Positions 1 through 37,716 of a stretch of DNA of 37,716 nt are shown here, piece by piece. Both the position numbers and the translations under genes were made by a program. Origin of the DNA: Candidatus Magnetomicrobium cryptolimnococcus (lineage in GTDB: Bacteria > Nitrospirota > Thermodesulfovibrionia > Thermodesulfovibrionales > Magnetobacteriaceae); the NCBI GenBank assembly GCA_018606805.1, contig JAGYWI010000026.1, positions 1-37,716 of the forward strand, written 5' to 3'. The notes under the pieces are model-generated. The model worked only from the letters and a program-made list of their open reading frames with translations, was not told where the DNA came from and made no database searches. Numbering within the stretch: the first letter of the stretch is position 1; every line of letters starts with the position of its first letter.

Positions 1-465
1 GAGGTCATCATTTCTATATTGTGTGATTATAAGGGTAGAGATGTTAGAATGTTTATAAGGGAGATACTTGAGAGGATAAGGGAATTAGTAAAAGAAGAAA
101 CACTCCAAAGTAAATACATAAGACAATTGGAGATATTATCTAATTTACGAGATTTACAAAATTACGTAAGTGAGGAGGTAGATAAAATGGCTTTTATATT
201 TGATTTAACAAAAGATTATAGGTTCCAACAAGGCAGAGAGAAAGGCAGAGAGGAAGGCAGAGAAGAAGGTAGGGAAGAAGGTAGGGAAGAAGGGCTAAAA
301 GAGGGTATCGAATTGGCCTTAGAGCTAAAGTTTGGCTTTGATAGTTTAGAATTAATTGAAAAAATCAAGGCTATCAAAGACATACAACAATTAGAAAATA
401 TAAAGGATATTATAAAAAATACAAATACAGTAGCTGAATTTATTCAAAAGATTACAAGAGATTAA
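1..465 (+). CDS. Rpn-family recombination-promoting nuclease, C-terminal part (5' end outside window)
   Basis: The reading frame is open from base 1 with no stop before it, so the gene almost certainly begins upstream and only its C-terminal ~154 residues are here. The TTG at 19 is an internal codon rather than a convincing start. The visible part is highly charged and helical (FIREILERIRELVKEE, then a segment with SKYIRQLEILSNL). It continues into a run of G-R-E-E repeats and a helical tail. This layout, a nuclease core followed by a helical region and a Gly-Arg-Glu-rich linker, is characteristic of the Rpn (RpnA-E, PD-(D/E)XK) putative transposase family, which promotes RecA-independent recombination. 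The catalytic core is not in the window, so activity cannot be judged. Family assignment rests on the C-terminal pattern only. Confidence 0.72.
   Translation, partial: EVIISILCDYKGRDVRMFIREILERIRELVKEETLQSKYIRQLEILSNLRDLQNYVSEEVDKMAFIFDLTKDYRFQQGREKGREEGREEGREEGREEGLKEGIELALELKFGFDSLELIEKIKAIKDIQQLENIKDIIKNTNTVAEFIQKITRD
232..291 (+). repeat. 12-bp in-gene tandem repeat coding for G-R-E-E/K
   Basis: Five consecutive 12-bp units (GGCAGAGARRAA changing to GGTAGGGAAGAA) encode the GREE/GREK run in the Rpn-type protein. The last two units are identical, and the others differ mostly at silent or conservative positions. Such runs are a common length-variable linker in this family and are prone to slippage. 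Confidence 0.85.
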
Positions 466-751
466 AGGTGCGGGGGCGCACTCCCGTAAGGTTCATACTG
501 GGGAAGCATACTTTCGTTTAATATCAATACCGTTGGACATTACTTATGCTACAGGGCATAATTGAAAGTTAAAACACTTTCAGAGGCGCTTATTTTGAGC
601 CAGTCATTCAGGCTGTATCGCAATTAAAGGTTGATATTCAAAGTGGAGGAAAGTTGAAAATTGTTTTGTTGAATCTTAAGTGCGACACAGTCTCAATGAC
701 AAAAAGGGGATATTGCAGCTTATTAAATCGTGAAATGCGCTATAAAATAAA
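466..751. repeat. Intergenic spacer with a GGTGCG hairpin and one copy of a 59-bp dispersed repeat
   Basis: No gene is recognised here. Right after the Rpn stop, GGTGCG (467-472), a four-base loop and CGCACT (477-482) form a short stable hairpin. It could end transcription, but no T-run follows. Bases 646-704 match 32966-33024 at 50 of 59 positions, a dispersed repeat copied at both ends of the window. The rest (483-645) shows no coding signature, and the sequence suggests degenerate repeat remnants. Confidence 0.6.
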
Positions 752-1684
752 ATGGCTATTTTTATAATTAAAAAATTTATAATTTTCCTCATCCTTTTAC
801 TGGGGATAAGTTTTTTTGCATTTTTACTCTTATATGCCCTACCGGGTAATCCGGCCACCAGTCTTATAGGGCAGCACTCTTTGCCTGATGATTTAATACG
901 AATAAACAAGGCACTTGGCGCGGATAAAAGCTTCATAAGCCAATACATGGGCTATTTAAAGCTACTATTGCACGGTGAGCTTGGCCGCTCTTACTATACA
1001 AACAGGGCGGTCAGAGATGATATTTTACAAAAATTTCCAAATACCCTAACACTTGCACTATGGGCAATTTGTCTTGCCGGCACTACTGGTACTATTTTAG
1101 GGCTCATTGCAGGTATCCACAAAGATACCATAGTAGACAAAATAATAAATATAGTAAGTCTAACTGGGTTAAGTGTACCTGTTTTTTGGAGTGGATTATT
1201 ATTAATGCTTTTTTTTAGTTTTAAGCTTAGGATTTTACCGCCATCGGGAACTGGTGGGATACACTTTATAGTGCTTCCGGCACTTACGCTAACGCTACCA
1301 GCAATGGCTGGGATTGTTAGAATTACGAGGGCATCTGTACTGGAAATAATGGGCATGCCTTTTATGACAGTGCTTACGGCAAAGGGGCTTTCACGGTTTC
1401 GGATATACATGCTTCATTTACTAAAAAATGTAATGATACCACTAATAACAATTATAGCGCTTGATTTTGGCAGCTATTTAAATGGAGCAGTGCTTACGGA
1501 AACCATATTTGGATGGGATGGTATTGGAAGATATGCTATGGAGGGGATTTTGAAAAGGGATTACCCGGTGGTTTTAGCCTGTGTACTTGTTGGTACTGTT
1601 GTTTTTGTTGCAGTAAATACAATTGTGGATATTCTATATAAACTAATTGACCCACGCATTAGGATTTATAAAGATAATGTTTAA
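752..1684 (+). CDS. ABC transporter permease, DppB/OppB type
   Basis: 310 residues, normal for the family. The protein starts with the typical first membrane helix followed by an ALPGNPA motif, which matches the conserved 'PGDP' region after TM1 of DppB/OppB/NikB permeases. The conserved C-terminal segment has the EAA-type loop that contacts the ATPase, seen here as T-A-K-G-L-S-R with L-K-N-V nearby, and the ETIFGWDGIGR motif. About six membrane spans are visible. It would form a heterodimeric inner-membrane channel with the DppC-type product of the next gene, which it overlaps. ATG 752 is the only sensible start because an in-frame TAA lies just upstream. There is no obvious Shine-Dalgarno sequence. 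No solute-binding protein or ATPase gene is present next to it, so the substrate (peptide, nickel or other) is undetermined. Confidence 0.9.
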   Translation: MAIFIIKKFIIFLILLLGISFFAFLLLYALPGNPATSLIGQHSLPDDLIRINKALGADKSFISQYMGYLKLLLHGELGRSYYTNRAVRDDILQKFPNTLTLALWAICLAGTTGTILGLIAGIHKDTIVDKIINIVSLTGLSVPVFWSGLLLMLFFSFKLRILPPSGTGGIHFIVLPALTLTLPAMAGIVRITRASVLEIMGMPFMTVLTAKGLSRFRIYMLHLLKNVMIPLITIIALDFGSYLNGAVLTETIFGWDGIGRYAMEGILKRDYPVVLACVLVGTVVFVAVNTIVDILYKLIDPRIRIYKDNV

Positions 1685-2465
1685 ATACCTACCTGTTATA
1701 ACTATCAGCATTATTATACTGCTTACGACACTTGCACCAATAATAATACAACACGATCCCTTGGCAGTAGACCTTGATAGCATAAAAGAGCCCCCATCTC
1801 TAAAACATCCCTTTGGTACTGATAGTAAGGGACGGGACATACTAAGCCGCATTCTTTATGGAGGGCGCATTTCCCTTGCTGTAGCCTTGTTTGCTGGTGT
1901 AGTATCCCTTTCGATTGGCTTTACCGTCGGGCTTATTGCCGGTTACTATGCTGGCTGGGTAGATGCCTTATTGATGGCATTGGTGGATTTTTTATTATCC
2001 TTTCCATCATTGTTATTAGCCATAGGCATATCTATAGTCTTACCAGCCGGGGTGTTTACTGTTATATTTGCTATTTCTGCTGTTGGGTGGTTATCGTTTG
2101 CTCGGTTAATCAGGGGACATGTTTTAAGTATAAGGGAAATGGCGTACGTCGAATCAGCAAAGGCTTTGGGGTGCAGCGACTTAAGAATACTATTAAAACA
2201 CGTATTGCCTCAGTGTATACCAATTGGTATAGTTTTATTTGGCTTAAAGCTTGGTGGGTTTATTTTGACAGAGGCAGCACTGAGTTTTCTAGGGCTTGGC
2301 ACACCCCCACCCACTCCAAGCTGGGGAGCCATGATAAGTGAAAACCGCGCATACATACTCTCCGAGCCATGGATGGTTATCTTTCCTGGCATTTTAATAG
2401 CTATAACGGCTCTTTCTTTCAATCTTCTTGGAGATTTTCTCCAAAAAAAACTAACCCCTCGCTAA
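1677..2465 (+). CDS. ABC transporter permease, DppC/OppC type
   Basis: About 262 residues from ATG 1677. A TTG start at 1647 is possible but would overlap the previous gene by 38 bases. ATG 1677 overlaps the stop of the preceding permease by only 8 bases, the usual coupling geometry. The protein has the hallmark N-terminal helix, then HPFGTDSKGRDILSRILYGG, the signature of DppC/OppC permeases. The coupling loop is present (ESAKALGCSDLRILLKHVLP), as is a late AALSFLGLGTPPPTPSWG motif. It partners the DppB-type permease. The transporter is incomplete in this window: binding protein and ATPases would have to be encoded elsewhere. A hairpin immediately overlaps the stop codon. Confidence 0.92.
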   Translation: MFKYLPVITISIIILLTTLAPIIIQHDPLAVDLDSIKEPPSLKHPFGTDSKGRDILSRILYGGRISLAVALFAGVVSLSIGFTVGLIAGYYAGWVDALLMALVDFLLSFPSLLLAIGISIVLPAGVFTVIFAISAVGWLSFARLIRGHVLSIREMAYVESAKALGCSDLRILLKHVLPQCIPIGIVLFGLKLGGFILTEAALSFLGLGTPPPTPSWGAMISENRAYILSEPWMVIFPGILIAITALSFNLLGDFLQKKLTPR

Positions 2466-2486
2466 AAGAGGGGTCTTACGTTTTAT
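2455..2486 (+). terminator. Rho-independent terminator of the permease pair
   Basis: CCCCTC (2455-2460) pairs with GAGGGG (2468-2473) across a seven-base A-rich loop and is followed by TCTTACGTTTTATT. The stem overlaps the last codons of the permease gene. It lies between two convergent genes and could serve both. Confidence 0.6.
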
Positions 2487-2494
2487 TATATAAT

Positions 2495-2917
2495 TTATAC
2501 ACCCATTTCATCTCTGAATTTTTCTTCTTCTTCTTGCTCTGTCTTACACTCAATACAGAGGGTTGTTACAGGTCTTGCCTTCAAACGCCGTATACCAATA
2601 TCATTGCCGCAAAGCTCACATTTACCATACGTACCATCGTCTATTTTATCCAGGGCTACTTCTATCTTCTTAAGTAATTTCTGTTCTCTGCCTCTTAATC
2701 GCAACATAAAATTCCTATCAATTTCAGCGCTTGCTTGATCTCCTAAGTCAGGGTACAAAATATTATCCGGTATGGTATTAATCGCCTCTCCTGCATCAGT
2801 TAGTAGCTGGCGTTTTAACTCTAACAGTTGGTTTCGTATTTCCTGGATGCCGTCTTCCCTTTTCACTTCTAAGACTTTCTCTGGTTTACTTATCCTATGT
2901 TCTTTTGTTCTAGACAT
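2495..2917 (-). CDS. dksA: DksA/TraR-family zinc-finger transcription factor
   Basis: 140 residues from ATG 2917, which is chosen because GGGGGT lies five bases upstream. ATG 2935 and TTG 2947 are in frame but lack a ribosome site. A coiled-coil N-terminal half (EIRNQLLELKRQL) is followed by the D-x-x-D-x-A loop (PDLGDQA, D57 and D60) that reaches into the RNA polymerase secondary channel in DksA. A four-cysteine zinc finger follows (C100, C103, C121, C124, as CELCG and CIECK). In known systems DksA potentiates ppGpp control of rRNA and amino-acid promoters, which fits with the rel gene in this window. All key residues are present. It is divergent from trpE and may share a regulatory region with it. 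Confidence 0.93.
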   Translation of the reverse strand: MSRTKEHRISKPEKVLEVKREDGIQEIRNQLLELKRQLLTDAGEAINTIPDNILYPDLGDQASAEIDRNFMLRLRGREQKLLKKIEVALDKIDDGTYGKCELCGNDIGIRRLKARPVTTLCIECKTEQEEEEKFRDEMGV

Positions 2918-3071
2918 TTGACCCCCGTATTTCATTATATAACCCAAATTAGCTTTTTATTATTAATGACCTTTTAAATAATCTTTATTGTAACATTTTA
3001 TTTAAATAATTTATAATGTATTTTTGATAAAAACGATGAATAATATTTTTTTATATATTTTTAAATAATCA

Positions 3072-3100
3072 AATGTTTTATATAAAACTTATTGTACAAT
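3072..3100 (+). promoter_or_regulatory. Candidate trpE promoter
   Basis: The very AT-rich 2918-3113 spacer holds divergent promoters for the dksA-like gene and trpE. TACAAT at 3095-3100, 13 bases before the trpE ATG, is a reasonable -10. The matching -35 around 3072-3078 is weak. No leader peptide with tandem Trp codons and no T-box structure was seen. Confidence 0.28.
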
Positions 3101-3113
3101 AGATGATTTCTTT

Positions 3114-4640
3114 ATGAAAAAAAACGAGATAAAACCATCAAAAGCAGAGTTTTTGGCAACTACAAACAAAACTTCTATACCTACTATTTATAAAGAGATA
3201 AGATACAACAAACCAGCCTTATATTATGAATGCTTCAGACAGAAAAACAGTTTTCTCCTTGAAAGCATAAAAGGTTCTACAAAGATAGCTAGATATTCTT
3301 ATATTGGTTGGAGTCCTTATTTGATTTTTAAGGTAGATAACTCCCATGCCAAAATCTACACTAACACAGGCAAACATTTTTCAATTGTCGGAAAAACACC
3401 ATTAAGTGCACTTAAGAGTATCGTAACCTCCTACTGTCAAAGCCCAGCCATAGAACTAACACCATTTCAGGGAGGGGCTGTCGGGTTTTTTAGTTATGAC
3501 TTTGTCCGCTTTTTTGAAAAAATTCCAACAAAGGCAATAGATACACTAAGACTGCCAAAGGCTCATTTTTTAATGGTTGATAAGCTAATTGCCTTTGATC
3601 ATAAAAAAAGGCAGGCATGGCTGATTTGTTGTCCAGAGGCTCAAAACATGTTTAATACCAGCAACAGTGAAATAGACTGGCGGCATTCTTATGAACAAGC
3701 CGTAACTGTAATAAATGACTGCCAATATCAAATTGATGAGTTTCTAAAGTACACTAAAGAGCCCTCTATTACTAAAAGTAATAGCAGCAAGGTAGAGATA
3801 AGCTACGGTATGTCAAAATCTGCATATATGGATATGGTCAAACAAACCCTAAAATACATAGCGGCCGGCGACATATTTCAAGCAAACTTATCACAAAGGG
3901 TAGCTGCCAACATTGAAAATAATGACCCGTGGATACTTTATAAAAAACTCTCTACTATAAATCCATCACCCTTTGCCTGCTATTTTGACTTTGGTGATTA
4001 CTCCATAGTAAGTTCTTCACCTGAAAGACTTGTAAGGGCACAAGTGTCAAACCATAATGGGCAAAAAATAGTAATAGCAGACACAAGACCGATTGCCGGG
4101 ACAAGGCCACGAGGGAAAAACACGTTAGAAGATGAACGCTTGCGCTCAGAGCTCCTCATTAATGACAAAGAAAGGGCTGAACACATCATGCTTATTGACT
4201 TGGAAAGAAATGACCTTGGCAAGGTAAGTGACTACGGCACTGTTACAGTTGATGAGCTGATGATAACCGAGGATTACTCACACGTCATTCATATAGTATC
4301 TAATGTAGCAGGACAGCTAAATGCTAAAAAGGATTGCTTTGACTTGATTCGAGCAATGTTTCCAGGGGGCACCATCACGGGTGTACCAAAGGTGCGGTGC
4401 ATGGAAATCATAGATGAATTGGAACCAGTTGTGCGCGGGCCATATACAGGCTCTGCTGGCTATTTCGGGTTTTCTGGCAACATGGATACTAATATAATTA
4501 TAAGGACATTTGTTATCAAAGACGAAACCGCCTATGTACAAGCAGGTGCTGGCATTGTTGCAGATTCAGACCCTGAAAGGGAATACTACGAAACACTTAA
4601 AAAGGCTGAGGCTTTAATAAAAACACTTAGGGAAATTTAA
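3114..4640 (+). CDS. trpE: Anthranilate synthase component I
   Basis: 508 residues, typical length. It converts chorismate and ammonia/glutamine to anthranilate, the first step of tryptophan synthesis, together with a TrpG amidotransferase. The N-terminal part holds the LLES motif (48-51) that forms the tryptophan feedback site in TrpE. The chorismate-binding half has PIAGTRPRG with Ala328, the residue that in PabB is a lysine, so this favours TrpE over aminodeoxychorismate synthase. LIDLERNDLG and VQAGAGIVADSDPE are also present. One motif, PGGTITGVPK, looks PabB-like, where TrpE usually has PAGTVSGAPK. No trpG or other trp gene lies nearby. There is no strong Shine-Dalgarno sequence. The next gene follows after 18 bases and is probably cotranscribed. 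Confidence 0.9.
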   Translation: MKKNEIKPSKAEFLATTNKTSIPTIYKEIRYNKPALYYECFRQKNSFLLESIKGSTKIARYSYIGWSPYLIFKVDNSHAKIYTNTGKHFSIVGKTPLSALKSIVTSYCQSPAIELTPFQGGAVGFFSYDFVRFFEKIPTKAIDTLRLPKAHFLMVDKLIAFDHKKRQAWLICCPEAQNMFNTSNSEIDWRHSYEQAVTVINDCQYQIDEFLKYTKEPSITKSNSSKVEISYGMSKSAYMDMVKQTLKYIAAGDIFQANLSQRVAANIENNDPWILYKKLSTINPSPFACYFDFGDYSIVSSSPERLVRAQVSNHNGQKIVIADTRPIAGTRPRGKNTLEDERLRSELLINDKERAEHIMLIDLERNDLGKVSDYGTVTVDELMITEDYSHVIHIVSNVAGQLNAKKDCFDLIRAMFPGGTITGVPKVRCMEIIDELEPVVRGPYTGSAGYFGFSGNMDTNIIIRTFVIKDETAYVQAGAGIVADSDPEREYYETLKKAEALIKTLREI

Positions 4641-4658
4641 TTTAACTTAGGAGTATAT

Positions 4659-6020
4659 ATGTACATCTTAAATGATAGCGAGAGAGATTTTCTTATTGGT
4701 ATAGATTACGCACTTCTTACAAATAAGGAAAAAGAAGTATTAGCACGCAAAACGCTGGAAGTACCAGATGGCGGTATTATCGTTGAACTTGGAACGGCAA
4801 AGGGTGGAGCTACTTCTATATTTCACCGTTTTGGTCAAGGAAAAAATGTAAGTATTTATAGTTATGACCTAAATCCATGTACAGAGGCTAGAGCTATATT
4901 TACAGGCGAAACAAATGTAACATTTATTCAATCCACAACTCACGATGCTGCTATGCAGTGGATAGGGAAAAACCTCGCAATTGATTTATTATTTGTTGAT
5001 GCAGGCCATATGTTCGTTGATATATTTAATGATTTTAATGATTGGGTTGCCTGTTTAAAAAAAGGTGGTACTATCATATTCCACGACGTAGATACTAAGG
5101 CGTTTGGTGGACTCAATTTCTTGGGGGTAAAACTCTTCTGTGATACTATTTTACGCCTAAATCTTCTTACAAATCCTGAACAATTTGATACAATGTTGTG
5201 TGGTGTGATAGAAACTCCGGGCATAAAGGTAACATTTGCAGATAGCATGGAAACATTCACAGCTATTGCTAAAAACGCTGTAGAGGTTATAGAGTACTAT
5301 AGAGAGCGCTTTTTAGATTTCCTATCTGTTGAAAAACATGACACAACCTTAGATGGACCCAAAATACTATCGTACTTAGGACCACATGTTAAAATTAACT
5401 GTTTTATTTTTGCCTATATACTTATAAATTGGTTGCGAGAAATTTTCAATAACCCTGCCGTCTCTTCAAAAAAATTGGCATTTGTAAATAAAATCCTATC
5501 ACACGCATGGAATCTTTCAGCATGGAACAACGCTGTAACGTTGATTGACTATGGCAGGGGATGTCATAAATTTCCTGCTAAAAAACTTGATATTTCCATG
5601 ATTAAGGATGTTAATGATTTGTCTAAATTTGTTGCTCTGGAAGAGTCAAAACTTCAGGCTGTATGGCAAATAGCAGGACCGGTTTTTGAAAAAATAGTTA
5701 AACTCTTAGAGAATGAATTTATCAGTCTATCAAACCTAAACTCCTATGAAAACTACAAACGCTTTATTATCTTTGGAGCAGGCCCTACGGGGATTCAATG
5801 CTGCGAGGAACTATTAAAAAATAACCGTACCGTTATAGCATTTATTGATAATATGTACATAAATGGAAGTACTTTTAATGGTTATTCAGTGTATACACCT
5901 GAGTTCTTTTTCAAAGAAGATCTATCCTATGATGCAGTAGTTCTTGGCTCCAAAGGACTTAAGTGGCAAATGTATATACAATTAGTAAGCCTTGGTTATG
6001 ATAGTAAAGTCTTTTTTTGA
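4659..6020 (+). CDS. Class I SAM-dependent methyltransferase with C-terminal Rossmann-like domain
   Basis: 453 residues, preceded by TAGGAG six bases before the ATG. The N-terminal ~190 residues form a methyltransferase fold of the Methyltransf_24 type. It has a SAM-binding VELGTAKGG loop (42-50), an acidic residue after the next strand (YDLNP), DAGH (114-117) and an HDVD metal/substrate-like motif. The middle (~190-365) is helical and unassigned. The C-terminal ~85 residues contain FIIFGAGPTG and a following strand ending in FIDN, a nucleotide-binding Rossmann motif like that in PglD-type sugar-modifying proteins. In similar multi-domain proteins these parts act in surface glycan or natural-product modification. 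The substrate is unknown. It lies directly after trpE, but a tryptophan-related role is not evident. Confidence 0.75.
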   Translation: MYILNDSERDFLIGIDYALLTNKEKEVLARKTLEVPDGGIIVELGTAKGGATSIFHRFGQGKNVSIYSYDLNPCTEARAIFTGETNVTFIQSTTHDAAMQWIGKNLAIDLLFVDAGHMFVDIFNDFNDWVACLKKGGTIIFHDVDTKAFGGLNFLGVKLFCDTILRLNLLTNPEQFDTMLCGVIETPGIKVTFADSMETFTAIAKNAVEVIEYYRERFLDFLSVEKHDTTLDGPKILSYLGPHVKINCFIFAYILINWLREIFNNPAVSSKKLAFVNKILSHAWNLSAWNNAVTLIDYGRGCHKFPAKKLDISMIKDVNDLSKFVALEESKLQAVWQIAGPVFEKIVKLLENEFISLSNLNSYENYKRFIIFGAGPTGIQCCEELLKNNRTVIAFIDNMYINGSTFNGYSVYTPEFFFKEDLSYDAVVLGSKGLKWQMYIQLVSLGYDSKVFF

Positions 6021-6078
6021 AAAAAAGAAGGAAAAGAGGTGTGGGGGAAGAACAGGGAGGTGTGCTGCCACCCCCCCT
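6019..6078 (+). repeat. A-rich then G-rich intergenic repeat element, copy 1
   Basis: Directly after the methyltransferase stop the sequence runs AAAAAAGAAGGAAAAGAGG, then GTGGGGGAAG, then GGGAGGTG (6055-6062) paired with CACCCCCC. The A-rich/G-rich order and hairpin recur, in the same orientation relative to a gene end, after rel (21071-21165, minus) and in the 32585-32665 spacer. It may act as a terminator. Confidence 0.5.
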
Positions 6079-6081
6079 ATT

Positions 6082-6097
6082 AAAAATCATGATTTTT
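6082..6097. other. Perfect 16-bp palindrome
   Basis: AAAAATCATGATTTTT is fully self-complementary and lies between the convergent methyltransferase and kinase genes. It could be a dyad operator or part of a bidirectional terminator. A similar CATGATTTTTTTTCAATA stretch occurs at the 3' end of the kinase gene (~6222), so part of the spacer may be a duplication. Confidence 0.5.
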
Positions 6098-6203
6098 CAA
6101 TAAGTTATCAAACTTAAGTCGAGTTGTGTCAATACCGTAACTCATTAAAAATCAAAACAAATTTAAGAGGGGGGCAGAATGTCGGATTTGTCCATTATAA
6201 TTT

Positions 6204-9200
6204 TTAAAATATTTTAGAAAACCATGATTTTTTTTCAATAGGCTCTTCATTTAGCTGTTTTACTATATTATAAATAGTCTTTTTAGCCATATCCATATTA
6301 ACCCATCCAAAACCTCTCATTTGTAATTCCTTTGAAAGCATTACAATATCATCATCACTAAAAATCAAGCTGTCTGTTTTGCCACTTTGAAAAATCATTC
6401 GATGTACAAAATTTTTCAGATACGGTTTAACTCCATCATCCCATCCACCTATTTTACAGTAACGCAGTTGCCACTCCAGATACCAAAACGTAATTGAATA
6501 GTCCTGTCCTCCAGCCACCAGATAACGACCATCAGCACTTAATTGCACACACGTTACTGGCTTAGTGTGTCCTGTCATTACTCTTAGACACTCCCCTGTA
6601 TTTATATCCCAAAGCCGTATAGTCGTATCCGCACTTACCGACACCATATACTTAGCATCATTAGTAATATCAATAGCATTAATTGCTTTAGTGTGTAAGC
6701 TACACGTATAAACGGTCTTATCTGTAGCCACATCCCAGACCTTTATAGTACCATCAGCACTGCCTGTTATAGCGTATTTACTATTAGCGCTTAAACGTAC
6801 GCAAGTAACAGCATTTTCGTGATTAAACACCTGCACAGGAAGTTTTACCTGCTCATCAAGCACCCAAAGGCTTGCAGAGCCATCCTTACTACCTACAAGC
6901 ACATGTCCTACATCTACTCCTAACGATATAGACGTTGCCTCATTATTATGACCATACATAGTATACTTATTTTCTTTCGATACCATATCCCATATTTTAA
7001 TAGAACCATCTTTAAAGCATACAGTGGCATATTTGCCAAAACTATCCATATCTAAAGCAGTTATCATACCCCTTTTACCCTGAAACACATGGGTACATTC
7101 ACCACTTTCTGCATCCCAAAGCCTCAACGTACCATCCACACTTGTTGATAGCACCGAATCACCATTTGGCGTAATCATTAACCCTGTTATCTTTCTCTTA
7201 TGTCCTTGTAGTATGCGAAGTCTATCCCCTGTTTTCATGCTTAACATCTTAATTACACCATCGTTTGTCCCTACCACTAAGTATTCCTTAAATTTATTAA
7301 ACGCAATAGCAACTATCTCTGTATAATCCTCGTAGACCTTTTCTTTCCAAGAATTAAGCAACCTTTCCTTTGGTAGTATGTTTGTAAGTGCAGATATAAC
7401 ACTATTGGTTTCATTATCAAGTTTAATATCCCTAATATTGCGCAATTTATCTATTATATCAAGGGCTTCCTTTATTAGCCCTTTTTGAATAAATATTTCA
7501 GCTTGTCTAATGGAGTCGCTATAACGCTTATCAACAATAAGTGCTTGGTGAACAAGCCTTTCTTGCATTTGTACAAGCTTATTTCTTATTCCCTTTGGTT
7601 TTAACCAACCAAAGCCACGACAGCCCAACTCCCTGACCATGCGTTTAAACTCCTCATCAGTCCACAAAGGAGCAAGTTTTTGTCTTATTGGTTTATTTCT
7701 CAGATAAGGGGTATGGAGTGTTAAAAAATTTTCAATATATGGCAGTGCTCCGTCATCCCATTGGGCAAAATCTTTAACCTTGAGGTCCCATTCAATATAC
7801 CACATATTGACATTACCAAGATGATTGCCAGATAGTACGTATTTACCATCAGAGCTAAATGCAGAGGCGGTAATATTACCAGTTAGCCCTTCAAAAGCTT
7901 GGAAATATGAGCTGCTTCCAAACTGCCATATACGGAGCGTTCCATCACTGCTACCAGAAAGTAGGAACTGGCCATCAGGACAATACGCCAACGTATTAAC
8001 ATAACCGTCATGTCCTTCAAAAACCGTATTTGGCTCGGCTGTTTCCATATCCCATATCTTAATACTCCTATCTACTCCACAAGATGCTACATACTTACCA
8101 TTAGGACTAAACACCAATGCCTTCACCTCATCCATATGCCCCATAAAAACCCTTTGACGCTCACCTGTTGGTATATCCATCATGTACACAAGAGGCTCAC
8201 CAGCACTATAAACAAAGCTGCTGCCATCAGGACTCATGCTTATAGCACTAACACCGCTTTTAAGCCCTTTATATACCTTAACCTCGTTACCTGTTTCCAC
8301 CTCCCAAAGCCTTATGGTTTTATCCAAGCCACCAGAAAACAAGAAACGCCCATCAGCCCCCAACGCTATAGCCCTAACCCCTGCCACATGATTGTTAAAT
8401 ACACGTACACAGGTACCATCTTTTATACTCCACATCCGTATGGTTTTATCCATACCGGCTGATATAACAAAAGGCGCCATTGGCACAAACAAACATGCCG
8501 TAACTTCCCCCTCGTGCCCTTTTAGTACATGTATAATCCTACCAGTACTACTTTCTCGTAGTATAAGAGTCCCATCGGCACTTGCTGATAATAACATACG
8601 ATTGTCTAAACTAAAGGCAAGGCAGTTAATAGCCCCTCTGTGGTCTTCAAAGAGTCTAACGTTACGGGCAGAGTGTATCCTATTTCTTATACATAGACAT
8701 GCTAAGCGGTCAAGTATTTCCTGCGCCCTGCTGTCGTTTTCATAGCCTTTTAAGGCTCTGGCATATTTTATCTCCTCAATGGCTTCTCTAAACTGGCCAA
8801 CCTTTAGATGCTCCCATGACAGCTTTATTTTGTTTTGGAAGGTACTCGTACGCTCAAGGTCTTCTTGCTCCTGGCTTTTAGCAAGTTCTATTAAGCGATT
8901 GCTTACCCACTCAATACGCAACCACCCAAACCCTCTATGTTTAAGCTCATTAATTAGAGCGTTAAAATCCTCCGCTTCCCACTCCGGCATACCACGACGT
9001 ACTAATGTGTTTTGTAAGTATGGGGTATGAATTTTTAGAAAATTCTTAACGTATACATCAGCACTTATATCATAGTCAACAAAAGCCTTAATATCTGGCT
9101 CCCAGTCAAGGTACCAACTCCTTACCGTGCCATCTTCCATAGCAGCAAGAAAAACACGAGCCTCAGCACTTATAGATAGTGAATTAATAGCCCCCGAATG

Positions 9201-12200
9201 CAGATTAAACACACGCAAACACCGAGCGCTATCCACATGCCAAAGACGTACAGTACCATCTTTACTTGCAGATAGCACAAATTGTCCATCCATCGTAATA
9301 CACAGCGCATTAATCCAATCAGTGTGCCCTCTAAGGGTACGTTGCGTTTTACCGTGCAAATTCCATAGCACTATATTGCCACCATACATCCCCCCGGCCA
9401 TTACATAGGACTTATGTGCAGGCAAAGATATACACCAAAGCGGATTATCAGGCACACGATACGAATTTATCGGCGAGGTATCATGTAACACCCATAAGCG
9501 TACGGTTTCGTCATACCCACATGACACGATAAACTCCATATCTGGGCTAAAAAGAGCAGCCGTAACCTTGTTGTTATGCCCTTTATAGATTTTAATAGTT
9601 TCTCTTGTTTTAATCTCCCAAAGCCTTATAGTTTCATCAAAACTTGCCGTTAGAAGAAACTCCCCATCTGGACTTATATCTAAAAAACTGACAGCAGCCG
9701 TATGACCATAAAATTCGTAAACTAAAGAGCCTTCCTTAACATCCCACATGTAGATAATACTGCTATCATCACAAGAAAAAACATATTGGTCATCAAGACT
9801 AAACTTTATACATTTAATGGCGCTACCATGCCCCTTAAACTCCCGTACCAGTTGTCCAGTTTCCATATCCCACAGATAGATAGCCTTATCAGCGCCACCT
9901 GATAGCGCCATAGAACCATCAGCACTGAGGGCAACGGCTGTTACAGCGGCTGTATGTTTTTTTAAATACTGAAGCTCCCAGGCATTTAAAAGCCCCTTTT
10001 TGGGAAAATAACCAATAGCCTTTTCATAAACATAAAGAGCCTCTCTATCGCGTTCGTATCCTTTAACAGCCCTAGCCTTTTCAACAATTGCTGGCACTTT
10101 GTCATACTGGGCGTTTTCCAAACACTTAGTAGCCTCATCTATAAATGCTCGAAACTTCCACTCCCTTGTCTCAGCCTCTATTGATGTAACCGGCACAGCT
10201 ATAGCATAAGGCAGCAGGTAGCGGTTTTTTATGTTTATAAGCTTTAAACCATTCCATACACAAACCATTGCATAAGCATCATCCGGCGTTAGGGCTAAAT
10301 CTGCAATCTCATGGCCACTAAAAAGCCCCACCTTCTGCCCTGTTTCTATATCCCATATACATATCTTATTATCAGCACTACCGGTTATAATATAGTTATC
10401 ATCATGGGTAACCTTTATGGTGCTAATACTACCGCCCAGCCCCTTAAATTCTTTTATCTTAAGACCTGTAGCAAGCTCCCACATGTGTACAACCATGTTA
10501 TCACCACCTGAAAATATCCACCTATTTTTCCAATCAACACAAAGAGTCTTTGTTACCCCATCTTGGGCGTCTATTTTTCTTAAAAGCTTACCCGTAACTA
10601 TATTCCATATACATATTAAAGAGTCAACGCTAACTGAAACAGCATAAAGGCCGTTTGTGGTAACAGTTACGGAAACGATACCTACCGAATGTCCCTGCAT
10701 TGTACGTAATAACTTAGCGGTTGATATTTGCCAATAGCGTATAGTACCATCATTACCTCCAGATATAAAAAACTTTCCATTTGGCATAAGCGCAAGTGTA
10801 GTTACCCAATCGCTATGGCCAGTAAATGTCCGTAAAACCTTACCTGTACTTAAATTCCAAAGCCGTATGGTCTTATCATTACTTGAAGAAAGTGCAAAGT
10901 GCTCACCCGGTAAAAACACCACATCAGTTACCCAATCACTGTGCCCGGTAAACGTTTTAATACAAAGGGCATTTTCCACATCCCACAGGCGCACAGACAT
11001 ACACTCACTACCGGCAGATATGGCACGCTTACCATCCGTACTCATATCAACAGCACTAACAAGCCCGCTGTGGCCATCAAAACGACTTATTGTTTCATGG
11101 CCGGGTATGTACTGGTGCACAGCATCTGTTAAAAGCCCTGGCATGTGTTTTAAATGCTGAATTTCCTTTTTATAAAAAGCATCTCCTTCTTTAATAGCAC
11201 CTTGCTTTATTAGCGATAGGGCAAATACGGTTATAACCTGAGAGTCTTTATATCCCAAATCAAAAACCTTCTTCGAGTACACCTCAACCTCTTTCCAGTA
11301 AGCACTAGCCCCAACATCCTCTCTGGCCTCTATACCTTCCCGTCCCTGTCCTTCAGCCGATAAGGCTATGGCAAGCCCCCTTAGCTCATCAAGCGATTTA
11401 TCCCCGCCCGAGCCAGCTTTTTTATAGGCTTCAACGGCACGATTATAGTTACCAAAAAACATGTACAAGTTTCCAAGCAGATGATAATCACGTTTGGTTA
11501 TGTCTTGCCCCTTAAGGGCATCATCCATACGCCTAAAAAGCTCTTTTTCAGCAATAACGCTATTTTTCCATTCAAATAGTGATAGATTAAAGGTAGATTC
11601 AAGGTGGCCGGGGTCTACGCGTAGGGCTTCGTGCCAGAGGGTTTCCGCTTCTTCCTTATTGCCAAGGTCTAAAAGCGAGATGGCACGATTATTTAACCTA
11701 TCTGCCGTTGCGCGCCCTGCTATGTACTCAGGTCTTGGATAGTGTCGTCCTGTTATTTCACGGTATATCTCTTTAAGGACATCCACAATGGTAAGCATAT
11801 CTGCTGGTCGGTCTGTTATTTTTAGTGCAAAACACCAGCGAAGAAGTTCAACAAGCTTTGGTGGCATATCTGGTATAGCAGCGTTAGCAGCGCCTTCTTT
11901 TAGGTATCCATCTAAAACAGAAAGCGCTACAACCCCATTATACCATTTGACCCCCCCAATAAATATCTCAAGTATAGAAAGCCCCCAAGACCACATATCT
12001 GTTTTTTTGGTTAAACGCGCCCCATCTGCCTGCTCAGGCGAACAATAAGCTGGTGTTAATCCACCGCTGGTTACAACAACACTTTGCTCAGGAGACAACT
12101 GCCGCAGCATACCCTTGCCATCTGAAAATGTTGTAGCCTTTGCAAGCCCAAAATCAGTCACCTTCGCTATAGCATCTGTTGTCAACATCATATTTGCAGG

Positions 12201-12629
12201 CTTAACGTCCTGATGAATAAGCCCATACTCATGAGCATAGTGAAGTCCCCATGCTATTTGAATTGCTATATCAATAATTGTTTCTATACTGTGAATTTTT
12301 CTTCCCTTTATCCAGTCCCTGAGACTACCGCCACCAACAAATTCTGCAAAAACACTCGGTATTCCCTCTATTCTGCGCACATAGTAACAGCTTACAATAT
12401 TAGGGTGCAGACCAAGATTTATCCAAGTCTCAGCCTCTTTCTCAAAGTTCATTTTCTGGATTTCTGTCTGGAAATACTCATTGCGCGGGCTTTTCATAGC
12501 AAGGTCTGTACCCCAGCCACGATGGCGTATCCTGTAGACTAGCCCCATACCACCTGTTTTATATACTTCCTTCACCTCATAGAGGTCAAGAATGACATCC
12601 CCGACTTCCCATTCATTTTTAGTTATCAT
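6204..12629 (-). CDS. Giant Ser/Thr protein kinase with TPR region and four seven-bladed WD40 propellers
   Basis: 2141 residues, no signal peptide or membrane span, so probably cytoplasmic. Residues ~10-290 are a eukaryotic-type kinase: glycine loop TGGMGLVY (25-32), catalytic Lys46, HQD catalytic loop (139-141) with Lys143 and Asn146, and DFG (159-161). The usual HRD arginine is Gln140. Residues ~310-500 are TPR-like. Then come 28 WD40 blades in four groups of seven: ~516-806, ~886-1182, ~1324-1622 and ~1765-2063. Helical linkers follow blocks 1 to 3. Blocks 2, 3 and 4 are each followed by a related ~80-residue module carrying RGFGW. Kinase-WD40 fusions are known in bacteria (PkwA of Thermomonospora), but this one is unusually large. 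It is likely cotranscribed behind two ATPase genes (84-base gap). The weak ribosome site leaves ATG 12629 probable but not proven. Confidence 0.92.
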   Translation of the reverse strand: MITKNEWEVGDVILDLYEVKEVYKTGGMGLVYRIRHRGWGTDLAMKSPRNEYFQTEIQKMNFEKEAETWINLGLHPNIVSCYYVRRIEGIPSVFAEFVGGGSLRDWIKGRKIHSIETIIDIAIQIAWGLHYAHEYGLIHQDVKPANMMLTTDAIAKVTDFGLAKATTFSDGKGMLRQLSPEQSVVVTSGGLTPAYCSPEQADGARLTKKTDMWSWGLSILEIFIGGVKWYNGVVALSVLDGYLKEGAANAAIPDMPPKLVELLRWCFALKITDRPADMLTIVDVLKEIYREITGRHYPRPEYIAGRATADRLNNRAISLLDLGNKEEAETLWHEALRVDPGHLESTFNLSLFEWKNSVIAEKELFRRMDDALKGQDITKRDYHLLGNLYMFFGNYNRAVEAYKKAGSGGDKSLDELRGLAIALSAEGQGREGIEAREDVGASAYWKEVEVYSKKVFDLGYKDSQVITVFALSLIKQGAIKEGDAFYKKEIQHLKHMPGLLTDAVHQYIPGHETISRFDGHSGLVSAVDMSTDGKRAISAGSECMSVRLWDVENALCIKTFTGHSDWVTDVVFLPGEHFALSSSNDKTIRLWNLSTGKVLRTFTGHSDWVTTLALMPNGKFFISGGNDGTIRYWQISTAKLLRTMQGHSVGIVSVTVTTNGLYAVSVSVDSLICIWNIVTGKLLRKIDAQDGVTKTLCVDWKNRWIFSGGDNMVVHMWELATGLKIKEFKGLGGSISTIKVTHDDNYIITGSADNKICIWDIETGQKVGLFSGHEIADLALTPDDAYAMVCVWNGLKLINIKNRYLLPYAIAVPVTSIEAETREWKFRAFIDEATKCLENAQYDKVPAIVEKARAVKGYERDREALYVYEKAIGYFPKKGLLNAWELQYLKKHTAAVTAVALSADGSMALSGGADKAIYLWDMETGQLVREFKGHGSAIKCIKFSLDDQYVFSCDDSSIIYMWDVKEGSLVYEFYGHTAAVSFLDISPDGEFLLTASFDETIRLWEIKTRETIKIYKGHNNKVTAALFSPDMEFIVSCGYDETVRLWVLHDTSPINSYRVPDNPLWCISLPAHKSYVMAGGMYGGNIVLWNLHGKTQRTLRGHTDWINALCITMDGQFVLSASKDGTVRLWHVDSARCLRVFNLHSGAINSLSISAEARVFLAAMEDGTVRSWYLDWEPDIKAFVDYDISADVYVKNFLKIHTPYLQNTLVRRGMPEWEAEDFNALINELKHRGFGWLRIEWVSNRLIELAKSQEQEDLERTSTFQNKIKLSWEHLKVGQFREAIEEIKYARALKGYENDSRAQEILDRLACLCIRNRIHSARNVRLFEDHRGAINCLAFSLDNRMLLSASADGTLILRESSTGRIIHVLKGHEGEVTACLFVPMAPFVISAGMDKTIRMWSIKDGTCVRVFNNHVAGVRAIALGADGRFLFSGGLDKTIRLWEVETGNEVKVYKGLKSGVSAISMSPDGSSFVYSAGEPLVYMMDIPTGERQRVFMGHMDEVKALVFSPNGKYVASCGVDRSIKIWDMETAEPNTVFEGHDGYVNTLAYCPDGQFLLSGSSDGTLRIWQFGSSSYFQAFEGLTGNITASAFSSDGKYVLSGNHLGNVNMWYIEWDLKVKDFAQWDDGALPYIENFLTLHTPYLRNKPIRQKLAPLWTDEEFKRMVRELGCRGFGWLKPKGIRNKLVQMQERLVHQALIVDKRYSDSIRQAEIFIQKGLIKEALDIIDKLRNIRDIKLDNETNSVISALTNILPKERLLNSWKEKVYEDYTEIVAIAFNKFKEYLVVGTNDGVIKMLSMKTGDRLRILQGHKRKITGLMITPNGDSVLSTSVDGTLRLWDAESGECTHVFQGKRGMITALDMDSFGKYATVCFKDGSIKIWDMVSKENKYTMYGHNNEATSISLGVDVGHVLVGSKDGSASLWVLDEQVKLPVQVFNHENAVTCVRLSANSKYAITGSADGTIKVWDVATDKTVYTCSLHTKAINAIDITNDAKYMVSVSADTTIRLWDINTGECLRVMTGHTKPVTCVQLSADGRYLVAGGQDYSITFWYLEWQLRYCKIGGWDDGVKPYLKNFVHRMIFQSGKTDSLIFSDDDIVMLSKELQMRGFGWVNMDMAKKTIYNIVKQLNEEPIEKKSWFSKIF

Positions 12630-12713
12630 CGTCTTTTTTCAATAGCCCTGCTTCTTTAATGATAAATAAAGTCAAAAACTCTACTAATGGCATGGGGTAA
12701 CTATTACAACTAT

Positions 12714-14312
12714 TTAACCAGTCCACCCAATAGGCACAACCGTTACTTTAACATCTCCAACTAAATGTTCACTATATAACTGTTCATGCACCTTTGCATC
12801 CTGAGAAGCTACAAAAAGAGCAATCGTTACTGAATCTTTCCCAAGGCTACTTGCGTATTTAGCAGCTTGTTTTGTAAATTTTTCAACCTCAGAGCCTTTA
12901 CTAAAACTTTTAACCTCAATAATACCAGTTTTTTGTCCACATATGATATGTAAATCTACCTTACCATTGCCAGTAGGAAACTCCGGACTAATCACGCACT
13001 CATCACCAATGGCCGCTTGCAACCACGCATAAAGATGAAAATGTCCCACAGCCTCCGTGTAATTTAAATCAACACGTCTTGGTTGGTCTTTCCACGGATT
13101 AAGCCCCTTGGCCTTTAACCGTATTAAGTAATCTTTGTATCGTTGCAAAAGTGCTGGCAGATTTAGTCGTTGTGGCTCAAATACATCTTCAAGTGTATCT
13201 AATATGTCTAGGGCTAGAATTGGAAGGCTATCACCCACCAAGGTATTCGTCAGTGCATTATAGAGCCGCTCTTGAACAAATGGGGAGGAAAACCGACAGA
13301 CATTAATAGTTTTTCCTTTATCATCTATTAGAATTTCATTATCTATAACCCCATTCATGTATAGATAATTGCACCAATCTTTATCCATCGTAAATAGAAT
13401 TTCTGACTTAGCAAACAAAGATATTACGTGTTCTTGATATTCTTTCTTAGTCTTCTTTATAAGGTTTAATATTGTGTTATTCCACTCTATAGTTAAGGCA
13501 TTATTATAAACCAGCCCCCACACTCTATTATCAATAGGTTTATCTTTGGCTTTATTGTACTTTTCCGTAATAAGCTCACCAAACCAAGATACTATCCCCG
13601 GCTGCCCACGCGTTACTTCATACACCTTATCTATTACTACAGAGTCAATCCCTTGACCACTTTCTTCTATATATTGAGAAAACAATTCAAAAACCTCTTC
13701 TTTAGTAAAATTTGGTATGTGCATTGACCGCTGTATATTAAACGGAGAGCCTCGCTCACTTTCTACACCAAGCACTGCCCTTACTCCAATTAAAGCTAGC
13801 CCATGCAATAGGTATGAATCCCTGTCAAGATACATATCTCTAAACTGATTGACTAAACGGTCTATAAATTCTGGTGGCAGTTTATCAAATTCATCAATAA
13901 ATAGTATTACTGGACGGTCAAATATCCCATTTTTAAGAAAAATATCACTAAACCCTTCCCACTCATTAGGCTCATCTACATTTATATGGAAAGTTTTTTT
14001 TAATAGGCGAGGGATTTTAATTAAAAATTCATCAATATAACTCTCATCAGAATGTGTCTTTCTAAAAGTAACCCCCTGCATAGACATAGTACCAACAATG
14101 AATCTATCACCGTAGCGAGAAACTATTTTGTCCTTAACTTGCCTCATAATCCACGTCTTACCGCTTTGCCTTGGTGCCCATATCGTAAAATAGTGTCCTC
14201 CTTTATCTATGTTGCCAACCAACTGCCTTGTGCATTGCTCTATTAATTCAGTGCGCTGCACACAGAAATGTTCTTCACAATCTACCGGCCCATATGAATA
14301 AAATACCCTCAT
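12714..14312 (-). CDS. AAA-like ATPase with C-terminal PD-(D/E)XK nuclease-like domain (paralogue A)
   Basis: 532 residues. The N-terminal ATPase has a P-loop APRQSGKT (46-53, Lys52), Walker B ILFIDEFD (Asp140, Glu141) and the SMHIPNFTKEEVFELFSQY lid typical of the AAA_35/STAND-like ATPases often found beside WD40 proteins. The middle is helical. The C-terminal ~100 residues carry PEF (Glu444), GKVDL (Asp453) and IIEVKSF (Glu466-Val-Lys468), the D-Xn-E-X-K arrangement of PD-(D/E)XK nucleases. ATP-regulated DNA or RNA cleavage is a reasonable inference and is not shown. It lies 24 bases downstream of a close paralogue and 84 bases upstream of the kinase-WD40 gene, all on the same strand. Specific function is unknown. 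Confidence 0.82.
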   Translation of the reverse strand: MRVFYSYGPVDCEEHFCVQRTELIEQCTRQLVGNIDKGGHYFTIWAPRQSGKTWIMRQVKDKIVSRYGDRFIVGTMSMQGVTFRKTHSDESYIDEFLIKIPRLLKKTFHINVDEPNEWEGFSDIFLKNGIFDRPVILFIDEFDKLPPEFIDRLVNQFRDMYLDRDSYLLHGLALIGVRAVLGVESERGSPFNIQRSMHIPNFTKEEVFELFSQYIEESGQGIDSVVIDKVYEVTRGQPGIVSWFGELITEKYNKAKDKPIDNRVWGLVYNNALTIEWNNTILNLIKKTKKEYQEHVISLFAKSEILFTMDKDWCNYLYMNGVIDNEILIDDKGKTINVCRFSSPFVQERLYNALTNTLVGDSLPILALDILDTLEDVFEPQRLNLPALLQRYKDYLIRLKAKGLNPWKDQPRRVDLNYTEAVGHFHLYAWLQAAIGDECVISPEFPTGNGKVDLHIICGQKTGIIEVKSFSKGSEVEKFTKQAAKYASSLGKDSVTIALFVASQDAKVHEQLYSEHLVGDVKVTVVPIGWTG

Positions 14313-14336
14313 AAATTAAAACCCCTTATTAACCTT

Positions 14337-15923
14337 TCAAATAGTCCATCCAATAGGCACAACTGTTACTTTAACCTCCCCCACTAGATGTTCACTATAT
14401 AACTGTTTATGAACCTTTTCATCCTGAGATGGTACAAAAAGAGCAATCGTTACTGAATCTTTACCAAGGCTATTTGCATACTTAGCCGCCTGTTTTTTGA
14501 ATTTTTCAACCTCAGTACTTTTACTAAAACTCTTAACTTCAATAATGCCAGTTTTTTGTTCACATACGATATGTAAATCTACCTTACCATTGCCAGTAGG
14601 AAACTCCGGACTAATCACACACTCATCGCCAATAGCCGCTTGCAGCCACGCATAAAGATGAAAATGTCCCACAGCCTCCGTGTAATTTAAATCAGCACGC
14701 CTTGGCTGGTCTTTCCAAGTATTAAGCCCCTTAGCCTTCAACCGCATTAGATAATCTTTATATCGTTGCAAAAGTGCTGGTAGATTTAGTAGTTGTGGCT
14801 CAAATACATCTTCAAGTGTATCTAATATGTCTAGGGCTAGAATTGGAAGGCTATCACCCACCAAGGTATACGTTAGTGCGTTATAGAGCCGCTCTTGAAT
14901 AAATGGAGAGGAAAACCGACAGACCTCAACCTCTTGTGTTTTTTTTATTTGGGTTTCACTATCAATTATCCCGTTAAGATATAGATAATTACACCAATCG
15001 GTATCCATATTAAATATTACATCAGATTTTGCAAATAGACTGAATACTTCTGAGGTATATTGACTTTTCGCCTTTTTAATAAGATTAAGGACTGTATTAT
15101 TCCACTCTTTGGTTAATGCCTTGTGGTATACTGAAGTCCATAAAGCCATATTAACAGGGTGTTCTGTATCCTTATTGTATTTTTCCGTAATAAGCTCTCC
15201 AAACCACGAAACGAGTCCCGGCTGCCCACGAGTTACTTCATAAACTTTATCTATTACTGTAGGGTCAATCACTTGACCACTTTCTTCTATATATTGAGAA
15301 AACAGCTCAAAAACCTCTTCTTTAGTAAAATTTGGTATGTGCATTGACCGCTGTATATTAAAAGGAGAGCCTCGCTCACTTTCCACACCAAGCACTGCCC
15401 TTACTCCAATTAGGGCTAACCCATGCAATAGGTATGAATCTCGCTTTAGATACATATCCCTAAATAACGTTACAAGTCTATCTATAACCTTTGGTGGAAG
15501 ACTATCAAATTCGTCTATGAATAGGATTACTGGACGGTCAAATATCCCACCTTCACGATAGAAAATATTCTGTATTTCTGTCCAAACCTTTGGATACTGT
15601 ACATCCAGTTTAAAACTTTCCTTCATTAATTTAGGAATATTATAAAGAAAGCTTTGAGGTGAATCGCCTTCTTCAAAGATAACCCCCTGCATAGACATAG
15701 TACCAACAATGAATCTATCACCGTAGCGAGCAACTATTTTGTCCTTCACTTGCCTCATAATCCACGTCTTACCGCTTTGTCTTGGTGCCCATATCGTAAA
15801 ATAGTGTCCTCCTCCCTCTGGCTCGTCTACAATATGGTTTAGACAATCCTCTACCAGGCTTTGTCTCATAACACAAAAGTGTCTCCTGTTATCTACAGGT
15901 CCATATGAATAAAATTTTCTCAT
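14337..15923 (-). CDS. AAA-like ATPase with C-terminal PD-(D/E)XK nuclease-like domain (paralogue B)
   Basis: 528 residues, first gene of the presumed three-gene operon. AAGGAG sits nine bases before the ATG, and a good promoter-like pair lies upstream (15955-15983). The layout equals the downstream paralogue: P-loop APRQSGKT, Walker B ILFIDEFD, the same lid segment and a C-terminal nuclease-like motif (GKVDL followed by GIIEVKSF). The two proteins are almost identical in the P-loop region, in the ~140-residue stretch after Walker B and in the C-terminal third. They differ strongly at residues ~20-38, ~83-125 and ~275-345. That patchwork suggests duplication followed by gene conversion in the conserved parts and diversification of regions that may bind partners or ligands. 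Activity is inferred from motifs only. Confidence 0.82.
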   Translation of the reverse strand: MRKFYSYGPVDNRRHFCVMRQSLVEDCLNHIVDEPEGGGHYFTIWAPRQSGKTWIMRQVKDKIVARYGDRFIVGTMSMQGVIFEEGDSPQSFLYNIPKLMKESFKLDVQYPKVWTEIQNIFYREGGIFDRPVILFIDEFDSLPPKVIDRLVTLFRDMYLKRDSYLLHGLALIGVRAVLGVESERGSPFNIQRSMHIPNFTKEEVFELFSQYIEESGQVIDPTVIDKVYEVTRGQPGLVSWFGELITEKYNKDTEHPVNMALWTSVYHKALTKEWNNTVLNLIKKAKSQYTSEVFSLFAKSDVIFNMDTDWCNYLYLNGIIDSETQIKKTQEVEVCRFSSPFIQERLYNALTYTLVGDSLPILALDILDTLEDVFEPQLLNLPALLQRYKDYLMRLKAKGLNTWKDQPRRADLNYTEAVGHFHLYAWLQAAIGDECVISPEFPTGNGKVDLHIVCEQKTGIIEVKSFSKSTEVEKFKKQAAKYANSLGKDSVTIALFVPSQDEKVHKQLYSEHLVGEVKVTVVPIGWTI

Positions 15924-15954
15924 AAAGTCAAACTCCTTTTAAAGGCTATATTAT

Positions 15955-15983
15955 AGTATAAAACAAAGCCCATAAATAAACAA
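15955..15983 (-). promoter_or_regulatory. Sigma70-like promoter for the ATPase/ATPase/kinase operon
   Basis: On the minus strand TTGTTT (15983-15978) and TATACT (15960-15955) are separated by exactly 17 bases and lie about 30 bases upstream of the paralogue B start codon. A second AT-rich hexamer (TATAAT) overlaps the -10. Confidence 0.45.
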
Positions 15984-16075
15984 CTATTTAGCTAATAACG
16001 TAAGGTACTGTATAGAAGTACAAATAATTATGGGGGTACACAAACATAGCGGAACAATGCTATAAACGTATATTG

Positions 16076-19000
16076 TTATACATTTTTTATTATATAAACA
16101 CCAATGACCTGAGCAAGATTATGAACATACGCCTTAGCAGCAGCACTATCATATTTAAGCAAATTGGTTTCTATTTCTGCAATATGTGCGATATACAAAG
16201 AGTCTTTAAGTAACTCCTTTAGAAACACCAAATACTTAAAAGCCTCTGCTACATCCTTATCAATAAGTACCAATAATTTGTTCAGTATATTTTCAAGTCC
16301 CTCTATATCATTGACTTTAGAAACTGCTTTGGGTACATTGTTGTCTATATTTTTTATCTGTTGTTCAAACCTCAAAAGCCCATTTAGCACTACTTCAAAT
16401 GCCTGTAAAAAATCATCCAAAAGGGCTGAAAACCGTTCAAAATGCCCTACACGAATTGCCGTTTCAAGTTCATTTGCAGCTTGGAACAAATCCTCTGCCC
16501 CTATACTTCCAGATAACCCCTTTACCGAGTATACGAGCTTTTGGGCTGTTATATAATCACCAGCATTAATAGCCTTCTTTATATCATGCAGTACATGTAT
16601 GTTATTTGCGTAAAATTTATTAAGTATATTAATATATTTCTCACGGTCGTTACCCGTGCGCCCAAGCCCCTTCATTACCGAAATACCTGGCAAGGTTGGC
16701 AAGATAGTATCACTCGGTGCTAAATGTGTAGATTTTATAGCGTTTTCTTTTGGTTTAGTCCACCGGATTAGTTTTTTAAGTAAAATATTCATATCTATTG
16801 GTTTTACTATATAATCATTCATACCAGCTTTGATATATACATCAATTTCTTCTTTAAAGGTATTAGTAACCATAGCTATAATTGGTATATTTGTGTCAAA
16901 ATTATTAGTATCTTGACCTCTTATATACCTTGTAGATTCTAAACCATCCATTACAGGCATCTGTGTATCCATAAGAACAAGATCAAAATGTGTTGTTCCA
17001 AGAAGCGCAATAGCCTCCTTACCATTTGAAGCAATCTGAGCAGTAAATCCATATTTATTAAGTGCAGTTAAAGTTATCTCCTGATTTATCAAGTTATCAT
17101 CTACAACAAGAATATGCAATCTATGCTTATAACTATTTACCTGCGTATTTACACATAAAACCTTCTGTTGCTCAGTAACTACATCAATAGCACGTGAAAC
17201 ACAGGCATAAAGAGCAGAATATTTTACCGGTTTGGTTAAATACTCGTTAAAACTATCACCATTACTAATATGCTTTATTACTTTATTGGCTACTGTTTGA
17301 CTACGTAACATAATTATCTTAACACCTTTAAGCCTTGCATCTGAATGAACCATGCGTGCAAGCGTTTTACCATCAACATCAGGCATATCACTATCAATAA
17401 TAACAAACGTGTAACCACTATCTTCTGCTGCCTTATTTAACATAACTAAGGCCGTATTGGCATCTGGGGCATCATCTGCCGCTAAGTGCCAAGACTGTAG
17501 AAGGTCTTTCAAAATCCTGCGGTTTGTCCTGTTATTATCAACAATAAGGGCACGCACATTACATTTATCTATACTAAAAGGAAGGTACTGTTTGTTAATT
17601 GCGGGTAGTTTTTTAAAAACTGTTGTAAAATAGAAAGTGGTACCTGTGCTACCACTATCAACACCAAGCTGCCCGCCCATTAACTCTACAAAACGTTTAA
17701 TTATCGGCAAACTTAGTTTTTGTTCATAGTACTTACTTGTGATTTGAAATGTGGTAGGCTCTGATAAATCAAAAATATTACAAGCCCTCTCTGTGGAAAT
17801 ACCAGTGCCAGTATCAATTACTTTAAATGTTAATCCTATTTGTTGATTATTTTCTTTGAAAGACTTATCGGTTGAAACATCAAGTAAGACCTCACCATCT
17901 TTGGTATATTTAATGGCATTATGTAAAAGGCTAATCAGTACTTGTCTAAGGCGCATCTGATCAGCAATTAAAAAAGTATAAACACCGGCTTCTATATGAT
18001 AGAAATATTCAAGCCCTTTTTTTTCTGCTTGCAACGAAATAGTATCATTTATCTGTTCGATGAAATTAATAAGTTCAAACCCTGACTGATACAGTGATAG
18101 TTTGCCACGTTCTACCTTTGAAAAATCCTGTATATCGGTTATAACACATAGGAGGCTACCAGCGTTTTGTTTTATTGTTTCAATGTATTGCTGCTGCATT
18201 TTTGTTAGCTCTGTATCTAATAAAGACACAGCCGCCCCGACAATTATATTTATCTTAGTACGAAGCTCCTGCGCTATGCTTGTAATAAATTCACGCTGGC
18301 TTTTATTTTCAAGCTCAGCCCCCTTAGCTTTATTAGTAACCTGTTTAACCGTAATAGCAAGCTGGCTGTTTGAATCCTGAAGCCGTCTTATTTCAGCCTC
18401 ACAGCTTAGTTTAACATTCCTTAAGCTATTTTCAGCAGTTTTACGCTCTGTAATGTCTACAAAAACAAGCATATACATGTCTTCATTTGATATACTCAGT
18501 GGCACTATTGTCTTAATCAGATGCCTTTTAGTACCCTCTAAGGTAAATATATCGGTTTCATATGTTACAATTTTGTTTTTACCCTTTGAAGATAAATACC
18601 GTTCTTCATCTGCCTTATTAAATAATAAACTAGTGTATAGCTCCCCTATAATAGAGTCCTTTGATATAACCTCAAACATTACTGCCGCTGCCTTATTCAT
18701 ATTCTTAATCTTTGTATCACTGCCAATTACCACAATTCCAACAGGTAAAAAATCAATTATAGTATTTGCTCTAAAGAAAGACTCATCTAATGCCTTATTA
18801 TTTAAACTCAAGCCTTCTATTTGTTTTCTAAATGCCTCTATTATTACTTGAAAACCACATAATGACTGTTGCAATTCATCCCCTTTACATATATCTTCCA
18901 ATGATTTGCCTGTGAGTTCTTTAGTAAGACGCAAGACTTCCACCTTAAGTTTAGCTAAAGGCCTTATTAAATAAAAAATAAAAAGTACGCTTATAACCAT

Positions 19001-19150
19001 AGCAACACCAAAAACATAAAATGCCCTTTCATATAAAGGCACCATTTGGGTATCAGAAAAGCCCTGCACATAAAAAATTATTACAGCAGCTAACACCAAC
19101 CCCAACATACCTGCAAGCTTACATACAATACTGCGATTTATTTTTATCAT
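16076..19150 (-). CDS. Hybrid sensor histidine kinase-like protein lacking both phospho-accepting histidines
   Basis: 1024 residues from ATG 19150 (TTG 19168 is the alternative). Two membrane spans (~11-28 and ~44-62) flank a short periplasmic loop. A PAS domain (~125-245), a HisKA-like helix pair, a HATPase domain, two receiver domains and a C-terminal HPt domain follow. The H-box reads FITSIAQELRTK: the expected His is Gln294. The N-box (LLHNAIKYT, Asn411) and DTGTGIS are kept, but the glycine-rich G2 region reads YYEQKLSL. Receiver 1 keeps Asp586 and Lys640. Receiver 2 is canonical (Asp728, Thr762, Lys783). In the HPt motif the His is Tyr874 (VYSVKG instead of AHxLKG). Canonical His-Asp relay within this protein therefore looks impossible. 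It may be a phosphatase, a scaffold, or a target of other kinases. Confidence 0.9.
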   Translation of the reverse strand: MIKINRSIVCKLAGMLGLVLAAVIIFYVQGFSDTQMVPLYERAFYVFGVAMVISVLFIFYLIRPLAKLKVEVLRLTKELTGKSLEDICKGDELQQSLCGFQVIIEAFRKQIEGLSLNNKALDESFFRANTIIDFLPVGIVVIGSDTKIKNMNKAAAVMFEVISKDSIIGELYTSLLFNKADEERYLSSKGKNKIVTYETDIFTLEGTKRHLIKTIVPLSISNEDMYMLVFVDITERKTAENSLRNVKLSCEAEIRRLQDSNSQLAITVKQVTNKAKGAELENKSQREFITSIAQELRTKINIIVGAAVSLLDTELTKMQQQYIETIKQNAGSLLCVITDIQDFSKVERGKLSLYQSGFELINFIEQINDTISLQAEKKGLEYFYHIEAGVYTFLIADQMRLRQVLISLLHNAIKYTKDGEVLLDVSTDKSFKENNQQIGLTFKVIDTGTGISTERACNIFDLSEPTTFQITSKYYEQKLSLPIIKRFVELMGGQLGVDSGSTGTTFYFTTVFKKLPAINKQYLPFSIDKCNVRALIVDNNRTNRRILKDLLQSWHLAADDAPDANTALVMLNKAAEDSGYTFVIIDSDMPDVDGKTLARMVHSDARLKGVKIIMLRSQTVANKVIKHISNGDSFNEYLTKPVKYSALYACVSRAIDVVTEQQKVLCVNTQVNSYKHRLHILVVDDNLINQEITLTALNKYGFTAQIASNGKEAIALLGTTHFDLVLMDTQMPVMDGLESTRYIRGQDTNNFDTNIPIIAMVTNTFKEEIDVYIKAGMNDYIVKPIDMNILLKKLIRWTKPKENAIKSTHLAPSDTILPTLPGISVMKGLGRTGNDREKYINILNKFYANNIHVLHDIKKAINAGDYITAQKLVYSVKGLSGSIGAEDLFQAANELETAIRVGHFERFSALLDDFLQAFEVVLNGLLRFEQQIKNIDNNVPKAVSKVNDIEGLENILNKLLVLIDKDVAEAFKYLVFLKELLKDSLYIAHIAEIETNLLKYDSAAAKAYVHNLAQVIGVYIIKNV

Positions 19151-19175
19151 GTGTGATTTGTCTACCAAAACAAAT

Positions 19176-19192
19176 AAGGTTTACAAAACCTT
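19176..19192 (-). terminator. Hairpin after the YyaL-type gene
   Basis: AAGGTTT and AAACCTT (7-bp arms, three-base loop) lie right after the TAG of the upstream gene and are followed, in transcription direction, by ATTTGTTTTGG. This is a plausible weak terminator between the YyaL-type gene and the sensor kinase gene. Confidence 0.4.
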
Positions 19193-19193
19193 A

Positions 19194-20930
19194 CTACAAG
19201 TAATTTTGTGCAAGCAGTATACCGTTAACAAAACAAGTATATGCCTGTGGGGCTTGGCTTACTGTAAGGGCAAATGCCTTGCCAATTTGTTGAGCTATTT
19301 GCCTAAAGTCAGGATTTCCAGTTATTTTTTCAAGACGAATCATATTAATCAAGGAAACAGAATTACCCGAAGGAAGAGCCCCATCATAAATTTCCTTTGG
19401 CCTTATCAGAAATCTTTCTCCATATGAAGGGGTAAGAAAAAAAGCCCCCCTTTCATTATCCCAGAAATTGTCCAACAGATGCTCTGTTAAAGTAAGACAC
19501 AGTTGTAAATATTGGTCATCTACAGTGCTTTCATAAAGCTCAATGAGAGCCCATATAAAAAACACGTAGTCGTCAAGGTTTCCATTTATTGCAACATTAC
19601 CGGACCTGTACCTACGTAAAAGCCTTTTAGTGTTTTTATCAAACATGGTGTTTACTATGAAATCTGCCGCCTTTATAGCAGCAACGGTGTATGGCTTATG
19701 GTCTAAGGTATGCCCTGCTATAGTAAGCGCTACTATCATGAGACTATTCCAGTCAACTAATATTTTATCATCACGGTGTGGACGAGGTCGCTTTTGTCTT
19801 TGAATAAACAGTTTTTTAAGTGCCCCATCCATACCTTGTTTTAGTGCAATGTTTTCCACATATATTATATTTTTTTCCTCAGCTTGTATATTAAAAAGCT
19901 TCATTTCCTCATGGTCTAAACATGCCTCAAATTCCTTCCTATCCCAAAGGTAATACTTTCCTTCCTCCCCCTCACTATCTGCATCCTCAGCACAGTAAAA
20001 CCCCCCCTTTTCATCCGCAAGGTCCCTTAACACATAATCGGCAATCTCACAAGCGGTTTGTTTAAATAACTCGTTACTTGTAATCCGATAGGCTTTTACA
20101 TAGGCAATCATAAGCAAAGCCTGATCATAAAGCATCTTTTCAAAATGTGGCAAAAGCCACTGCCTATCCGTGCTATAGCGGTGAAATCCATACCCTACAT
20201 GGTCGTAAATTCCGCCACTACGCATCTTTATAAGCGTGTTTTCAACCATTTGAAGCGCCCTATCATCCCCCCTCCAAATATAATATTCTAATAAAAATAA
20301 TAGGTTATGAGGTGAAGGGAATTTGGGCTGGCTACCAAACCCACCATATTCACTATCGTAAATACTTAATAGCTGCTCATAGGCTTTTTCTACAGTCTTA
20401 GGGTCCGGAAAAGTACCACCTTGTCCACTATTTTGCGCATCTATAAACATATGAGTTACTTTGTTTGCCATACTGGTTAATTCATATCTTTGGTTTACCC
20501 AAAGTTTCTTTATGTTAGGTATAAGTTCAATCATACCAATAATGCCAAAGCGGCTGAGTTTTGGTATATACGTTGCGGCAAAGAATGGCCTTTGGTCCGG
20601 TGTCATAATTATAGTAAGAGGCCACCCACCCCGACCAGTCATCATCTGGCACAAAGACATATAAATACTGTCTATATCCGGCCGTTCCTCTCTATCCACT
20701 TTTATAGAAATAAATGTCTCATTCATAATGGCTGCTACTTCAGCATCATCAAAAGATTCCTGCTCCATGACATGGCACCAATGACACGTAGAATATCCAA
20801 TTGATAGGAAAACTAATTTATTTTCCCTCTGCGCCCTATCAAAGGCTTCCTCAGTCCAAGGATACCAATCCACTGGATTAGCTGCATGTTGCAATAAATA
20901 GGGACTATTTTCATATTGAAGACGATTCAT
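19194..20930 (-). CDS. YyaL/SSP411-type thioredoxin-domain protein (N-acylglucosamine-2-epimerase-like C-half)
   Basis: 578 residues. The N-terminus ([20 protein letters not shown], then [10 protein letters not shown] with Cys49 and Cys52) is the diagnostic start of the YyaL/spermatogenesis-associated protein 20 family, a thioredoxin fold. The rest is an (alpha/alpha)-barrel like glycan epimerases, with FHRYSTD and [18 protein letters not shown] motifs. Biochemical function of the family is not firmly established. Usual family members are near 650-700 residues. This one ends just after the QAYTCF segment, where relatives continue for about 100 residues, so the C-terminus seems missing. No frameshifted continuation was seen in the following bases. 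There is no clear Shine-Dalgarno sequence, but a TTGACA-containing promoter lies directly upstream. Confidence 0.88.
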
Positions 20931-20937
20931 TTTTTAA

Positions 20938-20965
20938 AATATTATATAATAGTCTAATTTGTCAA
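20938..20965 (-). promoter_or_regulatory. Promoter for the YyaL-type gene
   Basis: A consensus -35 TTGACA (20965-20960, minus) is followed by an AT block that offers TAATAT at a 15-base or TATTTT at an 18-base spacing. It starts within about 40 bases of the start codon, which would leave a very short leader and fits the lack of a Shine-Dalgarno sequence. Confidence 0.42.
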
Positions 20966-21070
20966 GGTTATTTGATAAATGGTAAAATCATTTAGAGGTA
21001 TAACAAAAAACACATCATTGTATAAACTACTTATAAGCGACCAGCCAGCGAGACAAAAGTTTTTAGAAAA

Positions 21071-21165
21071 GGGGGGAAAACCTTTACGACGGGTGCGCCT
21101 TCGCACCTTTTTGCCTAAAAAGGCTTTCCCCCACGCCTCTATCTTTTTCCTTTTCTTTTTTTCTT
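21071..21165 (-). repeat. A-rich then G-rich palindromic element, copy 2, after rel
   Basis: Read on the minus strand from the rel stop: an A/G-rich track ending AAAAAGATAGAGG, then GGGGGAAAGCC. Internal hairpins GCCT/AGGC (21113-21124) and GGTGCG-CCTT-CGCACC (21092-21107) follow, and then GGTTTTCCCCCC. The outer arms (GGGGGGAAAACC and GGCTTTCCCCC) pair. It is homologous in order and sequence to 32585-32665 and, less so, to 6019-6078. It probably ends rel transcription. A 137-codon plus-strand reading frame here is an artefact. Confidence 0.6.
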
Positions 21166-21178
21166 TTCTTGTTTTCTT

Positions 21179-23317
21179 TTATCTTCCAACGCTTAATACG
21201 CCTTCAGCCGATAGTAGTTTATTTGAAAGCGTACTTAATTGTTCTTTATCCTTTACATCAAGCGTAAAGGTAAAATGTGCATGGTTATTATTATCTGAGC
21301 GGGCTTCAAGGTGTGATAGATTAATTTCGAGGGAAGATATTAGAGAGCTTAGGTTAGCAAGCACGCCGGGTCTATCTACGGTTTCCACATAAAGTCTAGC
21401 TTGTGAGGTAGCGCCATTTTTTGCATTCCACGACACTTCTATCATTCTTAATTCATCAAGTGTGCTTTGTTGAACGTTTTTACAATTAGTTCTATGAATT
21501 GTAACGCCCTTACCTCTTGTTATAAAGCCGATGATTTCATCTCCTGGGACTGGATAGCAGCAACGTGCTGTTGTATATAGGAGATTATCTATACCGGTAA
21601 TGCTAATACCAGCCTTTGCGGTTTTGGCAGGCCGTACAATGGTTTCTTGTTGAACATTCTCACCAGCGTTTTGTTCAACTTTAAGTTTTCTTGCTACTTG
21701 TTTTGCTGAATGTTTACCATAGCCGATTGCCATGAGGAGGTCTTCGAAGGTTTTGTAATTAAAATCTTTGGCAATATCTATCATTTCCTTAGATTTCAGT
21801 TTTGAAAATTTTATACCTTGGCGTCTACATTCTTCCTCAAGCATATTAGTACCGAGTTCTATGCCCTGTTTTCTTTGTTCGGATTTAATCCAGTGCCTTA
21901 TTCTGTTTCTTGCCTTGTGTGTAACAACAAAATTTAACCAATCTCTACTTGGTGCATGGTTTTGTGAAGTAATGATTTCAACAGCGTCGCCGTTTTCCAA
22001 TTGATACCTAAGTGGCACTATACGTCTATTTACCCTTGCACCAACGCATTTATTGCCTACCTCTGAGTGTATTGCATAGGCAAAGTCTATTGGTGTAGCA
22101 CCTTGTGGTAATTCCATAATTTCGCCCTTAGGGGTAAATACAAAGACAACATCTGGAAAGACGGAGCCTTTAAAAACCTCTAAAAACTCTCTTGCATCCT
22201 TAAAATCTCCATTTGAATGTATGAGTTCACGAAGCCAGCTAATGCACTGAGTATCTCTTTGTTCGACACGGCTACATCGTTCTTTATATGCCCAGTGGGC
22301 AGCGATACCGTTTTCCGAAATAAGGTGCATTTCTTCTGTGCGTATTTGAAATTCCACTCTAAAACCATCTGGTCCGTGCACTGTTGTATGGAGGGATTGG
22401 TACATGTTAGATTTTGGCATAGCTATGTAGTCTTTAAAACGACCTGGTACTGGTATCCACAGTGAGTGTATGAGACCCATGACTGAGTAACAATGGGATT
22501 TAGTATCAGTAATTACGCGAAGTCCGAGTATATCGTTAACCTCATCAAAGGTTATTTTCTGTTTTTGCATTTTCTGGTAGATGCCGTAGTAGGTTTTAAC
22601 GCGGCCATTCACTCTACCTGCTATACCCTGTTCTTTAAGTCTACTATCTACAATTCTAGCTATTTCTCTTATATATTTTTCTTTATCTTCACGTTTTTCG
22701 GCAACCTTCTGCTCTATTTCTTTATACTTTTCAGAGTACTTATATTTAAATCCGAGGTCTTCAAATTCTGATTTAAGCCAGCCGATACCCAATCGGTTAG
22801 CAAGTGGTGCGTATATATCAAGTGTTTCGGTTGCTATTTTTTTTTGTTTATGTTCGGGCATGTACTGAAGCGTTTTCATATTATGTAGTCTATCTGCAAA
22901 CTTAATCATAATAACTCGTACGTCTTCAGCCATGGCAAGAAACATTTTTCTAAAATTTTCTGCTTGGGCATCAGCGCTGGCCTTTAGCTCCATACGAGAC
23001 AGCTTTGTTAGGGCACTTACCATAAAGGCTACATCTTCACCGAATATACTTTTTATATCCTCGATGGTTGTTTCCGTATCCTCAACTGTATCGTGCAGTA
23101 ATCCGGCAATAATGGCTTTTTCGTCAAGGTGCATATCGGCCAGTATGGAAGCTACGGCTAATGGATGGCTTATATAAGGAGTACCTTCCTTCCTTTTTTG
23201 ATCGCAGTGGGCCTCATCAGTAAAATGGTAGGCTTTCCTTAAAAGCGGGATATTGGCATCATGCGAATATAAAAGTACCTTGCCTACCAAAACATTCAAT
23301 GCAATATCATAAGCCAT
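21179..23317 (-). CDS. rel: Bifunctional (p)ppGpp synthetase/hydrolase (RelA/SpoT family)
   Basis: 712 residues from ATG 23317. The N-terminus matches the family from here, while a TTG at 23332 has AGGAG only three bases before it and is a real alternative. The HD hydrolase domain keeps HDTVED (His75, Asp76, Glu79, Asp80). The synthetase domain has RFKDYIAMPKSNMYQSLHTT and the EFQIRT segment. A TGS domain (VFVFTPKGEIMELPQGAT), a helical/zinc-finger-like region and a C-terminal ACT domain (ETVDRPGVLANLSSL) follow. All catalytic features of both activities are present, so it should make and degrade the stringent-response alarmone. It is the last gene after the M50 protease, trpS and fmdB-type genes. 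A TATAAT-like box at the start codon suggests it may also have its own near-leaderless promoter. Confidence 0.95.
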   Translation of the reverse strand: MAYDIALNVLVGKVLLYSHDANIPLLRKAYHFTDEAHCDQKRKEGTPYISHPLAVASILADMHLDEKAIIAGLLHDTVEDTETTIEDIKSIFGEDVAFMVSALTKLSRMELKASADAQAENFRKMFLAMAEDVRVIMIKFADRLHNMKTLQYMPEHKQKKIATETLDIYAPLANRLGIGWLKSEFEDLGFKYKYSEKYKEIEQKVAEKREDKEKYIREIARIVDSRLKEQGIAGRVNGRVKTYYGIYQKMQKQKITFDEVNDILGLRVITDTKSHCYSVMGLIHSLWIPVPGRFKDYIAMPKSNMYQSLHTTVHGPDGFRVEFQIRTEEMHLISENGIAAHWAYKERCSRVEQRDTQCISWLRELIHSNGDFKDAREFLEVFKGSVFPDVVFVFTPKGEIMELPQGATPIDFAYAIHSEVGNKCVGARVNRRIVPLRYQLENGDAVEIITSQNHAPSRDWLNFVVTHKARNRIRHWIKSEQRKQGIELGTNMLEEECRRQGIKFSKLKSKEMIDIAKDFNYKTFEDLLMAIGYGKHSAKQVARKLKVEQNAGENVQQETIVRPAKTAKAGISITGIDNLLYTTARCCYPVPGDEIIGFITRGKGVTIHRTNCKNVQQSTLDELRMIEVSWNAKNGATSQARLYVETVDRPGVLANLSSLISSLEINLSHLEARSDNNNHAHFTFTLDVKDKEQLSTLSNKLLSAEGVLSVGR

Positions 23318-23385
23318 GATACTATTATACAATATCTCCTTATACTTATAAAAGCAACCGCATTAGATACCAAGGTGTAAACAGT

Positions 23386-23610
23386 TTAGCATGTACTGCA
23401 TGAGCCTTTAGTGCACGAACTACACCCGCTACTACTTGACGCACTTACTCCACCGGCTGTATGTTTACCGGCACTACTCATACCAAAAAGCGATAATTTT
23501 TTTTTCATGCGTTGAGAGCCGCACTCAGGACACTTCACAGTGTTGGAGTTTAATACTAAAATCTCACAATCAACACTACAGTCCTCGCATTTATATTCAA
23601 ATATAGGCAT
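23386..23610 (-). CDS. FmdB-family zinc-ribbon protein
   Basis: 74 residues, with GGGAGAG nine bases before the ATG. MPIFEYKCEDC at the start and VKCPECGSQRMKKKLS later form the CxxC...CxxC zinc ribbon of the FmdB (putative regulatory protein) family. A Ser/Gly-rich tail ending in CSSCTKGSCSTC adds further cysteines. Family function is unknown; it was first noted near formamidase genes. It lies 27 bases after trpS and 68 bases before rel in a compact minus-strand operon. Confidence 0.9.
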   Translation of the reverse strand: MPIFEYKCEDCSVDCEILVLNSNTVKCPECGSQRMKKKLSLFGMSSAGKHTAGGVSASSSSGCSSCTKGSCSTC

Positions 23611-23637
23611 AATTATAGTCTCTCCCTTTTTATTTTA

Positions 23638-24621
23638 TTAAATGCTCATATCCCCCTTAACCATATCGAGGGTTTCTTTTGCTAAAACGCTCGCCCTTCT
23701 ACTACCCTCTTCTATTATATCACGTACTATATCAGGTTTGTTTATAAGTTCTTTTCTTTTTGTCCAAATAGGCTCAAGTACTGCAAAAATATTTTTTATA
23801 AGCACCTTTTTACAGTCAATACAGCCAATAGCTGCTGACCTACATCCAACGACAGCATACCCTTGTTCTTCTTCATTTGAAAATATAGTGTGCAATTGAT
23901 AGACAGGACAAACATCAGGGTTACCAACATCCGTTCTCCGTTTTCTAGCAGGGTCTGTCATCATTGTGCGAATTTTTTTATCAACCACCTCGGGGGAGTC
24001 GGACATATAAATTGCATTATCGTAGCTTTTGGACATCTTTCTACCGTCAACCCCAAGAACCTTTGGGTACTCAGTTAAAAGAGCTTCAGGCTCCACAAGT
24101 GTTTCACTTTTATACAGGAAGTGAAAGCGCCGGGCTATTTCTCTGGTGATTTCAAGATGTGGTAATTGATCAAAGCCAACAGGCACATATTTAGCTCTAT
24201 AAATAAGTATATCTGCTGCCTGAAGCACAGGGTAACCTAAAAAGCCATAAGTATTTATATCTCTATCAACAAGTTCAGTTTGTTTTTCTTTATACGTGGG
24301 TACACGCTCAAGCCATCCAAGTGGTGTTATCATGCTAAGAAGCAGGTGTAATTCGGCATGCTCATGTACCTTGGATTGTAAAAAAATCGTGCATTTTTGT
24401 GGATCAAGTCCAGCCGCTATGAAATTAACCACCATATCGTTAACGTAACCGCCTATCACTTGAGGGTTTGTGTAATTAGTTGTTAGGGCATGTAAGTCAA
24501 CCACACAATAAAGGCATTCATACTGTGTTTGTAGTTTAACCCAGTTTTGCAATGCTCCAACTAAATTTCCAATGTGTAAAATACCGCTTGGCTGCATTCC
24601 ACTAAGAACACGTTCTTTCAC
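23638..24621 (-). CDS. trpS: Tryptophanyl-tRNA synthetase
   Basis: 327 residues from GTG 24621, which has GGGAGGA at the ideal distance and overlaps the upstream stop codon as GTGA. A longer in-frame start at 24717 would add 32 residues unlike the family. The class I signature is present as HIGN near residues 16-19 (SGMQPSGILHIGN) and KMSKS (GRKMSKSYDN). It charges tRNA-Trp with tryptophan. Length is normal and no key motif is lost. The four-base overlap implies translational coupling to the M50 protease gene. Placement close to rel in one operon is notable, since uncharged tRNA triggers Rel-type enzymes. Confidence 0.96.
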   Translation of the reverse strand: MKERVLSGMQPSGILHIGNLVGALQNWVKLQTQYECLYCVVDLHALTTNYTNPQVIGGYVNDMVVNFIAAGLDPQKCTIFLQSKVHEHAELHLLLSMITPLGWLERVPTYKEKQTELVDRDINTYGFLGYPVLQAADILIYRAKYVPVGFDQLPHLEITREIARRFHFLYKSETLVEPEALLTEYPKVLGVDGRKMSKSYDNAIYMSDSPEVVDKKIRTMMTDPARKRRTDVGNPDVCPVYQLHTIFSNEEEQGYAVVGCRSAAIGCIDCKKVLIKNIFAVLEPIWTKRKELINKPDIVRDIIEEGSRRASVLAKETLDMVKGDMSI

Positions 24622-25310
24622 AAAATCCTCCCTAATATCGTGGAAACCCCTTCCACGATGAACACAATAAATATTTGAATAGGGGCAATAATATATTTTG
24701 CTATGCCCGTAAACCACAAAATTAAAACAATAAAAATACCATATGGTTCCACCTTGCTAAATTCATAGGCCTGCCTGTGTGGTAAAAGACTTACTACAAT
24801 TCTACCGCCATCAAGTGGTGGAATAGGAAGTAGATTAAAAGCTGCAAGGAATATGTTAAATATTATACTATACTCAAGCATTCCAAAAACAGGCACTAAC
24901 ACCATTTGAGAGCCATTTCCAATAGTATTACCGACAAAGATATGTTCCAAAACCCTTAAAATTACGAGACTTATTATACTAATAAGCACATTGGCAAAAG
25001 GCCCTGCCGCAGCAACCAAGGCCATATCTCGTTTTGGATTTCTCAGATTGTTAAAATTCACAGGAACTGGTTTTGCTGAACCAAACATAAATGTTCCCTT
25101 TGATAGGATAAACAGTATAATTGGTAAAAGTACTGTCCCTACCGGGTCTATGTGCGCTAGTGGGTTTAAGGTAAGCCTACCCATTGATTTAGCTGTTGGG
25201 TCGCCAAGCTTATATGCCGTCCATCCGTGCGCTACCTCGTGCATAGTAATTGCTAATATAATAGGCAGCGCAGCTATTGTTAAACCTTTTAATATAGCTA
25301 CAATGTCCAA
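24618..25310 (-). CDS. Site-2 protease family (M50) intramembrane metalloprotease
   Basis: 230 residues. The start is TTG 25310, supported by GAGGT four to five bases upstream and by the lack of another start before the active site. The protein has about six membrane spans. The zinc ligands are HEVAH in the first long helix (ITMHEVAHGW), and the third ligand region is LLPIPPLDGGRIV. It matches the short, single-core class of bacterial site-2 proteases, without a PDZ domain, that cleave membrane-bound regulators or act in quality control. The substrate is unknown. Its last four bases overlap the trpS start. Confidence 0.93.
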   Translation of the reverse strand: MDIVAILKGLTIAALPIILAITMHEVAHGWTAYKLGDPTAKSMGRLTLNPLAHIDPVGTVLLPIILFILSKGTFMFGSAKPVPVNFNNLRNPKRDMALVAAAGPFANVLISIISLVILRVLEHIFVGNTIGNGSQMVLVPVFGMLEYSIIFNIFLAAFNLLPIPPLDGGRIVVSLLPHRQAYEFSKVEPYGIFIVLILWFTGIAKYIIAPIQIFIVFIVEGVSTILGRIL

Positions 25311-25340
25311 AATACCTCTTCATCACCAATACAAATAAAA

Positions 25341-25376
25341 TTCAATGGAATAAACTGTACCTATATATCCATTGAA
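25341..25376 (-). terminator. Terminator between the PEPCK-like gene and the M50 gene
   Basis: TTCAATGGA (25341-25349) and TCCATTGAA (25368-25376) are perfect 9-bp arms with an 18-base loop. On the minus strand TTTTATTTG follows; on the plus strand CTTTATTTTG follows, so it could work both ways. It ends the glutamate synthase/PEPCK-like unit and separates it from the M50-trpS-fmdB-rel unit. Confidence 0.6.
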
Positions 25377-25421
25377 CTTTATTTTGTTTGATTTTTTTAT
25401 AAACCATTTATATATATTTTG

Positions 25422-27083
25422 TTAAATCGGGCTTAGTATCTCATCTATAGTTGTCCTTGCCTTTACTATAGGGTCTACAAAGGCACTATCCATGTCTTGT
25501 TCTATATCACGTTTTCTTGATAAATATGTAATTCTGTCTTGCATTCTATCTCGTAAATATGACAAATATTTCTTCTCTTCTGTTGGTTCATATTTGGCGT
25601 TAAAATCACCGCCAAAAAGTACATTGCCATTTTCAGGAAGCGAAAGCCCTTCAAATGACTTCCAATTTTTCCACTTAATATTACCCCTTGCTAGCTCAGT
25701 TACAATTTTAAGTGAAAGCTCCTTTGGTATATCTGTAAGATTATCCGGTGTTCCAAAGGCATGGGTGTTCATTACATAACACTCCGTACCCATTTTAAAA
25801 AGTAGCATAAACTGCTGACAATCCCAAAGCAGCGGATGCACCCTAAATGGATTAGCAAAGGGTTCTATTACCAGTTTACTTAACTCTTTAACGTCCACGT
25901 TTTCGACCCCCTTTGCACGCATAGTGCTCAAAGACGCCCCCATCGAAACAGCCAGACGGTTACCATCTATACGAGTAATCGGTGGCAGACTTGGGTCTTT
26001 TTGTAACCATACGACAGACCCCGGTCTTTCACAAAAGTTTGAGTGGCGAAACATATCCCGTGATTTAATACACCGACCGTTATTGTTTCTCATATCTTGA
26101 CCAATCAATCTCTTCTGCCCATCCGGTGTCATCGTTATAGCCATGTTTTGTGCCGTATAAAAATACTTTAACTGCGCGTCATTAGGCCTAACAGCATCTG
26201 TTTTATCAAACAAATTAGGTTCAAGCGCTACTGAAAAGTTATGTTCAAGGTCTATTAAGAAGGCATCATCATGGATAACAGTAACTATCTCATCTTCTCT
26301 TAAAGAGCCCTCATGGTCGTGGCTATTTGTTATGGAGGATTTGCCGGAGCCTGAAAGTCCAAACACTGCTATTGGTGGTTTATCAGCTATTTTTTTAATA
26401 CCACCATGGCAGGCAACCATGTTTTGGCGCACCCCGATTGTCCATGCTAGTGTCAGGGTACCTTTTTTTCTTTCACCAAAATAACGTAGCCCTAGTACTG
26501 CAATGCAGTTGTGCATTTCATCTACGATTATAAGTCCATCCGGGTATTCAGGGTTTGACCAATCCGGGTCAGCTATCATAATAATATCAGGTTCATCAAG
26601 TACCCTTGATTGATTATAAGTGGCTACCCAAGGTTCCATCCATGGTGTAAAGTTGAGTGCCCAATCCAGCATATTTTTGGCATCTGTCTTAGGACTCAAT
26701 AAATGAGCTTTAACCATAAAATCCGTATGCAGGCCAACAATACCCTCAAGCCACAAAGCCGGCTTTTTATTAAAATGATAGACAGCCTCTCTTAAAATAG
26801 CAAGGTACTTATCTTTTTCTTTACCCATTTCACGCACTAACCGCCTAGCCTTGGCCGTCCTACCAACTATACGACCATCGTTAGATACCAACACCTTTGC
26901 ATCTGACGGCAGTCCATAAGCCTCCGGCTTATACATTGGTTCGTTTGTTACTATAATTTCAGGCTGCTCTATTGCATATTCATATAACTGCTTTACACTA
27001 GTCTTAGCTACTGAATTGGCAAAAAGAGCACTCTCTATAATAGCACGCCAGTTAGAACCAGGTAATTTATGTACACTTGCCAT
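25422..27083 (-). CDS. PEP-carboxykinase-like ATP-binding protein (possibly the DUF4914 family)
   Basis: 553 residues, with AAGGAG seven bases before the ATG. The core resembles ATP-type phosphoenolpyruvate carboxykinase. It has a P-loop FGLSGSGKSS (241-250, Lys248), then an acidic VIHDDAF (Asp272, Asp273) in the place of the kinase-2 motif, then a long conserved C-terminal half with ALEPNLFDKTD and VWLQKDPSLPPITR. The N-terminal ~230 residues are not like classical PckA. I recall a domain family of unknown function (DUF4914) with this appearance; that label is from memory. Whether it makes oxaloacetate/PEP or phosphorylates something else cannot be decided here. It follows the glutamate synthase genes by ~80 bases and may belong to their operon, linking carbon and nitrogen supply. 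Confidence 0.7.
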   Translation of the reverse strand: MASVHKLPGSNWRAIIESALFANSVAKTSVKQLYEYAIEQPEIIVTNEPMYKPEAYGLPSDAKVLVSNDGRIVGRTAKARRLVREMGKEKDKYLAILREAVYHFNKKPALWLEGIVGLHTDFMVKAHLLSPKTDAKNMLDWALNFTPWMEPWVATYNQSRVLDEPDIIMIADPDWSNPEYPDGLIIVDEMHNCIAVLGLRYFGERKKGTLTLAWTIGVRQNMVACHGGIKKIADKPPIAVFGLSGSGKSSITNSHDHEGSLREDEIVTVIHDDAFLIDLEHNFSVALEPNLFDKTDAVRPNDAQLKYFYTAQNMAITMTPDGQKRLIGQDMRNNNGRCIKSRDMFRHSNFCERPGSVVWLQKDPSLPPITRIDGNRLAVSMGASLSTMRAKGVENVDVKELSKLVIEPFANPFRVHPLLWDCQQFMLLFKMGTECYVMNTHAFGTPDNLTDIPKELSLKIVTELARGNIKWKNWKSFEGLSLPENGNVLFGGDFNAKYEPTEEKKYLSYLRDRMQDRITYLSRKRDIEQDMDSAFVDPIVKARTTIDEILSPI

Positions 27084-27164
27084 TCCTTTCTCCTTAATCT
27101 TTACTTTAGTATAATCTACAACTCATTCAAAGAGTGTATCTTTATTTCCTATAAAACATATTAT

Positions 27165-29498
27165 CTATTTATTATCAAGCATTTCCCAGATTCCACATGG
27201 GCACACTCCAGCACAAAATCCGCACCCTATACATATAGACTCATCCACGCGGTACTCATATGCGTTATTTTCAAGCTCTACCCTTGTAATTGCCTGCCAA
27301 TAACATGATAACTCACATAAATGACAATCCCTGCACGAGGCACAAGACATACACCTATTGGCCTCATTTGTAGCCGAAAAAGGCTCTCTACGGCAAGTAT
27401 CATAGTATGCCTCTTTGATCTTTTCATATGGAATAGCCATCTTAGGTTGCGGGCGATAATATGAGCTGCCTGATAACAGTGCATGCACAGCTTCCGCCGT
27501 TTTCCTGCCATTACCAATAGCATCCGTTACAAGACCAAGCTTTATAGCATCCCCAAGAGCGTATACCTTCGGGTCTGAGGTATGCCCTACCTCATCCGCC
27601 TCTATCCAGCCTTGCTTATTAGTATGAACGGTTTCTGATAAAAAATCTGTTAAAGGCATATCACCAATAGACATCACGATGATGTCAGTCTCTAACGATG
27701 AACCATCTTTAAAATAAAGCTTTCTTTCTTCTTTAACGTATTTATCTGTAAACTTAGGCCAAATAACCTCAGTACCAAGTGCCTTGGCTATTTCAAGCTC
27801 CTTACCAAAGGCGGCCGGCTTTTGTATATCTACAGCCGTAACCCCTGAAGCTCCACAATGAAATGCCTGCGCTGCCACATCCATACCGACATTGCCGGCG
27901 CCTACTATGACCACCTGTTTACCATTTAGGTCGGGGGCCTTACCTGTGTTTATACCGGTAAGGAAATCATAAGCTGTAACTACATCATCAGCCCCCGGTA
28001 TGTTTAACTTTCTTGGCTTATGTGCACCACTAGCAAGCACCACTATGTCGTGATTTGCATATATTTCATTGAATTTATCTCTATTTACAATTGAGCTTAG
28101 GTGGATATTAATCCCAATTTCTTTAAATCTGCCAATTTCATGAAGAAGCACATCTTGTGGCAGGCGCTCTCTTGGAATACATAGTTCAAGTTTACCGCCA
28201 AGCTTATCATGGGCTTCATACAAATTAACAGAGTGCCCTTTTAAAGCCAACTGCCATGCAGCAGAAAGGCCACCAGGTCCACCACCAATAACAGCGACCT
28301 TCTTACCCGTATCTGGCGCCCGCTTTGGAGCCGGCACGTCAAATCCCACCTTGCCGAGATTTTTAATATCAAGCGGCATATCCACCCTTCCTCTCGTACA
28401 AGCCGACATACACAGATTCGGACAGATTTCACCACACACCGTAGCCGGCAACGGGCTATACTGTAGAATCAACTCTATTGCCTCATGCAGATTACCTGAA
28501 CGTATTAGTTGAGCCCGTCTTTGCGTTGGTATACCGCTTGGACAACCCGCTTGACATGGCGGGGCATATTGGTCATTTTTCCATACAGGCTTATAACGCC
28601 TATCATTACCTGTTGTTATATAGGGCAGTACTGTTTGTGGATGACTTAAGTATGGTGCAAAAATGCCACCCTTGCCTACCCCTTTTTCCCATATATCGTC
28701 TCTAAACTTAGCTATTGACATCTTCATAGGCTGTCTTTTAGCCCTTTCTTGAGGGGTATACGGTATTAATTTTTGCCAAAGGCCCGGAAAGGTTGTTAGT
28801 GCTTCATAGTAGGAAGTTCTTTCAATAGCTTGTAGGAATCTACCCATACGCTCAGTAATCCATTGTTGGTCTACTTCGGTTAGGTCTAAAAGTTTAACAT
28901 CTACTTCGCTAAACCCCTCAATAGGTCCCCTAAAATAAATTACCCCACCAACCATGCCAACACATGGCCGATAACCAAGGATGTTTTTCTTGTTTCTTGG
29001 CGCTACTCCACAGACAACAGCCACCCCTCCAGCCTTAAACTCTGCAAAGGTATCCCCTACGTCTCTAAAATACCAGGACTCAGGCGGTGGAAGCATTGGA
29101 TTATGTTTTGTCATCGTATCGCAGCGGGCGCCTCCGCCCCCTTGAACGTACAATACACCTTGAGCTGCTGCATTATGTGCGCCATTTGTAACATTACCAA
29201 GTACGGTTATGGTTGCCCCACAGTTTATCCAACCCACATCATCAGACACACTACCATTAATAACAATTTCAGTGCCAAGCATACCCATACTACCAAGCCT
29301 CTGACCAACAGGTCCTTCTACATGCACCTTTACAGTTTCATTCGTAGGCCAGAGTCTGCCACCAATACCGTGTTGGCCATCAGCAATAATATGGAGCTCT
29401 CGGGCTCCGTCTTTTACAGCCTTCTGAATCTCCTCTTCCATCTCTCGTGAAGAGACCCTTTTACCCTCTCTTTTTCCATTTATAACCACTTTTGACAC
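27165..29498 (-). CDS. Glutamate synthase GXGXG domain fused to GltD-type NAD(P)H oxidoreductase and ferredoxin
   Basis: About 777 residues from GTG 29498, preferred because AAGGTG lies nine bases upstream and the protein then begins MSKVVINGK; a GTG at 29510 is the alternative. Domains: a GXGXG beta-helix (~1-250, repeated G-x-G turns such as GMLGTEIVINGSV), then a GltD-like N-terminal Fe-S region (CQAGCPSGIPTQ and CGEICPNLCMSACTRG). A FAD site (VAVIGGGPGGLSAA), an NAD(P) site (VVIVGAGNVGMDVAA) and a C-terminal 4Fe-4S ferredoxin (CIGCGFCAGVCPCG) follow. It should feed electrons from NAD(P)H or ferredoxin to the FMN subunit encoded upstream. The GXGXG domain is normally the C-terminal end of the large GltB subunit, so its fusion to the reductase is a distinctive arrangement. 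Confidence 0.92.
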   Translation of the reverse strand: MSKVVINGKREGKRVSSREMEEEIQKAVKDGARELHIIADGQHGIGGRLWPTNETVKVHVEGPVGQRLGSMGMLGTEIVINGSVSDDVGWINCGATITVLGNVTNGAHNAAAQGVLYVQGGGGARCDTMTKHNPMLPPPESWYFRDVGDTFAEFKAGGVAVVCGVAPRNKKNILGYRPCVGMVGGVIYFRGPIEGFSEVDVKLLDLTEVDQQWITERMGRFLQAIERTSYYEALTTFPGLWQKLIPYTPQERAKRQPMKMSIAKFRDDIWEKGVGKGGIFAPYLSHPQTVLPYITTGNDRRYKPVWKNDQYAPPCQAGCPSGIPTQRRAQLIRSGNLHEAIELILQYSPLPATVCGEICPNLCMSACTRGRVDMPLDIKNLGKVGFDVPAPKRAPDTGKKVAVIGGGPGGLSAAWQLALKGHSVNLYEAHDKLGGKLELCIPRERLPQDVLLHEIGRFKEIGINIHLSSIVNRDKFNEIYANHDIVVLASGAHKPRKLNIPGADDVVTAYDFLTGINTGKAPDLNGKQVVIVGAGNVGMDVAAQAFHCGASGVTAVDIQKPAAFGKELEIAKALGTEVIWPKFTDKYVKEERKLYFKDGSSLETDIIVMSIGDMPLTDFLSETVHTNKQGWIEADEVGHTSDPKVYALGDAIKLGLVTDAIGNGRKTAEAVHALLSGSSYYRPQPKMAIPYEKIKEAYYDTCRREPFSATNEANRCMSCASCRDCHLCELSCYWQAITRVELENNAYEYRVDESICIGCGFCAGVCPCGIWEMLDNK

Positions 29499-29550
29499 TT
29501 TAAAAAACACCTTTTTATATATATTTATTATAGCCTTTATCTATAAAAGG

Positions 29551-29774
29551 CTTACCTTCAATTTTGTTATATATTTATTGAGCATAGGGCAGACACATAG
29601 GTCTGCCCCTACATACTTACCTTCAATTTTGTTATATATTCATTGAGCATAGGGCAGACACATAGGTCTGCCCCTACATACTTACCTTCAATTTTGTTAT
29701 ATATTCATTGAGCATAGGGCAGACACATAGGTCTGCCCCTACATACTTACCTTCAATTTTGTTATATATTCATT
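29551..29774. repeat. 65-bp tandem repeat carrying a strong hairpin, 3.4 copies
   Basis: Copies start at 29551, 29616, 29681 and 29746 (the last only ~29 bp). The full copies are identical except for one base in the first. Each unit begins CTTACCTTCAATTTTG and contains GGGCAGAC-ACATAG-GTCTGCCC, an 8-bp perfect stem like the REP-type GTAGGGGCAGAC...GTCTGCCC palindromes seen in many bacterial genomes. The final partial copy runs into the stop codon of the FMN subunit gene. The array fills the gap between that gene and the GXGXG-GltD gene, so its RNA would form three successive hairpins inside the operon. Confidence 0.95.
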
Positions 29775-31434
29775 AACATACATAACTTATATCCAAACGC
29801 TCAGCAACTGCCGGGTCATCCGAACTAATACCGTCAGACATGCCAATTGGAAGCTCCGTACTTCTGCCCATTGGGGCAAATATCTTTTTTAACTCCGTAT
29901 CAAGCACTTTAAAGACATCCACCACCCTTTCTGCCACCTTGTCTGGATCAAGACGCCTGTATAGCTTAGGCTCTTGTGTCGTAATACCACGTGGACAAAG
30001 CCCCAGATTACATACATTACAGCGGTTATACTCATCCCCTAAGCAACCAGCCGCCGCCTGCATTATGTACTTACCTATGGATACGCATGATGCCCCAAGC
30101 ATGTACAACGCAGCTGCGTTTGCAGCAAGATTACCCTTCTTACCAACCCCACCAGCAGCTATAAGCGGTATTTCATTTTGTTTACCGTGTTTTACTAAGT
30201 CAAGGTAACATTCCCGCAAATTAGAAGCTATCGGGTGTCCCATCTTGTCCATTGATACGTTATAGGCTGCCCCAGTACCACCATCTTCACCATCTATTGA
30301 AAGCGCTGCGGCATATGGATTTCTTACAAGATTATTTAAAACAGATTTAGCTGTTTTTGTTCCGGATATCTTAGGATAAACTGGCACCCTAAAACCCCAT
30401 GCCATGTACATTGACTGAATCATCTTAGCAACAGCCTCTTCTATGGAATATTTAGTTTGATGCGTTGGTGGTGATGGTAAATCTACACCAATTGGAACGC
30501 CTCTGATTTCAGCAATCAGTTTAAACACCTTATGGGCCATCAAAAGCCCGCCATCACCGGGTTTAGCCCCTTGGCCGTATTTTATTTCTATTGCACACGG
30601 GTCATCTATCATGTGCGGAAGCGCCCTTACAATTTCATCCCAACCAAAATACCCAGAGGCTATTTGTGGGATAAAATACCTTATAAAGCGTGAGCGTAAT
30701 AACCGTTGGGGCATACCGCCCTCGCCTGAGCACATGACAACCGGAAGCCCCTCTACTTCATTTAGATAGGTAACCCCCATAGCGAGTCCCTCCCACATAG
30801 TCGGTGAAAGCGCTCCAACTGACATACTACCAATCATCACAGGATATATCTCACGCACCGGCGGTATAAACTTTCCAGCGATTTTGTCAATTGCAAGGTT
30901 ACCATCTATGAGTTTTAAAGGCAACTCATCAGGTGGCAATATCCTTCCTAAGTAGGTTCTAATACGAAACTCATGACGGCCTGCATCAAGTGCTGGGTCT
31001 GTCAACATGGATATTCTTGTAAATTTTAGTTTGTCAAGGGTAGACACATTTGGGTCATTTCTCCTGCCACCCCTTGTATATGCAACCCCACGCTGATTTT
31101 TATGTATAAGAAATTTATGTCGTTCATTATATTCCGGCTCTATGGCATCATTTGGACACACTAACGAACACGTAGCACACCCTATACAATATCTATCTAT
31201 ATTATTAGACTGCTTAACAACAGTCTGCACTATACGCCTAACCTGCGGCTCTGGTGTTTTACCAACCGACTCCACAGCCCTTTTTACAACAACAGACGGC
31301 GCTATTGCAAATACCGGACACACCGCCGTACACCGCCCACAGCGCTTACACCTGTCGTCTCGCCATCTTATTATATAAGGCAAATCCTTTAAAGCTAGTT
31401 CATGGTTGTGGTCCAACCTTGTAGCTGGTTCCAT
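29773..31434 (-). CDS. Glutamate synthase, FMN-binding catalytic subunit (archaeal type) with two ferredoxin sites
   Basis: 553 residues, with a perfect AGGAGGT six bases before ATG 31434. Two 4Fe-4S motifs lead: CKRCGRCTAVCP (Cys29, 32, 35, 39) and YCIGCATCSLVCP. The glutamate synthase TIM barrel follows, with KIAGKFIPPVREIYPVMIGS, KYGQGAKPGDGG, SIDGEDGGTGAA and the cluster-binding CNVCNLGLCPRGITTQEP. It makes glutamate from 2-oxoglutarate and ammonia. The ammonia comes from the separate amidotransferase encoded just upstream, which it overlaps by 40 bases, implying translational coupling. Splitting the enzyme into amidotransferase, FMN core and GXGXG parts is the archaeal-type arrangement, also found in some anaerobic bacteria. 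All catalytic regions appear intact. Confidence 0.93.
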   Translation of the reverse strand: MEPATRLDHNHELALKDLPYIIRWRDDRCKRCGRCTAVCPVFAIAPSVVVKRAVESVGKTPEPQVRRIVQTVVKQSNNIDRYCIGCATCSLVCPNDAIEPEYNERHKFLIHKNQRGVAYTRGGRRNDPNVSTLDKLKFTRISMLTDPALDAGRHEFRIRTYLGRILPPDELPLKLIDGNLAIDKIAGKFIPPVREIYPVMIGSMSVGALSPTMWEGLAMGVTYLNEVEGLPVVMCSGEGGMPQRLLRSRFIRYFIPQIASGYFGWDEIVRALPHMIDDPCAIEIKYGQGAKPGDGGLLMAHKVFKLIAEIRGVPIGVDLPSPPTHQTKYSIEEAVAKMIQSMYMAWGFRVPVYPKISGTKTAKSVLNNLVRNPYAAALSIDGEDGGTGAAYNVSMDKMGHPIASNLRECYLDLVKHGKQNEIPLIAAGGVGKKGNLAANAAALYMLGASCVSIGKYIMQAAAGCLGDEYNRCNVCNLGLCPRGITTQEPKLYRRLDPDKVAERVVDVFKVLDTELKKIFAPMGRSTELPIGMSDGISSDDPAVAERLDISYVC

Positions 31435-32522
31435 ACTCTTACCTCCTGGCCGCCGGGTGTTACAATTACCATATCATATTTCATAGGAAATACATCTATT
31501 GTTTTATCTCTATTGGGTATCGTAGAATCCACTCCACACTCCTCAGACATTAAACCTACCTTGCCCTTAACGCCGCCAACAATGCCCGGTCTTAACTTTT
31601 TGGCATCTTGTACCATAAAACATGTCCCATCAGGAGTAAATCCGATGACACAATTAGGCCCATCTATACATAATTGACGGAGCGATATTTTAAGAAAACG
31701 CACCGCTTCACTATCTTGCCTTGTGTCTATCTCCGAAACCTTAAGTGGTGTTATTATATCTTTATAATAATGCAGCGGAAGCCCCAACTGCTTGCAGCCA
31801 TAGTGCAGTATATGGGTAAACACCTCGCTATCGCTGTTATATCCCATATAACCGGGAAAACCCCTACCTTTTAAGTATTCCCTAATTGGTACAAAAGCGG
31901 TGTTTTCACCATTTGTCATAGAGCCATAGCCTTGAATAAAAAATGGGTGGCAGGCATAGAGGTTAATAGCATAGTTGGTGTTTTGCCTACCCTGTGAAAA
32001 GATTATCCTTGCCCGCAAGGTTGTATTATCTAAATTAAAAAACTCACAAAGGCTCATCGGATCGCCGACTTCTTTAAGCGTTATAATGTCAGGGTAAAAG
32101 GAAAATATAATGATAGATTCATTATTTTCCCCCATTTTTCTTAATGTAAGTTTTGTATTTAGCAATAGGCTTTCTTTTTCTTCAATATCCCTGTATTTAT
32201 AATGCTCCGGGTAATCATACACCCTACTGAAGTAATAATCATGCCCCAAAACTCCCTTAACGGGTTTTATTTTTGGTGTCCATGTGTATTTTAGTTTAAA
32301 CCCTGCCTTATTCATATAATCATCAAGTACACCAATGCCATCTTTTGAACATATACCAGAAAGTATTGGGTAATCCTTCAGTTCCTCAAACTCCCCCCCA
32401 AGGTCTTTTAAGATAAGCCCCATACCAGAGCCATCATGTCCCTCTTTCATGGTCTCAAGGGCTTGTATGTTTTCAACTGGCGAAAAATAATCTGATGCTG
32501 TTATAGCACTTAAACGGCACAT
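31395..32522 (-). CDS. Glutamate synthase glutamine amidotransferase subunit (class II, Ntn type)
   Basis: 375 residues. The sequence starts Met-Cys-Arg-Leu, so removal of Met exposes Cys2, the nucleophile of class II amidotransferases. EGHDGSGMGL, ARIIFSQGRQNTNYAINLYACHPF and the YNSDSEVFTHILHY motif fit the GATase_2 domain of split glutamate synthases. It hydrolyses glutamine and passes ammonia to the FMN subunit. It is the first gene of the minus-strand glutamate synthase unit. AAGG directly precedes the ATG and AGGG lies about ten bases earlier, so the ribosome site is not ideal, but the start is fixed by the need for Cys2. Confidence 0.93.
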   Translation of the reverse strand: MCRLSAITASDYFSPVENIQALETMKEGHDGSGMGLILKDLGGEFEELKDYPILSGICSKDGIGVLDDYMNKAGFKLKYTWTPKIKPVKGVLGHDYYFSRVYDYPEHYKYRDIEEKESLLLNTKLTLRKMGENNESIIIFSFYPDIITLKEVGDPMSLCEFFNLDNTTLRARIIFSQGRQNTNYAINLYACHPFFIQGYGSMTNGENTAFVPIREYLKGRGFPGYMGYNSDSEVFTHILHYGCKQLGLPLHYYKDIITPLKVSEIDTRQDSEAVRFLKISLRQLCIDGPNCVIGFTPDGTCFMVQDAKKLRPGIVGGVKGKVGLMSEECGVDSTIPNRDKTIDVFPMKYDMVIVTPGGQEVRVWNQLQGWTTTMN

Positions 32523-32584
32523 CCTTCATCATCCCTTTTATAAAGTTATTATTTACAGATAAGAAGAATAATATAACCGAAAAA

Positions 32585-32665
32585 AATTTTTTTGTCAAAA
32601 AAAAAGAAAAAAGATAGAAAAACGAGGGGAAACCCTTTTAAGTAAAAGGGTTATCCCCCCGCTCC
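32585..32665 (+). repeat. A-rich then G-rich palindromic element, copy 3
   Basis: AAAAAGAAAAAAGATAGAAA is followed by GGGGAAACCCTTTTA (32626-32640), a two-base gap and TAAAAGGGTT plus CCCC (32643-32658). Together they form a near-perfect long hairpin. The order and the AAGATAGA motif match the reverse complement of 21071-21165. It has no gene end beside it, unlike the other two copies. Confidence 0.6.
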
Positions 32666-32965
32666 CCCTTCCTAAAACTTTTGGCTTGTAATATATTTAG
32701 TCATTCTTATTATCTTTTCCTACATATTAAGGGATGTTATCAACGTTAATAGCAAAGTTTTGAGCCCCTGTTTGGGGTTCAAGGGTGTGAAGGCACACCT
32801 CACTGTGTGAAACCCCTTGAGCGGGATTCCAAAGGGACGAGTACCAGGGAGGTGCGCCTACGCATCTTTGGCGGGAGTGTGATGGCAGAGTCCTCACTAT
32901 GTATTTGTTTCCTTAAATACGGTGGGCAAACACTATTTAAGCAACTCTTTGAGGCTTAGGTAGTT

Positions 32966-33024
32966 GAGGGAAGTTGAAAATTATTTTACTGAATTTTAAT
33001 TGCGATACAGCCGCAATGACAAAA
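32966..33024 (+). repeat. 59-bp dispersed repeat, second copy
   Basis: It matches 646-704 at 50 of 59 positions with no gap, including AAGTTGAAAATT and the end CAATGACAAAA. Both copies lie just upstream of plus-strand genes (the permease gene and the YbjQ-like gene) and in the same orientation. Confidence 0.75.
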
Positions 33025-33107
33025 CATGGAGCTAAAGTATTATAAATTTTCTTTTCTTTTTTCAGTTTTTTCTTTTATTATAACAAAAACACATGGGGGC
33101 TCTTGTT

Positions 33108-33422
33108 ATGATACTTACAAATATCGAAACAGTGCCGGGTAAAAATATAATTGAGCACTACGGGCTTGTTTCTGGCAGCACAGTTAGGGCAAAGCACATT
33201 GGAAAGGATTTTTTGGCAGGATTAAAAAACATTACAGGGGGCGAACTAAAGGCATATACTGAATTATTAAAAGAATCACGTGATGAGGCTATAAAAAGAA
33301 TGGTTGAGCAAGCCAAACAACTTGGCGCAAATGCCGTTATTAACATACGGTTTTCGACATCAGCGGTAGCTCAAGGGGCTGCCGAACTATATGTATATGG
33401 CACAGCCGTTAAGGTTAAGTAG
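33108..33422 (+). CDS. YbjQ/UPF0145-family protein
   Basis: 104 residues from ATG 33108 (MILTNIETVPGKNI), which has GGGGG about ten bases upstream; ATG 33093 has no ribosome site and adds five residues not seen in the family. The sequence shows the YbjQ pattern: VPGKNIIEHYGLVSG, a central GGELKAYTELLKESRDEAIKRM helix and GANAVINIRF followed by YGTAV. These small proteins form pentameric barrels; their function is unknown (older annotation: heavy-metal-binding). It is followed two bases later by a second, membrane-anchored YbjQ-like gene. Confidence 0.9.
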   Translation: MILTNIETVPGKNIIEHYGLVSGSTVRAKHIGKDFLAGLKNITGGELKAYTELLKESRDEAIKRMVEQAKQLGANAVINIRFSTSAVAQGAAELYVYGTAVKVK

Positions 33423-33424
33423 AG

Positions 33425-34198
33425 ATGGACGAGGGTTGGATTAATGTTATTTTCTTCCTTATCCTTATAACCGTTGGTTATACGGTTGGGAGATATAATG
33501 AAAAAAAACACTATAAATCCATCATAGAGCGCGAAGGCAAGCTTTTAGCGTTGCCAGCACTACCAATGCACAAGGCTATTGACATGGGGCGGGAGATTAA
33601 ACATGTTACGCTTGTAATTGGAGGTGCTGTCATCTCTGTAGATTATTTTAAGAGTTTTTTAGGATTTCTTGTTAGTTTATTTGGTGGTAAGATTAGTGCG
33701 TACGAAACCCTTATTGACCGAGCACGGCGTGAGGCTGTTTTGCGTATGAAAGAGGAAGTACCAGAGGCTGATATTATTTTAAACGTACGTATAGAAACTG
33801 TGTCTATTGGTAAAGAGGCTCAAAATGCCGTTACAAGTGTTGAGGCTATTGCATATGGAACAGCTATTACATATGGAGCGGCTATTAAACATAATAAGCA
33901 GGAAATTGTTCTTAAAAACGCTGCAGTTGACGAGGAGGAGGAGGACGAGCATACTATACCAATTGATTACGTGTATCAGATTGTTTTTTCTGGGGAAATT
34001 GCTAAAGGAGAGGACATTTTTGAGGTTAAAAGACGCATTATTCAAACATTCAATATATCAGAGCGTAAATGCGACCTTATGTTTTATGGGCATACCTTAG
34101 TTGTTAAAAACAATATAAACTATGATAGGGCGCTTAAATACAAAAAACTGTTTGATAGTACCGGGGCTATTTGCCATATACGCCCGCTAATAGAGTAA
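33425..34198 (+). CDS. Membrane-anchored YbjQ-like protein with an extra C-terminal domain
   Basis: 257 residues; the ATG lies two bases after the previous stop, so translation is coupled. Residues ~6-22 form one membrane helix (INVIFFLILITVGYTVG). Residues ~50-150 repeat the YbjQ fold (KISAYETLIDRARREAVLRM, then ADIILNVRIET and AIAYGTAI). An acidic linker (EEEEDEH) leads to a ~70-residue C-terminal domain with YQIVFSGEIAKGEDIFEVK, FNISERKCDLMFYG, VVKNNINYDRALKY and TGAICHI. I have seen this pattern at the ends of various bacterial membrane proteins, but cannot name it. The gene pair probably encodes a soluble and a membrane-bound partner. Function is unknown. Confidence 0.78.
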   Translation: MDEGWINVIFFLILITVGYTVGRYNEKKHYKSIIEREGKLLALPALPMHKAIDMGREIKHVTLVIGGAVISVDYFKSFLGFLVSLFGGKISAYETLIDRARREAVLRMKEEVPEADIILNVRIETVSIGKEAQNAVTSVEAIAYGTAITYGAAIKHNKQEIVLKNAAVDEEEEDEHTIPIDYVYQIVFSGEIAKGEDIFEVKRRIIQTFNISERKCDLMFYGHTLVVKNNINYDRALKYKKLFDSTGAICHIRPLIE

Positions 34199-34262
34199 AT
34201 TAGATGAAGACATTCATAAAAAAATATAAACTACAATAATCAACCTTGGGAGGTAACGTGCT

Positions 34263-36344
34263 GTGCCATTAAAAGAACTCCTTAAAAACGGTCCACCGGA
34301 AAGCCTTGAAGAAGTAAAGGATATTTTACAAGATGCCCGTAGCTTCAAGCAAATCTACTCAGCCCCGCTTAAAAATCAAGACGGCCTTTGCCGCGACACC
34401 GAGTGGCGTGACGAAGTCCTGTACTTTTTATTGCCAGACCGTTTTAGTAACGAACAACCACACACTAAAGACAATATGCTAACGTTAGAAGACATCAAAA
34501 GCTACAGGAAAAACCCAAACAGACCTCAGTGGAGTTGGAAGAAATGGGCGGAATCCGCTCTGCGCTGGCAAGGGGGCACCATAGGCGGTATTACGGCTAA
34601 ACTTGGCTATTTGCAAGAGCTGGGTATTACGGCTTTATGGATTGGTCCCATTTTTAAACAAAGAATCCGACAAAACACATATCACGGCTATGCTATACAG
34701 GATTTCCTTGACGTTGACCCACGTTTTGGCACACGCCAAGACCTTGTAGAGCTTGTTGAGACAGCCCACAGCCGTGGAATAAAGGTTATCCTTGACATCA
34801 TATTTAACCACAGTGGCGACAACTGGGCATATACTATTGATAACGTCCCTATAATACCAGACTACCAGCACTGGCCGAGATATTATTCAGACCCCAACGA
34901 CCCTGAACTTTGTCAATACAAAACCAAATGGCGCGCTGAACTTGAAGGAAATCTAACCGACTACGTAAAGGACAAAAACGATGGCGTGTGGCCTGAAGAG
35001 CTGCAAGACTGGAGCTGTTACACACGTGCAGGGGTTGGCAATCTTGGTGCTGGCAGCATATACGACCCTCATGCTGAGCATAAGAGGAGTGATTTTTTCA
35101 CATTAAAAAACTTTGCACTTGATAATCCAAGTACGTTTCATAATTTGGCGCTTTGTTATAAGTACTGGATAGCCATTACCAATTGCGACGGCTTTAGGCT
35201 CGATACTCTTAAGCATGTCTCCATAGAGGAGGCTCGCAATTTTTGTAATACCATAAAAATGTTTGCTGAAAGTATTGGCAAATGCAATTTTTTTCTTGTT
35301 GGTGAAATCGGCAGTGGCGACTTCTTTCAAGACGCATACCTTGACCAACTAGCCGTCATGCGCTCTAATTTGGATGCTGCCTTAGATATTGGCGAACAAA
35401 AACGTGCACTCCTTGAAGTATCCATCGCTTTATTACCAGCATCCAGATATCTAAACGGTTTTATGGCAAACAGCTACGACTTTGGCTCACACCGCAACAC
35501 CGGCAAGCGCCACATATCTGTTGTTGATGACCACGACCAACTATACGCTATCGGGAAGTTGAGGTTTTCGTCGTTTATACCCGAAGACGCTCCATCGAAG
35601 GACTACCACATATGTGTCCCCACTGCTATACAGTTATTTACACTTGGCATACCGTGTATTTATTATGGAACGGAGCAGGCATTTTGCGGTCCGGCCGAAT
35701 CACAGTTGAAGTTTTTATATTCCGAGGGTTGGAATCAAGTAGATAATTACGGCGACAGGTATTTAAGAGAGGCAATGTTTGGACCTGAACACCCGCGAGC
35801 TAATCATAATTATAGTCTGGAAACTCAGTTAACTGAAACCGACTTAACCGTACCGGGCTTTGGTCCTTTTGGCACAGCCGGTAAACATTGTTTTAATAAA
35901 CAACACCCAAGCTACATTCGCATAAGTGCAATGACAAAACTACGGGCTACACACGAAGTGCTCCGTTACGGTCTTCAGTATCAAAGGGAAGTTCAGTTGC
36001 CCGGCGGCGACTTCCGCATACTTGACGTCGGTGATGAATTAATTGCATGGTCGCGCATTTATCCCGGCTCACAAGAAGCCCTTTGTATTGTAAATCCAAA
36101 TATGTATGAAAGCCGCAGCGGTAATATTGTTGTAGATAAGCTCTTGTACAAAGAAGACAGCATAAGAGAGCTAACGGTTATACTAAACACCGCACAGATT
36201 GAAGCAGGCAGTGATTATGATGGCACACATCCGATTAATTCCAAGGTACCAGTAGAGGGGCTTTTATCGGACAACTCCACTGCCTATGTGGAGATTAGCG
36301 ATATTCCGCCCGGTGAAGTTATAGTGTTAATAAAACACGTCTAA
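34263..36344 (+). CDS. GH13 alpha-amylase-family glycosyl hydrolase or transferase
   Basis: 693 residues from GTG 34263, with GGGAGG nine bases upstream; the nearby GTG at 34258 is out of frame. No signal peptide, so cytoplasmic. The (beta/alpha)8 barrel motifs are all present: region I DIIFNH (178-183), region II GFRLDTLKH with nucleophile Asp314, region III FLVGEIG with acid/base Glu348, and region IV VVDDHD with His424 and Asp425. A C-terminal beta domain follows. It should act on alpha-glucans such as glycogen or on trehalose/sucrose-type sugars; specificity cannot be read from sequence alone. No glycogen genes are nearby. It follows the YbjQ-like genes after 64 bases but has its own ribosome site. 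Confidence 0.9.
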   Translation: MPLKELLKNGPPESLEEVKDILQDARSFKQIYSAPLKNQDGLCRDTEWRDEVLYFLLPDRFSNEQPHTKDNMLTLEDIKSYRKNPNRPQWSWKKWAESALRWQGGTIGGITAKLGYLQELGITALWIGPIFKQRIRQNTYHGYAIQDFLDVDPRFGTRQDLVELVETAHSRGIKVILDIIFNHSGDNWAYTIDNVPIIPDYQHWPRYYSDPNDPELCQYKTKWRAELEGNLTDYVKDKNDGVWPEELQDWSCYTRAGVGNLGAGSIYDPHAEHKRSDFFTLKNFALDNPSTFHNLALCYKYWIAITNCDGFRLDTLKHVSIEEARNFCNTIKMFAESIGKCNFFLVGEIGSGDFFQDAYLDQLAVMRSNLDAALDIGEQKRALLEVSIALLPASRYLNGFMANSYDFGSHRNTGKRHISVVDDHDQLYAIGKLRFSSFIPEDAPSKDYHICVPTAIQLFTLGIPCIYYGTEQAFCGPAESQLKFLYSEGWNQVDNYGDRYLREAMFGPEHPRANHNYSLETQLTETDLTVPGFGPFGTAGKHCFNKQHPSYIRISAMTKLRATHEVLRYGLQYQREVQLPGGDFRILDVGDELIAWSRIYPGSQEALCIVNPNMYESRSGNIVVDKLLYKEDSIRELTVILNTAQIEAGSDYDGTHPINSKVPVEGLLSDNSTAYVEISDIPPGEVIVLIKHV

Positions 36345-36384
36345 AAAAAATAAACGGAAGAACAGAAAGAGGAACAATAGCGCT

Positions 36385-36423
36385 GAAGCAGTCTCATCTT
36401 TTACAAAAAAAAGAGATTGCTTC
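36385..36423. other. Hairpin downstream of the GH13 gene
   Basis: GAAGCAGTCTC (36385-36395) and GAGATTGCTTC (36413-36423) pair over 11 bases with one G-T wobble. The loop contains a poly-A run. It could end transcription of the GH13 gene or be the trace of an inserted element, because no T-run follows on the plus strand. Confidence 0.45.
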
Positions 36424-36476
36424 TGTAATGCTTACAGGGAACTTTCAATAGATTATTATAAAGAAGGGGGAATCAA

Positions 36477-36784
36477 ATGAAATTATTATATCCTGCTAAA
36501 ATAGAAATCTAAACATTCCTGAACCATCAAATGAAAAAGGTAAAGATATACACTATATAGAACCACAACCAAGTGTTGCAATACCCATATTACTAAGGAA
36601 ATTTAGACATAAACATCAAAAGACACTACAAGACATCGCAAAAATGTTAGGAATTACTTATCAAGTATATCAAAGATTAGGAAATCCTAATAAAAGCAAT
36701 CCAACACTAAAAACACTACAAAAACTTGCAAATGTTCTCAATAAACAATTACATGTGAATTTTGAAGATTATAGCGGTCTTTAG
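36477..36784 (+). pseudogene. HicB-type antitoxin remnant, frameshifted by an internal deletion
   Basis: A good ribosome site (AAGGGGG, six bases) precedes ATG 36477, which reads MKLLYPAKIEI and stops after 11 codons. In another frame from 36500 to 36784 the sequence continues with NIPEPSNEKGKDIHYIEP, then an XRE-type helix-turn-helix (TLQDIAKMLGITYQVYQRLG, NPTLKTLQKLANVL). This is the known order of HicB antitoxins: an N-terminal MKxxYPxxIE strand, a partial RNase-H-like domain and a C-terminal DNA-binding domain. About 50-60 residues of the middle are missing and the two ends are out of frame. No HicA toxin gene was recognised upstream. The downstream part has no in-frame ATG near its beginning, so it is probably not translated. 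Confidence 0.8.
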
Positions 36785-36792
36785 ATTCTTCG

Positions 36793-37716
36793 CTATACAA
36801 GTACATGACAATCTGATATATCAAACTTTGTCAATGTACCATTGCCATTTGCTGTTATTACAATATCGTTACTAATAAATTTAATATCAAATACAATCCA
36901 CAAAAGCTTAATATCTGCTAATATATTACCGGTTTCAACATCCCACAGCTTCAACGTCTTGTCATCTGAGCCGGACAACACTTTCTTCCCATCCGGCGAA
37001 TAACTACAACTTCTTACCGCATATTTATGACCAACAAATTCCTTTTCCTCCTTACCGGTTTCAACATCCCACAGCTTCAACGTCTTGTCATATGAGCCGG
37101 ACAACACTTTCTTCCCATCCGGCGAATAACTACAACTTCTTACCGCATATTTATGACCAACAAATTCCTTTTCCTCCTTACCGGTTTCAACATCCCACAG
37201 CTTCAACGTATTGTCATATGAGCCGGACAACACTTTCTTCCCATCCGGCGAATAACTACAACTTCTTACCGCATCTTTATGACCAACAAATTCCTTTTCC
37301 TCCTTACCGGTTTCAACATCCCACAGCTTCAACGTCTTGTCATCTGAGCCGGACAACACTTTCTTCCCATCCGGCGAATAACTACAACTTCTTACCGCAT
37401 ATTTATGACCAACAAATTCCTTTTCCTCCTTACCGGTTTCAACATCCCACAGCTTCAACGTCTTGTCCGATGAGCCGGACAACACTTTCTTCCCATCCGG
37501 CGAATAACTACAACTTCTTACCGCATCTTTATGACCAACAAATTCCTTTTCCTCCTTACCGGTTTCAACATCCCACAGCTTCAACGTCTTGTCATATGAG
37601 CCGGACAACACTTTCTTCCCATCCGGCGAATAACTACAACTTCTTACCGCATCTTTATGACCAACAAATTCCTTTTCCTCCTTACCGGTTTCAACATCCC
37701 ACAGCTTCAACGTCTT
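36793..37716 (-). CDS. WD40-repeat protein, C-terminal part, with near-identical repeats (5' end outside window)
   Basis: The frame is open to the right edge, so the N-terminus and any effector domain lie beyond 37716; the apparent start at 37710 is an internal TTG (Leu). Six and a half 42-residue WD40 units (LKLWDVETGKEEKEFVGHK, SPDGKKVLSGS) repeat almost identically. Only three positions vary: Asp/Tyr after GHK, Tyr/Ser/Asp after SGS, and Lys/Asn two residues later. The last blade (from ETGNILADI) is diverged and ends in CHVLV. Seven blades would close one propeller; more may lie outside. The array resembles the hypervariable WD40 repeats of fungal HET-E-type recognition proteins. The gene ends eight bases from the HicB remnant, tail to tail. 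Its role is unknown; a recognition function is inferred. Confidence 0.9.
   Translation of the reverse strand, partial: KTLKLWDVETGKEEKEFVGHKDAVRSCSYSPDGKKVLSGSYDKTLKLWDVETGKEEKEFVGHKDAVRSCSYSPDGKKVLSGSSDKTLKLWDVETGKEEKEFVGHKYAVRSCSYSPDGKKVLSGSDDKTLKLWDVETGKEEKEFVGHKDAVRSCSYSPDGKKVLSGSYDNTLKLWDVETGKEEKEFVGHKYAVRSCSYSPDGKKVLSGSYDKTLKLWDVETGKEEKEFVGHKYAVRSCSYSPDGKKVLSGSDDKTLKLWDVETGNILADIKLLWIVFDIKFISNDIVITANGNGTLTKFDISDCHVLV
36961..37716. repeat. 126-bp tandem repeat array within the WD40 gene
   Basis: The reference base for each unit falls at 36961, 37087, 37213, 37339, 37465 and 37591, an exact 126-bp period. Outside three codons I see no base differences among the units, not even at silent sites. 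The array continues off the right edge of the window. Confidence 0.95.

Follow-up and report, generated by a model that had tools for sequence, protein, structure and literature searches.

A hybrid histidine kinase homologue without its two phospho-histidines in Candidatus Magnetomicrobium cryptolimnococcus: evidence for a pseudokinase that may have been retained

Is a hybrid histidine kinase whose two phospho-histidine positions are both occupied by other residues a protein kept for a changed role, or a gene in the course of being lost? The question is raised by one gene in a 37,716 nucleotide stretch of DNA from Candidatus Magnetomicrobium cryptolimnococcus, which is referred to here as the window. 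A sequence-only reading of this gene had proposed a pseudokinase with a changed role and not recent decay.

On the minus strand, the gene runs from an ATG at 19150 to a TAA ending at 16076. Its 1024 codons contain no stop, in agreement with the intact frame claimed earlier, and the plus strand of 16076-19150 is non-coding, with many stops. The ORF program itself chose another start, a TTG that lies six codons further upstream at 19168; residues are numbered here from the ATG. The order of domains is membrane segment, PAS-like, HisKA, HATPase_c, receiver 1 (REC1), receiver 2 (REC2), HPt and helical tail (Table 1), which is the order found in tripartite hybrids of the BarA/GacS type. HisKA, HATPase_c, the receivers (best stretch 680-794) and Hpt were recognised by Pfam above gathering scores, and PAS_9, at residues 136-235, scored below the cut-off. 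The best NCBIfam match of the protein is BarA, far below the cut-off (293.6 bits against 890). The structure model is of moderate quality (mean pLDDT 64.3, pTM 0.40, lid residues 463-477 below 50) and serves only to show the presence of the domain folds.

Table 1. Positions in the window of the kinase gene, its domains and altered codons, and the adjoining upstream gene.
Feature	Position	Strand	Details
DUF255 thioredoxin-domain gene	19194..20930	(-)	directly upstream; 43 nt gap to the kinase ATG
Pseudo hybrid histidine kinase, 1024 aa	16076..19150	(-)	ORF, Pfam and structure model; membrane segment by eye
HisKA (DHp) domain	18104..18298	(-)	aa 285-349; Q294, E295, T298, K299; no His
Codon 294	18269..18271	(-)	CAG, Gln at the phospho-acceptor His site
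HATPase_c (CA) domain	17624..17962	(-)	aa 397-509; G2 lost; N411 and G1 (D446, G448, G450) kept
Codons 475-480	17711..17728	(-)	YEQKLS against GGTGLG in relatives (G2 box / ATP lid)
Receiver 1	17186..17557	(-)	aa 532-655; D538, N539, D586, R616, K640
Receiver 2	16769..17113	(-)	aa 680-794; D684, D685, D728, K783 kept; switch Thr replaced by V761
HPt domain	16397..16624	(-)	aa 843-918; identity to other HPts ordinary
Codon 874	16529..16531	(-)	TAC, Tyr at the HPt phospho-His site; K877 and G878 kept

The residues of the kinase were compared with those of its relatives in an alignment whose rows are homologous frames from loci in relative genomes, in the window's own genome and in named contigs. 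The relatives sampled are the closest kin, taken from the upper part of the best matches listed and not from the whole set; the counts exclude the window and one duplicate and may still include a few fragments that overlap within a single gene. At the H-box, 123 of 125 relatives carry His where the window kinase has Gln294; the two exceptions, both hybrids, are L046 from Lachnospiraceae, with Gln, and L059 from Chitinispirillales, with Glu. No His is found at any position of the HisKA stretch, and residue 299 is Lys against Pro in 125/125 relatives. Codons 475-480 read TAT GAA CAA AAA CTA AGT; the glycines at 478 and 480, present in all 126 relatives, are both gone, while Asn411 and the G1 residues Asp446, Gly448 and Gly450 are kept. 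At the phospho-site of the HPt domain Tyr874 stands against His in 80/84 relatives, and none of the three His of the domain (852, 855 and 903) occupies it. The loss of the G2 glycines and the replacement of both His, read earlier from the letters, were thus confirmed, with the CAG and TAC codons found on the minus strand. Compared with an active hybrid of the BarA/GacS type, the window kinase shares the domain order but lacks both phospho-His, the G2 glycines and the ATP lid.

The receivers were likewise said to keep their Asp and Lys, and they do (D586 and K640 in the first, D728 and K783 in the second), but the statement was incomplete, as the Thr/Ser switch residue is missing in both. In receiver 2 the acidic pair is present together with the canonical Asp and Lys, and Val761 occupies a switch position that is Thr or Ser in 98/98 relatives. 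This loss could be a sign that decay has reached receiver 2 as well, or that its shape no longer responds to phosphorylation. Receiver 1 has Asn539 in the acidic pair, against Asp in 77 of 99 relatives, and Arg616 at a switch position that varies among relatives (35 Thr and 32 Val of 90). With a HisKA-HATPase fold present and residues for at least one catalytic function lost, the protein would be counted among the pseudo-histidine kinases. Its predicted status as a pseudokinase is well supported, the acceptor His, the HPt His, the G2 glycines and the H-box Pro being gone together.

How rare are these losses? Within the window's own genome, HisKA sites carry His in 51 of 53 cases, the two exceptions being the window kinase and a 308 aa kinase frame with Asn, and HPt sites carry His in 7/8. 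The Gln-type H-box pattern was matched in 2/395 genomes of the phylum, the window included; the second match lies antisense to a 181 aa frame, has no frame of at least 150 aa on its own strand and was dismissed as a chance hit. With His in place of Gln, the pattern gave 53 matches in 19 family genomes. Among relatives, the HPt His is replaced by Tyr in L153, by Ser in L208 and L221 and by Gly in L217; Pfam sees no HPt domain at these four loci, so they are weak evidence and were not accepted as proof that this His is frequently lost. Published figures put a missing phospho-His at about 0.9% in HisKA and 0.9% in HPt domains (PMC12632262). No hybrid kinase without both His was recognised in the titles and abstract beginnings of the literature searched; subscription journals were mostly uncovered and novelty is unproven. 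The window kinase is an uncommon member of a class of proteins that has been described before.

Three other unusual kinases were seen during the comparison. A hybrid of 1515 aa from the window's own genome (L153:2474-7018, on C62) has intact H-box and G boxes, Ala for the phospho-Asp of receiver 2 and Tyr where the HPt His would stand, in a region unrecognised by Pfam as HPt; a third receiver and a GGDEF domain follow, and its losses nearly complement those of the window kinase. A small kinase of the same genome (L236:2596-3504; C5:97165-97362) has Asn for the H-box His with G1 and G2 intact and adjoins genes that by eye resemble dnaN and dnaA. In the Chitinispirillales hybrid (L059:429-2249), the Glu at the H-box His site is a possible phospho-mimic and the G2 motif is intact.

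No orthologue of the window kinase was found in the 40 genomes searched as relatives, in 18 other genomes of the family or in a draw of 395 genomes of the phylum. The whole-protein matches listed in the 40 genomes are hybrids with 29-38% identity. N-terminal matches were rejected as orthologues: they are of PAS type, with top scores of 38 bits among the family genomes and 49 bits among those of the phylum. In the tree, the window kinase has no reliable sister and stands beside the Lachnospiraceae hybrid (L046:7569-9623) only through long branches. That protein, very distant from the window kinase, has an independent change of the H-box His to Gln, a degraded kinase core and a canonical second receiver; it differs in having no HPt domain that Pfam finds.

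The DUF255 gene upstream, possibly co-transcribed with the kinase, is present in 14 other genomes of the family and was used to look for an orthologue by position. By eye, and with some flanks incomplete, no same-strand hybrid kinase follows it in the flanks of the relatives, and an orthologue by position was rejected; part of another kinase gene lies near the DUF255 gene in two genomes (G009 and G017). Since the relatives' flanks hold no such kinase, the window kinase looks like a local addition beside the DUF255 gene. In the window frames scanned with Pfam there was no response regulator, and the kinase is therefore considered an orphan.

As no orthologue was found in the genomes searched, selection after the loss of kinase function has to be argued from a single sequence. 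An error of sequencing or assembly at the key codons is extremely improbable: the changes affect three separate sites, five lid codons are substituted, and the G2 motif is not encoded in any other frame. Whether the gene is on its way out, with kinase function gone and the remainder merely undecayed so far, deserves closer weighing. It is an orphan without orthologue, its branch in the tree is long, at 1.35 changes per column, and receiver 2 and other conserved columns of the kinase show additional losses. Each row of the alignment was left out in turn and conservation was taken from the rest. The window kinase has lost 32 of 105 columns conserved at 90% or more, the second highest loss of 92 rows (median 2.9%), and this loss is beyond chance.

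The losses are unevenly spread. At the same cut-off, 23/63 columns were lost in HisKA and HATPase_c versus 4/31 in the receivers (Fisher p 0.028; p 0.070 with a 95% cut-off and 0.0055 with 80%). When rows were ranked by median identity, the window kinase was second lowest in both DHp (of 127) and CA (of 128), 18th from the lowest of 92 in receiver 1, 13th of 100 in receiver 2 and 44th of 64, above the middle, in HPt. Divergence is concentrated in the kinase core; the receivers are moderately low and the HPt is ordinary, which speaks against general decay. Among the 61 rows that have all five domains, the window protein shows the widest gap between receiver/HPt identity and kinase identity, but by a narrow margin (0.32, against 0.29 in the next row), and with the alignment anchored on the window protein this gap is supportive, not decisive.

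Neutral drift was simulated in 400 runs with base changes only and no indels. At 0.02 changes per site the frame stayed open in 13% of runs, which leaves some room for decay. At 0.05 changes per site 5.2 stops arose on average and the frame was open in 0.5% of the 400 runs; at 0.1 the mean was 10 stops, and none of the 400 runs kept the frame open. By hand count, eight or more substitutions within 18 bases are needed to go from GGTGLG to the present codons 475-480, yet the 1024 codons contain no stop or frameshift. A neutral origin of so many changes in the lid is unlikely, because stops would be expected elsewhere in the gene. Moreover, no shifted frame hides a G2 motif, and codon-position composition is gene-like in each domain. 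Uneven losses, the open frame, the gene-like composition and the changes in the lid together favour a protein kept for a non-kinase role. A retained pseudokinase is, as judged from these features, the best reading over decay, which we consider quite unlikely, although selection may have ended very recently. The earlier rejection of recent decay is thus supported and unproved.

Which role could such a protein have? By sequence, the closest solved kinase cores are those of GacS (7z8n) and RetS (6dk7, 6dk8, 7n0e); by fold, with a model of moderate quality as the query, they are ShkA (6qrj), GacS and RetS. RetS of Pseudomonas aeruginosa is, by analogy, the best working counterpart. As described in PMC5992135, this hybrid carries two receivers, and its degenerate HATPase has no G boxes; Asp858 of its receiver 2 accepts phosphate from GacS-P, it acts as a phosphatase on the GacS receiver through the HExxT motif, for which Thr428 is needed, and it blocks GacS autophosphorylation. 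Shared with the window kinase are the HisKA domain, a HATPase that is degenerate at least in part, the two receivers and the E and T of HExxT. The two differ in that RetS, which acts on GacS, keeps the H-box His and the complete HExxT, whereas the window kinase has Gln at this place; in that the G boxes are absent from RetS, whereas the window kinase lost G2 and keeps G1 and Asn411; and in that the parts of RetS described there have no HPt, whereas the window kinase adds a His-less one.

On this analogy, His phosphate would be neither made nor relayed by the window protein, which may have been kept, anchored in the membrane, as a regulatory partner or damper of active hybrid kinases; we regard this tentatively as a serious possibility, short of a probable one. 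Its HisKA helices would pair or dock with an active hybrid kinase of the same cell, the putative partner, and Asp728 of receiver 2 could accept phosphoryl groups from it. These would be lost by hydrolysis, since receiver 2 has no switch Thr and no HPt His is available for onward transfer. The His-less HPt might occupy a receiver surface without phosphate transfer, and the net effect would be damping of another relay, as RetS does to GacS. Hybrid kinases regarded as active are encoded in the same genome at C43:24869, C5:17494, C38:25562, C39:88771 and C62:69877. Of the acts of RetS, phosphate uptake by Asp728, a block by pairing and perhaps phosphatase action through Glu295 and Thr298 would be available to the window protein.

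The last of these could also be its main function, Glu295 and Thr298 stripping phosphate from the receiver of a partner. Both residues are kept, RetS sets the precedent with its HExxT and Thr428 (PMC5992135), and in HisKA proteins the His contributes to phosphatase activity and is not essential for it, according to PMC12632262. The keeping of the two residues is weak evidence, as Glu is found at 295 in 125/125 relatives and Thr at 298 in 123/125. Pro299 and neighbouring H-box columns are altered, and the authors of PMC12632262 take the frequencies to argue against phosphatase activity as a general function of pseudo-histidine kinases. A response-regulator phosphatase is considered unlikely here.

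Another role would be that of an allosteric sensor, in which the dead core binds a phosphorylated regulator or kinase and signals by contact, its own receivers needing no phosphate. DivL of Caulobacter, which is not known to be a hybrid carrying receivers or an HPt, provides the example. According to PMC4211667, DivL has Tyr at the H-box His site, shows no kinase or phosphatase activity and senses DivK~P; apart from this His, it keeps the H, N, G1, F and G2 boxes. Replacement of the H-box His, a kept fold and a predicted lack of His phosphorylation are shared with the window kinase, but DivL retains the nucleotide boxes including G2, which the window kinase lacks. A second precedent is the pseudokinase ChrS, which, as PMC9491836 describes, supports a paralogue by aiding transfer from HrrS to ChrA. 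Loss of the switch Thr also speaks against phosphorylation of receiver 2 as a signal. On the other hand, receiver 2 still has its acidic pair, its Asp and its Lys, which would be superfluous for a pure scaffold. A sensor of this type is doubtful.

The damper reading can be taken a step further through the HPt domain. Plant AHP6 is a pseudo-HPt, with the HPt fold and without the phospho-His, and is thought to compete for receivers. Such pseudo-HPts are separate plant proteins with a different residue at the phospho-site; in the window protein, the His-less HPt is a domain of the hybrid kinase. The protein might act as a trap, both His stations having been removed, the receivers taking up phosphate from others and the Tyr-bearing HPt capping receivers. 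This is conceivable, if on the doubtful side, and would unite inhibition of the RetS type and of the pseudo-HPt type in one chain. A chain that has lost both relay stations but keeps its receivers and its HPt fold offers a natural test of the non-catalytic roles of hybrid kinases. If the protein is indeed a sink or decoy, the signature of a dead kinase with a live receiver Asp and an ordinary HPt without His could reveal silent regulators, which annotation would label active kinases.

Downstream of the kinase lie two AAA_35 genes, followed by the gene for a WD40 protein. A conserved operon with these genes was considered and rejected, as the AAA_35 family is dispersed and is found elsewhere between unrelated genes. 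A defence-system reading of the kinase was also dismissed, PADLOC giving only weak receiver matches. The AAA_35 genes themselves (window 12714-14312 and 14337-15923) belong to a family represented in the genome by eight full-length copies and a broken one, which are 66-79% identical to the query copy and lie each between unrelated genes; matches were found in 4/18 other genomes of the family. The AAA_35 gene looks mobile or repeatedly duplicated. The WD40 protein (window 6204-12629, 2141 aa) matches the PADLOC models PD-T4-6, which we take to be a kinase, and mad6 over its first 290 residues, which suggests a serine/threonine kinase domain at its N-terminus. Elsewhere in the window two YbjQ-type genes stand in tandem (33093-33422 and 33425-34198), the second being longer and giving the weaker match.
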